The notes beneath the pieces were generated by a model that was not told the origin of the DNA, did not search any database, and saw nothing but the letters and a program-made list of their open reading frames with translations. A stretch of DNA of 64,000 bases from Rhodanobacter humi. GTDB taxonomy: Bacteria > Pseudomonadota > Gammaproteobacteria > Xanthomonadales > Rhodanobacteraceae. A program made the translations under genes and the position numbers. The stretch covers positions 3,658,001-3,722,000 of the forward strand of contig NZ_JBGBPY010000001.1 of the NCBI RefSeq assembly GCF_041107455.1, written 5' to 3'. Numbering within the stretch: position 1 is the stretch's first letter; the number at the start of each line of letters is the position of its first letter. Positions 1 to 64,000 of this stretch are shown here, piece by piece.

Positions 1-2
1 TG

Positions 3-2222
3 CCGCACGACTGGGCCGTGGAACTGCCGCCCGTGCACGATGACAGCGGCGACGACGACACCCGCTTGACCTCGCACGGCTACAAGCCGCTCGGGCGCCG
101 TTATCCCGCGACCAGCGTGGGCTGGTACCGGCGCACGTTCGAGCTTCCCGCCAGCGACCGCGGCCGCCGCATCTGGATCGAGTTCGATGGCGCGATGCGC
201 GACGTCGTGCTGTTCGTCAACGGCTGCTTCATCGGCCGGCACGACGACGGCTACACGCCGTTCCGCTTCGACCTCACCGATTTCCTGAACTACGGCGGCA
301 AGAACGTCGTCGCCTTGCGCGTCGACGCCAGCTTCGGCGACGGCTGGTTCTACGAAGGCGCCGGCATCTACCGCCATGTCTGGCTGACCAAGCTGGATCC
401 CGTGCATCTCGGTCGCTGGGAGAGCGTGGTGCGCTCGGCTGTCGAGGGCAACGCGGCCAAACTCGACCTGGCCACCCTCGTCGAGAACGAAGGCGAACAC
501 GCCGTGCAGGCGTCGCTGGAATGGCGCATCACCGACGCCTCCGGCCGCGTGGTCGCGCAGGCGACGACACCCGCGCAGGCCATCGCACCCGGCGCATCGG
601 CGGACTGCAAGGCGACGGCACGCATCGATGCGCCTTCGCTCTGGTCGCCCGACGAACCGCACCTCTACACCGCGCTGGTCAAGGTGATCGTCGATGGCGC
701 CACGCGCGATGCCGAGCAGTTCCCGTTCGGCGTCCGCACGGCGGCGTTCGACCCCGACCGCGGCTTCTTCCTCAATGGCAAGCCACTGAAGATCCAGGGC
801 ACCTGCAACCACCAGGATCATGCCGGCGTGGGCGCGGCCTTGCCGGACCGGCTGCAATCGTTCCGCGTGGGCGTGCTGCAAGGCATGGGCTGCAATGCCG
901 TGCGCACCTCGCACAACATGCCGACGCCCGAGTGGGTGGAAGCCTGCGACCGCATGGGCATGCTGATGATGTGCGAGACGCGGCACATGAGCTCCAGCCC
1001 CAGCGGCATGCAGCAGCTCGACGTGATGGTGAAGCGCTACCGCAACTCGCCTTCGATCATCCTCTGGTCGATCGGCAACGAGGAATGGCGGCTGCAGAAG
1101 GGCGCGCTGGAACAGCAGGGCGAGCGCATCGGCGCGGCGATGGTCGCGCGCTGCCACGAACTCGACCCCACCCGCGTCGTGTCGGCGGCGGTCAACGGCG
1201 ACAACGAGCAAGGCGTGTCGGACGCGCTGGACGTCATCGGCTTCAACTACAACCTGAAGTACCCGGACGCGTTCCACAAAGAACACCCCAAGCGCGCGGT
1301 GTACGGATCGGAAACCTCCAGCGCCATCGCCACCCGCGGTGAATACGTCACCGACCCGAAGAAGAACACGGTCAACAGCTACGACGGCGTGGTGGAATGG
1401 GGCGAAACGCCGGAGCAATGGTGGAGCTTCTACGCCACGCGCGACTGGCTGGCCGGCGGCTTCGCGTGGACGGGCTTCGACTATCGCGGCGAACCGACGC
1501 CGTATGGCTGGCCTTCGGTGAGCTCGCAGTTCGGCATTGTCGACCTGTGTGGCTTCCCCAAGGACTACTACCACTACTACAAGGCCTGGTGGACGAAGGC
1601 GCCCAGCCTGCACGTGTTCCCGCACTGGAACTGGGCTGGCAAGGAAGGCCAGGAAATTCCGGTGTGGGTCTACACCAACCTGGACGAGGTCGAGCTGTTG
1701 CTCAACGGCAAGAGTCTGGGCACCCAGCAGGTGCCGCGCTTCGGCCACGTGCAGTGGAAGGTGGCCTACGCCCCCGGCGTGATCGAGGCGCGCGGCCGCC
1801 GGAACGGCCAGGTCGTGCGGGTCGAGCGCCGCGAAACCACCGGCCCCGCGCGCAAGCTGCGGTTGACGGCCGATCGCACGGAAATCACGGCCGACGGGCA
1901 GGACGTGGCCATGCTCACGGTCGACGTGCTCGATGCGCATGGTCGCCCGGTGCCGACGGCGAACCACAAGCTCGCGTTCCGCATTGCCGGTGCGGGCCGG
2001 CTGATCGGCGTAGGCAATGGCGACCCCAATTGCCACGAAAGCGACAAGGAGCCCCGGCGCTCGCTGTTCAACGGTCTGGCGCAAGTCATCGTCCAGTCGA
2101 CGGACGGCGCCGGCACGATCCGCATCGAGGCGATCGAAGAAGGGGCGGCGGGTAGGCCGCTGGCCCCGGCTTCGTTGACCATCACGACGCGGAAGGGCGC
2201 GCCACGGCTGGTTGTCGCATAG
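3..2222 (+). CDS. GH2 family beta-galactosidase/glycosidase, 5' truncated by window edge
   Basis: Retaining glycoside hydrolase of family 2, which removes a terminal sugar (typically beta-galactose or beta-glucuronic acid) from an oligosaccharide. The reading frame is open from base 3, so the true start and any signal peptide lie outside the window; about 739 codons are visible. It opens with PHDWAVELP, the usual edge of the jelly-roll sugar-binding domain, followed by an Ig-like domain and a TIM barrel. The acid/base Glu lies in WSIGNEEW (about residue 360 of the visible part) and the likely nucleophile Glu in GSETSS (about 437). The C-terminal 180 residues look like the DUF4982 and Ig-like domains of long GH2 enzymes. 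The substrate cannot be told from sequence. The stop TAG is at 2220-2222 with no obvious terminator after it. Confidence 0.9.
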   Translation, partial: PHDWAVELPPVHDDSGDDDTRLTSHGYKPLGRRYPATSVGWYRRTFELPASDRGRRIWIEFDGAMRDVVLFVNGCFIGRHDDGYTPFRFDLTDFLNYGGKNVVALRVDASFGDGWFYEGAGIYRHVWLTKLDPVHLGRWESVVRSAVEGNAAKLDLATLVENEGEHAVQASLEWRITDASGRVVAQATTPAQAIAPGASADCKATARIDAPSLWSPDEPHLYTALVKVIVDGATRDAEQFPFGVRTAAFDPDRGFFLNGKPLKIQGTCNHQDHAGVGAALPDRLQSFRVGVLQGMGCNAVRTSHNMPTPEWVEACDRMGMLMMCETRHMSSSPSGMQQLDVMVKRYRNSPSIILWSIGNEEWRLQKGALEQQGERIGAAMVARCHELDPTRVVSAAVNGDNEQGVSDALDVIGFNYNLKYPDAFHKEHPKRAVYGSETSSAIATRGEYVTDPKKNTVNSYDGVVEWGETPEQWWSFYATRDWLAGGFAWTGFDYRGEPTPYGWPSVSSQFGIVDLCGFPKDYYHYYKAWWTKAPSLHVFPHWNWAGKEGQEIPVWVYTNLDEVELLLNGKSLGTQQVPRFGHVQWKVAYAPGVIEARGRRNGQVVRVERRETTGPARKLRLTADRTEITADGQDVAMLTVDVLDAHGRPVPTANHKLAFRIAGAGRLIGVGNGDPNCHESDKEPRRSLFNGLAQVIVQSTDGAGTIRIEAIEEGAAGRPLAPASLTITTRKGAPRLVVA

Positions 2223-2339
2223 CTCCGCTCGTCCTGCGTCTCGGAATCCCTGGACAGCCTTCCCGCGGCGACGCGATCGTTGCGGGAGAACCGGTCCCGT
2301 CGGTTTCCGTATCCCGACAGCGCATGGGCATGCGCTCGA

Positions 2340-2368
2340 TTGCACGTTTATGCATGTTTGTATACGAT
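2340..2368 (+). promoter_or_regulatory. Candidate promoter for the MFS-HAD-DeoR operon
   Basis: TTGCAC at 2340-2345 and TACGAT at 2363-2368 are separated by 17 bases, in the right place for a sigma-70 promoter 40 bases before the MFS start. The imperfect palindrome TTGTATACGA overlaps the -10 region and could be an operator. Both are pattern matches only. Confidence 0.35.
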
Positions 2369-2407
2369 GTCACCTGTTCTATCGTGCGTGCGTGATTGCC
2401 TGTGGAC

Positions 2408-3565
2408 ATGCTTTCCCAACCCGTGCCGGTCGGGCGCGACCGGCTTGCCGCCGCCACGCGTTCCACGCGGCTGATCTTCCTGGTGTCGGGCATCGGCATG
2501 GCGGCGTGGGCGCCGATGGTGCCTTACGCCAAGGCCCGGCTAGGGCTGGACGATGCGCAACTGGGACTGATGCTGCTGGCGTTCGGCGGCGGCTCCATGG
2601 CCTCGATGCCGTTCGTGGGCTGGCTGAGCCATCGTTTCGGCAACCGGCGGGTGATCCTGGCGTCGGGATGGCTGCTGTGCCTGGCGTTGCCCGTGCTGGC
2701 GCTGGCGCCGAACGTCGCCGTGCTGACCGCGGCGCTGCTGTACTTCGGCGTGATGCTGGGTGCGGTGGACGTGGCCATGAACGCGCACGCGGTCGAAGTG
2801 GAGCGGCGCGACGGCCGCGTGCTGATGTCGGGTTTCCACGGCTTGTTCAGCCTGGGCGGCCTCGCCGGTGCGGCGGGCATGAGCGTCTTGCTCGCGCTCG
2901 GCCTGCCGTTGCCGTTGGCTGCGCTGGCGGTGTCGGCCTTGCTGGCCGCCCTCGTGCTGTACCTGCGTGGCGGCCTGCTGCCGAACGTGGGCGGCGCGGC
3001 CGCCGGGCACGCGCCGTTCCGCATGCCGCACGGCGCGGTGCTGCTGCTCGGCCTGCTGTGCTTCGTGAGCTTCATGGCCGAAGGTTCGATGCTGGACTGG
3101 AGCGCGGTGTTCCTGCGCGATTTCCGTGGTTTCGCGCCGAGTGCGGCCGGGATCGGCTACGCCTGTTTCTCGGTCGCGATGGCGCTCGGTCGGCTCACCG
3201 GCGATCGCCTGATCCAGCGGATCGGGCCGGTATGGGCCGTGCGCGTGGGCGCCGGCCTCGCCGCGACGGGCTTCGCGCTGGCGGCCAGCGTGCCGTGGCC
3301 GGGGGCAGCGCTGGCCGGGTTCGTGCTGGTCGGCCTGGGCGCCTCCAACATCGTGCCGGTGATGTTCAGTGCGGCGGGACGCCTGCCGGGCAGTTCGCCG
3401 GCGATCGCGATCGCGGCGGTCACCATGCTCGGTTATGCGGGCCTGCTCAGCGGGCCGGCGCTGATCGGTTTCATCTCCCGGCTGGCCAGCCTGCCGCTGG
3501 CGCTGGCCGTGGTGGCGGGGTTGCTGCTGCTGGTGGCCGCCTCCGCAAGGATCGTGCGGCGATGA
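2408..3565 (+). CDS. MFS transporter (YbjJ/FucP-like)
   Basis: Integral inner-membrane transporter of the major facilitator superfamily, about 385 residues with roughly twelve hydrophobic segments and the loop motif GWLSHRFGNRRV after TM2 (MFS motif A-like). ATG at 2408 is preferred; TTG at 2396 and GTG at 2402 are in frame, and no strong Shine-Dalgarno sequence decides between them. The stop overlaps the next start (ATGA, 3562-3565), so it is translationally coupled to the HAD gene. In Escherichia coli the MFS gene ybjJ also sits beside a HAD phosphatase gene, which suggests transport coupled to dephosphorylation of a small metabolite. Substrate unknown; the GH2 gene upstream hints at a sugar, but a 185-base gap separates them. 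Confidence 0.85.
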   Translation: MLSQPVPVGRDRLAAATRSTRLIFLVSGIGMAAWAPMVPYAKARLGLDDAQLGLMLLAFGGGSMASMPFVGWLSHRFGNRRVILASGWLLCLALPVLALAPNVAVLTAALLYFGVMLGAVDVAMNAHAVEVERRDGRVLMSGFHGLFSLGGLAGAAGMSVLLALGLPLPLAALAVSALLAALVLYLRGGLLPNVGGAAAGHAPFRMPHGAVLLLGLLCFVSFMAEGSMLDWSAVFLRDFRGFAPSAAGIGYACFSVAMALGRLTGDRLIQRIGPVWAVRVGAGLAATGFALAASVPWPGAALAGFVLVGLGASNIVPVMFSAAGRLPGSSPAIAIAAVTMLGYAGLLSGPALIGFISRLASLPLALAVVAGLLLLVAASARIVRR

Positions 3566-4194
3566 ACGGGAAACACGAGATGATCGATACCGTGGTATTC
3601 GACCTGGGCGGCGTGCTGATCGACTGGAACCCGCGCTACCTCTATCGCCGGCTGTTCGACGACGAGGCGGCGATGGAGCGTTTCCTCGCCGAGGTCTGCA
3701 CCGGCGCATGGAACGAGCAGCAGGACGCGGGCCGGCCGTGGCACGAAGCGGTGGCCAGCCTCACGGCGCAGTTTCCCGAGCACGCCGGCCTGATCGCGGC
3801 GTATCGCGACGGCTGGCGGGAGATGCTGGGCGGCGTGATCCAGGGCAGCGTGGACCTGCTCGCCGAATTGAAGGCGCGTGGCGTGCGCCTGTATGCGCTG
3901 ACCAACTGGTCGCACGAGACCTTCCCGCGCGCGAAGGAGATCGAGATGTTCGGCTTCCTGCACTGGTTCGAGGGCATCGTCGTTTCCGGCGAGGAGCGGC
4001 TGATCAAGCCGGACCCGCGCATCTACCGGCGCCTGTTCGAGCGCTATGCGATCGATCCCGCGCGCACGGCCTACATCGACGATGCACGGCGCAACGTCGA
4101 TGCGGCGGCGGCGCAGGGGATGCATGCGTGGTGGTTCCGCGGCCCCGAGGGCTTGCGCGAGTGGCTCGCCACGCACGGCCTGGTGGCGGCATGA
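3562..4194 (+). CDS. HAD superfamily phosphatase (HAD-IA, YihX-like)
   Basis: Predicted cytosolic phosphohydrolase of 210 residues. HAD motif I is FDLGGVLIDWN with the nucleophile Asp at about residue 14; the second Asp of the usual DxD is Gly, as in YihX (glucose-1-phosphate phosphatase) and haloacid-dehalogenase relatives. Motif II is LTNWS, motif III the Lys of IKPDPRIY, motif IV YIDDARRN. A helical cap follows motif I. ATGA overlaps join it to the transporter upstream and the DeoR gene downstream. A sugar phosphate or related metabolite is the likely substrate; this is inference from family and context. Confidence 0.85.
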   Translation: MNGKHEMIDTVVFDLGGVLIDWNPRYLYRRLFDDEAAMERFLAEVCTGAWNEQQDAGRPWHEAVASLTAQFPEHAGLIAAYRDGWREMLGGVIQGSVDLLAELKARGVRLYALTNWSHETFPRAKEIEMFGFLHWFEGIVVSGEERLIKPDPRIYRRLFERYAIDPARTAYIDDARRNVDAAAAQGMHAWWFRGPEGLREWLATHGLVAA

Positions 4195-5003
4195 GCAAGC
4201 CACGCGCAGCAGCGCCGATCCCCCCCGGCGAGGCGATGCCGCAGGAGCGGCAACAGTGGATCCTGCAGCGACTGCGCAGCCACGGCCGCGTGGTGGCGGT
4301 GGAGCTGGCGACCGAGTTCGAGGTGTCCGAGGATTCCATCCGGCGCGATCTGCGCGAACTGGCGGCGCAGGGGCTTTGCAAGCGCGTCTATGGCGGCGCC
4401 TTGCCGCTGCCGGTGGCGTCGTCGCCGCTCAGGCAGCGACGTGTCGAGCACACCGGGCGCAAGCAGGCGCTCGCGCGCAAGGCAGCGACGCTGGTGCGCC
4501 AGGGGCAGGTCCTGCTGATCGACGCCGGCTCCACCAATGCCGCGATCGCCGCGGCGCTGCCCGAGCGGTGCGGCCTGACGGTGGTCACCAATGCGCCGGA
4601 TGTCGCACTGGCCTTGCTGGATCGCGAGGGTTTCGAGATCCAGCTGATCGGCGGCCGCGTCGATCCGCGCATCGGCGGCGCGGTGGGCGCGCAGGCGGTG
4701 AAGGAGCTGCAGCGGATCCGCGCTGACCTGTGTTTCCCGGGCGCCTGCGCGCTGGACGTGGAAGGCGGCCTGTGGGGCTTCGACAGCGAGGAATCGCTGC
4801 TCAAGCGCACGATGGTGGAAGCCAGCGGCGAAACCGTGGTGGTGGTCACCAGCGACAAGCTGGGCACGGTCGCCACGCACCGGGTGGCCGGGCTGGCGGA
4901 AGTGCAGCACCTGGTGGTGGAACACGACGTGGACAAGGCCACGCGCAATGCCTACGCGGCACATGGCGTGGCGGTGCACCGGGCCGACGTGGCCGGCGAC
5001 TAG
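4191..5003 (+). CDS. DeoR family transcriptional regulator
   Basis: Sugar-phosphate-responsive repressor type, 270 residues. The N-terminal DeoR winged helix-turn-helix covers about residues 20-75, with EFEVSEDSIRRDLREL as recognition region, then VYGGA, the family's usual end of the DNA-binding domain. The C-terminal sensor domain carries DAGSTN and the GG-type phosphate-binding turns. It overlaps the HAD gene by ATGA and is the last gene of the three-gene unit. By analogy with DeoR/GlpR it probably controls its own operon and senses a phosphorylated intermediate that the HAD enzyme may consume. A perfect hairpin follows the stop codon. Confidence 0.9.
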   Translation: MSKPRAAAPIPPGEAMPQERQQWILQRLRSHGRVVAVELATEFEVSEDSIRRDLRELAAQGLCKRVYGGALPLPVASSPLRQRRVEHTGRKQALARKAATLVRQGQVLLIDAGSTNAAIAAALPERCGLTVVTNAPDVALALLDREGFEIQLIGGRVDPRIGGAVGAQAVKELQRIRADLCFPGACALDVEGGLWGFDSEESLLKRTMVEASGETVVVVTSDKLGTVATHRVAGLAEVQHLVVEHDVDKATRNAYAAHGVAVHRADVAGD

Positions 5004-5013
5004 GGCAACGAAG

Positions 5014-5036
5014 AACGCGGGCCAGCGGCCCGCGTT
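5014..5036. terminator. Hairpin between convergent genes, likely bidirectional terminator
   Basis: AACGCGGGCC at 5014-5023 pairs perfectly with GGCCCGCGTT at 5027-5036 around the loop AGC. It lies between the DeoR gene (+) and the DUF2147 gene (-). The T-run is weak on both sides. Confidence 0.6.
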
Positions 5037-5065
5037 CCGTCATCGCTCAGGCTTGGCCGCGGTGC

Positions 5066-5533
5066 TTACTGCTGGCGTTCCCAGGTCTGGCTGCGGCCCA
5101 GCAGCGCGAAGCCGATGTAGCCGTGCACGTCGAGCTTCTGCCCGCCGTCCTCCAGCGTGAGCTTCACCTTGTAGACCTTGCCGTTCTTGGGATCGAGGAT
5201 CTTGCCGCCGTCCCACACGTCGCCGTCCTTGCTCACGCCCCACAGGATGGTCATGCCCTCGATCGGCTGGTCCTTGCGCTCGCCGTCGCACTTCGCGCAT
5301 TTCGGATGCTCGCCGTCGCGGGCGATGGCTTCCGGGCTGCGGTTGAGCAGTTGCATCACCTTGCCTTCCAGCGTGCCGTTTGTCTCGCTGATCTGGATGA
5401 TGGACTTCACCTTGCCGGTGACGTCGTCCACCTGCTTCCAGGTGCCGACCGGAGTGCTCGTGTCGGCGGCGGACACGGCACCAGCGCCCAGCAGCAGGCC
5501 GAGGGCGAGGGCAAGACGAACAGCGTGCTTCAT
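5066..5533 (-). CDS. DUF2147 domain exported protein
   Basis: Small exported protein of 155 residues with a signal peptide (MKHAVRLALALGLLLGAGAVSAAD, described here by its ends: positively charged start, hydrophobic core to about residue 20, cleavage near AVSA-AD). The mature part matches DUF2147: GTWKQVDDVTGKVKSIIQI near the start and a GMTILWG segment in the middle, with a Cys pair in KCAKC. DUF2147 proteins are predicted lipocalin-like periplasmic barrels of unknown function. It stands alone and converges with the DeoR gene. Confidence 0.8.
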   Translation of the reverse strand: MKHAVRLALALGLLLGAGAVSAADTSTPVGTWKQVDDVTGKVKSIIQISETNGTLEGKVMQLLNRSPEAIARDGEHPKCAKCDGERKDQPIEGMTILWGVSKDGDVWDGGKILDPKNGKVYKVKLTLEDGGQKLDVHGYIGFALLGRSQTWERQQ

Positions 5534-5684
5534 GGCGAACCTCCCGTACGAAACAGTATGGTTGGAGCCTGCCGGGGCTCGGCGAGGCCGTCAAGCTGCG
5601 CCGCGCCATGCTGATCTGCATCAGTCGGCGCACCGGTCGTGGCTGGCATAATGCGCTGTCCCCATTGAAGCATTCCGACACGAC

Positions 5685-6779
5685 ATGACGCAGGCGAACG
5701 AAGCCCTGGTCCGCCGCCTCCTCGGCGAAACCATTGATCCCCATACCGGCGCGCCGCTGGCCGAGGCTGTGCGTGCGGTGGGTGTGGACGGCACCAAGGT
5801 GTCGGTGGACCTGCAGCTGGGCTATCCCGCCGCCGGCGCCGCCGAGGCGCTGGCCGCGCAGGCGAAGCAGGCGCTGGAGGCCGATCCGGCGATCGCGGCG
5901 GCCACGGTATCGGTCACCAGCCGCATCCAGTCGCACAAGGTGCAGGGCACGCTGGGGCCGCTGCCCAACGTGAAGAACATCATCGTGGTGGCCTCCGGCA
6001 AGGGCGGCGTGGGCAAGTCCACGGTGGCGGCCAACCTTGCGCTGGCGCTCAAGGCCGAAGGCGCCAAGGTGGGCGTGCTCGACGCGGACATCTACGGCCC
6101 CAGCCAGCCGCGCATGCTCGGCATCAGCGGCAAGCCGGAGTCGCCCGACGGCAAGAGCATCACGCCGATGCAGGCGCACGGCCTGCAGGCGATGTCGATC
6201 GGCTTCCTCGTCGACGAGGAGACGCCGATGATCTGGCGCGGCCCGATGGTGACCCAGGCGATGATGCAACTGCTCACCGACTCGCGCTGGGAGATGCTCG
6301 ACTATCTCGTCATCGACCTGCCGCCCGGCACCGGCGACATCCAGCTCACCCTGGCGCAGAAGGTGCCGGTGGCCGGTGCGGTGATCGTCACCACGCCGCA
6401 GGACATCGCCCTGCTGGACGCGCGCAAGGCGCTCAAGATGTTCGAGAAGGTGGAAGTGCCGGTGCTGGGCATCGTGGAGAACATGGCCACCCACGTGTGC
6501 TCGAACTGCGGCCACGAGGAACACATCTTCGGCGAGGGCGGCGGCGCGCGCATGGCGGAGCAGTACCACGTGCCCTATCTCGGCTCGCTGCCGCTGGACA
6601 TCCGCATCCGCGAGCAGGCCGACGGCGGCACGCCCACCGTGGTGGCGATGCCGGAATCCGATCTCGCCGCGCGCTACCGCGAAATCGCGCGCAACACGGC
6701 CGGGCGGCTGTCGCGCCAGCCGCGCAACAAGTCGCTGGGACTGGGCAAGATCGTGGTGCAGGGCGCGCCCGCCGCATGA
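5685..6779 (+). CDS. apbC: Iron-sulfur cluster carrier protein ApbC (Mrp)
   Basis: Mrp/NBP35-type P-loop ATPase that binds and passes [4Fe-4S] clusters to apo-enzymes; 364 residues, cytosolic. The N-terminal 90 residues are a DUF59/MIP18-like domain; the deviant Walker A GKGGVGKST is at about residues 105-113, followed by DADIYGPSQPRM. The cluster-binding CxxC is in HVCSNCGHEE. The start at 5685 follows an extended -10-like TGGCATAAT at about 5644. ATGA overlap with the FMN reductase gene, and dcd follows; apbC beside dcd is a known Xanthomonadales arrangement. Confidence 0.95.
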   Translation: MTQANEALVRRLLGETIDPHTGAPLAEAVRAVGVDGTKVSVDLQLGYPAAGAAEALAAQAKQALEADPAIAAATVSVTSRIQSHKVQGTLGPLPNVKNIIVVASGKGGVGKSTVAANLALALKAEGAKVGVLDADIYGPSQPRMLGISGKPESPDGKSITPMQAHGLQAMSIGFLVDEETPMIWRGPMVTQAMMQLLTDSRWEMLDYLVIDLPPGTGDIQLTLAQKVPVAGAVIVTTPQDIALLDARKALKMFEKVEVPVLGIVENMATHVCSNCGHEEHIFGEGGGARMAEQYHVPYLGSLPLDIRIREQADGGTPTVVAMPESDLAARYREIARNTAGRLSRQPRNKSLGLGKIVVQGAPAA

Positions 6780-7312
6780 CCGCGCCACGGCGCGTGCTGT
6801 GCCTCTGCGGCAGCCTGCGTCGGGTCTCGTCCAACCGCGCCGCGCTGGAGGCCGCGCGGCAACTGGCGCCCGCGTCGCTGGAACTGGCGATGTACGACGG
6901 CCTCGCCACCCTGCCGCTGTTCAACCCCGACGACGAGCGCGATCCGCTGCCGCCTTCCGTGCTGGCGTTGCGCGAAGCCGTGGGGCAGGCTGACGCGCTG
7001 TTGATCGCCTGTCCCGAATACGCCCACGGCGTGCCCGGCGCGTTCAAGAACCTGCTGGACTGGCTGGTCGGCAGCCTGGAATTCCCCGGCAAGCCGGTGC
7101 TGCTGCTGAACGCCTCGGCGCGCGGCTCGTACCACGCGCAGGAGGCGCTGGCCGAGATCCTGCGCACCATGTCGGCCGAGCTGCTGTCCACACAGCCATT
7201 CCCGGTGGCCTTGCCGGGCGCGGGTTGCACGACTGAGCAGATTCTGGTCAGCACGGAACGCTGCGCCGAGCTGCGCGTGGCGCTGGGCCATCTGGCGGCT
7301 GAACTGGCCTGA
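6776..7312 (+). CDS. NADPH-dependent FMN reductase family protein
   Basis: Flavodoxin-fold oxidoreductase of 178 residues, expected to bind FMN and use NAD(P)H. The flavin-phosphate loop is [10 protein letters not shown] near residues 11-20, and [17 protein letters not shown] is the second hallmark of the NADPH_dep_FMN_red family. The substrate may be a quinone, chromate, azo compound or free flavin. It starts within the apbC stop (ATGA 6776-6779), so the two are co-translated; a role supporting Fe-S biogenesis is possible but unproven. Confidence 0.85.
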
Positions 7313-7397
7313 TCCGCTGGCGCCACGCCGCCCCGACCATGTATTTTTGCCGTTTTACGCCCGGCCCGACCGGGCGCCAGCCGACCGCGGAGCGCAC

Positions 7398-7967
7398 GTG
7401 AGCATCAAGTCCGACAAGTGGATCCGCCGCATGGCCGAGGGCCACGGCATGATCGAGCCGTTCGAGCCGGGCCAGGTGAAGCAGGGCGCAGACGGCAGCC
7501 GCGCGGTGTCCTGGGGCACTTCCAGCTACGGCTACGACGTGCGCTGCGCACGCGAGTTCAAGGTGTTCACCAACATCAACTCCACCATCGTCGACCCGAA
7601 GGCGTTCGATCCGAACAGCTTCGTGGACGTGACCTCGGACGTGTGCATCATCCCGCCGAACTCGTTCGCGCTGGCGCGCACGGTGGAATTCTTCCGCATT
7701 CCACGCGACGTGCTGGTGGTGTGCCTGGGCAAGAGCACCTACGCGCGTTGCGGCATCATCGTCAATGTCACCCCGCTGGAGCCGGAGTGGGAGGGCCACG
7801 TGACGCTGGAGTTCTCCAACACCACGCCGCTGCCCGCGAAAATCTACGCGAACGAGGGCGTGGCGCAGATGCTGTTCTTCGAATCCGACGAGCCCTGCGA
7901 GACCAGCTACAAGGACCGCGGCGGCAAATACCAGGGCCAGCAGGGCGTGACCCTGCCGCGTACCTGA
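7398..7967 (+). CDS. dcd: dCTP deaminase
   Basis: Converts dCTP to dUTP and ammonia, the main dUMP source for thymidylate synthesis in gammaproteobacteria. 189 residues, the normal length for the homotrimeric enzyme. GTG at 7398 gives the family start (M)[13 protein letters not shown] and has a GGAG sequence just upstream; the in-frame ATG at 7347 would add an unusual N-terminus. Substrate and catalytic residues are in [10 protein letters not shown] and the Glu of LEPEWEG, with EGVAQMLFF near the C-terminus. Third gene of the apbC group, 85 bases after the FMN reductase. Confidence 0.95.
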
Positions 7968-8062
7968 ACCGGCGTTCGACAACCATCCGCCGCCAGCGCC
8001 CGCTGCGGGGCGCCGCGCTAAACTCGCCAAGCCATCACGACCGCTTTATGCAGGAGAACCCG

Positions 8063-8563
8063 ATGATCCGTCTTTCCACCCTCTTGACCCGCATCGCCGT
8101 CGCGCTGGTGATCGGCAGTGCGCTCGTCCTCGGTGGCTGCCACAAGGGTGGCGTCAAGGAGCAGGCGACCACGGCCCAGTGGAAGGGCAAGTTCGACACC
8201 ACCATCGAGGCCTACAAGGAAGGCCAGTTCGTGATCGACGGCGCGGTGCTGTCCGCAGTCGATGCCGGCAGCCATTTCGCCTACCTCAAGGACGCCGGCA
8301 AGATGCCCAAGACCGTGCTGCTGCTGCCCAGCGACGATTCCAAGATCCGCAAGGTGCACCTGCAGTACCTGGCGCGCATGTCGATCGACTACGGCTTCAC
8401 CGCGTACTACGACAACGGCGGCCAGCTCACCGAGATCAACGCGATCAACACCAAGGCGCGCCAGCTGGAAGATCACCATGCGCCGGTGAAGATCGACGAC
8501 GGCCAGCAGTGCAAGACCGCGGCCGGTTGCGATTCCGTCGACCAGGCCGCGCAGCAACACTGA
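8063..8563 (+). CDS. Putative lipoprotein, unknown function
   Basis: I do not recognise this 166-residue protein. ATG at 8063 has GGAG about 7 bases upstream; an earlier in-frame ATG at 8048 lies before the Shine-Dalgarno site. The N-terminus is a lipoprotein signal: a charged start, a hydrophobic run, and the lipobox LGGC with Cys at about residue 26. The mature part is soluble and mixed alpha/beta with no clear motif; two Cys residues in CKTAAGC near the C-terminus may form a disulfide. It has its own strong terminator. Confidence 0.75.
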   Translation: MIRLSTLLTRIAVALVIGSALVLGGCHKGGVKEQATTAQWKGKFDTTIEAYKEGQFVIDGAVLSAVDAGSHFAYLKDAGKMPKTVLLLPSDDSKIRKVHLQYLARMSIDYGFTAYYDNGGQLTEINAINTKARQLEDHHAPVKIDDGQQCKTAAGCDSVDQAAQQH

Positions 8564-8586
8564 GCGGGATTCCAGTTCCATGTCAA

Positions 8587-8620
8587 AAAGCCCGCGGAGC
8601 GATCCGCGGGCTTTGCTTTT
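8587..8620 (+). terminator. Rho-independent terminator of the lipoprotein gene
   Basis: AAAGCCCGCGGA at 8587-8598 pairs perfectly with TCCGCGGGCTTT at 8603-8614 around a GCGA tetraloop and is followed by GCTTTT. Twelve-base-pair stem, 24 bases after the stop codon. Confidence 0.85.
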
Positions 8621-8788
8621 GCGATCATCCCTGATCGCGAGAATCAAATGGGCGGCCGTCCGTGGCCGCACTCTTCATGGTTTTTGCGATCATCCCTGAT
8701 CGCGAGAATCAAATGGGCGGCCGTCCATGGCCGCACTCTTCATGGTTTTTGCGATCATGCCTGATCGCCAGGATCAAACGGGCGGCGC
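8621..8788. repeat. 65-bp tandem palindromic repeat array, copy 1
   Basis: Two full 65-bp units and part of a third (starts 8621, 8686, 8751). Each unit has two palindromes: GCGATCATCCCTGATCGC and, 13 bases later, GCGGCCGTCC(G/A)TGGCCGC. The third unit diverges after 8770. It fills the gap between the lipoprotein gene and the convergent HIT gene. The same element occurs in inverted orientation at 29451-29665. Confidence 0.85.
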
Positions 8789-8792
8789 GCCC

Positions 8793-9206
8793 TTACGCGA
8801 GCCTTTGCCGCAGCGCGGCCAATCGCGCAGCCAACACATCGGCGGCGTAGGGCACGGCGGCGCCGCTGCCCCAGACCGGGCCGGGCCACGCCGCGTCGCC
8901 CTCGGTGCGCGCCACCACGTGCAGGTGCAGCTGGCGCACGATGTTGCCGAGCGCGCCGAGGTTGAGCTTGTCGCAGGGCGCCAGGGCGCGCAGCGCGGCG
9001 GCGGCCTGGTTCGCCTCGCGCCACAGCTGCGCCTGTTCGGACTCGGTGAGGTCGGCGATCTCCGTCACGCCGGCGCGGCGCGGCACCAGGATCAGCCACG
9101 GGTAGCGTGCATCATCCATCAGTCGCAGCTCGCATAGCGGCAGCATGGCGACGGGGTGGGTGTCGGCCTGCAGCCGCGGGTCGAGCGCGAACGCGGCCTC
9201 GCTCAT
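8793..9206 (-). CDS. HIT domain protein
   Basis: Small nucleotide-binding hydrolase or transferase of the histidine-triad fold, 137 residues. The triad region reads RQLHLHVVAR, the variant in which the first His is Gln. The fold core NLGALGNIVRQLH and the PWLILVPRR strand are typical of HIT-like proteins in this lineage. Its ATG overlaps the stop of the dienelactone hydrolase gene (ATGA, 9203-9206), so the two are co-translated. Likely hydrolyses a nucleoside phosphoramidate or dinucleotide; the substrate is unknown. Confidence 0.85.
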   Translation of the reverse strand: MSEAAFALDPRLQADTHPVAMLPLCELRLMDDARYPWLILVPRRAGVTEIADLTESEQAQLWREANQAAAALRALAPCDKLNLGALGNIVRQLHLHVVARTEGDAAWPGPVWGSGAAVPYAADVLAARLAALRQRLA

Positions 9207-9880
9207 GCGCCGGCCAGTTGCCGGTCGAAGAATTCCAGCGTGCGCTGCCACGCCAGCATCGCGCTGGCCCCGTGGTAGTGCTTGTCGCCCGGCACGTCGC
9301 GATTGAACGCGTGGCCCGCGCCGGGGTAGCTGAACACTTCCATCTGCGGCAACAGCTCGCGATGCTGCGCCACCGCCTCGGGCGGGATCGAGGGGTCGTT
9401 CTCGCCGAAATGGAACATCACCGGCGCCTTCGGCTTCTCGCCGAGGAAGGGCACGTTGCGGGCGCCGTAGTAGCTCACCGCGGGCAAGCCCAGCCGCAGC
9501 GCGGAGAGCAGCGCGATCGTGCCGCCCCAGCAGTAGCCCACCACGCCGACCTTGCCGGACGAGGCAATCGATTCGGCGGCGCTGGCCACGTCCTCCAGCG
9601 GGCGATCCAGCCCCAGCTCGCCCACCAGCGCCTTGCCGCGCGCCATGCCCACTTCGTCGTAATCCAGTTCCAGCCAGGCTTCGAGGTGGTCGAAGAAGGC
9701 CGGCGCGATGGCGGTGTAGCCGGCGGCGGCGAAGCGGTCCGCCACGCTGCGGATGTGCGCGGTGACGCCGAAGATCTCCTGCACCACCACGATGCCACCC
9801 TTCGGCTTGCCCTCGGGCTGGGCGAGGTAGCCGCCGATGCACTGGGTGCGCGAGGTGGGGATGTTGATGTGCTGGCCCAT
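9203..9880 (-). CDS. Dienelactone hydrolase family protein
   Basis: Alpha/beta-hydrolase of 225 residues. The triad is visible: Cys in GYCWGG, Asp in GENDPS, His in GAGHAF, matching dienelactone hydrolase, which opens lactone rings in chlorocatechol breakdown. No other catechol-pathway genes are nearby, so here it is more likely a general esterase. Start ATG 9880 gives MGQHINIPTSR and is followed by the usual GYLAQPEG. Divergent from rimO, 268 bases apart. Confidence 0.88.
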   Translation of the reverse strand: MGQHINIPTSRTQCIGGYLAQPEGKPKGGIVVVQEIFGVTAHIRSVADRFAAAGYTAIAPAFFDHLEAWLELDYDEVGMARGKALVGELGLDRPLEDVASAAESIASSGKVGVVGYCWGGTIALLSALRLGLPAVSYYGARNVPFLGEKPKAPVMFHFGENDPSIPPEAVAQHRELLPQMEVFSYPGAGHAFNRDVPGDKHYHGASAMLAWQRTLEFFDRQLAGA

Positions 9881-9991
9881 GGCGGGCGTCTCCTTGGCGA
9901 GAATGCGGGGGATTCTAGCGGGCCGGGGTGCAAGGGGGCGGTGAAAGCGCATGCGGCGCCGACACGGTTGCAGAAGGGTTTCCAGCGAACT

Positions 9992-10080
9992 CCTCTCCAG
10001 CCAGGAGAGGGTGCGGGCGGAGCGAATGCAGTGGCATTGCCGAACCCTCACCCCAGCCCCTCTCCCGACGGGAGAGGGGC
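9992..10080. repeat. Paired CCTCTCC palindromes (repeat family also at 52756)
   Basis: First hairpin CCTCTCC/GGAGAGG at 9992-10010; second GCCCCTCTCCC at 10056-10066 pairing with GGGAGAGGGGC at 10070-10080. These CCCTCTCCC...GGGAGAGGG elements recur at 52756-52778 and in degenerate form near 59771-59911. They lie just upstream of the rimO promoter. Confidence 0.7.
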
Positions 10081-10108
10081 TTCGGCCACGTCACACAGAC
10101 GATCCCCG

Positions 10109-10114
10109 TATAAT
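10109..10114 (+). promoter_or_regulatory. -10 element for rimO
   Basis: A consensus TATAAT at 10109-10114 lies 35 bases before the rimO start. No good -35 is visible at the normal distance, so the assignment rests on the -10 alone. Confidence 0.4.
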
Positions 10115-10148
10115 TCATTGTTTTCCCACGCCCAACGGTTGCCGCCGC

Positions 10149-11516
10149 ATGTCGCAGGCCACGCAGAAGATCGGTTTCGTCAGCCTCGGCTGCCCCAAGG
10201 CGCTGGTGGATTCCGAGCGCATCCTCACCCAGCTCAAGGTCGAGGGCTACGAGATCGTGCCCAGCTACGGCGAGGCCGACGCGGTGGTGGTGAACACCTG
10301 CGGCTTCATCGACGCGGCGGTGCAGGAGTCGCTGGACTCCATCGGCACCGCGCTCAACGAGAACGGCAAGGTGATCGTCACCGGCTGCCTCGGCAAGCGC
10401 GCGGAGCTGATCCGCGAGGCCTACCCCGACGTGCTTTCGATCAGCGGCCCGCAGGACTACGCCAGCGTGATGCACGCGGTGCACGAGGCGCTGCCGCCCA
10501 AGCGCAACAAGTTTCTCGACATCGGGCCGCTCGGGCGTCTTGACGCCCGAGGTGACGACTCGGTGGGAGTGAAGCTCACCCCGAAGCACTACGCGTACCT
10601 GAAGATTTCCGAAGGCTGCAACCACCGCTGCAGCTTCTGCATCATCCCGTCGATGCGCGGCAACCTGGTTTCGCGCCCGGTGGATGAGGTGCTGCTGGAA
10701 GCCGAGAAGCTGGTCAAGGGCGGCGTGAAGGAACTGCTGGTGATCTCGCAGGACACCAGTGCCTACGGCGTGGATCTCAAATATGCCGAGCGCAGCTGGC
10801 GCGGCAAGGCCTGGCGCACGCGCATGACCGAGCTGTGCGAAGGCCTGTCCGAGCTCGGCGCGTGGACGCGCCTGCACTACGTCTACCCGTACCCGCACGT
10901 GGACGAGGTGATGCCGCTGATGGCCGCGGGCAGGCTGCTGCCGTACTTGGACATCCCGTTCCAGCACGCCAGCCCGCGCATCCTGAAATTGATGAAGCGT
11001 CCCGGCAACATCGACAAGACGCTGGAACGCATCCAGAACTGGCGCAAGATGGTGCCCGATCTCACCATCCGCAGCACCTTCATCGTGGGCTTCCCCGGCG
11101 AGACGGATGCGGAGTTCGAGGAACTGCTGGACTTCCTGCGCGAAGCCGAACTCGACCGCGTGGGCGCCTTCGCCTACTCGCCGGTGGACGGTGCCAAGGC
11201 CAACGAGCTGCCCGGCGCCGTCTCCGAGGAACTCAAGGAAGACCGCCTCGAACAGTTCATGGCCGTGCAGGCGGAAATCTCCGCCGCCAAGCTGCAACGC
11301 AAGATCGGGCGCACCATCAAGGTGCTGGTGGACGAAGCGAACGCCGACGGCGCCGTGGCGCGTTCCGCCGCCGACGCGCCGGAGATCGACGGCAGCGTGC
11401 TGATCGCCGACGGGCAGGGCCTCAAGCCGGGCCAGTTCGTCGACGTGGTGGTGGAAGGCGCCAGCGAGCACGACCTGCACGCCCGCCTCGCGTATCCGGA
11501 GCTCAAGCTCATTTGA
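10149..11516 (+). CDS. rimO: Ribosomal protein S12 methylthiotransferase RimO
   Basis: Radical-SAM enzyme that adds a methylthio group to the beta-carbon of the conserved Asp of ribosomal protein S12. 455 residues. The N-terminal UPF0004 domain carries its three cluster Cys in SLGCPKA, VNTCGF and VTGCLG; the radical-SAM cluster motif is CNHRCSFC; a TRAM domain ends the protein. Start ATG 10149 gives [17 protein letters not shown]. Between the two cluster domains, residues around [11 protein letters not shown] are encoded by a perfect 10-bp inverted repeat (10530-10551), an apparent in-frame insertion compared with the shorter linker I expect in RimO. Confidence 0.95.
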
Positions 11517-11581
11517 CAGTGCGATCAGGGATAGTCTTTTCTGACGATCTGATTACCGACAAAACTCAGCCAGCCCCTCAC

Positions 11582-11625
11582 CGTTCATCCTGAGCGTAGG
11601 CCCGCAGGGCCGAAGTCGAAGGGCA
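11582..11625. repeat. Intergenic repeat of the TCCTGAGCGTAG...GAAGTCGAAGG type
   Basis: The stretch between rimO and the DUF3025 gene holds TTCATCCTGAGCGTAG, a GGCCCGCAGGGCC palindrome and CCGAAGTCGAAGG. This is a widespread proteobacterial intergenic repeat format; only one copy is in the window. Confidence 0.5.
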
Positions 11626-11691
11626 GTTGATCGCGAGTCTCGCCATGAACGTCACGGCCATCGGCGGATGGTTGCGCACAGGGAGGAGCGC

Positions 11692-12525
11692 ATGAAGAAA
11701 ACCCGCTACTTGGCGCCGCCCCGCGCCGCGGTCGACCCGCAGGTATTCCAGCGGATGCCGTTCGCCGCGTGGCGCGAGTATGCCGACCTGATCGAGGGCC
11801 ACGACTGGCCATCCATCGAAATCCTCAACGCGCGTCGGCCTGCTGGCATGCGCGAGCGCTTCGTGGCACAAACCCGCGAGTTGCTCGCCGACGGCCTGCA
11901 CTACGAACAGCGCATCGCCGAACGCGGCGACATCGCCACCCGCGAAAACAGCTGGCACGACCTGTTCAACGCCCTGGCCTGGCTGCGTCATCCCGCCTTG
12001 AAGCGTGCGCTCAACGCGCGGCAAGTGGCCGAGATCGCGCACATGGGACCGAAGCAACGCTCCCGCGCCCAATACGCGCTCACCCACTTCGACGAAGCCG
12101 GCGTGGTGGTCGCGCTGCGCGATCCTGCGCTGCTCGTGCTGTGGGATGCCCACGACTGGCATGGCCTGTTCTGGCGCGAGCGCGCGGCGTGGCTGGATGG
12201 CCGTATCCGGGTGGAGTTGTTCGGCCATGCGCTGCTGGAACATGCGCTGACGCCGGCGCAATTGCTGGTGGGAAAGGCGTTGGTAGTGGCTGGCTCCGAC
12301 GCATCGCCAGTGGCAGCCATCGACGTCTGTGTGCGAGCGATCAGCGCAGGTGAGGTGTTGTGCGATCCGCTGGAGTTGCGGCCCTTGCCCCTGGCCGGCT
12401 TGCCCGGCTGGCATCCGGGCAACGAAAGGGAGGCGTTTTGTCGTGAGGCGGCGTGTTTCCGGCCGGTGCGCGCAGGGCGCATCTACACGGCCGCCTTGAC
12501 GCTGGCGAACCGGGCCGGCGGGTGA
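11692..12525 (+). CDS. DUF3025 domain protein
   Basis: Cytosolic protein of 277 residues in the DUF3025 family, whose function is unknown. GGGAGGAG at 11681-11688 sits in front of ATG 11692, which is preferred to the in-frame ATG at 11668. Family features are the NSWHDLFNALAWLRHPALK segment (about residue 85) and the later FGHALLEHAL and LPGWHPGNE motifs. No membrane segment or signal peptide. It stands alone. Confidence 0.8.
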   Translation: MKKTRYLAPPRAAVDPQVFQRMPFAAWREYADLIEGHDWPSIEILNARRPAGMRERFVAQTRELLADGLHYEQRIAERGDIATRENSWHDLFNALAWLRHPALKRALNARQVAEIAHMGPKQRSRAQYALTHFDEAGVVVALRDPALLVLWDAHDWHGLFWRERAAWLDGRIRVELFGHALLEHALTPAQLLVGKALVVAGSDASPVAAIDVCVRAISAGEVLCDPLELRPLPLAGLPGWHPGNEREAFCREAACFRPVRAGRIYTAALTLANRAGG

Positions 12526-12604
12526 GAGCATCGCCCGGCGCGCCGACCGGTGCGTTGCGTGCCATCAGGCGTCAGCCTGCAGATACGGTTCTCGGGGGAA
12601 GTCC

Positions 12605-13039
12605 ATGAAGATACGCGCCTTCGTCCGCAACAGCCCTCTCGGTCACGCCGTGGCGGTCGCTACAGACGACTCTTCCAGGGATCTCCCGATTCCACCAAGA
12701 TCCGGCGGCCGCGGTTCGAGCGTCAACGGCGGCGAATTGCTGCTGGCAGCCCTGGCCACCTGCTACTGCAATGACCTGTTTCGCGAGGCCGGGCATCTCG
12801 GGATTGTCCTGGATGAAGTCGAGGTCGCGGTCAGCGCGGATTTTCCCGGGATCGGCCTGAGCGCCGAAAACATCCACTACTCGGCCCGGATCAAATCTGA
12901 CGCGTCGCAGGACCGGATCGAGGAACTGCTTGCCATGACCGACAAGGTCGCCGAGGTCCACAACACGATCCGTGCCGGCACCTCCGTCACCCTGCAGGAG
13001 TGGAGGACACGGCCAGCGCCACTCGACTCACCTGCCTGA
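12605..13039 (+). CDS. OsmC/Ohr family protein
   Basis: 144-residue OsmC-like protein. The helix with the first redox Cys is present (ELLLAALATCYCNDLF), and the overall strand-helix order fits. The second catalytic Cys of peroxidatic OsmC/Ohr (normally in a CP motif about 60 residues later) is missing; that region reads AEVHNTIRAG. It therefore probably belongs to the non-peroxidatic OsmC branch and its role is uncertain. Confidence 0.75.
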   Translation: MKIRAFVRNSPLGHAVAVATDDSSRDLPIPPRSGGRGSSVNGGELLLAALATCYCNDLFREAGHLGIVLDEVEVAVSADFPGIGLSAENIHYSARIKSDASQDRIEELLAMTDKVAEVHNTIRAGTSVTLQEWRTRPAPLDSPA

Positions 13040-13129
13040 GTCGGCATGGGCTTGACTCCCACCTTCCCTTGGGGAGTGCGGGGGCCGAGCGTACGATGTC
13101 CTGCGGTTCCGCACTGCAGGCTCGCCGAC

Positions 13130-14212
13130 ATGCCACAGACCCCATCCCCCGTTTCGAAGAAAAGCCGCATCCAGGGCGCCCTGCTGGGTGCCTTCATCGG
13201 CGACGCGCTGGCCCTGGGCCCGCACTGGTACTACGACCTCGATGCGCTGCGGCGCGATTACGGCGACTGGATCAGCGACTACACGGCGCCGAAGCCGGGG
13301 CGCTATCACGAAGGCCTGTCGGCGGGCGCCTCGTCGCAGGCGGGCTTCATCCTTGCGCTGACGACGCGCTCGCTGGTGGAGCGCGGCGGCTATGACGAGG
13401 CGGACTTTTGTGCGCGGATGGACCGCGAACTGTTCCCGCTGCTGGACGGCACGCCTATGGCGGGGCCGGGTGGCTACACCAGCCAGTCGATCCGCGAGGC
13501 GTGGCGCAAGCGCCATGCCGGCCTGCCGTGGGGGCAGGTGGCGGGACTGGCGGACAACACCGAGGCGGCGGAGCGGGTGCTGGCGATCGCGCTGCGCTAC
13601 GCGGGTGAGCCGGCGCGATTGGCGAAACATGTGAGCAGCAACGTGGCGCTCACCCAGCGCGATCCCACGGTGGGCGCGATGACGCTGGCGTTCGCCGCGG
13701 TGCTGGGGCAGCTGGTGAACGGGGTGGCGCTGGACGGGGACTTGTCCGGCCGGCTGATGGGCATGGTGAAGTCCGGCGAGCTGCCGTTCCACACCGTGAC
13801 CAGCGGCGAGCTGGACGTGCCGCAAGGCGCGGAGGCGCCCTTGCAGGCAGGGCAGTTCGCCTCGCCCGACGCCTTGCTCACGGTGTCGTCCATCGCGCGG
13901 GCGGCGCACGATCCCGGCGTCGCCATCGAGCCAGCGTCGAAGGTGGGCCTGGTCTACGGCCTGCCGTGCGCGGTGTACCACCAGTTTCCCGCGGCCTACT
14001 ACCTCGCGGCGCGCTTCCAGGGCGACGTGGAGCTAGGCGTGCTCAACGCGGTGAACGCGGGCGGGCAGAACCAGGCGCGCGCCATGCTCACCGGTGCGCT
14101 GTGCGGCGCCATCGGCGGGTTGGAGGCGATACCCGCGCGTTTCATCACGGGACTGCAGAACGAAAAGGAATATCTGGCGCTGGCGGAAGCGCTGGCGCGG
14201 CAGGCGGGTTGA
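13130..14212 (+). CDS. ADP-ribosylglycohydrolase-fold protein with degenerate metal site
   Basis: 360 residues of the ADP-ribosylglycohydrolase / J1-crystallin fold. The fold is clear: GALLGAFIGDALALG at the N-terminus and NAGGQNQARAMLTGALCGA near the C-terminus. Active enzymes have (T/S)DDT after the first helix and GGDTD in the late motif, which bind two Mg2+. Here the matching positions read GASSQ and GGQNQ, so the acidic ligands are absent. It may be a binding protein or have a different chemistry. ATG 13130 is the natural start; earlier in-frame codons lack family sequence. Confidence 0.7.
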   Translation: MPQTPSPVSKKSRIQGALLGAFIGDALALGPHWYYDLDALRRDYGDWISDYTAPKPGRYHEGLSAGASSQAGFILALTTRSLVERGGYDEADFCARMDRELFPLLDGTPMAGPGGYTSQSIREAWRKRHAGLPWGQVAGLADNTEAAERVLAIALRYAGEPARLAKHVSSNVALTQRDPTVGAMTLAFAAVLGQLVNGVALDGDLSGRLMGMVKSGELPFHTVTSGELDVPQGAEAPLQAGQFASPDALLTVSSIARAAHDPGVAIEPASKVGLVYGLPCAVYHQFPAAYYLAARFQGDVELGVLNAVNAGGQNQARAMLTGALCGAIGGLEAIPARFITGLQNEKEYLALAEALARQAG

Positions 14213-14280
14213 GGGCTTGCGGCGTGGATAGGCGTCACTCGAGTGAGCGTCGGATCATCGTATCGTGCGGCACGCCGTAG

Positions 14281-14338
14281 GTCGGGATTCATCCCGACGA
14301 TGCATGCCCGGAGCGCGCGGGTCGGGATGAATCCCGAC
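14281..14338. repeat. Inverted pair of GTCGGGAT palindromes
   Basis: GTCGGGATTCATCCCGAC at 14281-14298 and its exact reverse complement GTCGGGATGAATCCCGAC at 14321-14338, 22 bases apart. Each copy is itself a palindrome. A REP-like element between the convergent ADP-ribosylglycohydrolase-like gene and greB. Just upstream is a 12-bp palindrome, TCACTCGAGTGA. Confidence 0.75.
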
Positions 14339-14393
14339 TCACACCCGACCCGCGGATCGACTTTCCGCTGCGTGGATGCATCGCTTGCGCGGC

Positions 14394-14897
14394 TCACGCC
14401 TGGTAGCGCACTTCCACGATCAGGAACCTCGTGCGCCCGCCCGGCAGCTCCGCCTCGAACTCGTCGTCGAGGCGCTTCTTCAGCATCGCGCGAGCCATGG
14501 GCGAGTCGATGCTGATCCAGCCCAGCTTCGCGTCGGTCTCGTCAGGGCCGACGATGCGGTAGCGGACTTCCTCGCCGTTGGTGAGGTCCTCCAGCACGAT
14601 GATGGCGCCGAAGAACACCGCCTCGCGATCCGAGGGCGTGCCTTCGGCCACCTTGAGCGCGGGGATGCGCTTGCTCAGGTAACGTACGCGGCGGTCGATC
14701 TCGCCGAGCTGCTTCTTGCGGTAGGTGTATTCAGCGTTTTCTGAACGGTCGCCCTCGGCGGCCGCGGCGGCGAGTGCCTTCACCACTTCGGGGCGCAGCG
14801 TGTGCCACAGGTGGTCCAGCTCGGCCTTGAGCTTCTCGAAGCCGGCGCGGGTGATGATCGCGGTGGAGCGGGGAGCGGGCGGGCGCCAGCGGCTCAT
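14394..14897 (-). CDS. greB: Transcription elongation factor GreB
   Basis: Rescues backtracked RNA polymerase by stimulating its RNA-cleavage activity through the secondary channel. 167 residues with an N-terminal coiled coil carrying the acidic tip [10 protein letters not shown] and a C-terminal FKBP-like domain ending [10 protein letters not shown]. Length and the [24 protein letters not shown]-type C-terminal region (here described from about residue 128 on) favour GreB over GreA. ATGA overlap with the DUF998 gene upstream, so it is the last gene of a minus-strand chain. Confidence 0.93.
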
Positions 14898-15523
14898 GGG
14901 CTGGCCTCGTCGCGGCCGGGGCCGCGCAGCAGCCGCCACGCGGCGGCGAGCAGCCAGGCCAGGATCAGCAGGATTAACACCTTCTGGCTGAGTCCGCGCG
15001 GCAGCGCGCGCCAGAACGCCTGCACCCACAGCAACACGAAGCACAGCGCGGCCCAGGCGAAGGCCGACCGGAACCAGCGTCGCCAACGCGCATCGCCGCG
15101 AAGCCGCCAAGCTTGCAGCAGCATCGCGGTGGTGGTGCACAGGAAGGCGGCCTGGGCCGCCACGCCATGCACGTAGCCGTGCAAGGTGGGCGGCCGGCTC
15201 CAGGTGTCGGTGTGGGCGAGCGCGGTGACGGCCAGCGCGATGCCGCCCGCCACGAACAGCAGCAGCGGTGCCGCACTGCGCGCCGCGGGCGACAGCGTGC
15301 GATACGCGCTTGCGCCGAGCAGCGCCAGGGCGAGCGCCATCGCGTCGTAGCCGGCGCGCACCATCCCGCCCCACGGGCCGATCAGGTAGTAGCTGTTCGG
15401 CACCCGCGTCCAGTCGAGCTCGGGTCGCAGGCACTGTGCCGCGAGGCCGGTGGCGAGGAAGGCGAGCATGCCGGCGAGGGCGATGGCCGCCGCGAGCCTG
15501 GAAAAGAGCCGCCTCCCCTGCAT
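14894..15523 (-). CDS. DUF998-like integral membrane protein
   Basis: 209-residue membrane protein with about six hydrophobic segments, resembling DUF998: [20 protein letters not shown], a [14 protein letters not shown] segment with conserved His, and a charged C-terminus. ATG 15523 is a reasonable start. A GTG at 15625, overlapping the upstream stop as GTGA, is in frame and would add 34 residues encoded by the palindromic repeat at 15529-15592. Either translation starts after the repeat or the repeat has become coding. Function unknown; its stop overlaps the greB start. Confidence 0.7.
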
Positions 15524-15528
15524 GGACG

Positions 15529-15592
15529 TCATGCCCGCGCAAGCGGGCATCCATCGGGAAAGCAACCTGGATTCCCGCTTGCGCGGGAATGA
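15529..15592. repeat. dRS3-like palindrome pair
   Basis: ATGCCCGCGCAAGCGGGCAT at 15531-15550 and ATTCCCGCTTGCGCGGGAAT at 15571-15590, two hairpins in mirror order. The second fits the ATTCCC-N8-GGGAAT format of neisserial dRS3 repeats. Translated in the minus direction it gives the familiar FPRKRES and PACAGMT peptides of this repeat class. Confidence 0.75.
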
Positions 15593-15621
15593 CGACAGAA
15601 CAAGAGAACCTCTTGGTTCGC

Positions 15622-16869
15622 TCACATGCCACCCGCCAGTTGGTGCTGCAGGGCGGCGATGTCGTCGCGTTGCGGGTGGTCGGGCCAGGCGGCGGCGAGT
15701 TTCTGCAGCAGGACGATCGCTTCGGCACGTCGCTCGGGCTGCGTGGCCAGCAGGCGTGCGACCAGCAGGCCGTAGTGCGGCGCTTGCGCTTCGCGCGGCC
15801 AGTGCGCGAGGTAACCGCGGCCGAGGTGGATGGCGAGGCGTTCCATGCCCAGGCGCGCGGCGAGGTCGGCGAGTTCGCCGCAGATGCGCGGATCGTCGGG
15901 CACGAAGGCGGGGTCGATGGTGCAGCATTCCTGCAGCACGCCCAGTGCGCGGCGCGCTTCGTTCTGCGCGATCAGCGCGGCGATCCAGATCTGGCCATGC
16001 ACCAGCAGGTCGTCGCGCAGACCCTGGCGGCGCAGCAGTTCGCGGTAGAGCTGGTGCACCGGCGCCGGCGCGTTGTGCTGGCGCAGGCGTTCGGCGAGGC
16101 GATGCAGCGCGGCGACGGGGGCGTCCGCGGCCTGCGCGCGCGCCTCGTCGACGAGGCGGCTGTCCTCGTCCTGGCCCAAGGCCTTTGCCAGTTGCGGCGC
16201 CTCGGGCACCAGGCCGAGGCGCTCGTGATGCAGGTGGATCAGCGCGCCCATCAGGTGGAAGGCCAGCACGATCAGGTACGTGCAGGCGAAGGCGAACAGC
16301 GGCAGCGCGAGGAAGCGCGGCAGCAGGTGCGAGCCGAGCGAGGCCAGCACGATCAACAGGCCGAGCAGCAGATTGATCGCCACGGGCACCAGGTAGACCG
16401 GGCCGAACGTGTTGACCACGCGTATCCAGTTCAGCGGGTTGAGCGCCAGCGCCAGGTTGCCGTCGAAGGCCAGCGACATGTCCACCGCCGGCAGCGCCAG
16501 CGCGGCCACCACCAGCACCGGCCACAACGCGCGCGGAAAGAACACCACCGCCAGCACGCACAGCGCCACCAGCAGCAGGTGGATCGCGGTGAGCCCCCAG
16601 CCGCTGGCGCCGTTGCCCTCGCTGCCCACGTCCGGCGGGTCGGCGTAGCCGTGGGCGGTGTGCAGCAGGCAGTCGGCGGCATAGCGCCAGGTGGCAGCCC
16701 ACACCAGCAGGCTGGCCAGCGTGCCGACGGCGGGCAGGAAGCCCGCGTAGTGCGCCAGCGTCAGCGCGGTGCAGGTGGCCAGCCCGGCACCGCGCAGCGG
16801 ATAGCCGAAGCCGGCGACGAGGCGTTCGCCGAACGGCGTGTCGGCGGCGACGGTTTCGATGCGCGGCAT
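15622..16869 (-). CDS. Membrane protein with C-terminal TPR-like helical domain
   Basis: About 415 residues, not recognised beyond architecture. The N-terminal half has five or six transmembrane segments and resembles DUF4013-type proteins; the C-terminal half (from about residue 215) is soluble and helical, rich in Ala, Leu and Arg with repeated 34-residue spacing like a TPR solenoid. ATG 16869 is chosen; GTG 16884 directly abuts the stop of the ATPase gene upstream and would add five residues. The layout suggests a membrane scaffold that binds a partner on one face. Confidence 0.6.
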
Positions 16870-16884
16870 GGAGCTGACTCTCAC

Positions 16885-18387
16885 TCAGCGCTTGCCGCCG
16901 AAGATGCCGCCCAGCACGCCGCGCAGGATCTGCCGGCCGAGCTGGTTGCCCATGGTGCGCACCACTTGTTTGCCCATGGTCTCGATCATGCCTTGCCGGC
17001 GCTTGGTGCCGAACAGTGCGTCGTGCACGGCGCCGCTCCAGGCCGAGCCGCCGTTGCCGTCTTTCGCCGGCGTTCCGGCGGCGACGGCGTTCGCATCGGC
17101 GGCCTTGTCTTCCGCGCGCTTGGCGAGGATCTCGGCGGCGGACTCGCGGTTCACCGGCGTGTCGTACTTGCCGCCCACCGGCGAGCGCTGGCGCACGGTG
17201 GCGCGTTCGGCGTCGGCGATCGCGCCGATGCGGCAGCACGGCGCGGTCACCAGCACCTGCTCCACCGGCGAAGGTACGCCGCCGTCGCGCAGGGTGGAGG
17301 CCAGCGCCTCGCCCACGCCGAGCTGGCCGATCGCCGCGGTGACGTCGAGTTTCGGGTTCGGCGCGAAGGTCTGCGCCGCGGCCTTCACCGCCTTCTGGTC
17401 GCGCGGGGTGAACGCGCGCAGCGCGTGCTGCACGCGGTTGCCGAGCTGGCCCAGGATGTTCGCGGGCACGTCGTCGGGGTTCTGCGAGCAGAAGTACACG
17501 CCCACGCCCTTGGAGCGGATCAGCCGCACCACCTGCTCCACGCGCTGCAGCAGCGCCGGCGGCGCGTCGTCGAACAGCAGGTGCGCCTCGTCGAAGAAGA
17601 ACACCAGTTTCGGCTGGTCGAGGTCGCCCACTTCGGGCAACTGCTCGAACAGCTCGGACAGCAGCCACAGCAGGAAGGTGGAGTAGAGCCGGGGCTTCAG
17701 GATCAGCTGATCGGCGGCGAGGATGTTGATGACACCGCGGCCGCTCATGTCCTGGCGCATCAGGTCGGCCAGTTCCAGCGCGGGCTCGCCGAAGAAGGCG
17801 TTGGCGCCATCCTGCTCCAGCTGCAGCAGGGCGCGCTGCACGGCGGCGAGGCTGGTCTTGCCGATCAGGCCGTAGTGGGCGGAGATGTCCTTGCTGTTGT
17901 CCGCCGCGAAGGCGAGCAGGGCGCGCAGGTCGTCCAGGTCCAGCAGCAGCCAGCCGTTGTCGTCGGCCAGCTTGAACACGATCTCCAGCACGCCCTGCTG
18001 GGTGTCGTTCAACTCCAGCACGCGGCCGAGCAGGGCGGGACCCATCTCGCTCACGGTGGCGCGCACCGGGTGGCCCAGTTTGCCGTAGAGATCCCAGAAG
18101 ATCACCGGGTTGGCCTGTGGCTTCCAGTCGGCGAGCTGCAGCTTGGCAAGCCGCGCCTTGAGCCTGTCGCCCGGCTCGCCCGCGGCCATCGCCAGGCCGG
18201 CGAGGTCGCCCTTGGCGTCGGCAAGGAAGCAGGGCACGCCCAGCTTCGAGAAGCCTTCGGCCAGCACCATCAGCGAGACGGATTTGCCGGTGCCGGTGGC
18301 GCCGGCAATCATGCCGTGGCGGTTGCCGTAGCGCGGTTCGAGCACGACGCTGGCTTGGTCATTGCGGCCGATCAGGATGTCGGTCAT
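16885..18387 (-). CDS. HerA-like ATPase of the YjgR/DUF853 family
   Basis: 500-residue cytosolic P-loop ATPase. Walker A is GATGTGKS at about residues 29-36; Walker B is KLVFFFDEAHLLF; the sensor-type CSQNPDDVP follows. This order matches E. coli YjgR (DUF853). The C-terminal 60 residues are Gly/Arg-rich and end GGIFGGKR, another family trait. Biological role unknown; HerA/FtsK relatives translocate DNA. It begins a minus-strand chain with two membrane proteins and greB. Confidence 0.88.
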   Translation of the reverse strand: MTDILIGRNDQASVVLEPRYGNRHGMIAGATGTGKSVSLMVLAEGFSKLGVPCFLADAKGDLAGLAMAAGEPGDRLKARLAKLQLADWKPQANPVIFWDLYGKLGHPVRATVSEMGPALLGRVLELNDTQQGVLEIVFKLADDNGWLLLDLDDLRALLAFAADNSKDISAHYGLIGKTSLAAVQRALLQLEQDGANAFFGEPALELADLMRQDMSGRGVINILAADQLILKPRLYSTFLLWLLSELFEQLPEVGDLDQPKLVFFFDEAHLLFDDAPPALLQRVEQVVRLIRSKGVGVYFCSQNPDDVPANILGQLGNRVQHALRAFTPRDQKAVKAAAQTFAPNPKLDVTAAIGQLGVGEALASTLRDGGVPSPVEQVLVTAPCCRIGAIADAERATVRQRSPVGGKYDTPVNRESAAEILAKRAEDKAADANAVAAGTPAKDGNGGSAWSGAVHDALFGTKRRQGMIETMGKQVVRTMGNQLGRQILRGVLGGIFGGKR

Positions 18388-18504
18388 GGGAGTCCCTTCG
18401 TTGCGGTCGAATCCGATTGTAGCCAGCCGTTGCCGAAGATCGGTTCATTGAGTCCGTCGGTGCCGCGGGCTATGGTGTCCGCTTTTCGTCGGATGGTTTT
18501 GCTC

Positions 18505-19974
18505 ATGCGGTCTGTTCGTGTCGTTCGATCCCTGCGCCTGGCGCCGCTGGCGGCGGCCTTCGGCTTGCTGGCCGCCTGTGCAGGCACGGGCGGCAGCAAG
18601 CCGCCGGCGACGGTGGCTGCGCTGTACATCCGGCTCGACCAGGCCACCCAGGGTTACCAGGCCGCGCTGCAGCAGATCCGCGCCGGCAACGACGCGGCAG
18701 GACAGCAGACGCTGGGCCAGGCGCTGGACACGCTGAAGAGCGCCTCGGTCCAGTGCGGCAGCACCGCCGGTTGCGACCCGCAACGCTTCTTCTCCGCCTA
18801 CGATCGCATGTTGCGTCTCAAGGACGGCAGCTTCATCGGCGACGAGAGTCCCGACGACGAACCGCAGACCGGCATGGCGCTGGACCAGCGCGGCGCAGCG
18901 GCCCTGCCCGAGGCGCAGCGCAGCGTGACCCTGTTGCACGGCCAGAAGCTGTCCGAGCTGATCGCGATGAACGGCGCGGTGAAGGCCGCCTTGCAGATGT
19001 GGCTGACCCAGTGGCGGCCGAACCTGATCGATGCCTGGATCAACTACCAGTACCTGCGCAGCGAGATGTGGCCGCAGTACAAGAACGCCGACCTGCCCGA
19101 GGCGCTGCTGTTCGGCATCATGGCCAAGGAGTCCGGCGGCAAGGTGCATGCGGTGTCGCGCTCCGGCGCGGCCGGCCCGCTGCAGTTCATGTACGCCACC
19201 GGCATGCGTTTCGGCCTCACCAACTACAACGGCTTCGACCTGCGCTTCGATCCGGCCGCCTCGGCGCGCGCCAACGCCGAGTACATGAACGAGCAGCTCA
19301 AGGTGTTCAACGACAACCTGGAGCTGACGCTGGCGGCCTACAACGGCGGCGAAGGGCGCATGAAGCGGCTGGTGGGGCCGGATACCTCGGTGAGCTTCTA
19401 CGACCCGCGCATCTACGGCCAGTTGTCGCAGGAGACCCGCGACTACGTGCCCTCGGTACTGGCGGCGGCGTGGCTGTTCCTGCATCCGGACAGCTACAAC
19501 CTGCGCTTCCCGAAGATCGACGGCGTACCCGGCAGCATCACGCTGAAGCGAGCCGCCTCGCTCGACGAGCTCACCGTGTGCCTCGGTTCGGCGGGCGGCA
19601 TGGAGGAGGGCTGGTTCCGTACCTTGCGCAACCTCAACCCGCGGCTGGACCCGCAGCAGGAGCAGCCGGCCGGCGCGGTGCTGCAGGTGCCGAAGCTGCT
19701 GGAGCATTCCTACGCCTCGCGCTGCGTGGACGGGCCGTGGCCGATCCTCGCCGCCGACCTGCACAACGCGGCCGCGCCGGTGGTGGCCGCTCCGCCGCCG
19801 CCACCGCCCAGCCCTGCGAAGATTCGTCGCTACAAGGTGCGCCACGGCGACACCCTGGTCGGCATCGTGCGCCAGCTGCGCTGCTCCAGCGTGCAGGAGC
19901 TTGCCGAGATGAACCACCTGCGCCACCACCATATCTCGGTGGGGCAGGAGTTGAAGGTGCCGGAGTGCCGCTGA
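18505..19974 (+). CDS. Lytic transglycosylase with C-terminal LysM (MltD-like lipoprotein)
   Basis: Cleaves the MurNAc-GlcNAc bond of peptidoglycan, leaving 1,6-anhydro ends. 489 residues. The lipobox LLAAC at about residue 24 anchors it to the outer membrane. The SLT domain has the catalytic Glu in AKESGG, followed by GAAGPLQFMYATG and LAAYNGGEG. A Pro-rich linker (PPPPPPPS) leads to one LysM domain, YKVRHGDTLVGIVRQ to the end. ATG 18505 is picked; two earlier in-frame ATGs (18472, 18493) would lengthen the signal. Confidence 0.9.
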   Translation: MRSVRVVRSLRLAPLAAAFGLLAACAGTGGSKPPATVAALYIRLDQATQGYQAALQQIRAGNDAAGQQTLGQALDTLKSASVQCGSTAGCDPQRFFSAYDRMLRLKDGSFIGDESPDDEPQTGMALDQRGAAALPEAQRSVTLLHGQKLSELIAMNGAVKAALQMWLTQWRPNLIDAWINYQYLRSEMWPQYKNADLPEALLFGIMAKESGGKVHAVSRSGAAGPLQFMYATGMRFGLTNYNGFDLRFDPAASARANAEYMNEQLKVFNDNLELTLAAYNGGEGRMKRLVGPDTSVSFYDPRIYGQLSQETRDYVPSVLAAAWLFLHPDSYNLRFPKIDGVPGSITLKRAASLDELTVCLGSAGGMEEGWFRTLRNLNPRLDPQQEQPAGAVLQVPKLLEHSYASRCVDGPWPILAADLHNAAAPVVAAPPPPPPSPAKIRRYKVRHGDTLVGIVRQLRCSSVQELAEMNHLRHHHISVGQELKVPECR

Positions 19975-19996
19975 GCCGCCGTCCGGCGACTGACGC

Positions 19997-20434
19997 TCAG
20001 GCGGTGGCGCCGACGCGCATCCACTCCTTGACCGGGTCGGCCGGGCGATGCAGGCGCTTCAGCTCGTTCAGCAGCCGCAGCACCGCCAGGTGCTGCAGCT
20101 GCAGGCGATCCTGTGGCGAGTGCTTGGTCTCGTGGTAGGCCACGGCCAGCCACAGCGCGATGCCGCGCAGCGCCACCTCGGGATTGTCCGAACGTGCCCG
20201 CTCGTAGCCGGCGCCGGTGCCCTGACCCCAAGGCAGGTAGCGCGCCTCCGGCGAGGTGCCGTACAGGTGCGGGTATTCGCTGCGCGAAGCCTGGCCGATT
20301 TCGCGCAGGGTGAGCACGCTCAACTGGGCGCGGCTGCGCTGGGGCAGGGCACGCACGCTGCGCTCGATCTCGCGCAACTGGCGGGTGAGCTGGTGTGCAC
20401 GGAGGAAGGCGATGGCCGGGCTGAGCAGCTGCAT
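19997..20434 (-). CDS. Conserved hypothetical protein
   Basis: I do not recognise this 145-residue protein. It is soluble, helical and basic. ATG 20434 has GAGGA in front, making it a better start than in-frame codons further upstream. Two features stand out: WLAVAYHETKHSPQDRLQLQHL in the middle, whose His-Glu-x-x-His pattern (YHETKH) is suggestive of a metal site but is not a known family motif, and an Arg/Leu-rich N-terminus. It converges with the transglycosylase gene, 22 bases apart. Confidence 0.6.
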   Translation of the reverse strand: MQLLSPAIAFLRAHQLTRQLREIERSVRALPQRSRAQLSVLTLREIGQASRSEYPHLYGTSPEARYLPWGQGTGAGYERARSDNPEVALRGIALWLAVAYHETKHSPQDRLQLQHLAVLRLLNELKRLHRPADPVKEWMRVGATA

Positions 20435-20537
20435 GGAATCCTCGTCCCCTGACACCGCGACAGGTGCGGCAATGGCGGGAGGATAGTGGGCGGCTGGCAC
20501 ATGAGGCGCCCAATGCGTCACAAAATGACGTGTCGCG

Positions 20538-21386
20538 TCAGTTTGTGCGCGCGAGTTGCCCCAGTCGCTGGCCCACCTGCACGGCCTGCTGCGGTTCGAG
20601 CGCATCCAGCTCGGTCACGCCTTCGGGCAGCAGCACGATCACGGTGGAGCCCATGTTGAAGCGTGCCATCTCGGCGAAGCGCGCCAACGTGACGTTCTGG
20701 CCAGCGAAGGACTTGCGCCGGATCGACGACGCGTAGGGCGGAATCACCAGCCCGTCCCACACCGTGGCCACCGAGGACACCAGGATCGCGCCCACCATCA
20801 ACACCACGAACGGGCCGTGTTCGCCCTCGAAATGGCAGACCAGCCGCTCGTTGCGCGCGAACAGCCGCGGAATCGCCGCCACCGCGAACGGTGCCACGCT
20901 GAAGATGCGCCCCGGCACGTGCACGGTTTCCTTCAGCGTGCCGGCCAGCGGCATGTGCACGCGGTGGTAGTCGCGCGGCGACAGGTACACGGTGACGAAG
21001 CGGCCGTTGCGGTAGGGTGCGGCGGCAGCCTCGTCGCCCAGCAGTTCCGCGGCGCTGTAGTCCTGACCCTTGGCCTGGAAGATGCGCCCGTCGACGATCC
21101 GTCCGGCCTGGCTGATGCGGCCATCGGCGGGCGAGAGCAGGGCGGCCGGATCGGCATCGACCGTGCGCGCACCGGGCTTCAGCTTGCGGGTGAAGAAGGC
21201 GTTGAAGTGCTGGTAGGCGAAGGGATCCGGTTGCGCCGCCTCGGCCATGTTCACGCCGTAGTTGCGCACGATGGTGCCGATCAGCCAGTTCTTCCACGGC
21301 GCGAAGGTCCAGCGTGTGCCCCAGTAGACCAGGCGCGACAGGAAGCGGTGCGGAAGGATGTATTGCAGCAGGATCTTGAAAGTCAT
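20538..21386 (-). CDS. psd: Phosphatidylserine decarboxylase proenzyme
   Basis: Makes phosphatidylethanolamine from phosphatidylserine at the inner membrane. 282 residues. The self-cleavage site that generates the pyruvoyl cofactor is MGST (usual form LGST), in FNMGSTVIVLLP near residue 250; cleavage falls between Gly and Ser. Catalytic-core motifs LSPADGRI and SPRDYHRVHMP are present. ATG 21386 starts MTFKILLQYILPHRFLSRL, the normal family N-terminus. Confidence 0.95.
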   Translation of the reverse strand: MTFKILLQYILPHRFLSRLVYWGTRWTFAPWKNWLIGTIVRNYGVNMAEAAQPDPFAYQHFNAFFTRKLKPGARTVDADPAALLSPADGRISQAGRIVDGRIFQAKGQDYSAAELLGDEAAAAPYRNGRFVTVYLSPRDYHRVHMPLAGTLKETVHVPGRIFSVAPFAVAAIPRLFARNERLVCHFEGEHGPFVVLMVGAILVSSVATVWDGLVIPPYASSIRRKSFAGQNVTLARFAEMARFNMGSTVIVLLPEGVTELDALEPQQAVQVGQRLGQLARTN

Positions 21387-21412
21387 CCGGCGAAGTATAC
21401 GGGGCGCGGGCT

Positions 21413-21418
21413 TATAAT
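21413..21418 (+). promoter_or_regulatory. -10 element for prmB
   Basis: A consensus TATAAT lies 31 bases before the prmB GTG start, between the divergent psd and prmB genes. No convincing -35 accompanies it. Confidence 0.4.
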
Positions 21419-21448
21419 CGCCGGCCAACTTGCCGCCATCGAACCGCC

Positions 21449-22369
21449 GTGACCGCCGAACTCGCCACCATCATCGATTTCATCCGCTACGGCGCCAGCC
21501 GCTTCTCGGCGGCCGGGCTGACCTTCGGCCACAGCCACGACAACCCGATCGACGAGGCCACCCACCTGGTACTGGCCAGCCTGCACCTGCCGCCGGACAT
21601 CCCGCCGGCCTACGGCGCGGGCCGGCTCACGTCCGAGGAGCGTACGAGCGTGCTGGCGCTGATCGAGCGCCGCGTCAACGAGCGCCTGCCGGTGGCCTAC
21701 CTCGTCGGCGAAACCTGGTTCGCGGGGCTGAAGTTCAAGAGCGACCGCCGCGCCCTGGTACCGCGCTCGCCGATTGCCGAACTGATCGAGTCGGGCTTCG
21801 CGCCGTTTCTGGACGAGCGTCACGTGGAGCGCGCGCTGGACCTGTGCACGGGCTCGGGCTGCATCGGCATCGCGATGGCCGAGTACAACCCGGACTGGCG
21901 CGTGGACATCGTCGACATCAGCGACGAGGCGCTGGCGCTGGCGCGCGAGAACATCGTGTTCCAGCACGTCGAGTCGCGCGTCGAGGCGGTGAAGTCCGAC
22001 CTGTTCGAGGGCGTGCGCGGGCGCAGGTACGACCTGATCGTGTCGAACCCGCCCTACGTCACCGAGGACGAGTACACCGCGCTGCCCGGCGAATACGCCC
22101 ACGAACCCAAGCTGGGCCTCACCTCGGGCGAGGATGGTCTGGACATCTGCCTGCGCATCCTCGATGAAGCCGCCGACCTGCTGACCGACGATGGCTTGCT
22201 GATTGTCGAGGTGGGCGAGAGCGAGCACGCGCTGGCGGCGCTGCTGCCGGAAGTGCCGTTCGTGTGGATCGAGTTCAAGGTAGGGCAGATGGGCGTGTTC
22301 GCGCTGGAGCGACGCGACCTGATCGAGCACAAGGCGGCAATCCGTGCCGCCGCGGCCGCGCGCCGCTGA
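21449..22369 (+). CDS. prmB: Ribosomal protein L3 N5-glutamine methyltransferase PrmB
   Basis: SAM-dependent methylation of a Gln side chain in ribosomal protein L3 during 50S assembly. 306 residues. The SAM-binding LCTGSGCIGIAMAE and the catalytic NPPY (SNPPYVTEDE) are clear. The N-terminus with FGHSHDNPIDEATHLVLASL and a length above 300 match PrmB rather than the release-factor enzyme PrmC. GTG 21449 start. Together with aroC downstream this keeps the prmB-aroC order known from E. coli. Confidence 0.93.
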   Translation: MTAELATIIDFIRYGASRFSAAGLTFGHSHDNPIDEATHLVLASLHLPPDIPPAYGAGRLTSEERTSVLALIERRVNERLPVAYLVGETWFAGLKFKSDRRALVPRSPIAELIESGFAPFLDERHVERALDLCTGSGCIGIAMAEYNPDWRVDIVDISDEALALARENIVFQHVESRVEAVKSDLFEGVRGRRYDLIVSNPPYVTEDEYTALPGEYAHEPKLGLTSGEDGLDICLRILDEAADLLTDDGLLIVEVGESEHALAALLPEVPFVWIEFKVGQMGVFALERRDLIEHKAAIRAAAAARR

Positions 22370-22373
22370 GACC

Positions 22374-22928
22374 ATGGAACTCGAAACGGCGCGGCTGCGA
22401 CTGGATGCGCTGCGGGAGGGCGACGCCGAGGCCTTGTTCCGCTATCGCGCCGATCCCGAGGTTTGTCGTTATCAGAGCTGGCGCCCGGCCATCTTGGCCG
22501 ATGCCGGGCGTTTCATCAGCGGCCAGTCGGCGCTGACTGCACCTGCGCAAGGCCAGTGGTTCCAACGCGCGATCCGCCACAGCGACGACGGCGTGTTGAT
22601 CGGCGACGTCGGCTTCTGCCTTGCCGATGCACAAGCCGAATTCGGCATCACGCTGGCGCCCGCTGCTCAAGGCAACGGCTACGCCCGCGAGGCGCTGCAT
22701 GCGCTGTTCGGCTGGCTGTTCGGCGAGCTGGGCATTCATCGCGTGCATGCGTCGGTCGATCCGCGCAACGCACCAAGCATGGCGCTGCTGCTGGCGATGG
22801 GCATGCGCAAGGAAGCCCATTTCCGCGAAAGCCTGCGGTTCCATGGCGAGTGGGTCGACGATGTCGTCTTCGGGCTGCTGACCAGCGAATGGCTCGGCAA
22901 GGGCGCAGGAAATGCTGCATCGCGGTAA
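22374..22928 (+). CDS. GNAT family N-acetyltransferase (RimJ/RimL type)
   Basis: 184-residue acetyl-CoA-dependent acetyltransferase. The acetyl-CoA pyrophosphate loop is AAQGNGYAREAL (Q/RxxGxG/A pattern), and HRVHASVDPRNAPSMALLLAMGMRKEAHF is the usual C-terminal part of the RimJ/RimL group, here seen at about residues 123-152. It starts 4 bases after the prmB stop, so the two are likely co-transcribed; acetylation of a ribosomal protein or a small molecule is possible. Confidence 0.85.
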   Translation: MELETARLRLDALREGDAEALFRYRADPEVCRYQSWRPAILADAGRFISGQSALTAPAQGQWFQRAIRHSDDGVLIGDVGFCLADAQAEFGITLAPAAQGNGYAREALHALFGWLFGELGIHRVHASVDPRNAPSMALLLAMGMRKEAHFRESLRFHGEWVDDVVFGLLTSEWLGKGAGNAASR

Positions 22929-22961
22929 GCTGTGGGGGTTTCCCGCGGACGTCCAAATCCT

Positions 22962-24050
22962 GTGTCCAGCAATTCCTTCGGCAAGCTCTTCACCGTCACC
23001 ACCTTCGGCGAAAGCCACGGGCCGGCCATCGGCTGCGTGATCGATGGCTGTCCGCCGGGGCTGGCGATCACGCCGGAGGAATTCCGCCACGACCTCGATC
23101 GCCGTGCCACCGGCAAGAGCCGCCACACGTCGCAGCGACGCGAGGCGGACGAGGTGGAGATCCTGTCCGGGGTGTACGAGGGCAAGACCACCGGCACGCC
23201 GATCGCGCTCGTGATCCGCAACACCGACCAGCGCAGCAAGGACTACGGCGACATCGCCTCGACCTTCCGCCCCGGCCATGCCGACTACACCTACTGGCAG
23301 AAATACGGCATCCGCGACCCGCGCGGCGGCGGACGCTCCTCGGCGCGCGAAACCACCATGCGCGTGGCCGCCGCGGTGGTCGCGAAGAAATGGCTGGCCG
23401 AGCGCTACGGCGTGCGTGTGCGTGGCTACCTGGCGCAGCTGGGCAGCATCGCGCCGGCTGGCTTCGACTGGGATGCGGTCGAGCACAACCCGTTCTTCTG
23501 GCCCTGTGCCGAACAGGTGCCGGCGCTGGAAAAGGCCATGGACGCTTTGCGCAAGTCCGGCGATTCGGTGGGCGCGCGAGTGACCGTGGTGGCCGAGGGC
23601 GTGCCGCCGGGCTGGGGCGAGCCGATCTACGGCAAGCTGGACGGCGACCTCGCCAGCGCGCTGATGTCGATCAATGCGGTGAAGGGCGTGGAGATCGGCG
23701 ACGGCTTCGCCGCGGTCGCGCAGCATGGCAGCGAGCATCGCGACGAAATGCGTTTGGACGGCTTTACGTCCAATCATGCCGGTGGCATCCTTGGCGGCAT
23801 CAGCACGGGGCAGGCGGTGGTCGCCTCGATCGCGCTGAAGCCCACCTCCAGCATCCTGATCCCCGGCCACAGCGTGAACCTGGCCGGCGAGCCGGTCGAG
23901 GTGGTCACCAAGGGTCGACACGACCCCTGTGTCGGCATCCGTGCCACGCCGATCGCCGAGTCGATGATGGCGCTGGTGCTGTTGGACCATGCTTTGCGCC
24001 ACCGTGCGCAATGCGGCGACGTGGGCGTGGTGCAGCCGCGCATCGTCTGA
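22962..24050 (+). CDS. aroC: Chorismate synthase
   Basis: Final step of the shikimate pathway: EPSP to chorismate with reduced FMN. 362 residues. GTG 22962 gives (M)[19 protein letters not shown], the family start. The signature [14 protein letters not shown] and the FMN-binding [10 protein letters not shown] are present, along with [14 protein letters not shown]. Chorismate feeds the trp genes further along the window. Confidence 0.96.
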
Positions 24051-24070
24051 AGGCAGCCGGAGGATGGGTC

Positions 24071-24457
24071 ATGGTGACATTGTCGAAGCTTGAGCACGCC
24101 CCGTTGCGGGACGCCCTCAGCGACGCGATCCGTTACTGGGAGCGGCGCCGCATCGCCTTCAACCTGCTGTTGGCCGCCGTCGTTATCGGATGGGTCGTGG
24201 CGGCCTGGCCGTACTTCCGCGCCGCGCTGACGTTTGAACCGGTGCTGGCGCTGGTCGTGCTGGCGGTGCTGGCCAATGCCTGTTACTGCGCGGCCTACCT
24301 GGTCGACTTGCCGATGCAGTGCTCGGCGTACCGGGCGGCCTGGCGCCGTCGGCGCTGGATGCTGTGGACGTTCGGCACCCTGTTCGCGATGGCCTTGGCG
24401 TACTACTGGATGGCCGACGAGATCTATCCCGCCGTGCGCGCCATGGCGGGGGCGTGA
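24071..24457 (+). CDS. Small integral membrane protein
   Basis: 128 residues, three predicted transmembrane segments (about residues 30-48, 55-77, 95-113), basic loops. No recognised motif. It sits 20 bases after aroC and 3 bases before the hydroxyacid dehydrogenase gene, so it is carried in the same operon. Function unknown. Confidence 0.7.
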   Translation: MVTLSKLEHAPLRDALSDAIRYWERRRIAFNLLLAAVVIGWVVAAWPYFRAALTFEPVLALVVLAVLANACYCAAYLVDLPMQCSAYRAAWRRRRWMLWTFGTLFAMALAYYWMADEIYPAVRAMAGA

Positions 24458-24460
24458 CGG

Positions 24461-25492
24461 ATGCCGATGCGGCCGCGTGTATGGGTCTCGCGCCCCACCT
24501 TCGATGACGTGATCGCGCGGCTGCAGCCGCATTTCGAGGTGAGGGCCGAGTCGGTGGAGACGAAGTTCGGCCCGGCCGAGCTGGCTGCGAAGCTGGCCGA
24601 TTGCGACGCCGCCATCGTGGGCCTGAAGGAGCGCGTGGGCGCGGCCGAGCTGGCGGGCGCGAAGCGCTTGCGCATCGTGGCCAACCTCGCCGTGGGCCAT
24701 GACAATCTCGACCTCGCCGCGCTCGGTGCCGCCGGGATCGCGGCCAGCAACACCGCCGACGTGCTCAACGAGAGCGTGGCCGACTACGCCTGGGCGCTGC
24801 TGCTGGGCGCGTCGCGGCGCATGGGTGCCGCCGAGCGCTGGCTGCGCGCGGGGCATTGGCACACCACCGAATTCAAGGGCTGGCTGGGCACCGACGTGCG
24901 CGGTCGCACGCTGGGCATCCTGGGCATGGGTCGCATCGGCCAGGCGATCGCGCGGCGCGCGCAGGGTTTCGGCATGCCGGTGCTCTATCACAACCGCTCG
25001 CGCCTGCCCGAGGCCGTCGAGCGCGAATGCCACGCCCGCCTCGTGGACAAGACCACCCTGCTGTGCGAGTCCGACTGCCTCATGCTGGTGCTGCCGTTGA
25101 CGCCGGAAACCCGCCACGCCATCGGCGCCGCCGAGCTGGCGCAGATGAAGCCCGCTGCGGTGCTGGTGAACGTGGCGCGCGGTGGCATCGTGGACGACGC
25201 GGCGCTGGCCGCCGCGTTGCGCGAAGGCCGGCTCGCCGCCGCCGGCCTGGACGTGTTCGAAGGCGAGCCGCGGGTGCATCCGGACCTGCTCGCGCTCGAC
25301 AACGTGCTGCTCAGCCCGCATATCGCCAGTGCCACGACCGATACCCGTCGCGCGATGACCACCGTGGCTGTGGACAATGTGCTGGCGTTTTTCGGCCACG
25401 GCCCGCACGCGGGACATCCGCCGAACCTGCTGAACCCCGAAGCGCTGGCCTTGGCCGGCGTGACCTTCCCCACCCACCCTAAACTTACCTAG
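24461..25492 (+). CDS. D-2-hydroxyacid dehydrogenase (glyoxylate/hydroxypyruvate reductase-like)
   Basis: NAD(P)H-dependent reductase of 2-keto acids, 343 residues. The Rossmann motif is GILGMGRIGQAIA (GxGxxG), and the catalytic set is Arg in NVARGGIVDD, Glu in FEGEP and His in SPHIAS. It resembles GhrB-type glyoxylate/hydroxypyruvate reductases. Placed between aroC and asd with almost no gaps. 4-phosphoerythronate dehydrogenase (PdxB) is an alternative but PdxB is longer. Confidence 0.88.
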   Translation: MPMRPRVWVSRPTFDDVIARLQPHFEVRAESVETKFGPAELAAKLADCDAAIVGLKERVGAAELAGAKRLRIVANLAVGHDNLDLAALGAAGIAASNTADVLNESVADYAWALLLGASRRMGAAERWLRAGHWHTTEFKGWLGTDVRGRTLGILGMGRIGQAIARRAQGFGMPVLYHNRSRLPEAVERECHARLVDKTTLLCESDCLMLVLPLTPETRHAIGAAELAQMKPAAVLVNVARGGIVDDAALAAALREGRLAAAGLDVFEGEPRVHPDLLALDNVLLSPHIASATTDTRRAMTTVAVDNVLAFFGHGPHAGHPPNLLNPEALALAGVTFPTHPKLT

Positions 25493-25506
25493 AAGAGCCG
25501 CACCCG

Positions 25507-26531
<1,025 letters not shown>

Positions 26532-26535
<4 letters not shown>

Positions 26536-26828
26536 GGCGCGGCCTGTACTGGCTGGCGCTGGCCGGGGTGCTGGCGGTCACGCCGCTGTGGGCACGCGCG
26601 CAGCAGTCCACCGGCACCCATGCCTCCAAGGCCGTGCGCAAGCAGACGGCTGCAGTGGCCCGGCAGCGTGCCGAGGTGCAGCGCCTGCAGCGCGACGTCG
26701 CCGCACAGGAGTCCGGCAGTCGCGCGGCCGCCGAGCGGCTCAAGCAGCGGGACGCGGAAATCGCCGAACTGCAGCGACAGCTGCAGACGGCACAGCAGTC
26801 CGGGGCGGCCGCCGGCAAGGGCCGCTGA
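26532..26828 (+). CDS. Small exported coiled-coil protein
   Basis: 98 residues, GTG start inside the asd stop codon (GTGA). A signal peptide (MRRGLYWLALAGVLAVTP..., cleavage near ARA-QQ at about residue 24) precedes one continuous predicted coiled coil, rich in Gln, Arg, Ala and Glu, ending in a Gly/Ala tail. Such small periplasmic coiled coils often accompany cell-envelope genes. The next gene, fimV, is 190 bases on. Function not recognised. Confidence 0.65.
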
Positions 26829-26914
26829 GGGGGAGGGGCGCCGAACGTTCTCCGGGCCTTTGGCAGGTTCTGGAATGCGCGACAGCAATACGTCGCAAGT
26901 CTGCGATCCTGCTA

Positions 26915-26943
26915 TTGTTGATCCGTCCGCATCTCACTAAAGT
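26915..26943 (+). promoter_or_regulatory. fimV: Candidate fimV promoter
   Basis: TTGTTG at 26915-26920 and TAAAGT at 26938-26943 with a 17-base spacer. The leader then holds TGGCGC/GCGCCA arms that can form a hairpin before the Shine-Dalgarno run GGGGGAA. Confidence 0.35.
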
Positions 26944-27018
26944 GGCGCCTCGTCCGGGCGAAGCGCCATCATCGTGGTGGCCTTACCTGACGCCAAGGCT
27001 TGTTCGGGGGAACGCGTG

Positions 27019-29316
27019 ATGAATCGTTCGTTGAAACTGCCGTTGCTGGTGGCATTGGCCCTTGGCAGCGGCCATGCCCTGGCGCTGGACCTGGGCCAGA
27101 TCCAGGTCAAGTCGGCGCTGGGCCAGCCACTGCTGGCGGAGATTCCGGTGCAGAAGGCCACGCCGGCCGAGTTGCAGCAGCTCAACGTGCAGCTGGCCTC
27201 GGGCGAGGAATTCGCACGCGCGGGGGTTGCCGGGGGACGGCCCACGATTCCGTTGCATTTTGACGTGGTCGATGGCGGCAACGGCCGCAAGGTGATCCGC
27301 ATCACCAGCGATACGGCGGTCAACGATCCCTTCCTCGACCTGCTGATCGAGATCCACGGTGGCAGCGGCAAGAGCGTACGCGAATACACCATCCTGCTCG
27401 ATCCGCCGGGCAGCAGCTCCGCGCCGACGCAGGTCGCATCGCGTCCGTCCGCACGTGCGGCCCGCCCGGCGGCTGCCGCGCCGGTTGCGCGCGCGGCCAC
27501 GCACGCGGGTTCGGGCGAACAGGTGGCCAACGGCCGCTTCGGGCCGGTCGAGCGTGGCCAGACCCTGTCGGCGGTGGCCCACCAGACGGCGCCGGCCGGC
27601 GTCGACCTCAACCAGATGTTGCTGGCGCTGAAGCAGGCCAATCCCGACGCGTTCTATCGCGACAACATCAATGCGCTGAAGGCCGGCGCGGTGCTGCGCA
27701 TTCCCGACAAGGCCGCCGCCGAAGCGGTGGCGGTGGCCGCCGCCGCCGCGGAAGTGCGTCGCCAGAACGGCGACTGGCGCAGCGGCACGGTGAGCAGCTC
27801 GCCGGTGAGCGTGGCCGACGCCGGTACGCGCGCCACCACGTCCAGCTCGCCCACGGCGGCCGCGGCCAGCGCCGGCGACCACCTGGCCCTGGTGCCGGCG
27901 AAGCAGGGCGGCAAGGCTGCCCCGACGGCGTCCGGATCGGACAAGGGCGATGCCCTGCGCCAGGATCTGCTGCGCAACCAGGAAGCCATGGCCAGCCTGC
28001 AGCAGCAGGGCGAGGATCTGAAGTCGCGACTGAAGGACCTCGGCGACATCAACAGCAAGAACGAACGTCTGCTGGCGCTCAAGGACAACGAGATCGCCGA
28101 GCTGCAGCAGAAGCTGGCCGCGGCACGCAAGGCCGCCGGCCAGCCGACGGAGCCGGCGCATGCGGCCACGGCGGGCGCAGCGACGGCCGCCGCCTCGGCC
28201 GGCGCGAACGCTTCGAAGCCGACGGAACAGCCGGCCAGCGCCGCCTCGGCCCCTGCTGCCGGCAGCGAGGCTGCGACAGCGGCCTCGACCGCCAAGGCGG
28301 AAACTCCGGCGGCCGCGTCGAGCGCTCCTGAGGCGAGCAAGCCGGCCGCCACGCCGGCCAGCACCACGCCGATCAAGCCGACGGCGATCAAGCCGGCGGC
28401 ACCGGTCGCCAGCGAGGAACCCTGGTATACCCAGCTGTGGGCGCAGGCGCTGGGCGCCGCCGTCATCGTGCTGCTGTTGCTGGGCGCGCTGCTGGGTCGC
28501 CGCCGCAAGGCGAAGCCCGGGGCCGCGTCGCCGAAGCTGGCGCCGTCGCTGGCCGATCGCTTCGGCGATGCGTCGCCCGCCGACGGTGGCGACGATGTCG
28601 ACCAGAACATGCTGCTCGATCAGCTGGCCGAGCATCCCGACGACATCGGCCTGCACCTGGAACTGGTGAGCCTGTATTACGGCCGCCGCGACATCGAGCG
28701 CTTCGAGGCGGCCGCCGAGGCCATGCATGCCCACGTCACCGACCCGCAGCAGGAAGAGTGGCAGGACGTGGTGCACATGGGCGAGGACCTGGTGCCCGGC
28801 CATCCGCTGTTCGCTGGCCACGGCGGCATGTCGGCGGACGAGGTCGAGGCGCACCACGGCTTCGACATCGACCGGTACGCCGCCGAGCCCGTCGCCGCAC
28901 CGGTGCCGGCTCCGGCGCCCGCGCCGGCCGGCCCGCCGCCGCTGCCCGCCAATCCGGTGAAGGTGAGCGAGTACAACTTCAACTTCGACCTGACGCCGGC
29001 ACACGAATCGGCGCCGAAGCGGACCGACGGTGCCGAGCCGGCCGTGACGCATCACGCCGCCGACGAGGACGCGACGGTGTTGCGCGAGACGGCGTCGAAC
29101 TGGCACTTCGACGAGCCGGAAGTGCAGGCGGCCGGACATGACATCGAGCCGCGCGAGTTCAGCGACGACCCGGCGGACACCAAGCTCGACCTGGCGCGCG
29201 CCTACCTCGACATGGGCGATCCGGACGGCGCCCGCGCCATGCTCGAAGAGGTGCTGCACGAGGGCAGCCAGACGCAGCGCGACGTGGCCAAGCGCATGCT
29301 CGACGATCTGCACTGA
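27019..29316 (+). CDS. fimV: FimV/HubP family polar protein
   Basis: Large inner-membrane protein that organises the cell pole and type IV pilus assembly. 765 residues. A signal peptide ends near ALA-LD; the FimV N-terminal domain begins LDLGQIQVKSALGQPLLAEIPV. A LysM peptidoglycan-binding domain (about 175-235) precedes a coiled coil and an Ala/Thr/Pro-rich linker. One transmembrane helix near residue 480 (LGAAVIVLLLLGALLG) leads to a cytoplasmic acidic part and the C-terminal FimV motif, KLDLARAYLDMGDPDGARAM. Start ATG 27019 has a GGGGG run 8 bases upstream. Confidence 0.93.
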   Translation: MNRSLKLPLLVALALGSGHALALDLGQIQVKSALGQPLLAEIPVQKATPAELQQLNVQLASGEEFARAGVAGGRPTIPLHFDVVDGGNGRKVIRITSDTAVNDPFLDLLIEIHGGSGKSVREYTILLDPPGSSSAPTQVASRPSARAARPAAAAPVARAATHAGSGEQVANGRFGPVERGQTLSAVAHQTAPAGVDLNQMLLALKQANPDAFYRDNINALKAGAVLRIPDKAAAEAVAVAAAAAEVRRQNGDWRSGTVSSSPVSVADAGTRATTSSSPTAAAASAGDHLALVPAKQGGKAAPTASGSDKGDALRQDLLRNQEAMASLQQQGEDLKSRLKDLGDINSKNERLLALKDNEIAELQQKLAAARKAAGQPTEPAHAATAGAATAAASAGANASKPTEQPASAASAPAAGSEAATAASTAKAETPAAASSAPEASKPAATPASTTPIKPTAIKPAAPVASEEPWYTQLWAQALGAAVIVLLLLGALLGRRRKAKPGAASPKLAPSLADRFGDASPADGGDDVDQNMLLDQLAEHPDDIGLHLELVSLYYGRRDIERFEAAAEAMHAHVTDPQQEEWQDVVHMGEDLVPGHPLFAGHGGMSADEVEAHHGFDIDRYAAEPVAAPVPAPAPAPAGPPPLPANPVKVSEYNFNFDLTPAHESAPKRTDGAEPAVTHHAADEDATVLRETASNWHFDEPEVQAAGHDIEPREFSDDPADTKLDLARAYLDMGDPDGARAMLEEVLHEGSQTQRDVAKRMLDDLH

Positions 29317-29340
29317 GCGACATCGAGTACGCATGAACCC

Positions 29341-29374
29341 CGAACGGGCCGGCCATGCCGGCCCGTTCGATTTT
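29341..29374 (+). terminator. fimV terminator
   Basis: CGAACGGGCCGGC at 29341-29353 pairs perfectly with GCCGGCCCGTTCG at 29357-29369 around CAT, followed by ATTTTG. Thirteen-base-pair stem 25 bases past the fimV stop. Confidence 0.85.
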
Positions 29375-29401
29375 GCGACCACCATCCTTGGCGGTCTCCC
29401 T

Positions 29402-29423
29402 TCGGGCCATCGCTGGCGCGATG
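29402..29423. repeat. CATCGC-TGG-GCGATG hairpin repeat, copy 1
   Basis: TCGGGCCATCGCTGGCGCGATG, given here by its core CATCGCTGGCGCGATG, can form a hairpin. A closely similar copy with one loop change lies at 43197-43219. Both are within gene-free stretches after a terminator. Confidence 0.5.
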
Positions 29424-29450
29424 TCAAAAATCGCTCCGGGCGATTTTTTC

Positions 29451-29665
29451 GCGATCAGTGACGATCGCAAGGTTTGAGGAGTGCGGCCACGGATGGCCGC
29501 CCGTTTGACTTTCGCGATCACGGACGATCGCAAGTGAACTTTGAGAAGTGTGGCCACGGACGGCCGCCCGTCTGACTTTCGCGATCACGGACGATCGCAA
29601 GTGAACTTTGAGGAGTGCGGCCACGGATGGCCGCCCGTTTGACTTTCGCGATCAGGGACGATCGC
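29451..29665. repeat. 63-67-bp tandem palindromic repeat array, copy 2 (inverted)
   Basis: Four GCGATCA-N4/5-GATCGC palindromes start at 29451, 29514, 29581 and 29648, and the three intervals each hold a GGCCACGGA(T/C)GGCC palindrome. Compared with 8621-8788 the unit is the same sequence in reverse complement. The 401-base gap between fimV and truA is fully accounted for by the terminator, the hairpin repeat and this array; no gene is seen there. Confidence 0.85.
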
Positions 29666-29717
29666 ACGAGTAAAGCCCCCCTGCTACGCTGCGCACTTTC
29701 CGCGATTCTTCCGATCC

Positions 29718-30488
29718 ATGCGCATCGCCCTGGGCATCGAATACGATGGCACCGACTTCCTCGGCTGGCAGCGCCTGAGCCATGGGAACACGGTGCAGGG
29801 CGCGCTGGAAGCAGCCCTGTCGAAGGTCGCCGCGCAGCCGGTCGAGGTGACTTGCGCAGGCCGCACCGACGCCGGCGTGCATGGCCGTTGCCAGGTGGTG
29901 CATTTCGATGCGCCGGTGGAACGCGCGATGCGCGGCTGGCTGCTGGGTGCCACCTCCAACCTGCCGACCGGCGTGGCGGTGCTGTGGGCGCAGCCGGTGG
30001 CCGATGAATTCCACGCGCGCTTTTCCGCGCGCAGCCGGTGCTATCGCTACACCATCCTCAACCGGCCGATACGCGCGGCGCTGGATGCACGCTATGTCAC
30101 CTGGGAGCGCCAGCCGCTGGATGCCGCGCGCATGCATGCCGCCGCGCAGGCACTGCTGGGCGAGCATGATTTCTCCGCGTTCCGCGCGGTGTCCTGCCAG
30201 GCCGCGCATCCGCGTCGCTGCGTGCTGGCGGTGAGTGTGCGGCGTGAAGGCGAGCAGGTGATCGTGGAGATCGAGGCGAACGCCTTCCTGCACCACATGG
30301 TGCGCAACATCGTGGGCTCGCTGCTGCCGGTGGGGCGCGGTGAGCGGCCCGTCGCGTGGGTCGGCGAGCTGCTGGCCGGCCGCAATCGCGAAGTGGCCGG
30401 GCCCACCGCACCGTCGTCCGGGCTCACCTTTCTCGGGCCGCGCTACGAGGCGCATTGGGGCCTGCCGGCCGAGGTGAGCCAGCCATGA
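29718..30488 (+). CDS. truA: tRNA pseudouridine(38-40) synthase TruA
   Basis: Isomerises uridines 38-40 in the anticodon arm. 256 residues, family length. The catalytic Asp is in [10 protein letters not shown] (about residue 52). [11 protein letters not shown] near the start and [12 protein letters not shown] near the C-terminus are TruA signatures. ATGA overlap with trpF keeps the truA-trpF pair found in Pseudomonas and related bacteria. Confidence 0.95.
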
Positions 30489-31129
30489 CCCGCATCAAAT
30501 GCTGCGGCATGACCCGCGTCGAGGACGCGCTGCTGGCCGCACGGCTCGGTGCCGATGCGATCGGCTTGGTGTTCACCGCGCGCAGCAAGCGGCAGGTGTC
30601 GCTGGAGCAGGCGCAGGCCATACGCCGCGCGCTGCCGCCCTTCGTGGACGCAGTGGCGCTGTTCATGGACGACGACGCGGCCTTCGTCGCGGACGTGATC
30701 GCGGCCGTGCAGCCGGACCTGCTGCAGTTCCATGGCGGCGAAGCCGACGACTGGTGCGCGCAATTCGGCCGGCGCTACCTCAAGGCCATCGCGATGGGTG
30801 AGGGCGCGGCGGCCTTGCCGCGCCTGCAGGACTACCCGCACGCCGTTGCGCTGCTGCTGGATGGCAATACCGCGGGCGAGGCCGGCGGCAGCGGCAAGGC
30901 CTTCGACTGGTCGTTGCTGCCGCGCGATCTCGCGCAGCCGGTGATCCTCGCCGGCGGTCTGCATGCGGGCAACGTGAGCGCGGCGATCCGCGCGGCCCGG
31001 CCGTGGGCGGTGGACGTGGCCAGCGGTGTGGAGTCGGCGCCCGGCATCAAGGATGCGGCGAAGCTCGCCGCCTTCGTGGCCGCGGTGCATGTCACGGATC
31101 GGGAATTCGCGCCGTCGCCGGATCGCTGA
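30485..31129 (+). CDS. trpF: Phosphoribosylanthranilate isomerase
   Basis: Third enzyme after anthranilate in tryptophan synthesis; a TIM barrel of 214 residues. The catalytic Cys is in IKCCGMTR at the first strand and the acidic partner Asp in LLLDGN. LQFHGGE and [11 protein letters not shown] form the phosphate site. ATG overlaps the truA stop. It ends one base before the convergent LysR gene's stop, so trpF and trpBA are separated by this regulator. Confidence 0.94.
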
Positions 31130-31130
31130 G

Positions 31131-32024
31131 TCAAGCTTCGGCCAGTTCCTTGCGCAGCCAATCGGCCAGCGCGGCGAGTCGCAGATCGTCGGCGTGGCGT
31201 GCCGAGACCAATATCCAGCGCGCCGAGGTTTCGCGGAAACCCCAAGGTGCGAGCAGGCGGCCGCTGGCGAGGTCGTCGGCCACCAGCGGTTGCGGCGCGA
31301 TCGCCACGCCCAGCCCGGCTGCGGCGGCTTCGAGCAGGAAGTAGAGGTGGGGCAGGGCCTGGGTCTGCTGCAGCGATTCGGGCGGCAGCTCCATCGCGCG
31401 CGCCCACTCCGGCCAGGCCTGCGGGCGCGAGGCGGTGTGCAGCAGCGGCTCGTCGCACAGCGCGCTGGCGGGCAGTTCGCGCAGGCGCTCGGCGCCGGGA
31501 TAGCGCGGGCTGAGCACCGGGCCGATGCGTTCCGGCGCCAGTTCGTGCACCTGCCGGCCCGCGGGCCAAGGCGGCGCGGCCAGCAGCAGCGCGGCATCGA
31601 CGTCGGCCAGATGCCCGGCGACCGGTTCCTCCTGCACGGCCAGATGCAGGGTCAGCGCGGGCAGCTCGTGGCGCAGGCGTTCCAGCCGCGGGATCATCCA
31701 GCGCGCCAGCACGCTGCCGGAGCAGCCGAGCACGAAGGCCGCCGTGGCGCGTGCATGGCGCAGTTGCAGCCATGCCTCGCGCAGCTGCCCGAACGAAGCG
31801 CTGCACTGCTCACGCAGTTGCTGGCCGATCGCGGTGAGTGCCACGCCACGCCCCTGCCGGACGAACAGCGGCTGGCCCAGCGCCTCTTCCAGCGCACGTA
31901 CCTGGCGGCTCACCGCGCCGTGGGTCACGTGCAGTTCCTGCGCGGCGAGGCTCATGCTGCCCAGCCGTGCGGCGGCCTCGAAGGCGCGCAGGGCATTCAG
32001 CGAGGGCAGGTCGCGATCCGACAT
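31131..32024 (-). CDS. LysR family regulator divergent from trpB (TrpI-like)
   Basis: 297 residues, N-terminal winged helix (LNALRAFEAAARLGSMSLAA) with a GcvA/TrpI-style HTH (HVTHGAVSRQVRALEE), then a periplasmic-binding-like effector domain. Its divergent position from trpBA matches TrpI of Pseudomonas, which activates trpBA in response to indoleglycerol phosphate. The 102-base gap with trpB holds TTTTTCATGGCGCC...GGCGCTAAGG, within which an operator is expected, but I cannot fix its exact sites. Confidence 0.85.
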   Translation of the reverse strand: MSDRDLPSLNALRAFEAAARLGSMSLAAQELHVTHGAVSRQVRALEEALGQPLFVRQGRGVALTAIGQQLREQCSASFGQLREAWLQLRHARATAAFVLGCSGSVLARWMIPRLERLRHELPALTLHLAVQEEPVAGHLADVDAALLLAAPPWPAGRQVHELAPERIGPVLSPRYPGAERLRELPASALCDEPLLHTASRPQAWPEWARAMELPPESLQQTQALPHLYFLLEAAAAGLGVAIAPQPLVADDLASGRLLAPWGFRETSARWILVSARHADDLRLAALADWLRKELAEA

Positions 32025-32126
32025 GCTGTGAGTCTAGCTCAAGTGTCGCGGCGATCTTTTCGCTTTTTCATGGCGCCTGGCGGCGCTAAGGTGTGAGCCT
32101 GTTGCCGATTGCTGGATGAGATCGCC

Positions 32127-33338
<1,212 letters not shown>

Positions 33339-33339
33339 T

Positions 33340-33449
33340 GGAGGAGTGAGTGGAGAGGAGTGAGAAGTGAGAGAAAGCTTCGCACTCTGAACCGCCCGAA
33401 CTCCCCAGGCTCTCTCTCACTTCTCACTACTGATCACTCACTCCTGCCC
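33340..33449. repeat. GAGTGAG-type long inverted repeat between trpB and trpA
   Basis: The left arm (33340-33376) is purine-rich, GAGGAGTGAGTGGAGAGG then AGTGAGAAGTGAGAG; the right arm (33410-33447) is its pyrimidine-rich near-complement, ending CTCACTCCTGCC. About 33 of 38 positions pair, around a 33-base loop. A clearly related element lies between hisF and hisIE at 50226-50338. trpA starts immediately after the right arm, with no Shine-Dalgarno. Confidence 0.85.
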
Positions 33450-33450
33450 T

Positions 33451-34251
33451 ATGAATCGCATCGACGCCCGTTTCGCACAACTCAAGTCCGCCGGCCGCAC
33501 CGGCCTGATTCCCTTCGTCACCGCGGGCGATCCCTCACCCGAGCACGCGGTGGCGCTGATGCACGCGCTGGTCGAGTCCGGTGCCGACCTGATCGAGCTG
33601 GGCGTGCCGTTCTCCGACCCGATGGCCGATGGCCCGGTGATCCAGCACGCCAGCGAGCGTGCGATCGCCAAGGGCGTGGGGCTGGCCGACGTGCTGGGCT
33701 GGGTCGCCGAGTTCCGTCGGCGCGATGCCGACACGCCGGTGGTGCTGATGGGTTACCTCAACCCCATCGAGATCCACGGCTACGCGCGCTTCGCCGAAGA
33801 GGCCGTGCAGGCCGGGGTCGACGGCGTGCTGCTGGTGGATTGTCCGCTGGAGGAATCGGCGGTGCTGGCACCGCTGCGCGAGGCGGGGCTGCGGCAGATC
33901 CTGCTCGCCGCGCCCACCACGGCACCGGATCGCCTGGCGAAACTGTGCAAGGCGGCCCAGGGCTTCCTCTATTACGTGTCCTTCGCCGGCATCACCGGCG
34001 CAGCGCGCCTGAGCACCACGGACATCGCCGCACGCGTGGCCGATATCCGTGGCCATGCGAATGCGCCGGTGGCGGTGGGCTTCGGCGTGCGCGACGCGCA
34101 GAGCGCCAAGGCCATTGCGGGTTTCGCCGATGCGGTGGTGATCGGCAGCGCGCTGGTGGAGCGGCTGGCTGGCGCGGCATCGGCAGCGGAAGTCGCTGAG
34201 CGCGTCCGTGATTTCCTGGCGCCGATTCGCAGCGCGCTGGATGCCGGCTGA
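33451..34251 (+). CDS. trpA: Tryptophan synthase alpha subunit
   Basis: Splits indoleglycerol phosphate into indole and glyceraldehyde 3-phosphate. TIM barrel of 266 residues. The catalytic Glu and Asp are in ELGVPFSDPMADGP; phosphate-binding GFGVRDAQSAK and VVIGSALVE follow. Its start codon directly follows the right arm of the long inverted repeat and has no purine-rich ribosome site, so translation may depend on readthrough from trpB or on RNA folding. Confidence 0.95.
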   Translation: MNRIDARFAQLKSAGRTGLIPFVTAGDPSPEHAVALMHALVESGADLIELGVPFSDPMADGPVIQHASERAIAKGVGLADVLGWVAEFRRRDADTPVVLMGYLNPIEIHGYARFAEEAVQAGVDGVLLVDCPLEESAVLAPLREAGLRQILLAAPTTAPDRLAKLCKAAQGFLYYVSFAGITGAARLSTTDIAARVADIRGHANAPVAVGFGVRDAQSAKAIAGFADAVVIGSALVERLAGAASAAEVAERVRDFLAPIRSALDAG

Positions 34252-34306
34252 TCGAACAGTGCGCAGCACCACACGCCGCCGTCCGGAGCGCCCCGTCGTT
34301 CTCGGC

Positions 34307-34312
34307 TAGAAT
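34307..34312 (+). promoter_or_regulatory. -10-like element before accD
   Basis: TAGAAT at 34307-34312, 25 bases before the accD start, in the 85-base trpA-accD gap. No clear -35. Confidence 0.3.
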
Positions 34313-34336
34313 GCGCGCTTCACCAGAGGCGTCGCT

Positions 34337-35206
34337 ATGAACTGGTTGCAGAAGATCATGTCCCCGCGCGTGCACGCGCAAGGCTCCGCCGCCGGCAAGG
34401 GCAAGGTGCCCGAGGGCGTGTGGGAGAAGTGCGCGGGCTGTGGTTCGGTGCTGTACAAGCCGGAGCTGGAGCGCAACCTGATGGTCTGCCCGAAGTGCGG
34501 CCATCACCACGCGATCCGCGCCCGCACGCGCCTGCTCGCGCTGCTCGACGAGGGTTCGACGCAGGAGCTGTGGCCGAGCATGGAGGCCACCGACCCGCTG
34601 AAATTCCGCGACTCCAAGAAGTACCGCGACCGCATCGTCGCCTCGCAGAAGTCCAGCGGCGAGAGGGACTCGCTGGTCGCGATGAGCGGCAAGCTGAAAG
34701 GCCGTCCGCTGGTCGCCACCGCGTTCGAGTTCGGCTTCGTGGGCGGCTCGATGGGCTCGGTGGGCGGCGAGAAGTTTGCCCGCGCCGGCGAGCGCGCGCT
34801 GGCCGACAAGAGCGCGCTGGTGTGCTTCGCCGCCAGCGGCGGCATGCGCATGCAGGAAGGCCTGTACTCGCTGATGCAGATGGCCAAGACTTCGGCGGTG
34901 CTGGCGAAGCTGCGCGATGCCGGTGTGCCCTACATCAGCGTGCTGACCAACCCGTCCACCGGCGGCGTCTCCGCCAGCATGGGCATGCTGGGCGACATCA
35001 ACATCGGCGAGCCGAAGGCGCTGATCGGTTTCGCCGGCCCGCGCGTGATCGAGCAGACCGTGCGCGAGACCTTGCCGGAAGGCTTCCAGCGCTCCGAGTT
35101 CCTGGTCGAGCACGGCGCGATCGACATGATCGTCGACCGCCGCGAGATGCGCGACAAGCTGGCCGACCTGCTCAACCTGATGCAGAAGGCGCCGCGCGCG
35201 GCGTGA
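34337..35206 (+). CDS. accD: Acetyl-CoA carboxylase carboxyltransferase subunit beta
   Basis: Zinc-ribbon subunit of the carboxyltransferase that makes malonyl-CoA for fatty acids. 289 residues. The zinc ribbon is [12 protein letters not shown]...CPKCGHH (four Cys near residues 32-60); [17 protein letters not shown] and [12 protein letters not shown] belong to the crotonase-fold core. It follows trpA, as in many gammaproteobacteria, but folC, which usually comes next, is not here; a DnaA-box-rich stretch follows instead. Confidence 0.95.
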
Positions 35207-35228
35207 CGCATACCTGCTTCACATGCAC

Positions 35229-35250
35229 GATGCCGCCCACGGGCGGCATC
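35229..35250 (+). terminator. accD terminator-like hairpin
   Basis: GATGCCGCCC at 35229-35238 pairs with GGGCGGCATC at 35241-35250 around AC. Downstream GTCGTTTCC is only weakly T-rich. Confidence 0.6.
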
Positions 35251-35268
35251 GTCGTTTCCGTGACCGGG

Positions 35269-35429
35269 TTTTCCACAGCCGATGTGGATGCCTGCCGGAC
35301 AAAGCTGTGGACAAGCCGCGTTCACCGCTTTGGCGACAAGCACTTGGCACGCGTTGATGCATTTCTGCGCAGCGCGCGGCGCGTTTTCCACAGCGATTGT
35401 GGAAGCACATGGGCACAGCCTGTGGATAG
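35269..35429. other. Duplicated three-site DnaA-box cluster
   Basis: Six sequences with the TCCACA core of the DnaA box (TTWTNCACA) lie in this convergent gap. Module 1: TTTTCCACA 35269-35277 (+, perfect), TGTGGATGC 35283-35291 (-), TGTGGACAA 35306-35314 (-, one mismatch). Module 2: TTTTCCACA 35384-35392 (+, perfect), TGTGGAAGC 35398-35406 (-), TGTGGATAG 35421-35429 (-, one mismatch). Both modules keep 5 bases between first and second sites and 37 bases from first to third, and are exactly 115 bases apart, close to eleven helical turns. Flanking genes converge here, so a promoter role is unlikely. Confidence 0.7.
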
Positions 35430-35483
35430 GTGGCGCAAGTGCTTGAGCGCGCGGCACTGCGCGACGCGCTGCGCAGACCTTGC

Positions 35484-36041
35484 TCAGGCGAGCGCGGCCA
35501 CGGCGTGCACCAGCCACAGCGACAGCGTGCCCAGCGCGCCGCCGATGCCGATCGCGGCCAGCACGTCGCTGGGGTAGTGCAGGCCGAGGATCACCCTCGA
35601 CGCGGCGACCAGCGCGGTGAACGTCAGCAGCAGCGGCGCCAGCAGCGGATACCAGGCCAGCGCCACCACGGTGAAGCCCACCGCCTGCAAGGTATGGCCG
35701 GACGGAAAGCTGAACTCGTCCAGCGGCGGCACGTGCGCGATCACGCCGGGGCAGGCGCGGAACGGGCGCGGCCGGCGCGTGTGCCGCTTCAGCAGTCGGT
35801 AGAGCAGCAAGGCGGCCAGCCCGGTGGCGGCCATGTGCGCGGCGGCGAGCAGGCCGCGCCAGCCATCCAGCGCGACCAGCGCCAGCATCAGCGCATACCA
35901 GAACATGCCGTTGCCGAGCCGGCTGATCGCACCGAAGAACACGCCTACCGCGCGCCGCGCGCCCCAGCGGTTCGCCGCCACGCAGACGCGGCGATCGAAG
36001 GCGAGGCTTCTAGGCATGGATGGCAACGGTGTCGTGCCCAT
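35484..36041 (-). CDS. PAP2 family membrane phosphatase
   Basis: 185-residue membrane phosphatase of the PAP2/lipid-phosphate phosphatase type, acting on a lipid phosphate such as undecaprenyl pyrophosphate or phosphatidate. The three phosphatase motifs are KRHTRRPRP, FPSGH and SRVILGLHYPSD. About five transmembrane segments. ATG 36041 has GGAG 7 bases upstream and overlaps the 3' end of the glycosyltransferase gene by 32 bases; ATG 36017 lacks a ribosome site. The coupling suggests one envelope pathway. Confidence 0.87.
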   Translation of the reverse strand: MGTTPLPSMPRSLAFDRRVCVAANRWGARRAVGVFFGAISRLGNGMFWYALMLALVALDGWRGLLAAAHMAATGLAALLLYRLLKRHTRRPRPFRACPGVIAHVPPLDEFSFPSGHTLQAVGFTVVALAWYPLLAPLLLTFTALVAASRVILGLHYPSDVLAAIGIGGALGTLSLWLVHAVAALA

Positions 36042-37170
36042 GGTCGCGCTCCTCGGCCAGTTCGCGCAGCAGGGTTTCGAATTCGCGTATCACCATTTCC
36101 GGCGACAGCCGCGCCATGCTCTCGTGCGCCGCCCGGCCCATGTGGCGGATCAGGCCGGGGTTGCCCGCCAGCCTGGTTGTCGCCTCGACGAACGCGGCCG
36201 CCTCGCCGGTGGCGATGCAGTAGCCGTTGTAGTTGCTGCGCAGGTGTTCGCGCGCCGCGCCTTCGCGATAGGCCACCACCGGCAGGCCGGAGGCCAGCGC
36301 CTCCAGGATCACGTTGCCGAAGGTTTCGCTGAGGCTGGGGAAGGGGAACATGTCTGCACTGGCGATGTGTCGCGCCAGCGCCTCGCCGCGCTGCATGCCG
36401 ACGAAGATGAAGTCCGGATGTGCGGCCTGCAGCGCGGCACGCGCGGGGCCGTCGCCCACCCACACGTAGCGCATGGCCGGCAAATTTTGCTGCGCGGCGC
36501 GGAAGGCCTCGACCGCCAGTTCGAGGTTCTTCTCCGGCGCGATGCGGCCCACGTACAGCATCACCGGCGTGCTGGCGTCGACGCCCCATTGCGCGCGCAG
36601 CGCCGGATCGCGCCGGCCGGGATGGAACAGTCGCGTGTCCACTGCGCGGCGCAGCAAGCGCGCATTGTCCACACCCAGCCCGGCGAGTTCCTGCGCGAGC
36701 GCATCGGTGGGCACGAGGGTGGCGGCGGCGCGGCGATGGAAGCGGCGCAGGTGGCCGCGCACCAGCGGCGTGAGCCAGCGCAGGCCGTAGTGGCCGGCGT
36801 AGCTGTCGAAGCGCGTGTGGAAGCCGGTCGCCGCGGGGATGCGCAAGGCGTTGGCCACGCGCAGCGCCGATCCGCCCAGCGGGCCTTCGGTGGCGACATA
36901 GATCGCGTCCGGGCGCTGCTGCGTCCAGCGTTCGCGCAAGGCCTGCCCGGCCGGCAGCCCGAAGCGCAGGCCGGGGTAGCGCGGCAGCGCCACGCCGCGC
37001 GTGAACAAGGTGTCGAAGCCCGGCTCGGCCACGCCTTGCCGCGCCTGGCGCGGATGCACCACGTCGATGGAATGGCCCCGCGCAGCGAGCCCGGCGGCAA
37101 GCCCGTGCACGGTGAGCGCCACGCCGTTGATCTCCGGCGGCCAGGTTTCGCTGACGATACCGATGCGCAT
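36010..37170 (-). CDS. Glycosyltransferase family 4 (alpha-mannosyltransferase MgtA-like)
   Basis: 386-residue GT-B transferase that builds a glycolipid or polysaccharide at the cytosolic face. The N-domain begins MRIGIVSETWPPEINGVAL; the C-domain has the GT4 nucleotide-sugar site: YVGRIAPEKNLELA and the ExxxxxE in SLSETFGNVILEALASG. It resembles GDP-mannose-dependent mannosyltransferases (MgtA/PimB type). It overlaps the PAP2 gene; together they suggest synthesis of a mannosylated lipid. No -35/-10 pair is evident upstream. Confidence 0.87.
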   Translation of the reverse strand: MRIGIVSETWPPEINGVALTVHGLAAGLAARGHSIDVVHPRQARQGVAEPGFDTLFTRGVALPRYPGLRFGLPAGQALRERWTQQRPDAIYVATEGPLGGSALRVANALRIPAATGFHTRFDSYAGHYGLRWLTPLVRGHLRRFHRRAAATLVPTDALAQELAGLGVDNARLLRRAVDTRLFHPGRRDPALRAQWGVDASTPVMLYVGRIAPEKNLELAVEAFRAAQQNLPAMRYVWVGDGPARAALQAAHPDFIFVGMQRGEALARHIASADMFPFPSLSETFGNVILEALASGLPVVAYREGAAREHLRSNYNGYCIATGEAAAFVEATTRLAGNPGLIRHMGRAAHESMARLSPEMVIREFETLLRELAEERDHGHDTVAIHA

Positions 37171-37318
37171 GACGGCGGCCCTCGCGTGGATTGCATGCAG
37201 TGTCGTGGCAGCGGTTTGCGCAGGCGTGGCGACCGCATGACGCGACGATGACGCGGCCGGGCCTTGGTGCCGCACCGTGCGGCTAGACTGCGGATTCAGC
37301 CAACGAGGAGATGCGACG

Positions 37319-37753
37319 ATGACCCGCCTGCTGCTCGCCGCCCTGCTGTTCGCCGCCACGGGCACCGTTGCCGCCCAGGCCGCCACCGGCCTGCCGATTA
37401 CCAAGGCTCCAGCCGGTGTCGGCGTCTATTTCATTTCGCCGCAGGACGGCGCCACGGTGCCTGCGACCTTCACGGTGCGCTTCGGCCTCAAGGGCATGGG
37501 CGTGGCACCGGCCGGCGTGGCCAGGGAGAACACCGGCCATCATCACCTGCTGATCGACGTGAAGCAGCTGCCCGCCGCCGGCCAGCCGATTCCGAACGAT
37601 GCGCAACACCGGCACTTCGGCGGCGGCCAGACCGAGACCACGCTCACCTTGCCGCCGGGCACGCACACCTTGCAGCTGGAACTGGGCGATGCCAGCCACG
37701 TGCCGTTCGATCCGCCGCTGGTGTCGAAGCGGATCACCGTGCACGTGCAATAG
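37319..37753 (+). CDS. DUF4399 exported protein
   Basis: 144 residues with a signal peptide (cleavage near VAAQA). The rest matches DUF4399: VYFISPQDGATVPATFTVRFGLKGMGVAPAG-type start (seen at about residues 36-66), GHHHLLID in the middle and FGGGQTETTLTLPPGTHTLQL toward the end. Probably a periplasmic beta-sandwich with a possible His metal site (HHH). GAGGAG at 37305-37310 sets the start at 37319. Function unknown. Confidence 0.8.
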   Translation: MTRLLLAALLFAATGTVAAQAATGLPITKAPAGVGVYFISPQDGATVPATFTVRFGLKGMGVAPAGVARENTGHHHLLIDVKQLPAAGQPIPNDAQHRHFGGGQTETTLTLPPGTHTLQLELGDASHVPFDPPLVSKRITVHVQ

Positions 37754-37764
37754 TCAGCGAATAG

Positions 37765-38553
37765 TCAGCGGCCGAAATACACCGCCACGCCGAGCCCGGC
37801 CTGCCATTCGTCGGCGTGGCCGGACAGGCGGTGGCGCGCGCTGGCGTCCAGTTGCACGCGCGGCGTGGCCTGCCAGGCCACGCCGGCGCCGGCCATGCTG
37901 CCGTGGCCGGTCGTGGCGTCGCGCAACAGCGCCGCTTCGGCGTAGACGTTCAGTGTGTGCGTGAGCGCGTAGCCTTCGTTCAACGCCAATAATAGGCTGT
38001 CGCGGCCGCCAGCCCGCACGTCCTGCAGGTACAGCGCCGTGGCGTTGCGCGGGTTCCATTGCCAGTTGAAATCGGCGCCGAGCAGGTATTGCCGTTGCGG
38101 ATTGCGAAACCCGCGCGCGCCGTCGGTGAACTCCACGCTGCCCAGCAGGCCCCAGCTGAAGGCGCCGGAAGCGGGCAGGGCGAATTTCACGCCCAGCGTG
38201 CTGTCGCCGCGACCGTCGTTGCGAAGGTCCGTGCCCGCGCCACTCTGATGCAGGCGATTCCACGAACTGCCCAGTTGCAGTTCCAGCGGACCGCCCAGGC
38301 CCACGCGCAACAGGCTGTCGGTGGTGTATTGCGCGCTGGCGACGCCTGCGTCGCGGCTGCGGTTCCAATCGGGCAGGCCCTGTTCCCAGATGACGTCACC
38401 GGCCCTGAGCACGAGCGGTGTGAAGCCGAGGCCGGGTCGGTCGTAACCGGGGTTGTCGTCGGCCCGCGCCGCGTGAGTCAAGGCCAGCGCGAACAGCGCA
38501 GCGAGTGCGGCAGGGATGTATCGGTGGCGATGGCCGTTTCGTCGGGATCTCAT
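37765..38553 (-). CDS. Outer-membrane beta-barrel protein (phenol MetA-type)
   Basis: 262 residues, signal peptide ending near ARA-DD, then alternating hydrophobic strands and a C-terminal aromatic (VAVYFGR). RPGLGFTPLVLRAGDVIWEQGLP begins the mature part (about residues 40-62). It fits the transporter-like family PF13557 of outer-membrane barrels. ATG 38553 is chosen; an upstream ATG at 38586 is also in frame. It converges with the DUF4399 gene. Substrate unknown. Confidence 0.65.
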   Translation of the reverse strand: MRSRRNGHRHRYIPAALAALFALALTHAARADDNPGYDRPGLGFTPLVLRAGDVIWEQGLPDWNRSRDAGVASAQYTTDSLLRVGLGGPLELQLGSSWNRLHQSGAGTDLRNDGRGDSTLGVKFALPASGAFSWGLLGSVEFTDGARGFRNPQRQYLLGADFNWQWNPRNATALYLQDVRAGGRDSLLLALNEGYALTHTLNVYAEAALLRDATTGHGSMAGAGVAWQATPRVQLDASARHRLSGHADEWQAGLGVAVYFGR

Positions 38554-38650
38554 GCCGGGGTTCCGTGGTCGGGGCGATGTCGCCATGACGGTCACCACAG
38601 GCGAGCGTACTATGTCGCCCGAGCCCATCCGATCCCCACGGAGGTGCGCC

Positions 38651-38965
38651 ATGCAACGCATGCTGCTTGTCCTCGCCCTGGGCATGCCCGGTGCTGCCTG
38701 GGCCGGTCTGCCGATGCCGCAGGATGCGCCGGCGCCGTCCACTGCACCGAGTCACCATCCGCGCCTGTTCGAGGTGAAGTTTGTCCTGCGGCCGGCGCCG
38801 AAGCAGGGCGACGGCCTGCCGCGCATCCGGTTCGACAACCAGGCGCCCGCGATCGTGCCGGTGCCTCGGGATCGGCAGGCCTATCGCCGACTCGGCTGGC
38901 CCGGCCCCGGGCCGAACGTGGAAATCTGCGAGAGCTGGGCCTGCGAGACCTTCGTCCAGCGCTAA
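38651..38965 (+). CDS. Small exported protein, unknown
   Basis: 104 residues. A near-ideal GGAGGT ribosome site sits 6 bases before ATG 38651. A short signal peptide (MQRMLLVLALGMPGAAWA) is followed by a Pro-rich mature part with a single Cys pair near the end (CESWAC). No family recognised. It ends 55 bases before gltX. Confidence 0.6.
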   Translation: MQRMLLVLALGMPGAAWAGLPMPQDAPAPSTAPSHHPRLFEVKFVLRPAPKQGDGLPRIRFDNQAPAIVPVPRDRQAYRRLGWPGPGPNVEICESWACETFVQR

Positions 38966-39020
38966 ACGCCGCGCGGCCATCGGGTAGAATCACGCGTTTC
39001 CAGTCGTTGCCCATGCCCCG

Positions 39021-40421
39021 ATGACCGTCCGCACCCGTTTCGCCCCCAGCCCCACCGGTTTCCTGCACATCGGCGGCGCGCGCACCGCGCTGTACTGCTG
39101 GCTGGAGGCGCGCCGGCGCGGCGGCGAATTCCTGCTGCGCATCGAGGACACCGACCGCGAGCGTTCCACCGACGAAGCGGTGCAGGCGATCCTCGACGCG
39201 ATGGCCTGGCTGGAGCTTTCCGCCGACGCGGCGCCGGTCTACCAGACGCATCGCCTCGCCCGCTACACGGAAGTGGCCGAGCGCCTGCTCGCCGAGGGCA
39301 AGGCCTATTACGCCTACGAGAGCAAGGAGGAGATCGAGGCGATGCGCGAAGCCGCGATGGCGAAGGGCGAGAAGCCCCGCTACAACGGTTACTACCGCGA
39401 CCGCAACGAACCCTGTCGCGACGACCCGAACCGGGTGATCCGCTTCAGGAACCCGCTGGAAGGCGCGGTGGTGTTCGAGGACAAGGTGAAGGGCCGGGTG
39501 GAATGGTCCAACGCCGAGCTGGACGACCTGGTGATCTTCCGCTCCGACGGCTGGCCCACCTACAACTTCGCCGTGGTGGTGGACGACATCGACATGGGCA
39601 TCACCGAGGTGATCCGCGGCGACGACCACGTCAACAACACGCCGCGCCAGATCAACATCTACCACGCGCTGGGCGCGCCGGTGCCGGAGTTCGCGCACCT
39701 GCCGATGATCCTCGACAAGGAGGGCAAGAAGCTCTCCAAGCGCACCAATTCGGTGAGCGTGATGGAGTACCGCGAGGAAGGCTACCTGCCGCACGCGATC
39801 CTCAATTACCTGGTGCGCCTGGGCTGGTCGCATGGCGACCAGGAGATCTTCTCGCGCGAAGAGATGATCCGGCTGTTCGACATCGCCGACGTCAACAAGG
39901 CCGCCTCGCGCTTCGATACCGAGAAGCTCAAGTGGCTGAACCAGCATTACCTGAAGACCGACGAGCCCGCCACGCTGGCGCCCGAGTTCGCCTGGCATCT
40001 GGCGCGCGCCGGCATCGACGCGGCGCGTGGCCCCGCGCCCGCCGACGTGATCGTGGCGCTGCGCGACCGCGTGCACACGCTGAAGGAAATGGTCGAGCGC
40101 GCGAAACTCTGGTACGGCCCCATCACCGAGTGGGACGACAAGGCAGTGGCCAAGCATCTGAAGAACGACAGCGCAGTGGCCGTGCTGGAAGCGGCCAAGG
40201 CGTTGCTGACGGACGTCGAATGGAAGCCGGAGGCCATCCACGGCGTGATCGAGCAGGTGGCCGCGAAGCTGGAACTGGGCATGGGCAAGATCGCCCAGCC
40301 GCTGCGCGTGGCGATGACCGGCACCCAGGTGTCGCCGTCGATCGACCACACCATCTATCTGTGCGGCCGCGCCGAGGCGTTGAAGCGCATCGACCACGCG
40401 CTGGTGTTGGCGCGCGGCTGA
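39021..40421 (+). CDS. gltX: Glutamyl-tRNA synthetase
   Basis: Class I aminoacyl-tRNA synthetase, 466 residues. The HIGH motif is in [13 protein letters not shown] and the KMSKS motif is KKLSKRTN. The N-terminal Rossmann fold with [10 protein letters not shown] and the helical anticodon-binding domain are normal, with Cys/His zinc residues absent, as in many discriminating GltX. Start [13 protein letters not shown]. Confidence 0.96.
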
Positions 40422-40446
40422 AGCCGCAGGCGGGCAGGGCGACGTC

Positions 40447-40725
40447 GTGCATGAGCTGCTGATCCGTGCCATGCAAGGCGTCGATCCCGACGCGCCGGGC
40501 GCGTTCTGGCACGTCTTCCTCAACCTGTGGGCGATGATGCCCTGGGCCGCGCTGTTCTGGTGGAACCTGCTGTTCGTGGCGGTGGGCGCGCTGCTGGGCT
40601 GGTGGCGCGGGCGCCTCTGGGAAGGCGTCGCCTGGGCCTGGGTACTGGGGCCGATCGGCTGGATCGTGCTGTGGCTGCGCACGCGTGTCCGCGCGCGCTC
40701 GGCGCCGCCGCCGCTGCCACGTTGA
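40447..40725 (+). CDS. Small membrane protein
   Basis: 92 residues with two transmembrane segments (about 28-50 and 58-76) and a basic C-terminus. Starts at GTG 40447, 26 bases after gltX, with AGGG upstream. No family recognised. Its 3' end lies 65 bases before the zur start. Confidence 0.6.
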   Translation: MHELLIRAMQGVDPDAPGAFWHVFLNLWAMMPWAALFWWNLLFVAVGALLGWWRGRLWEGVAWAWVLGPIGWIVLWLRTRVRARSAPPPLPR

Positions 40726-40789
40726 TTCGCCGGGCCGTGCCCGCATCTTCCCGTTGGCGGGCATGTATCATCCCCGCGAGGAGAGCCCC

Positions 40790-41275
40790 TTGGTACACGA
40801 CGTCACCCGCATGCCGCACGCCCATCATTCGCACCACCATGATGCGAAGGGTTTCGTGCGCGAGGTGGCGCATGTCAGCGAGGAGCGGGGTCTGCGCCTG
40901 ACCCCGCTGCGCATGGAAGTGCTGGAGCTGGTCGCCGCCGCGGCCAAGCCGGTGAAGGCCTACGACCTGCTCGACCAGTTGCGCGAGAAGCACGGCAACG
41001 CGGCGCCGCCCACGGTGTACCGCGCACTGGATTTCCTGCTGGAGCAGGGCTTCATCCACAAGCTGGAATCGATCAACGCCTTCGTCTCCTGCCATCACCC
41101 GGCCGAGGCGCACCAGGTGCCGTTCCTGATCTGCGATGTCTGTTCCGGCGCCGAGGAAGTCTGCGACGAACGCGTCGCGGAACTGATCGAGGCGCAGGCC
41201 AAGGCGCTGGGCTTCCGCGCCCAGGCGCAGACGCTGGAAGTGCACGGCGTCTGCAAGCGCTGCCGCAAGCCCTGA
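40790..41275 (+). CDS. zur: Zinc uptake regulator Zur (Fur family)
   Basis: Zinc-responsive repressor of the Fur family. About 161 residues from TTG 40790, which has GAGGAG 6 bases upstream; ATG 40811 (MPHAHHSHHHD) is the alternative. A His-rich N-terminus precedes the winged helix (LTPLRMEVLELV...PTVYRALDFLLEQG). The regulatory zinc sites are in CHHPAEAHQVPFLICDVC and the final CKRC, a Zur-like layout. It precedes a merC-like gene with a Zur-type operator, supporting the Zur over Fur assignment. Confidence 0.85.
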   Translation: MVHDVTRMPHAHHSHHHDAKGFVREVAHVSEERGLRLTPLRMEVLELVAAAAKPVKAYDLLDQLREKHGNAAPPTVYRALDFLLEQGFIHKLESINAFVSCHHPAEAHQVPFLICDVCSGAEEVCDERVAELIEAQAKALGFRAQAQTLEVHGVCKRCRKP

Positions 41276-41318
41276 TCCGGTGCCGCCGCTGGCCGCACGG
41301 CCGCTTGTGCAGTGCGAT

Positions 41319-41333
41319 TGTTATAAAGTAACA
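41319..41333 (+). promoter_or_regulatory. Zur-type operator overlapping the merC-like start region
   Basis: TGTTATAAAGTAACA has perfect TGTTA/TAACA arms, the core of gammaproteobacterial Zur boxes (TGTTATANTATAACA-like). It lies 8 bases before the merC-like ATG, immediately downstream of zur. Confidence 0.65.
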
Positions 41334-41341
41334 TTGGCCGC

Positions 41342-41851
41342 ATGGACAGGATCGCAAGCTCCGCCGAAGCCGACAGCGTGCTGCTGGACCCCATGGCGAT
41401 GGGGTCCGTCATTGTGGGCGACGCGCCGAGGTCCACGCGCTGGTGGCATCTGGCCGATCGCGTGGGCGCCACCGCCTCGTTCCTGTGCGCGATCCACTGC
41501 GCGCTGCTGCCGTTCGTGCTGACCGTGTTGCCGCTGCTGGGCCTGGGCTTCCTGGCGGGGCATCGCTTCGAACGCGGCTTCGTGATGTTCGCCGCCACGC
41601 TGGCGCTGTTTGCCCTGGTCGGCGGCTATCGCCGGCATCGCCGGTCGTTGCCGCTGCTGCTGGCCGCGCCGGGACTGGCGCTGCTGCTGCTCGGCGTCAC
41701 CTGGGCGATCAACTATCCGATTCTCGTGCACAGCGTGATGGTCACCTGCGGTGGCCTGCTGCTGGCCTCGGCGCATTTCGTGAACCTGTACATCGATCGC
41801 CGCTACGGCCTTGCCGCCATGCACGTGCACGGCGCGCAGTGCGCGCACTGA
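41342..41851 (+). CDS. MerC-domain membrane protein
   Basis: 169 residues, four transmembrane helices of the MerC fold. The Cys pair is in CAIHCALLPF. MerC proteins move divalent metals across the inner membrane. No mer genes are nearby, and the Zur-type operator in front suggests a role in zinc (not mercury) uptake that is repressed when zinc is plentiful. The CDF exporter follows 46 bases later; the two would act in opposite directions on zinc. Confidence 0.8.
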   Translation: MDRIASSAEADSVLLDPMAMGSVIVGDAPRSTRWWHLADRVGATASFLCAIHCALLPFVLTVLPLLGLGFLAGHRFERGFVMFAATLALFALVGGYRRHRRSLPLLLAAPGLALLLLGVTWAINYPILVHSVMVTCGGLLLASAHFVNLYIDRRYGLAAMHVHGAQCAH

Positions 41852-41897
41852 AGCGCGGTGATTGTGTAACGCCGACCACGCTTCCTAGCATGCGCGC

Positions 41898-42863
41898 ATG
41901 AGCGCCACGCCTTCCTGCCAGCACGACCATCCGCATTCGGCGGTGGCGTCCGATCACGAACACGATCACGCGGCGCATGCCGGCACGCGCGGCCGCAAGC
42001 TGCTCGTGGCCTTCGTGCTGACCACGCTCACCATGCTGGCCGAAGTGGTCGGCGGCCTGTGGTCCGGCTCGCTGGCCCTGCTCACCGACGGCGGCCACAT
42101 GATGGTGGACGCGCTGGCCCTGCTGATGGCCTTCGTCGGCGCGCGCCTGGCGCTGCGACCGGCGGACGCGCGGCGCAGCTACGGCTACGGACGGATGGAG
42201 GTGCTGGTCGGCTTCGTCAACGCGCTCAGCCAGTTCGTGCTGGTGGCCTGGGTGGTGTACGAGGCGATCCAGCGCCTGCTGCATCCGGGCGAGATCCTGT
42301 CGGGTGTGATGCTGGTCGTGGCCATCGTCGGCCTGCTGGTGAACCTCTTGGTGCTGCGCAGCCTGCACGGGCATGCGCACGACGACGTGAACCTGGCCGG
42401 CGCGACGCTGCACGTGCTGGGTGACCTGCTGGGTTCGGTGGCCGCGGTGCTGGCCGCGCTGGCGATCCGCTGGTTCGGCTGGCTGTGGGCCGACCCGCTG
42501 CTGTCGCTGCTGGTGGCGGTGCTGATCCTGGGCAGCGCATGGCGCCTGTTGCGCCGTTCCGCCCACATCCTGCTGGAGGGAGTGCCGGACGGCATGGACA
42601 GTGCCGAGGTGGAGGCCGCGTTGCGCGGCGCCGATGCCTCGATCCGCGGCATTCACCACTTGCACGTGTGGCAGCTGGCTTCCGGTTCGCGCATGGCCAC
42701 CTTGCATGCCGAACTGCACGATCCGGCCGCCGCCGCGCACGCGCTGCGCGCGATCAACCGTCTGCTGCAGGAGCGCTTCGGCATCCAGCACGTCACCGTG
42801 CAGATCGATCCGGAGGCCTGCCTCGACCCGCCGCAGGGCTGCGCTGGCCACGGTCACGGCTGA
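41898..42863 (+). CDS. CDF family zinc/cadmium exporter (CzcD/ZitB-like)
   Basis: 321 residues, six transmembrane helices. Metal-site HxxxD pairs are in GGHMMVDALALL (TM2) and TLHVLGDLLGS (TM5). A His-rich N-terminus (HDHPH, HEHDHAAH) and a C-terminal cytoplasmic domain with GHGHG complete the pattern. Exports Zn2+/Cd2+ in exchange for protons. Its place after zur and the merC-like gene groups zinc homeostasis genes, although the exporter itself would normally be induced by zinc excess. Confidence 0.9.
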   Translation: MSATPSCQHDHPHSAVASDHEHDHAAHAGTRGRKLLVAFVLTTLTMLAEVVGGLWSGSLALLTDGGHMMVDALALLMAFVGARLALRPADARRSYGYGRMEVLVGFVNALSQFVLVAWVVYEAIQRLLHPGEILSGVMLVVAIVGLLVNLLVLRSLHGHAHDDVNLAGATLHVLGDLLGSVAAVLAALAIRWFGWLWADPLLSLLVAVLILGSAWRLLRRSAHILLEGVPDGMDSAEVEAALRGADASIRGIHHLHVWQLASGSRMATLHAELHDPAAAAHALRAINRLLQERFGIQHVTVQIDPEACLDPPQGCAGHGHG

Positions 42864-42940
42864 ACCGGGCACCGCGCCGTCTATGGCGCCGACGGCGGCG
42901 CTGCTATCATGGTCCGCCATCACGCATTGAGGAGATTCCC

Positions 42941-43102
42941 ATGGGCAAGGGCGATCGCAAGACCCGTCGCGGCAAGACCTACCGCGGCAGCTACGGCAAC
43001 ACCCGCGCGCACGGCGCGCAGCCGGCGGTGGTCGGCGCCAAGCCGACCGTGACCAAGCCGGTCGCCGTGAAGAAGGCTGCGCCGAAGAAGAAGTCGGCCT
43101 GA
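42941..43102 (+). CDS. 30S ribosomal protein bTHX
   Basis: 53 residues. The N-terminal half MGKGDRKTRRGKTYRGSYGN matches bTHX (Thx), a small protein bound to the 30S head. The C-terminal half is a Lys/Ala/Pro tail ending KKKSA. GGAG lies 7 bases before the ATG, with TATCAT at 42905-42910 as a possible -10. A strong terminator follows. Confidence 0.85.
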   Translation: MGKGDRKTRRGKTYRGSYGNTRAHGAQPAVVGAKPTVTKPVAVKKAAPKKKSA

Positions 43103-43129
43103 ACCGCTTCCGCCACGTGTCACGAAAGA

Positions 43130-43151
43130 CCCCGCCACGGCGGGGTTTTTT
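43130..43151 (+). terminator. Terminator after bTHX
   Basis: CCCCGCC at 43130-43136 pairs with GGCGGGG at 43139-43145 (loop AC) and is followed by TTTTTT. Confidence 0.85.
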
Positions 43152-43196
43152 GTGCCCGTCGTTCCCGGGATCCCTGGGCGGAACCTTGCCAGTCGC

Positions 43197-43219
43197 TCCG
43201 GGCCATCGCTGGTGCGATG
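43197..43219. repeat. CATCGC-TGG-GCGATG hairpin repeat, copy 2
   Basis: CCGGGCCATCGCTGGTGCG matches the copy at 29402-29423 with one change in the loop. In the 281-base gap between bTHX and hisR, which otherwise holds only the terminator and the his promoter. Confidence 0.5.
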
Positions 43220-43322
43220 CCGGACGCCGCTGCCGGCGATTTTGCGCGGGCCCGTCGGCTCGGGTGCATCGACCGACGCGCATGCCGTGACGATGCGCTG
43301 AACGCAGCATGGCGCCTGCCGC

Positions 43323-43351
43323 TTGCGCCTGGCGCCGGTGCTCCCTACAAT
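43323..43351 (+). promoter_or_regulatory. his operon promoter
   Basis: TTGCGC at 43323-43328 and TACAAT at 43346-43351, with a 17-base spacer. The predicted start of transcription lies just before the HisR operator. Confidence 0.65.
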
Positions 43352-43362
43352 GCTGATCCATT

Positions 43363-43380
43363 GTACTAACGCGTTAATAC
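43363..43380 (+). promoter_or_regulatory. HisR (TrpR-type) operator
   Basis: GTACTAACGCGTTAATAC is an almost perfect palindrome with the CTAG/TTAA style of TrpR operators. It lies between the -10 and the ATG of the TrpR-like gene, at the predicted transcription start, so binding would block the whole his operon. Confidence 0.6.
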
Positions 43381-43383
43381 ATT

Positions 43384-43719
43384 ATGAAACGTCGATCGCT
43401 GGATCCCGAGACGCCCGTCGAGTCGGCCGAGCTGAGCCTGTGCGAGGCGCTGCTGTCGCTGAAGAATGCGGTGGAGATGGACGCTTTCCTGCGCGACTTG
43501 TGCACGCCGGCCGAGCTGGAGGTGTTGGTGGACCGCTGGCGCGTGGTGCCGTACCTGCTTGACGGCGTGGCCTACCGCGAGATCCACGAGCGCACCGCGG
43601 TGAGCATCACCACGATCGGCCGCGTGGCGCGCTTCCTCACCCAGGGCAACGGCGGCTACCTGGCGGCCGCGGCACGCGCCTCGCGCCGTCGCGCGGCGGC
43701 GAAGAAGGTGCGCGCATGA
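43384..43719 (+). CDS. hisR: TrpR/YerC-family repressor of the his operon
   Basis: 111-residue helical DNA-binding protein of the TrpR/YerC superfamily. The core is LCTPAELEVLVDRWRVVPYLL, and the helix-turn-helix runs through YREIHERTAVSITTIGRVARFL. Its place as first gene of the his operon, with a TrpR-type palindrome in front, supports the HisR role described for Xanthomonadales (histidine-responsive repressor). It overlaps hisG by ATGA (43716-43719). Confidence 0.85.
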   Translation: MKRRSLDPETPVESAELSLCEALLSLKNAVEMDAFLRDLCTPAELEVLVDRWRVVPYLLDGVAYREIHERTAVSITTIGRVARFLTQGNGGYLAAAARASRRRAAAKKVRA

Positions 43720-44609
43720 AGCCGCGCGATCGCCTGCGCATCGCGATGCAGAAGTCCGGCCGGCTCACCGAGCCGGCGCTGGAGCTGCTCAAGCGCTGTG
43801 GCCTCACCTTCCGGCAAAGCCGCGACAAGTTGTTCTGCTTCGGCGAAGGCGAGCCGGTGGACCTGCTGCTGGTGCGTGACGACGACATTCCCGGCCTGAT
43901 CGCGCAGGGCGTATGCGAGCTTGGCATCGTGGGCCGCAATGTGCTCGACGAATTCCGCCTCACGGTGGGGCGGGAGAGCGAGCCGCTGGCCGAGTTGCGG
44001 CCGCTGGGCTTCGGGCGCTGCCGGTTGTCCATCGCCGTGCCGCAGGAATTCGATTACCGCGAGCCGACGCAACTGGCCGGACGGCGCATCGCTACCTCGT
44101 ATCCGGGCCTGCTCGGCGCGTGGCTGCGCGAGCGTGGGGTCGCGGCCGGCGTGGTGACTTTGGCCGGCTCGGTGGAGATCGCGCCCAAGCTGGGCACCGC
44201 GGACGCGATCTGCGACCTGGTGCAGAGCGGTGGCACCTTGGTGGCGAACCAGTTGCGCGAGGTCGACGTGCTGCTGGAGAGCGAGGCGGTGCTGGCCGGT
44301 CCGCAGGCCCTGCCGGCGGACGAGCGCGGCGACCTGGTCGAGCTGCTGCTGAAGCGGTTGGACGGCGTGATCCAGGTGCGCGAATCGCGCCTGCTGCTGC
44401 TGCAGACCCCGCGCCACGCGCTGGATGCGGTGACGCGGCTGCTGCCCGGCGGCCCGCAGCCGACCCTGCTGCCAGTGGCCGGCCAGCCCGACCAGCTGAT
44501 GCTGCAGGCGCTGTGCGCGGGCGAGGTGAGCTGGCGCCAGCTGGAAGAGATCAAGAAAGCCGGCGCGCGCGAGATGTTCGTGCTGCCGGTGGAGAAGATG
44601 TTGGCATGA
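43716..44609 (+). CDS. hisG: ATP phosphoribosyltransferase (long form)
   Basis: First step of histidine synthesis: ATP plus PRPP. 297 residues, the long form with a C-terminal regulatory domain that binds histidine. PRPP site [14 protein letters not shown] is clear; the start [20 protein letters not shown] is typical. ATGA overlaps with hisR and hisD. Confidence 0.95.
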
Positions 44610-45913
44610 AGCGGATCGATTGGAACGCGCTCGACGAGCAGGCCCGCAGCGAGGCACTGGCGCGCCCGGCGCAGACGCGCGCGGCGGCATTGCGCGACGG
44701 CGTGGCTCGCATCATCGCGGACGTACGGGTGCGTGGCGATGCGGCCCTGCGCGAGCTGAGCGCGAAATACGATCGCTGCGCACTGACGGCACTCGAGGTC
44801 GCCGACGCCGAGTTCGCAGCCGCCGAGGCAGCGCTGGACCCCGCTCTGAAGGCGGCGATCCGCGAAGCCGCCGCGCGCATCGAGACCTTTCACCGTGCGG
44901 CCGCGCCGCAACCAATAGGCGTGGACACGGCGCCCGGCGTGCGGGTGGAGCGCATGCTTCGCCCCATCAGCCGCGTGGGCCTGTACGTGCCGGCGGGCAG
45001 CGCGCCACTGCCGTCGACCGCGCTGATGCTGGGCGTGCCAGCGCGCATCGCCGGTTGCTGCGAGGTAGTGCTGTGCTCGCCCGCGCGCGCGGACGGCCGT
45101 TGCGATGACGCAGTGCTGTATGCCGCCCGCCTCACCGGCGTGCACAAGGTGTTCAAGCTGGGCGGCGCGCAGGCGATCGCGGCGATGGCCTACGGCACGG
45201 CCTCCGTGCCGAAGTGCGACAAGCTGTTCGGCCCCGGCAACGCCTGGGTCACCGAGGCCAAGCTGCAGGTGTCGTCGGAACCGGACGGCGCGGCGATCGA
45301 CATGCCGGCCGGTCCGTCCGAGGTGCTGGTGATCGCCGACGCGGCGGCGAACCCTGTCTTCGTCGCCGCCGACCTGTTGTCGCAGGCCGAGCACGGACCG
45401 GATTCGCAGGTGATCCTGCTCAGCGATTCGGCCGCGCTGCTGGATCGCGTCGCGCTGGAGGTCGAACGGCAATGCGCCGAACTGCCGCGCGCGGAAATCG
45501 CCCGGCAGGCGCTGGCGCAGAGCCGGCTGATCGCGGTGGCCTCGCTGGCGCAGGCAGTCGAGGTGAGCAATCGCTACGCGCCCGAGCACCTGATCCTGCA
45601 GGTGACGACGCCGCGGCGGCTGCTCGATGGCATCGCGAGCGCCGGTTCGGTCTTCCTGGGCGCATGGACGCCCGAGTCGGTGGGCGACTACTGCAGCGGC
45701 AGCAACCACGTGCTGCCGACCTATGGTTACGCACGCAGCTACAGCGGCGTGTCGGTGGCCAGCTATCAGAAGCAGATCACCGTGCAGGAGCTCAGCGCCG
45801 ACGGCCTGCGCGGCATCGGCCCCTGCACCGCCACGTTGGCGGCGGCCGAACAACTGGAGGCGCACCGCCGCGCGGTGACGCTGCGACTGACCGAACTGGA
45901 GTCCATGACATGA
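44606..45913 (+). CDS. hisD: Histidinol dehydrogenase
   Basis: Last two oxidation steps, histidinol to histidine, NAD+-dependent, zinc enzyme. 435 residues. [46 protein letters not shown] and the Glu/His of AEHGPDSQ and YAPEHL are the catalytic and metal segments. ATGA overlap at both ends. Confidence 0.95.
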
Positions 45914-46986
45914 GTGTGCTCGATCTCGCGCGGGCGGAAATCCGCGCCTTGCAGCCGTATTCCTCGGCGCGCATGGAAGCCAGCGGCGGCGAGCTGCTGC
46001 TCAACGCAAACGAATCGGCGTGGGCGCCCACCGGCGACAACGGCGCGGGCTGCAACCGTTATCCCGACCCGCAGCCGGCCGCGCTGGTGGATGCGCTGGC
46101 GCGGTTGTACGGCGTGCGCCGCGAACAGCTGCTGGTGGGGCGTGGCAGCGACGAGGCGATCGACCTGCTGGTGCGTGCGTTCTGCCGCGCCGGCCGCGAC
46201 GCGATCCTGGTGCAGCCGCCCACCTTCGGCATGTACGCGGTGTGTGCACGCATCCAGGATGCCGCCGTGGTCGAGGTGCCGCTGCGCCACGACTTCACGC
46301 TGGACGTGGACGCCGTGCTCGCCGCGCTGACGCCCGCGGTGAAGCTGGTATTCGTCTGCACGCCGAACAACCCCGCTGGCAGCGTGGTGCCGCGCGCCGA
46401 CATCGAGCGGCTGGTGCGGGCGCTGGACGGTCGTGCGTTGCTGGTGGTGGACGAGGCCTACGTGGAGTTCGCCGACGAGGGCAGCGTGACCGACCTGCTC
46501 GACCGTTACGACAATCTCGCCGTACTGCGCACGTTGTCCAAGGCCTGGGCGCTGGCTGGTGCGCGCATCGGTTGCCTGCTGGCGCATCCGGAGGTGATCG
46601 CGCTGCTGCGCCGGATCATGCCGCCGTATCCGCTGCCGCTGCCCAGCGTGGACGCGGCCCTGCTCGCGCTGTCGGGCTGGGGCCAGGCGAACGCGCTGGC
46701 GCATATCGGCGTGGTGCGTGCCGAGCGCGCACGCATGCGCGCGTCGCTGGCCGGCCTGCCGGGCGTGCGTGGCGTGCTGCCCTCGCAGGCGAATTTCCTC
46801 ACCGTGCGCTTCGACGATGCCGGCGCCGCGTATAGCCGGCTGTTCGATGCGGGCATCGTGGTGCGCGACGTGCGGCGCTATCCAGGCCTGGATGATGCAC
46901 TGCGCATCACCATTGGTGCGCCGGCGGAAAACGAGCGGGTGCTGGCTGCCTTGGCGTTTCCCGCACAGGCGCGGGGCGTGGCATGA
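45910..46986 (+). CDS. hisC: Histidinol-phosphate aminotransferase
   Basis: PLP-dependent class I/II transaminase, 358 residues. The PLP-Lys is in [24 protein letters not shown] near the start, [11 protein letters not shown], and VVDEAYVEF are family motifs. ATGA overlaps hisD and hisB. Confidence 0.95.
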
Positions 46987-48050
46987 GCGCTCGCCGGGTG
47001 CTGTTCGTCGACCGCGACGGTTGCCTGATCGATGAACCGGCCGACCAGCAGATCGACAGCTACGAAAAGCTGGCCTTGCTGCCGGGCGTGATCGCCGCGC
47101 TGCAACGCTTCGTCGCCGCCGGCTACGAGCTGGTGATGGTGACGAACCAGGACGGGCTGGGTACGGCCAGTTTTCCCGAAGCGCATTTCAACGGCCCGCA
47201 CGAACTTCTGCTGCGCATCCTGTCCTCGCAGGGCATCCGCTTCCGCGAGGTGTTGATCGACCGCAGCTTTCCGCACGAGGGCCGCGATACGCGCAAGCCA
47301 GGCACCGGCCTGATGCGCGGCTGGCTGGCCGACGACAGCTGGAGCCGCGCGGCGTCGGTGATGGTGGGCGACCGCGAGACCGACCTGCGCTTCGCCGCCA
47401 ATATGGGTGTGCGCGGCTTCCAGGTGGGGCCGCAAGGCATGGCCTGGGACGAGCTGGCGCACCAGGTGCTGGATGTGCCGCGCGTCGCCGAGGTGGTGCG
47501 CAACACGAAGGAGACCCGCATCACCGTGCGCGTCGACCTGGATCGGGTGGCCGAGCCGAAGGTGCATACCGGCCTGGGCTTCTTCGACCACATGCTGGAG
47601 CAGATCGGCAAGCACGGCGGCTTCGCGCTGGAGTTGGCCTGCGACGGCGATACCCACATCGACGAGCACCACACCATCGAGGATTGCGCACTGGCGCTGG
47701 GCCAGGCGCTGAAGCAGGCGCTGGGCGACAAGCGCGGGATCGGTCGCTACGGCTTCTCGCTGCCGATGGACGAGAGCGCGGCAGAGGCGCGGCTGGATCT
47801 GTCCGGCCGCCCGTACTTCGTGTTCGAGGGCAGCTTCCCGCGCGAACGCGTGGGCGAGGTGCCCACCGAGCTGGTGCCGCACTTCTTCCGCTCGCTGTGC
47901 GAAACGCTGGGCGCGAACCTGCACCTCGCGGTACGCGGCGAGAACGCGCACCACATGGTCGAGGCCTGCTTCAAGGTGGTGGCGCGCACGCTGCGTCAGG
48001 CGATCCGCCGCGAAGGCGACGAACTGCCCAGCACCAAGGGGAGCCTGTGA
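46983..48050 (+). CDS. hisB: Bifunctional histidinol-phosphatase / IGP dehydratase
   Basis: 355 residues. The N-terminal HAD domain has [12 protein letters not shown] (two Asp) and TNQDGLG, and the C-terminal imidazoleglycerol-phosphate dehydratase has [11 protein letters not shown] and [14 protein letters not shown], with His-rich Mn sites. The fused form is typical of gammaproteobacteria. After its stop, the operon is interrupted by a palindromic repeat. Confidence 0.95.
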
Positions 48051-48075
48051 TGCTGCATTCCATGCGCATGGATGC

Positions 48076-48144
48076 AGGAGCGCACCCTGTGCGCGATGCT
48101 TTCCATCGCGTGACGAAGAGCTGTCGCGCACAGGGTGCGCTCCT
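48076..48144. repeat. GGAGCGCACC palindrome inside the his operon (hisB-hisH)
   Basis: A perfect 21-bp inverted repeat, left arm at 48076-48096 (core GGAGCGCACCCTGTGCGC), right arm at 48124-48144, with a 27-base loop. Same family as 59163-59228 and 61884-61955. It fills most of the 109-base gap. Confidence 0.85.
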
Positions 48145-48159
48145 ACGTGGAAGGTGCAC

Positions 48160-48750
48160 ATGACGGTTGTCTTGGTCGACGCCGGCGGCACCAACATCGG
48201 CTCGGTGCGCTACGCGCTGCAACGCCTGGGCGTGGATGCGGCGCTGACCTCGGACGCGGCGACGATACGCGCCGCCGACAAGGTGATCCTGCCCGGCGTG
48301 GGCGCGGCGGGGCCGGGCATGGCGCGCCTGCGCGAGCTGGGCCTGGTCGAGTTGCTGCGCTCGCTGACCCGGCCGGTGCTGGGCGTGTGCCTGGGCATGC
48401 AGCTGCTTTGTGCGCATTCGGAGGAGGGTGACACCGAGTGCCTTGGTCTCATCCCGGCCAAGGTGCAGCGCTTCGCCGAGCGCCCCGGTTTGCGCGTGCC
48501 GCACATGGGTTGGAACCAGCTGTCGGTGCAGCGCGAACACCCGCTGCTGGCCGGGCTGGATGAGGGCGGACAGGCGTATTTCGTGCACAGCTACGCGGTG
48601 CCCGTGGGTGAGTGGACGCTGGCCACCGTGGACTACGGTGCGCCGTTCTCCGCCGTGGTGGCGCGCGGCAACTTCCACGGCATGCAGTTCCACCCCGAGC
48701 GCTCCGCTGCGGTCGGCGCGAAGCTCCTCAAGAATTTTCTAGAGCTATGA
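48160..48750 (+). CDS. hisH: IGP synthase glutamine amidotransferase subunit
   Basis: Supplies ammonia to HisF. 196 residues. Class I amidotransferase triad: Cys in GVCLGMQLL, His and Glu in GMQFHPERS. The start MTVVLVDAGGTNIGSVR is typical; ATG 48160 has GGAAGG 5 bases upstream. It overlaps hisA by ATGA. Confidence 0.95.
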   Translation: MTVVLVDAGGTNIGSVRYALQRLGVDAALTSDAATIRAADKVILPGVGAAGPGMARLRELGLVELLRSLTRPVLGVCLGMQLLCAHSEEGDTECLGLIPAKVQRFAERPGLRVPHMGWNQLSVQREHPLLAGLDEGGQAYFVHSYAVPVGEWTLATVDYGAPFSAVVARGNFHGMQFHPERSAAVGAKLLKNFLEL

Positions 48751-49475
48751 CGTTCGCGATCATTCCTGCCATCGACCTGCGCGGCGGCCGCGTGGTGCGC
48801 CTGAAACAGGGCGACTACGCACAGCAGACCACCTATGCCGACGATCCGCGCGCGCTGGCGCAGCGTTACGCCGATGCCGGCGCGCACTGGTTGCACCTGG
48901 TCGATCTCGACGGCGCCCGTTCCGGCAATCTCGACAATCTCGCGGTGATCGCGGCGATCGCCGGCGACGGCTTGCAGGTGCAGGCCGGCGGTGGCGTGCG
49001 CGAGGATGCCGACCTGCGCCGGCTGTTCGATGCCGGCGTCGCTCGCGTGGTGGTGGGTAGCGTGGCGATCCGCGATCCCGACCGCGTGGCCGGCTGGCTG
49101 CGCGAATTCGGCGCCGAACGCCTCACGCTGGCGCTCGATACCCGTCGCATCGACGGTCGTTGGACCCTGCCCAGCGCGGGCTGGACGGAAACCGAGGCAC
49201 GCACGCTGGACGAACTCGCGCCGTGGTTTGCCGCGCGAGGCGCACGTCACCTGCTGTGCACCGACATCGACCGTGACGGCATGCTCGCCGGTTTCAATCT
49301 CGATCTGTATCGCCACCTTGCCGGCAACGTGCCGCAGCTGGCGGTGCAAGCGTCGGGCGGCGTGCGTTCGCTGGACGACATCCGTGCGGCGCGTGAAGCC
49401 GGCGCGCGCGGCGTGATCCTCGGGCGTGCGTTGCTGGAAGGCCGCTTCACCGTGGCGGAGGCACTGGCATGCTGA
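48747..49475 (+). CDS. hisA: ProFAR isomerase
   Basis: TIM-barrel isomerase of 242 residues. Catalytic Asp residues are in [12 protein letters not shown] and [19 protein letters not shown] and [11 protein letters not shown] bind phosphates. Overlaps hisH by ATGA and hisF by 7 bases. Confidence 0.95.
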
Positions 49476-50242
49476 GCCGCCGCATCATTCCCTGCCTCGA
49501 CGTGCGCGATGGCCAGGTGGTCAAGGGCGTGCGTTTCCGCGACCACGTGGCGATGGGCGGCATCGTGGATCTCGCGCTGCGCTACCGCGACGAGGGCGCC
49601 GACGAGGTGGTGTTCTACGACATCACCGCCAGCCCCGAGGGTCGCAGCGTGGACCGCGGCTGGGTGGAGAAGGTCGCCCGGGTCATCGACATCCCGTTCT
49701 GCGTGGCCGGCGGCATCCGCTCGGTGGACGAGGCGCGCGCGGTGCTGCACGCGGGCGCGGACAAGGTGTCGGTGAATTCGCCGGCGCTGGAACGGCCGGA
49801 GCTGATCGACGAGCTGGCCGCTGCCTTCGGCGTGCAATGCGTGGTGGTGGGTGTGGATTCGCTGCGCGATGCCGACGGCGAGTGGCGCGTGCGGCAGTAC
49901 ACCGGCGATCCGTCGAAGACGCGCGCACTGGCGCGGCGCACGCTGGACTGGGTGGTCGAGGCGCAGCGGCGCGGCGCCGGCGAGATCGTGCTCAACTGCA
50001 TGGGCAGCGATGGCGTGCGGCAGGGCTACGACCTGGACCAGCTCAAGGCCGTGCGCGCAGTCTGCCGGGTGCCGCTGATCGCTTCCGGCGGTGCGGGCGA
50101 GCCGACACATTTCCGCGATGCCTTCGTCGAAGCCGACGTGGATGGCGCGCTGGCGGCCAGCGTGTTCCACTCCGGCGCGATCGCGATACCCGAACTCAAG
50201 TGCTACCTGCTGGCCGAAGGCGTACGAGTGAGAAGTGAGTGA
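49469..50242 (+). CDS. hisF: IGP synthase cyclase subunit
   Basis: Cyclase half of imidazoleglycerol-phosphate synthase. 257 residues. Catalytic Asp in [15 protein letters not shown] and in [10 protein letters not shown]; the ammonia channel and phosphate sites ([10 protein letters not shown]) are normal. The last few codons and the stop TGA (50240-50242) are inside the left arm of a GAGTGAG-type inverted repeat, so the very C-terminus (VRSE) is repeat-encoded. Confidence 0.95.
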
Positions 50243-50338
50243 AGAGGAATGAGAAGTGAGAGAAAGCATGCACACTTGCGGCCTCTCGCTTATGCACACT
50301 CTCACTCCTCACTTCTCTGCACTCACTCCTGTCAAAGA
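50226..50338. repeat. GAGTGAG-type long inverted repeat between hisF and hisIE
   Basis: The left arm from 50226 begins inside hisF and the right arm ends near 50329, with pyrimidine runs CTCACTCCTCACTTCTC. The left arm matches the trpB-trpA element at about 41 of 50 positions (shared core GAGAAGTGAGAGAAAGC). The arms pair in about 29 of 38 positions. Confidence 0.8.
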
Positions 50339-50346
50339 GCTGCCTC

Positions 50347-50970
50347 ATGTCTGACGTGAACACTGACCTTACCCGCCTCGACTGGCCCAAGGGCGACGGC
50401 CTGCTGCCCGCCGTCGTGCAGCACTGGCTCACTGGCGAGGTGCTGATGCTCGGCTACATGAATGCGGAGGCGCTGGCCGCCACGCAGGCCAGCGGCAAGG
50501 TCACGTTCTGGAGCCGCAGCAAGCAGCGGCTGTGGATGAAGGGCGAAAGCTCGGGCCACGTGCTGGCGCTGAAATCCATCCGCGTCGACTGCGACGCCGA
50601 CACCTTGCTTGTGCAGGCCGATCCGCACGGACCGACCTGTCACCTGGGCACGTCCAGCTGCTTCGGCGGGGACGCGCGTCCGCCGCTGGGCTTCCTCGCC
50701 GAACTCGACGCACTGGTGGCCGAGCGCCACGCCGAACGTCCGTCGGGCAGCTACACGACCAGCCTGTTCGAAGGTGGTGTCCGCCGCATCGCGCAAAAGG
50801 TGGGGGAAGAAGGCGTGGAGAGTGCGCTCGCCGCCGTGGCGCAAGGCGACGAGGAGCTGCTGGGCGAGGCGGCGGACCTCATGTTCCATCTCACCGTGCT
50901 GCTGCGCGCGCGCGGACTGTCGCTGGCCGATGCGGTGGCCGTGCTGGCAAAGCGGCACGCCGAACGCTGA
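50347..50970 (+). CDS. hisIE: Bifunctional PR-AMP cyclohydrolase / PR-ATP pyrophosphatase
   Basis: 207 residues. The N-terminal HisI half has LMLGYMNAEAL, TFWSRSKQRLWMKGESS and the zinc-binding Cys/Asp in DCDADTLL and PTCHLGTSSCF. The C-terminal HisE half has the Glu cluster QKVGEEGVES. Last gene of the his operon; it ends 9 bases from the convergent peptidase gene, without an obvious terminator. Confidence 0.95.
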   Translation: MSDVNTDLTRLDWPKGDGLLPAVVQHWLTGEVLMLGYMNAEALAATQASGKVTFWSRSKQRLWMKGESSGHVLALKSIRVDCDADTLLVQADPHGPTCHLGTSSCFGGDARPPLGFLAELDALVAERHAERPSGSYTTSLFEGGVRRIAQKVGEEGVESALAAVAQGDEELLGEAADLMFHLTVLLRARGLSLADAVAVLAKRHAER

Positions 50971-50979
50971 TCGCGGGTT

Positions 50980-52008
50980 TCAGCGTGTCGTTGTGGCTGC
51001 GCTGGTGGCGGGCGCGGGTGCTGCCGGGGCGAATGGTACCGCCGGTCCAGCCGCGATGCCCTTGCGCCACGCATCCAGCTGCGCCGCTATGCCCTTGCCG
51101 ACATGGCTCTGCGGTTCCGAAGGCGTGAGCTTGTCGCGTTGTTCCCACTGCGCAATCTCGGCCTTGGCCTGGGCGAAGGCATCGACGAAGTTGTCGGTGC
51201 GGTTCAGCGCGTCGACCAGCCAGGCATGGCCGAAGTAGGTGAGCTCCGATTCGCTGCCGCAGCCGAAGGAACTGCGGTCGCTGCGCGCGGCGGTGAGCAC
51301 CAGGGTGCCGTCGCCGGCGAGTGGCGGGATGAAGCCGCCGGAGTAGCAGGCATTGACCACCACCACCTTCCACTTGAACGGGTGCTCCTTGAGGATGTCG
51401 GCCAGGTCCTGCGCGCCGATCTGGTCCAGCGGCAGCGGATCCATGTCGACCAGCAGCTCGTGGTCTTCGCTGCCGTGGCTGGCCATGTAGAGCATCAGGA
51501 TGTCATCGGGCTGCATCACCTTGGCGAGGCCGTCCAGCGCGCGTTCCAGGTTGCTCCAGCTGGCCAGCGGGTGCGTGGCGAGCGAGGCGGGATTGTTTTC
51601 CAGCACCAGCGCGTGGGCGCTGGCGCCGAAGCGCTGGCGGAACATCCGGGCCGCGTATTCGGCCTCGTTGCGGAACACGTCCTCGCTGCCGTCGCCCGCG
51701 AAGGCGACCAGGTAGAGGTTGGGCTTGCCGGATACGCGCGGGCCGAGCTTCGCCAGCGCGTCGCGCAGCATCTGCGGCTGGGCGTACAGCACCTGCTCGG
51801 GCGTGGGGCCCTGGTCCGGCCAGTTGGCGCTGCCGTCGCTGTCGTCGCCGATGTCGGCGACGGAGCTGGCCGTGGCGGGGTTGTCGGTTGCGGCCGTCGC
51901 GATGGCGTTTGTGGCGTCGGTGGCCGGCGCCGGTGCATGGCCGGGCAGCCACAGCATCAGCAGCACGCCGGCGGCGAAGGCGAGCAGGGCGGTGAGGGCA
52001 GTGCGCAT
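50980..52008 (-). CDS. C13 (legumain/caspase-like) family peptidase
   Basis: 342 residues. A signal-anchor (about residues 4-20) and an Ala/Thr-rich linker precede a caspase-hemoglobinase fold domain. The catalytic His is in MASHGSEDH and Cys in VVNACYSGGF, the peptidase C13 (PF01650) order. FGCGSESELTYFG is the Ser/Glu-rich region of the specificity pocket. Likely faces the periplasm. Role unknown; bacterial C13 proteins are little studied. Confidence 0.75.
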   Translation of the reverse strand: MRTALTALLAFAAGVLLMLWLPGHAPAPATDATNAIATAATDNPATASSVADIGDDSDGSANWPDQGPTPEQVLYAQPQMLRDALAKLGPRVSGKPNLYLVAFAGDGSEDVFRNEAEYAARMFRQRFGASAHALVLENNPASLATHPLASWSNLERALDGLAKVMQPDDILMLYMASHGSEDHELLVDMDPLPLDQIGAQDLADILKEHPFKWKVVVVNACYSGGFIPPLAGDGTLVLTAARSDRSSFGCGSESELTYFGHAWLVDALNRTDNFVDAFAQAKAEIAQWEQRDKLTPSEPQSHVGKGIAAQLDAWRKGIAAGPAVPFAPAAPAPATSAATTTR

Positions 52009-52025
52009 GCGGCGGCTCGCTCAGG

Positions 52026-52712
52026 TCAGGGCGTGATGGCGTCGAAATCAGCGTAGGCGGGATGGCGCGGCTGCGCCGGCAGCGCCTGCGGCGGGCGCAG
52101 CAGCCAGCCGGTGCGGAAGCCGGCGGCCCGGGCGGCGTCCAGTTCCTCGACGATGTCGGACAGGAACAGCAGGTGTTCGGGCTGCTCGCCGATCGCCGTG
52201 GCGATCTTCGCGTAGGAGGCCTGCTCGCGCTTGGGGCCGGTCTCGGTGTCGAAGTAGCCGGCGAACAGCGGCGTGAGGTCGCCCGCTTCGCTGTAGCCGA
52301 AGAACAATTGCTGGGCGGGCACCGAGCCGGAGGAATACACGTACAGGCGCAGCCCTTCGGCGCGCCAGGCGCGCAGCCGCGCGGCCACCTCGGGATAGAC
52401 GTGGGCGCGGTAGTCGCCCGCCTCGTAGCCTTCCTGCCAGATCATGCCCTGCAGCGCCTTCAGCGCGGTGGACTTGCGATCCTCGTCTATCCAGCGCAGC
52501 AGCAGTTCGATCACCTCCTGCCGGCTGGCCTCGATGTAGCCGGCTTCTTTCGCCGCTTCGTGCAACCAGTGCTGCATCTCAGGTCGATCGGCGTGGGTTT
52601 CGATGAAGGCAGGCAGGCGCTTGCGCGCATAGGGGAACAGCACGTCCTTGACGAAGCTGATCGAGCTGGTGGTGCCTTCGATGTCGGTGACGATGGCGCG
52701 GATTTCGGACAT
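52026..52712 (-). CDS. mtnC: Enolase-phosphatase E1 (methionine salvage)
   Basis: Bifunctional enolase/phosphatase that makes acireductone from 2,3-diketo-5-methylthiopentyl-1-phosphate. 228 residues. HAD motif VTDIEGTTSSISFVKDVLFPYAR, seen as the first 30 residues, is diagnostic of MtnC; YVYSSGSVPAQQLFFG and FLSDIVEELDAARAAG are the other motifs. Third of three mtn genes on this strand, 225 bases after mtnD; that gap holds repeats. Confidence 0.93.
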   Translation of the reverse strand: MSEIRAIVTDIEGTTSSISFVKDVLFPYARKRLPAFIETHADRPEMQHWLHEAAKEAGYIEASRQEVIELLLRWIDEDRKSTALKALQGMIWQEGYEAGDYRAHVYPEVAARLRAWRAEGLRLYVYSSGSVPAQQLFFGYSEAGDLTPLFAGYFDTETGPKREQASYAKIATAIGEQPEHLLFLSDIVEELDAARAAGFRTGWLLRPPQALPAQPRHPAYADFDAITP

Positions 52713-52755
52713 GGCTCGGGCAACGGATGACGGGACGAGCAGTTTACCCGCTCAT

Positions 52756-52778
52756 ACCCTCTCCCTCCGGGAGAGGGT
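52756..52778. repeat. CCCTCTCCC palindrome
   Basis: ACCCTCTCCC (52756-52765) pairs with GGGAGAGGGT (52769-52778). Same family as 9992-10080. Between mtnC and mtnD. Confidence 0.7.
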
Positions 52779-52862
52779 GCCCGAAGGGCGGGAGAGGGTA
52801 CTGGCGGAGCGCGGCGTCGCGCACTGGGCGTGGTGCTCTCTCCCTCGACCCCTCTCCCTCGA

Positions 52863-52920
52863 CCCCTCTTCCTCGCTCCTCAAAGCAGGGCCATCCATGG
52901 CCCTTCCCCGCGTCCGCGAG
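52863..52920. repeat. GGGCCAT-CC-ATGGCCC hairpin repeat (family with 59783)
   Basis: CTCCTCAAAGCAGGGCC then ATCCATGGCCCTTCC and GCGTCCGC; hairpin GGGCCAT/ATGGCCC at 52888-52903. An inverted copy with GGGTCAT/ATGACCC is at 59783-59841; the arm changes keep pairing. Confidence 0.75.
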
Positions 52921-52937
52921 CGGGGGGCAGGCTTGGC

Positions 52938-53498
52938 TCAGCCTGCAGTGGCGATGGGTTCCATCCGCGGGAAGCCCTGCGCGATGTCGCTGCCGGTGAA
53001 GTTCGCCACCCAGCCGTCCTTGTTGGTGAACAGGCGGATCGCCACGAAGTACGGCGCCTCGCTCATGTCGAACCAGTGGCGGGTGCCGTCGGGTACGCCG
53101 ATCAGGTCGCCGGCCTCGCACAGCACGTCGTAGACCTTGCCGTCGAGGTGCAGGGTGAACTGGCCGGCGCCGGCCACGAAGAAGCGTACCTCGTCCTCGC
53201 TGTGGGTGTGTTCGCTCAGGAACTTCTGGCGCAGCGTGGCGCGATCCGGGTGATCCGGCTTGAGGCTGATCACGTCCACCGCCTGGTAGCCTTCCTCGCG
53301 CATCAGCCGGTCGATGTCGACGTGGTACGCGGCGATCACCTCGTCCTGGCTGGCGCCGGGCGCGATCGGCTGGTTCGCGGCCCACTGCTCGAAACGCACG
53401 CCGACCTTGCCCAGCTCGCGGGCGATAGCCGCATGTTCGGCGTGGACTGACAACGGCGCCGCGGGGCGGTTTTCGTCGAAGATGCGCAGACGGCTCAT
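52938..53498 (-). CDS. mtnD: Acireductone dioxygenase
   Basis: Cupin dioxygenase of 186 residues that cleaves acireductone to the keto acid precursor of methionine. The metal site is [14 protein letters not shown] (two His and a Glu) with the last His in GTRHWF. ATGA overlap with mtnB. Metal (Fe or Ni) sets the product in this family and cannot be told here. Confidence 0.93.
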
Positions 53499-54142
53499 GC
53501 GTTGAGTCTCCTCAGGTCCAGTTCGCAGCCCAGCAGGAATTCCAGCGCCTCCAGGTGGCGGCGCGCCTCGGCCATGTCGCGGCCCCAGGTGTAGATGCCG
53601 TGCCCGTCGATCAGGTAGGCGGCGAGCGGCTTGCCGGCGCTCAGCCAGGCGTCGACGCGCGCCACCAGCTCGGGCATGTGCTGGATGTTGGGAAATACCG
53701 GGATCTCCAGCACGCTTTCGTGCGTGGTGTGGCCGGTGATCGCCTTCTGCAGTTCCCAGCCTTGCAGGTGCACCACGCCGGCGTTGGCGTACAGCCGCGA
53801 AGCCACGCTCTGCGTGCGCGAATGGGTGTGCAGCACGGCCTGTGCTTCCGGCCAGTGGCGGTAGACCTGGGTGTGCAGCGCGGTTTCCGCGCTGGGGCGT
53901 GCATCGGTGCCCACGGCCCGGCCCTGCATGTCCACCAGCATGATGTCGTCGCGGGTGAGCCTGCCCTTGTCGCGTCCGGAGATGGTGATCGCGGCGTGCC
54001 CGTCGTCGATGCGCATCGAGAAGTTGCTGCTGGTGGCGGGCGTCCAGCCGGCGAGCGCCAGCTCGCGCGCGGCGCTGGCGATGGCGTCGGCGCGCGCGGC
54101 GAACAGGTCTGGCGGAACCGAGTCGGGCAGTTGCTGGCTCAT
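53495..54142 (-). CDS. mtnB: Methylthioribulose-1-phosphate dehydratase
   Basis: Class II aldolase-fold dehydratase of 215 residues. Zinc His residues are in [10 protein letters not shown] and a C-terminal His in [19 protein letters not shown] and ISGRDKG near the N-terminus are family motifs. First gene of mtnBDC. A TGGTATGAT extended -10 (54170-54178 region) and the palindrome TGGACGTCCA (54148-54157) lie just upstream. Confidence 0.93.
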
Positions 54143-54147
54143 GCAAA

Positions 54148-54178
54148 TGGACGTCCAAACGAGTGCGGGATCATACCA
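54148..54178 (-). promoter_or_regulatory. mtn promoter (extended -10) and palindrome
   Basis: On the minus strand, TGGTATGAT has the TGN-TATGAT form of an extended -10. Between it and the ATG lies TGGACGTCCA (54148-54157), whose GACGTC core resembles a met box, but I cannot assign a regulator. Confidence 0.4.
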
Positions 54179-54318
54179 CACGGGGCCTGTCGCCCTGCGG
54201 CAAGTTGTCTCGGCCAAATGCGAGCCATTCGCGCCGCGCGTGCGATGGTGGGCGTAGCATGGCAGTCGGCTCCGTCGCGGCACGCGATGGAGATTCTCCC
54301 CAACGACGGAGGTTTCCA

Positions 54319-54651
54319 ATGTCGCATGACGAAAACAATGAATCGCGTCGCCGTTTCCTGAAGGTGGCCGCCGGCACCACGGCTGCCGCGGTAGTGATGG
54401 GTGGGCTGCCGCGTTTCGCGCGCGCCGCCGATCTGCCGCACGTGACCGACGCGGACCCGACCGCGAAGGCGCTGGGCTACGTGGAGGACGCCAGCAAGAC
54501 CACCAATCCCAAGCACAAGGCCGGCGACGATTGCACGAACTGCCAGTTCTACTCCGGCGGTCCGACCGGTTACGGCCCTTGCGCGCTGTTCCCAGGCAAG
54601 TCCGTCAATGCGAAGGGCTGGTGCGTGTCGCATTCGCCGAAGGCGGGCTGA
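54319..54651 (+). CDS. High-potential iron-sulfur protein (HiPIP)
   Basis: Periplasmic [4Fe-4S] electron carrier, 110 residues. A Tat signal with the twin-Arg motif ESRRRFLK precedes a hydrophobic stretch and cleavage near ARA-AD. The four cluster Cys are in [15 protein letters not shown] and GWCVSHS, the HiPIP pattern. GGAGG is 6 bases before the ATG. Probable donor to a terminal oxidase or other periplasmic enzyme. Confidence 0.92.
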
Positions 54652-54681
54652 TCGCGCAGCCTGGTTTCGACCGCGACGAGC

Positions 54682-54712
54682 AAAAGGCCGGCACGGGTTG
54701 CCGGCCTTTTTT
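54682..54712 (+). terminator. HiPIP terminator
   Basis: AAAAGGCCGGCA at 54682-54693 pairs with TGCCGGCCTTTT at 54699-54710 (loop CGGGT), and the run extends to T at 54712. Confidence 0.9.
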
Positions 54713-55035
54713 GTGTGACCATGCGGACACGATGGCTGCGCGCGGTGCGCGGCGGAATCGTGGAGGGGGATTCGGCGAGAAAAGTGCTGCCCGGCGCGTC
54801 GGGTTGAGGAGCTACCCACCTGACGCGCCGGGCGGCGATCCGGGGCCCACTGCCAAGTGATCAACCCTCGGACTGGGGATGATACCCCTCGTCGGGCCAA
54901 ATGGGCGGTCGGGAGTCGAGATTCTTTCGGAAATATTCCGTTAAGTTGTTTGAAAACAACAGCTTGCTCTGTGCTTGTGATGCGATACAGGCAGAAATCA
55001 GGCTACGGGTTCAAACAATCGCAACGATGAGCATA
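54713..55035. other. Gene-free convergent stretch with palindromes, AT-richer than surroundings
   Basis: No gene is seen. From about 54785 a hairpin GCCCGGCGCGTC/GACGCGCCGGGC encloses GGAGCTACCC. From 54900 the sequence becomes clearly AT-richer and holds CGGAAATATTCCG (54928-54940) and GTTGTTTGAAAACAAC (54945-54960). It could encode a small RNA or be a decayed insertion; the sequence alone does not decide. Confidence 0.5.
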
Positions 55036-55060
55036 CGCCGAAAATTGGCGATTTTCGGCG
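55036..55060 (-). terminator. Hairpin after the downstream permease gene
   Basis: CGCCGAAAAT at 55036-55045 pairs perfectly with ATTTTCGGCG at 55051-55060 (loop TGGCG), 20 bases past the permease stop on the minus strand. Confidence 0.6.
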
Positions 55061-55079
55061 AGATTTGATGCATTTGAGC

Positions 55080-56534
55080 TCAGTTCGATTCGGCGGCTGC
55101 CCGTGAACGGCGCAGGTGGCTGTGCCGGTAGCCGTAGCCGAAATAGATCGCCAGCCCGATCACGGTCCAGATGCCCATCAGCAGCCACTGGTACCAGTTC
55201 TCCCAGTACAGCAGGCCGAGGCAGCTGACCACGCCCAGCGTGCAGGTCACTGGCGCCCACGGCACGCGGAAGGTGCGCGGCAGGTCGGGGCGGGTGTAGC
55301 GCAGGATCAGCACGCCGGCGCAGACCGCGACGAAGGCGATCAGCGTGCCCATCGAGACGAGATCGCCGAGGATGTCCAGCGGGAACACCGCCGCCAGCGC
55401 CGCGATGCCGATGCCGGTGATCACCGTGTTGATGTGCGGCGTCTTGTAGCGCGGATGGATCTTCGCGAACACCGGCGGCAGCAGGCCGTCGTTGCCCATG
55501 ATCATGAAGATGCGCGGCTGCGCGATGATCATCACCAGGATCACGGAGGACAGGCCGATCAGCGCGCCGATCTCCACCACCCAGCGCAACCAGTTCAGTT
55601 GCGGATGCGCCTTTACCGCGGTGACCACCGGCTCGCTGGTGCCCAGCTGGTCGAACGGCAGCAGGCCGGTGATCACGGCCGCCATGCCGATGTACAGCAC
55701 AGTGCAGACGGCCAGCGAGACCAGGGTGCTGATCGGCAGGTCGCGCTGTGGATTCTTCGCTTCCTGCGCCGCGGTGGAGGTGGCCTCGAAGCCGATGTAG
55801 GCGAAGAACACCAGGGTCGAGGCGCGCATGATGCCGGCCCAGCCGTATTTCTCCGGCCCCTGCTGCGGCGGGATGAACGGATGCCAGAGGTGCGGATCCA
55901 CGTACTGCCAGCCGGCCACGATCACGATCACGATCAGGCCGACCTTGAGCAGCACCATCGCCAGGTTCGCGCCGCTGGATTCGCGGATGCCCACGTAGCA
56001 CAGCCAGGTCAGCAGCAGCGTGATCGCCACCGCGGGCAGGTTGAACAGCGCGCCGGTGGCGACGAGATGGCCTCCCTGGTAGGCCAGCGGCGCGTTGGTC
56101 AGCACCGCGGGCAGGTGCAGCCCCATGTTGTCCAGCAGGCTGGTGAAGTAGCCGGTCCAGCTCACCGCCACCGCCGAGGCGGAAACGCCGTATTCCAGCA
56201 CCATGTTCCAGCCGATGAACCAGGCCACCAGCTCGCCCAGCGTGGCGTAGGCGTAGGAATACGAGCTGCCCGACATCGGGATCAGGGTGGCGAATTCGGC
56301 GTAGCACAGCGCGGTGAAGCTGCAACAGATCGCCGCGATGATGAACGACAGGACGATCGCCGGCCCCGCATGCTCGGCCGCCGCCTGGCCGGTGATCACG
56401 AAGATGCCGCCGCCGATCACCGCGCCGATGCCCAGCGCGGTCAGGCCCCAGGGTCCGAGCGTGCGCTGCAGGGCGATGCCATGGGCGGCGTCGACGCCGA
56501 ATTCGGTCTTGCGGGCGAGCAGTTGTTTGAACAT
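55080..56534 (-). CDS. APC-family amino-acid permease (CAT-like), first of two
   Basis: 484 residues, about twelve transmembrane segments, APC superfamily. The first helix contains GAVIGGGIFVITGQAA, the GxGIF-type substrate motif of amino-acid permeases. It resembles cationic amino-acid transporters (YfnA/CAT type). ATG 56534 starts MFKQLLARKTEFG. Its leader, including whatever ribosome site it uses, lies in a 283-base inverted-repeat element that separates it from the second permease gene. Confidence 0.9.
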   Translation of the reverse strand: MFKQLLARKTEFGVDAAHGIALQRTLGPWGLTALGIGAVIGGGIFVITGQAAAEHAGPAIVLSFIIAAICCSFTALCYAEFATLIPMSGSSYSYAYATLGELVAWFIGWNMVLEYGVSASAVAVSWTGYFTSLLDNMGLHLPAVLTNAPLAYQGGHLVATGALFNLPAVAITLLLTWLCYVGIRESSGANLAMVLLKVGLIVIVIVAGWQYVDPHLWHPFIPPQQGPEKYGWAGIMRASTLVFFAYIGFEATSTAAQEAKNPQRDLPISTLVSLAVCTVLYIGMAAVITGLLPFDQLGTSEPVVTAVKAHPQLNWLRWVVEIGALIGLSSVILVMIIAQPRIFMIMGNDGLLPPVFAKIHPRYKTPHINTVITGIGIAALAAVFPLDILGDLVSMGTLIAFVAVCAGVLILRYTRPDLPRTFRVPWAPVTCTLGVVSCLGLLYWENWYQWLLMGIWTVIGLAIYFGYGYRHSHLRRSRAAAESN

Positions 56535-56541
56535 GGGACCT

Positions 56542-56824
56542 AGAGCCTGTTCGATGTCTCCGCATGGCCCGCGCCGGGAGCTGTTTGCGCGCAGACCAAG
56601 GAAGAACGAAGGAGTGGACGTCCGTCCACGACTGAGTGATGACGCAGGGATGCGGGCAAACAGACCCGGCCCCGGAATTGATGGGTGCAGGGGTTGCCTT
56701 GCCGTGGCCGCCATGCGGCAGCGCGCGGCTTGACCTGCCAGCCAGGCAGGCGCTGCGCCACGCGCCACCACCTGACGGCCACGGCAAGGCAACGCGGGCT
56801 ATGTGGAGACATCGAACAGGCTCT
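56542..56824. repeat. Nested inverted-repeat element (MITE-like) between permease genes
   Basis: Terminal 20-bp perfect inverted repeats: AGAGCCTGTTCGATGTCTCC at 56542-56561 and its complement at 56805-56824. Inside are a second perfect 18-bp pair (GTTGCCTTGCCGTGGCCG at 56693-56710, complement at 56776-56793), a near-perfect pair around CTGTTTGC (56577-56669), and small hairpins such as GTGGAC/GTCCAC. No ORF of note. The left end is 7 bases from the first permease's start codon. Confidence 0.8.
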
Positions 56825-56892
56825 CGGAACATGAAACCGGCACGACGTGGTCGTGCCGGCAGTATGGCGAATGGCTTTCTACGCGCGCGGAA

Positions 56893-58377
56893 TCAGTCCG
56901 CTTCGACGCCGCGGGCCAGGTTGCTCTTGCGGTAGCCGTACAGGTAGTACACCACCAGGCCGATTGCGCCCCAGACGAAGAACGTGATCTTCGCTTCCTT
57001 CGACAGGTTGAGGAACAGCAGCAGGCAGCCGATCACGGCCAGCGGGCAGATCAGCCACGGCAGCGGGGTGCGGAACGGGCGCGGACGCTCTGGCTGGGTG
57101 CGGCGCAGGATCAGCACGCCCATCGCCACCATGATGAACGCGAACAGCGTGCCCGAGTTGGTGATGTCGGCGAGGATACCCACCGGGAACAGCGCGCCGA
57201 ACAGCGAGACGAAGGTGCCGGTAATCAGCGTGATGATGTGCGGCGTATGGAAGCGCGGATGGATCTTGGCCAGCTTGCTGGGCAGCAGGCCGTCGCGCGA
57301 CATGGTGAAGAAGATGCGGGTCTGGCCGTAAGTCATCGTCAGGATCACCGACGGCAGCGCGATGCTGGCGGCGAAGGCGATGAAGGCGGCGGTGTTGGTG
57401 TGGCCGAGCAGGCGCACCACGTGGGCCAGCGCCTCCTTGCTGCAGACCAGCGCCTGCGAGCCCTGGCAGGCCGCGGCAAACGCCGGCGTGCCCGGCTCCA
57501 GGGCTACCCCGTCCGGGCCGAGCATGGGCTGCGCACCTATCGAGCCCACCGCTGCGTAGCTCACCAGCAGGTAATAGATGGTGCAGACGCCCAGCGAAGC
57601 GATCAGGGCGATCGGGATGTTGCGGTTCGGGTTCTTGGTTTCCTCGGCCGCTGTGGAGATGGCATCGAAGCCGATGTAGGCGAACACGATGGAAGCCGCC
57701 GCGCCCAGCACGCCGATGCCGCCCATCGGGCTGCCCCAGCCGTTCGGCACGAACGGCGTGAAGTTCTGGTCCTTCACGGCCGGCAGCGCGACGATGATGA
57801 AGGCGGTCAGCGCGACGATCTTGATCAGCACCAGCACGGTGTTGACCTTGGCCGACTTCGAGGTGCCGATCACCAGCAGGCCGGTGACCGCCAGGCCGAT
57901 CAGGCAGGCCAGCAGGTTGAAGCTGCCGCCATCCATCGGACCCACCTGCAGGAAGTGCGGCAAACCGAATCCGGCGTGGCTGATCAGACCGTTGACGTAA
58001 CCGGCCCAGCCCACGCAGACGGTACTGGCGGCGATGGTGTATTCCAGCACCAGCGCCCAGCCGACGATCCATGCGACTCCTTCACCGAGCACGCCATACG
58101 TATAGGTGTAGGCCGAACCCGCCACCGGCACCATCGCGGCAAGTTCCGCGTAGGCCAGCGCGGCGAACGCGCACACCACCGCGGCGATCACGAACGCGAT
58201 CATCATGCCGGGGCCGGCCTTCTGGCCCGCTTCGGCGGTGAGCACGAAGATGCCAGTGCCGATGATCGCGCCGATGCCGAGCATGGTGAGCTGGAAGGCG
58301 CCGAGCTGACGGGTGAGGCCTTTCTTTTCCGCCGTGGCGATGATCTGATCGATCGGCTTGATGCGCTTGAACAGCAT
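56893..58377 (-). CDS. APC-family amino-acid permease (CAT-like), second of two
   Basis: 494 residues, same family as its neighbour but clearly diverged (first motif GAIIGTGIFVLTAEA). About twelve transmembrane segments; QGSQALVCSKEAL is an extra loop of about 35 residues with two Cys not present in the first copy. ATG 58377 starts MLFKRIKPIDQIIATAEKKG. The pair looks like an old duplication now separated by the inverted-repeat element. Confidence 0.9.
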   Translation of the reverse strand: MLFKRIKPIDQIIATAEKKGLTRQLGAFQLTMLGIGAIIGTGIFVLTAEAGQKAGPGMMIAFVIAAVVCAFAALAYAELAAMVPVAGSAYTYTYGVLGEGVAWIVGWALVLEYTIAASTVCVGWAGYVNGLISHAGFGLPHFLQVGPMDGGSFNLLACLIGLAVTGLLVIGTSKSAKVNTVLVLIKIVALTAFIIVALPAVKDQNFTPFVPNGWGSPMGGIGVLGAAASIVFAYIGFDAISTAAEETKNPNRNIPIALIASLGVCTIYYLLVSYAAVGSIGAQPMLGPDGVALEPGTPAFAAACQGSQALVCSKEALAHVVRLLGHTNTAAFIAFAASIALPSVILTMTYGQTRIFFTMSRDGLLPSKLAKIHPRFHTPHIITLITGTFVSLFGALFPVGILADITNSGTLFAFIMVAMGVLILRRTQPERPRPFRTPLPWLICPLAVIGCLLLFLNLSKEAKITFFVWGAIGLVVYYLYGYRKSNLARGVEAD

Positions 58378-58541
58378 GCGGTGGCTCCCCGGGGAAACAG
58401 CGACGTCACGCTCGAACGGAAACGCGACGAAGTGGGACGCGACGAGCCGACGGACGGCCAACCATAGCGGAGCGTCCGGAGGGGTACAAGACGCGATGCA
58501 GCTAGAATGCATGCAGTTTTCCACGTCCCCTGCCACAAGTC

Positions 58542-59165
58542 ATGCCAGCCTATTTCCCGCGCCTCGCCGTTGCCCTGGACGACTACCTCGCGCGCCATCC
58601 CGACGAGGGCGATGTCGTCGCCGACTTCGAACAATTCCTCGCCTCGGATGCGTCCGTGTTCGAGCGCCACCATGCCGCCGGGCATTTCACCGGTTCGGCG
58701 TGGCTGGTGAGCGCGGACGGCGAGCGCGTGCTGCTCACCCATCACCGCAAGCTGCGGCGCTGGCTGCAGCTCGGCGGTCATGCCGACGGCGACGCCAACC
58801 TCGCGCGCGTTGCGCTGCGCGAGGCGGAGGAGGAGTCAGGCCTGGGCCAGTTGGTAGTCGAGCCGGCGATCTTCGACCTCGACGCCCATCGCATTGCTGC
58901 CCACATCCCTGTGGTCAGCCCTGGCGGGCCGGCTGCGCCGTCCGGGTTCGCTCCAGGCGAACCACGTCCGGCCCGCGGCGAGGAAGCCGAGCACTGGCAT
59001 TACGACGTGCGCCACGTGGTGCGCGCCACCGGCGACGAGGAGTTTACGATCAACGCGGAGTCGCTGGCGATGGCTTGGATGCCGGTGCGCGGGATCGCTG
59101 CGGATCCCCAGGCCGATGCATCGCTGCGGCGCATGGCGCGCAAGTGGCTGGCACGCCAGCTGTAG
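58542..59165 (+). CDS. NUDIX hydrolase
   Basis: 207 residues. Nudix box GGHADGDANLARVALREAEEESGLG; the central Glu of the G-x5-E part is Ala here, but the catalytic REAEEESGL is intact. Hydrolyses a nucleoside diphosphate linked to another moiety. Its stop codon TAG is the first three bases of a palindromic repeat. Confidence 0.85.
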   Translation: MPAYFPRLAVALDDYLARHPDEGDVVADFEQFLASDASVFERHHAAGHFTGSAWLVSADGERVLLTHHRKLRRWLQLGGHADGDANLARVALREAEEESGLGQLVVEPAIFDLDAHRIAAHIPVVSPGGPAAPSGFAPGEPRPARGEEAEHWHYDVRHVVRATGDEEFTINAESLAMAWMPVRGIAADPQADASLRRMARKWLARQL

Positions 59166-59228
59166 GAGCGCACCCTGTGCGCGAATCGCCTTTGGCGAAA
59201 AGCCAATCGCGCACAGGGTGCGCTCCTA
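59163..59228. repeat. GGAGCGCACC palindrome supplying both stop codons
   Basis: Left arm 59163-59184 and right arm 59207-59228 form a 22-bp perfect inverted repeat around a 22-base loop. The left end TAG ends the NUDIX gene on the plus strand; the right end, read on the minus strand, is the TAG that ends the 3-hydroxyanthranilate dioxygenase gene. Confidence 0.9.
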
Positions 59229-59747
59229 CGCGTAACGTTCCGGCGCCGGATTGAGGTGGCCGCAGCCCTGGCAGGTGCGCGCCTCGCGTGAGCGGTAGAA
59301 GCGCTCGAACACCGGCGGGAAATCGCGCTCGATGCTGTCGAGGATGAAGTACTCCTCGTACAGCTTGTGGTTGCAGCGCTCGCAGAACCACAGCAGGCCG
59401 TCCTTCTCGTGCGGCAGGCGGCGACGCTCGATCACCAGGCCGATCGAGTCGGCCATGCGTTGCGGCGAGTGTGGCACGCGCGGCGGCAGGTAGAACATTT
59501 CGCCGGCACGGATCGGCAGGTCGCGCGCCAGGCCCTCATCCTGCACCTTCAGCACCATCTCGCCTTCGAGCTGGTAGAAGAACTCCGGGCCCTCGTCCCA
59601 GTGGTAGTCGGTGCGCGCGTTGGGGCCGCCCACGATCATCACGATGAAGTCGCCGTCGACGATGCACTTGTTGCCCACCGGCGGCTTCAGCAGGTGGCGG
59701 TGCTCATCGATCCAGCGCTTGAGGTCGAAAGGCGGTGTCAGTGCCAT
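59226..59747 (-). CDS. 3-Hydroxyanthranilate 3,4-dioxygenase
   Basis: Fe(II) cupin dioxygenase of 173 residues that opens 3-hydroxyanthranilate on the way to quinolinate or picolinate. Metal ligands are in [16 protein letters not shown] (His, Glu) and PRVPHSPQR. The C-terminal CERCNHKL and CQGCGHL form the extra iron/zinc site of the bacterial type. No other kynurenine-pathway gene is in the window. Confidence 0.9.
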
Positions 59748-59782
59748 GCGTGGTGCCTCGCGGTGTTTGACTACCCTCTCCC

Positions 59783-59841
59783 GCTTGCGGACGCGAGGAA
59801 GGGTCATGGATGACCCTGCTCTGAGGAGCGAGGAAGAGGGG
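59783..59841. repeat. GGGTCAT-GG-ATGACCC hairpin repeat (inverted copy of 52863)
   Basis: Between the dioxygenase and parE. The hairpin is at 59801-59816; the surrounding GCGAGGAAGGG and GAGGAGCGAGG match the other copy in reverse complement. Degenerate CCCTCTCCC pairs surround it. Confidence 0.75.
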
Positions 59842-59923
59842 TTGGGGGAGAGGGTACGCCTTTCGCAAGGTTCGCTCTCTCCCCCGGCCTCTCTCCCGCG
59901 CGTGGGAGAGGGGAGTAGTGCGG

Positions 59924-61813
59924 TCACACTTCCAGCGTGGCGAGGTCGCCTTTCTCTTCCAGCCACGCCTTGCGGTCGCCGGCGCGCTTCTTGGCGAGCA
60001 GCAGGTCCATCAGCTTGGCGGTGCCGTCGTCGCCGTCCACGGTGAGCTGGACCAGGCGACGGGTATCGGGATGGATGGTGGATTCGCGCAGCTGTGGCGG
60101 GTTCATCTCGCCCAGGCCCTTGAAGCGGGTGACGCTGACGGCGCCCTTCATTTTCTCGCGCTCGATCTTCTGCAGCATCGCTTGTTTCTCGTTTTCGTCG
60201 AGGCAATAGAACACCTGCTTGCCCACGTCGACGCGGAACAGCGGCGGCATCGCCACGAACACGTGGCCCTCGCTGACCAGGTGCGGGAAGTGCTTGAGGA
60301 ACAGCGCGGAGAGCAGGGTGGCGATGTGCAGGCCGTCGGAGTCGGCGTCGGCGAGGATGATGACCTTGCCGTAGCGCAGGCCGGCGAGGTCGTCCTTGCC
60401 GGGATCGCAGCCGATCGCCACGGCGAGGTTGTGCACTTCCTCGGAGGCGAGCACGGAAGTCGACTCCACCTCCCAGGTGTTGAGGATCTTGCCGCGCAGC
60501 GGCAGGATCGCCTGGAATTCCTTGTCGCGCGCCTGCTTGGCGCTGCCACCGGCGGAGTCGCCCTCGACCAGGAACAGTTCGGTGCGCGACAAGTCGGTGG
60601 AGGTGCAGTCGGCCAGCTTGCCGGGCAGTTGCGGGCCCTGGACGATCTTCTTGCGCACGACCTGCTTGGCGGCTTTCAGCCGCGCGCTGGCGCGCTCGAT
60701 CGCGAGTTGGGCGATGCGTTCGCCGGTGTCCACGTTCTGGTTCAGCCACAGGCTGAAGGCGTCGTGGATCACGTTCTCCACCATGCCCGCGGCCTGGCGC
60801 GAGGACAGCCGCTCCTTGGTCTGGCCGGCGAACTGTGGGTCGAGCAGCTTGGCGCTGAGCACGAAGGCGAGCCGCTCCCACACGTCTTCCGGCGCCAGCT
60901 TCACGCCGCGCGGCAAGAGATTCCTGATGTCGCAGAACTCGCGGATCGCATTGGTGAGGCCCGAGCGCAGGCCGTTGACGTGGGTGCCGCCCTGCGCGGT
61001 GGGAATCAGGTTGACGTAGCTCTCCTGCACCAGCTCGCCTTCCGGCAACCAGGCCAGCGCCACGTCCATGCCCTCGGTGTCGCGCGCCACGTGGTGCACG
61101 AACAGCTCCGCGGGAAGCACTTCGCCGCCGTCCAGTTCGCCGCGCAGGTAGTCGCGCAGGCCGTCCTCGTAGTACCACTCGCTGGTTTCGCCGCTGGCCT
61201 CGTCGAGCAGCTTCACGCTGAGGCCGGCGCAAAGCACGGCCTTCGCACGCAGCAGGTGCTTGAGTTTCGACAGCGAGATCTTCGGCGAGTCGAAGTATTT
61301 CGGATCGGCCCAGAAGCGCACGGTGGTGCCGGTCTTCTTCTTCGGCACCGTGCCGACGACTTCCAGCTCGCTGACGCGGTCGCCGTGCTCGAAGGCCATG
61401 CGGTATTCGTTGCCGTCGCGGCGGATCGTCACCTCGACGCGGGTGGACAGCGCATTGACCACCGACACGCCCACACCGTGCAGGCCGCCGGAGAAGTTGT
61501 AGTTCTTGCCGCTGAACTTGCCGCCTGCATGCAGGCGGGTGAGGATCAGCTCCACGCCCGGGATGCCTTCCTCGGGGTGGATGTCCACCGGCATGCCGCG
61601 GCCGTCGTCGGTCACCTCGACCGAGCCGTCCGCGTGCAGCACCACCTCGATCGCCTTCGCATGGCCGGCCAGCGCCTCGTCCACCGAGTTGTCGACCACC
61701 TCCTGCGCCATGTGGTTGGGGCGGGTGGTGTCGGTGTACATGCCGGGCCGGCGCTTGACCGGGTCCAGGCCGGAGAGGACTTCGATGTCGGCGGCGTTGT
61801 AGCGACTGCTCAT
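59924..61813 (-). CDS. parE: DNA topoisomerase IV subunit B
   Basis: ATPase subunit of topoisomerase IV, which decatenates daughter chromosomes. 629 residues. The GHKL ATP site has [25 protein letters not shown] and [15 protein letters not shown]; the Toprim domain has [15 protein letters not shown] and [12 protein letters not shown]. Length and the MYTDTTRP loop match ParE rather than GyrB. The partner parC is not in the window. Confidence 0.95.
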
Positions 61814-61883
61814 GCGTGGAGATCTGGCGGGATAGGCGAGGGAGGATGGTCGGCGCGTGCGGGCAGGTCAAGGCTTGCCGCGC

Positions 61884-61955
61884 AGGAGCGCACCCTGTGC
61901 GCGAATGCCTTGGTGCCGATCGGAACAAAAGCATTCGCGCACAGGGTGCGCTCCT
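61884..61955. repeat. GGAGCGCACC palindrome, third copy
   Basis: 25-bp perfect inverted repeat, arms 61884-61908 and 61931-61955, around a 22-base loop. Between the parE start and the end of the aminopeptidase gene. Confidence 0.85.
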
Positions 61956-61976
61956 ACGCGACAGGTTGCGTGAACA

Positions 61977-63776
61977 TCACAAGGGCGCGCAATGGCGTTC
62001 CAGCCAGGCGAGGTCGGCGCCTTCCAGCAAAGGCGACAGCGCGGCGCGCACGGTGGCGTGGTAGTCGTCCAGCCAGGCGCGTTCGTCAGGGCCGAGCAGG
62101 CCGGGTTCCAGCGCGCGGCGGTCGAACGGGCACAGGGTGAGCGTTTCGAAGGCGAGGAAGTCGCCGAACTCGGTGCGGTCGGCCTCGACCACCACGGCGA
62201 GGTTCTCGTGGCGGATGCCGTGGCGGCCGGGCTTGTACAGACCCGGCTCGATCGAGGAGATCATGCCCGGCTCCAGCGCCACCAGCGCGCCGCCGCTCAC
62301 CGGCGGACGAATCGACTGCGGGCCCTCGTGCACATTGAGGAAGTAACCCACGCCGTGGCCGGTGCCGTGGCCGTAGTCGCAGCAGGCCGCCCACAGCGGC
62401 GCGCGCGCCAGCGCGTCGAGCTGCGGGCCGCTGGCACCCTTCGGGAAGCGCGCGCGGCTGAGCGCGATCATGCCCTTGAGCACCAGCGTCGCGTCGCGGC
62501 GCTGCTCGGCGGTGGTCTCGCCCAGCGCCAGCACGCGGGTGATGTCGGTGGTGCCGCCCAGGTACTGGCCGCCGGAGTCGATCAGCAGCAGGCCCTTCGC
62601 CTGCAGCGTGCTGTGCGATTCGGGCGTGGCGCGGTAGTGCGGCAGCGCGCCGTTGGCCTGGTAGCCGGCGATGGTGGCGAAGCTCTCGCCCACGAATTCG
62701 GGCTGCGCGGCGCGCGCGGCGTGCACCAGGCGATGCACGTCCAGCTCGGTGAGCGGCTTGCCGTCGGCGAGTTGGTGCTCGATCTCGCGGAACGCGCCTG
62801 CCAGCGCCGCGCCGTCGCGGCGCATCACCTCACGCACGCGATCCAGTTCGGCGGGATTCTTCACCGCCTTGAACGCGGTGCTGGGGTTGGCGGCCTCGAT
62901 GCGTTGCACCCCGGCGGGGATCGCGTTGCTGACCGCGCAGACCACGCGGCCGGGCTCGAACATCAAGGCGTCGTCCTTGCCCAGTTCGGCCAGCGCGTCG
63001 GCGACGCCGGCATAGGGTGCGATCACGATGCCATCGGCGGCGAGCCGGGCGACCAGCGCGTCGTCGAACTTGCCGCGCTCGGCGAACAAGGTGGCCTTGC
63101 CGTCGACCGCCACCAGCAGGTGGGCGAGGAAGACCGGGTTGCACTCCACATCGCTGCCGCGCAGATTCGTCAGCCAGGCGATGTCGTCGAGGCTGGAGAG
63201 CAGGTGATGCGTGGCGCCTTGCTTGCGCAGCGCGTGGCGCAGGCGCGCGAGCTTGTCCGCGCGCGGCGTGCAGGCCCAGGCGATCGGGTGTTCGACGATA
63301 CGCGCATGGGGCAGGGCGGGGCGGTCGTGCCAGACCGCGCCGGGCAGGTCGAGGTCGCTGCGCACGCGCACGCCGTGTTCGCCCAGCCTGCCTTCCATCG
63401 CGCGCAGGCCGGCCAGCGACACGCTGTCGCCGGCCACCGCCAGCACCTCGTCACGGTGCAGCTGTGCGGCCAGCCAGTCGAGATGCTCGGGCGTGTGCGG
63501 CACGCGCAGCTTCATCAGCGCGATGCCGCTGCCGGCGAGCTGCTGCTCGGCCTGGGCGAAGTAGCGCGAGTCGGTCCACAGGCCGGCGTGCTCGCGGCTC
63601 ACGATCAAGGTGCCGGCCGAGCCGGTGAAGCCCGAAAGCCAGGCGCGCGCCTGCCAGCGCTCGGGCAGGTACTCGGAAAGATGCGGGTCGGCACTGGGAA
63701 CGATCGCGGCGGCGACGCCGTGCTGCTGCATGGCCGCGCGCAGTGCGGCGATCCGGGCGGGGATGGGGGTGCTCAT
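61977..63776 (-). CDS. Xaa-Pro aminopeptidase (M24B, long form)
   Basis: Metallo-aminopeptidase that removes an N-terminal residue before proline. 599 residues: two N-terminal creatinase-like domains and a C-terminal pita-bread catalytic domain. The five metal ligands lie in DSGGQYLGGTTDITR (two Asp), GHGTGHGVG (His), ISSIEPG (Glu) and RHENLAV (Glu). Length above 590 matches the long XPNPEP1-like form rather than PepP. ATG 63776. Confidence 0.92.
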   Translation of the reverse strand: MSTPIPARIAALRAAMQQHGVAAAIVPSADPHLSEYLPERWQARAWLSGFTGSAGTLIVSREHAGLWTDSRYFAQAEQQLAGSGIALMKLRVPHTPEHLDWLAAQLHRDEVLAVAGDSVSLAGLRAMEGRLGEHGVRVRSDLDLPGAVWHDRPALPHARIVEHPIAWACTPRADKLARLRHALRKQGATHHLLSSLDDIAWLTNLRGSDVECNPVFLAHLLVAVDGKATLFAERGKFDDALVARLAADGIVIAPYAGVADALAELGKDDALMFEPGRVVCAVSNAIPAGVQRIEAANPSTAFKAVKNPAELDRVREVMRRDGAALAGAFREIEHQLADGKPLTELDVHRLVHAARAAQPEFVGESFATIAGYQANGALPHYRATPESHSTLQAKGLLLIDSGGQYLGGTTDITRVLALGETTAEQRRDATLVLKGMIALSRARFPKGASGPQLDALARAPLWAACCDYGHGTGHGVGYFLNVHEGPQSIRPPVSGGALVALEPGMISSIEPGLYKPGRHGIRHENLAVVVEADRTEFGDFLAFETLTLCPFDRRALEPGLLGPDERAWLDDYHATVRAALSPLLEGADLAWLERHCAPL

Positions 63777-63974
63777 GCGCGGATGGTAACAGGCACGCAT
63801 GCCGTGCGATGCCTGCCACAGCGGCACGTGGCGCGCAACGAGCAAGATCATCGCGCAGCAAGTTTCGGCTGCGGCATTGTGTCTCGGCAGGCTGTCATTT
63901 CGTGTTGCCACTTACTACGATGCGCGCGCCGCATCCCCACGGCATCCCCTTCTTAGCCGTCCAAAGAGTCGTTC

Positions 63975-64000
63975 GTGAGCAAACGTAGCGTCGTTTCCGC
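63975..64000 (+). CDS. Start of a gene running off the right edge (partial)
   Basis: GTG 63975 opens (M)SKRSVVS to the window end. A weak promoter-like TACGAT at 63916-63921 precedes it. Only eight codons are visible, so no function can be assigned. Confidence 0.35.

Follow-up and report, generated by a model that had tools for sequence, protein, structure and literature searches.

We found that the six DnaA-box-like sites in the gap between accD and a PAP2-family gene of Rhodanobacter humi make up two copies of an element of ∼105 bp, which has the form TCCACA-N5-TGTGGA-N17-TGTGGA followed by a conserved 3′ part. This arrangement makes the element very probably a platform for DnaA, and its features tip us slightly toward a function like that of DARS, as a DnaA-reactivation or DnaA-assembly element of variant geometry. 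The geometry of the element, its copy number, its conserved loci, the strengths of its boxes, and its conserved dyad are established by the sequence.

Two copies of a DnaA-box element between accD and a PAP2 gene

The window is a stretch of 64,000 nucleotides (C1:3658001-3722000) of the 4.09-Mb chromosome. Its relevant features are as follows, in window coordinates.

34337..35206, + strand: flanking ORF, a conserved neighbor, which we take to be accD by recognition of its protein; directed toward the elements
35227..35252, + strand: perfect 12-bp inverted repeat with a 2-nt loop, between accD and copy 1
35266..35374, + strand: element copy 1, with a type A 3′ part (model R1 positions 2-110 of 112, 71.8 bits)
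35269..35277, + strand: DnaA box I of copy 1, TTTTCCACA, 0 mismatches to TTWTNCACA
35283..35291, - strand: DnaA box II of copy 1, GCATCCACA, 2 mismatches; head-to-head with box I, 5-bp gap
35294..35302, - strand: degenerate DnaA-box-like position (+22) of copy 1; TGGnnAA is kept in the families, weak in copy 1
35306..35314, - strand: DnaA box III of copy 1, TTGTCCACA, 1 mismatch
35356..35370, no strand: Fis-like dyad position (+84) of copy 1, 2 mismatches to the Fis consensus
35382..35489, + strand: element copy 2, with a type B 3′ part (R1 positions 3-110 of 112, 71.6 bits)
35384..35392, + strand: DnaA box I of copy 2, TTTTCCACA, 0 mismatches to TTWTNCACA
35398..35406, - strand: DnaA box II of copy 2, GCTTCCACA, 2 mismatches; head-to-head with box I, 5-bp gap
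35409..35417, - strand: degenerate DnaA-box-like position (+22) of copy 2, from a family-level test
35421..35429, - strand: DnaA box III of copy 2, CTATCCACA, 1 mismatch
35436..35448, - strand: IHF-like position (+49) of copy 2, CAAGTGCTTGAGC, 2 mismatches to YAANNNNYTGATW, from a family-level test
35471..35485, no strand: Fis-like dyad (+84) of copy 2, GCGCAGACCTTGCTC, 1 mismatch to the Fis consensus
35484..36041, - strand: flanking PAP2-family gene (Pfam PF01569, 67.7 bits), directed toward the elements

The original prediction had described six TCCACA-core sites (two without mismatch, two with one, and two with two), with a head-to-head gap of 5 bp, 37 bp between the starts of boxes I and III, and modules 115 bp apart. 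All coordinates and mismatch counts proved exact, and the spacings were confirmed, as was the orientation of accD and the PAP2 gene, which both point into the gap according to the ORF coordinates and the Pfam PAP2 match. The claim that all sites lie on one helix face holds for the 115-bp repeat (∼11 turns) but not for the boxes, since the starts of successive boxes are separated by 14 bp (I to II) and 23 bp (II to III). The 3′ end of copy 2 runs into the final bases of the PAP2 gene. Model R1 is a sequence model of 112 positions made from 49 copies of the window's family; both window copies are in its alignment, so that they match it by construction.

The inverted repeat at 35227..35252 is a possible stem of an accD terminator, one without a T run; it went uncalled in a terminator scan. 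A repeat of this kind, perfect over 12 bp, stands just upstream of elements both at the accD locus and at L003:2976-3003, and such repeats may shield the elements from read-through transcription.

The boxes form a unit

The gap is set apart by the grouping of its boxes, not by their number. Among the 18 perfect sites of the genome, pairs less than 200 bp apart occur only in the accD-PAP2 gap and beside dnaA, where the genome has its oriC-like site (C1:2043137-2043179). An enrichment of single boxes was rejected, both for the genome (TTWTCCACA occurs 18 times, versus 18 for the control) and for the window (16 sites with at most one mismatch, versus 16.9 expected).

We then looked at the module as a whole. 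An 18-base module pattern with at most one mismatch matched three times in the genome, versus 0 matches for the reversed control, which also gave 0 matches over 99 genomes. The original prediction had named similar clusters at random elsewhere in the genome and a lack of conservation in relatives as outcomes that would speak against it; these counts favor the finding, as does the presence of the element at the same locus in relatives. The same 106 bp recur at 79% identity 79 kb away, ∼100 bp upstream of miaA, between this gene and a gene for an S46-type peptidase (both presumed from recognition of their proteins). The ∼105-bp element is present in three copies in the genome and is therefore a unit, not a chance group of boxes.

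The order accD then PAP2 is common in the Rhodanobacter family. Within the genus, 13 of 15 genomes have the accD pair; of the remaining two, one carries only one copy and the other, which is 85% complete, carries none. Where the pair is present, the repeat measures 115 bp in 11/13 genomes and 116 bp in 2/13. Among 69 same-strand copy spacings below 350 bp, 36 fall at 113 to 139 bp, clustering near 115, 125, and 137, and none is shorter than 113 bp. A helical phasing of the arrays was rejected, as no phase holds across all 69 spacings.

Spread and fixed geometry in relatives

The window's family is that of Rhodanobacter, Dyella, and Luteibacter by inferred family placement; proteins of the genome's own miaA region are matched at 90 to 98% by Rhodanobacter records (L099 and L109). 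The sister family shares its sequence pattern with stretches from Xanthomonas, Stenotrophomonas, and Pseudoxanthomonas. The module pattern (at most one mismatch) was found in 47 of 99 relatives, with 42/59 genomes of the window's own family, 5/5 of the sister family, and 0/35 from the remaining families of the order.

The geometry was evaluated by a loose search of 41 family genomes, with exact boxes and with gap 1 (between boxes I and II) free at 1 to 12 and gap 2 (between boxes II and III) free at 4 to 30. It returned 133 matches, in which the boxes are invariant by construction because all copies were picked by exact boxes. Gap 1 was 5 in 133/133. Gap 2 took two ranges of values: 17 in 86 matches, 18 in 6, and 16 in 3 (95 in total), and 6 in the other 38. 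The N6 form is present as exactly one exact copy in each of 38/41 genomes, and the N16-18 form as 1 to 12 exact copies, sometimes in tandem, in 29/41; neither form is exact in 3/41. The N16-18 element is not indispensable, as 12/41 genomes lack an exact copy of it. Among gammaproteobacteria, the N17 form was found in 5/369 genomes, all from the window's family and its sister family, and the N6 form (one mismatch allowed) in 149/229, with 1 match overall for the control.

Box strengths and an extra helical turn

Among 116 copies from the window's family, 89 have a perfect box I, 90 have a box II with two or three mismatches, and 110 have a box III with 0 or 1 mismatch; the 52 copies of the sister family follow the same strong-weak-strong trend. 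The N6 copies are strong-strong-weak, with box I perfect in 21/21, box II in 20/21, and a weak box III. Between boxes II and III, the position that scored best in both families was that of a degenerate box at +22 (column-permutation p of 0.002 to 0.005 in the window's family and 0.011 to 0.013 in the sister family). The simplest reading would be that the old third box decayed and that a strong box was gained one turn farther out.

As boxes I/II and I/III are inverted repeats, the element could also be a transcribed RNA with hairpins between them. Rfam gave no notable match in 34200-36200 (best E value of 0.81), and the consensus fold consists of the box I/II stem only, with 0 pairs changed on both sides; this stem is invariant by copy selection, so the fold says little. 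The fixed spacings of 5, 6, and 17 and the box strengths are better explained by a protein on duplex DNA, and we hold an RNA element to be very improbable.

Conserved 3′ part

The 3′ part of the element is conserved to about +100. For motif tests at the family level, we used sets of 103, 54, 22, and 20 copies, with 67 and 46 loci hand-selected; these statistics leave out copies from L126-L164, except L141. The best position for the Fis consensus was +84, +83, +83, and +83 in the four sets, respectively, with p values of 0.0015, 0.0123, 0.0003, and 0 of 4000 permutations, all raw values from related copies and with two motifs tried. The best dyad centers were +91, +61 (then +90), +90, and +90, and the Fis-like dyad at about +90 from box I is carried by the N17 and N6 forms alike. 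In E. coli, neither DARS1 nor DARS2 shows a Fis-like site at +83/+84. Sister-family copies (e.g., in L079 and L142) have a second dyad, CCTTG...CAAGG, centered at +61, which is absent from the window's family.

Support for an IHF-like site at +49 came only from the window's family, whose unselected copy set gave a p value of 0.008, again a raw one. Values were 0.42, 0.34, and 0.06 in the sister family and two N6 sets and 0.13 to 0.54 in the first unsupervised split of the copies. A p value of 0.0004 in type B copies was discarded as circular, because the eye-made rules that sorted copies into types A and B include, for type B, a TGA at +55..+60, and this stretch overlaps the motif.

Model R1 aligns with N6 copies over 4 to 108 of its 112 positions at low scores (18.7 bits for the N6 copy of its own genome), and it has no match at E ≤ 1 in the E. 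coli DARS1, DARS2, datA, or priA stretches. Over 41 genomes, R1 gave matches at E ≤ 0.01 in 35; beyond the two families, its matches are weak (E values of 3.7e-4 to 0.009).

Genomic context and chromosomal position

In 12 or more genera of the family, copies are located between accD and PAP2, at times with another gene between, and copy types A and B keep their order at this locus across genera. A second locus, upstream of miaA, is also conserved, and the sister family has other loci, such as the miaB-phoH gap. DnaA also regulates transcription, and the element might be a DnaA-dependent regulatory site for neighboring genes (accD, PAP2, miaA, and others), as the position of the miaA copy upstream of miaA would allow. 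However, the accD copies lie where two genes converge, a weak scan of 34900-35800 called no promoter-like site and no terminator, and the neighbors vary (accD/PAP2, miaA, priA at 7 kb, miaB/phoH) while the element stays constant. A role of this kind therefore appears quite improbable.

The N6 copy adjoins priA at 16/16 N6 loci returned for the family and at 12/30 other gammaproteobacterial loci examined (judged in both cases from 3-kb stretches, some of which are truncated where their contig ends). In the window's own genome, it lies upstream of priA at C1:2599296 (L215:5997). Priority as an ancestral DARS possibly belongs to this priA-adjacent N5/N6 core. No N6 core was seen in the E. coli priA upstream region. 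Cores of this type with the same dyad at about +90 stand next to priA in L165-L178, L180, L181, L195-L199, and others. In many family genomes (L216, L218, L223, L227, L234, L252, L254, and L267), one or more N17 copies are found ∼5 to 8 kb from the priA core, some with TGGGGA as box II.

With the origin placed at dnaA and the terminus opposite to it, the window copies, which are intergenic, lie at 0.81 of the replichore, 1.65 Mb from dnaA. Positions came from 14 of 23 genomes searched for dnaA, those with both sites on one chromosome-sized contig: accD copies are at 0.57 to 0.93 of the replichore (mean of 0.75; n = 11 genomes, one with a one-mismatch copy) and N6 copies at 0.07 to 0.48 (mean of 0.24; n = 11). 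The position of the accD copies could be explained by accD synteny alone.

Comparison with DARS, datA, and oriC

To our knowledge, only the DARS sites of E. coli are understood in detail; there, two ADP-DnaA molecules meet at the box I/II pair through their AAA+ domains and lose ADP, and DARS2 also has sites for Fis and IHF. From the E. coli genome, DARS1 reads TTATCCACT-ATTCC-TGTGGATAA-CCA-TGTGTATTA, which is an N5/N6 core. In two reviews, DARS1 and DARS2 are described as sharing box spacing, with box I opposite to boxes II and III (PMC5742627), and the head-to-head pair of DARS as characteristic and essential, with box III assisting via box II (PMC10380432). The window element resembles the DARS1 and DARS2 core in having three boxes, with I opposite to II and III, and in the head-to-head I-II pair with a 5-bp gap, found in both window copies. 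Like DARS1 and DARS2, it is intergenic and located between oriC and the terminus (terC), with accessory DNA beside the core. Unlike them, it has its last strong box displaced outward by 11 bp, or one helical turn (N17 versus N6), a degenerate box in the gap, and a weak box II, and it is multicopy, often tandem, at other loci, and equipped with the fixed Fis-like dyad at about +90. Because its box II-III spacing is not that of DARS1 and DARS2, the element should not be filed as DARS. It shares the box I-II geometry and the dyad with the N5/N6 core near priA of its own genome, from which it differs by its N17 spacing, that core being a single copy with box III at N6, strong boxes I and II, and a weak box III. 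A search of titles and abstracts, a scope with most subscription journals outside it, returned nothing on DARS in Xanthomonas or beside priA.

The E. coli rppH-mutH gap (L045:2636-2670) contains a second head-to-head trio, TTATTCACC-N5-TGTGGATAG-N3-TGTGAAGAA, ∼300 bp from the DARS2 core, which may be among the known extra DARS2 boxes.

Strong and degenerate boxes are mixed in the window element as they are in oriC DnaA-box arrays. Unlike those arrays, the element has a head-to-head pair at its start, and it is beside neither dnaA nor the origin. E. coli datA, a single-copy locus that stimulates the hydrolysis of DnaA-bound ATP and has its DnaA boxes around one IHF site, is also a DnaA-box cluster away from oriC that works with IHF. 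The main rival explanation is that the element is datA-like or a titration site, whose boxes, with IHF, would bind ATP-DnaA and promote ATP hydrolysis or would simply hold DnaA, and so delay reinitiation; as titration sites, extra copies would be a sponge with a capacity growing as the fork passes. Such a function fits the arrays of up to 12 exact copies, the strong outer boxes, and the IHF-like site after the last box in some copies, and titration is argued to operate in E. coli in a recent article (PMC12371093). However, the E. coli datA stretch that we read contains no head-to-head pair with a 5-bp gap, and no datA-like box order was seen in the window copies. The accD copies as a group lie far from oriC, whereas datA acts near it (PMC4585315). 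Simple titration, for its part, needs no fixed geometry, yet gap 1 is invariant. We regard this explanation as rather unlikely. The original prediction had proposed a cluster of the datA/DARS type away from oriC: the DARS half gains support from the 5-bp head-to-head pair, the conserved locus, and the copy with E. coli spacing by priA in the same genome, with box III 11 bp beyond its E. coli position as the exception, and the datA half is supported neither by geometry nor by chromosomal place.

DnaA and a possible mechanism

Domain IV of the genome's own DnaA is identical to that of E. coli at 63/94 positions and keeps R399, K415, T418, D433, H434, and T435, which we take to be DNA contacts; K443 is not kept. 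Hda scores above its curated cutoff, so ADP-DnaA is expected to arise. The genome has four HU/IHF-type genes, two of which read like IhfA and IhfB. The sites might be read by another protein, or the element might be a mobile repeat with incidental TCCACA boxes, which would agree with multiple, sometimes tandem copies and with a 3′ part conserved by sequence without a certain binder. Nevertheless, the box consensus is that of the DnaA box, and the DNA-reading residues of DnaA are kept; orthologous places are maintained across at least 12 genera, with the two copy types in constant order at accD, and no terminal repeats or transposase were noticed at the loci, outside any dedicated search. We consider both versions improbable.

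For the DARS-like function that we favor, we propose that each copy would act as a compact nucleoprotein scaffold for DnaA that either derives from the DARS core or follows its plan. The strong boxes I and III would load DnaA, and we infer that the weak middle sites would be filled cooperatively. The Fis-like dyad ∼90 bp from box I, together with the IHF-like site in some copies, would bend the DNA and set the timing. The output would be the release of ADP from DnaA and thereby more ATP-DnaA for the next initiation, at a dosage set by copy number and by a place in the outer half of the replichore. Binding of DnaA and of Fis or IHF, nucleotide exchange, and timing at the element are predicted from sequence patterns.

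We also put forward, as a tentative possibility, that Lysobacterales rebuilt an ancestral single DARS-type site, kept by priA, into a second, amplified class. This class would be the four-position element with its last strong box one turn out and its Fis-like dyad at a constant place, of which genomes would have as many as 12 exact copies, often tandem, in the outer replichore half; passage of the fork would double the DnaA-reactivation dose and perhaps time the next initiation in this way.

Together, the forms make up a natural variant series, in which the box I-II pair stays constant, the last box shifts by exactly one turn, box strengths change, and copy number ranges from 1 to 12. The series would let one ask which parts of the site perform nucleotide exchange and whether site dosage and chromosomal position time replication, and the priA-adjacent N6 copy in many gammaproteobacteria would be the place to look for the ancestral site.

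N17 modules in other lineages

The N17 scan gave, among the matches listed, 119 named stretches, ∼91 from Lysobacterales by title ([Pseudomonas] hibiscicola included) and 28 others, some of which are probably chance matches or mislabeled contigs. Four stretches from Nitrospiraceae (L066, L120, L131, and L136) contain the N17 module with common neighbor genes, so outside gammaproteobacteria the N17 form is not proven to be exclusive to the two families. For two contigs titled Nitrospirae (L152) and Vibrio (L162), the neighbor genes group with Xanthomonas-type loci, and these contigs may be mislabeled. In Wohlfahrtiimonas (L071 and L115), the region between trkH and a gene for pyruvate oxidase contains an N17 match that also has a near-N6 box (TGTGCA).
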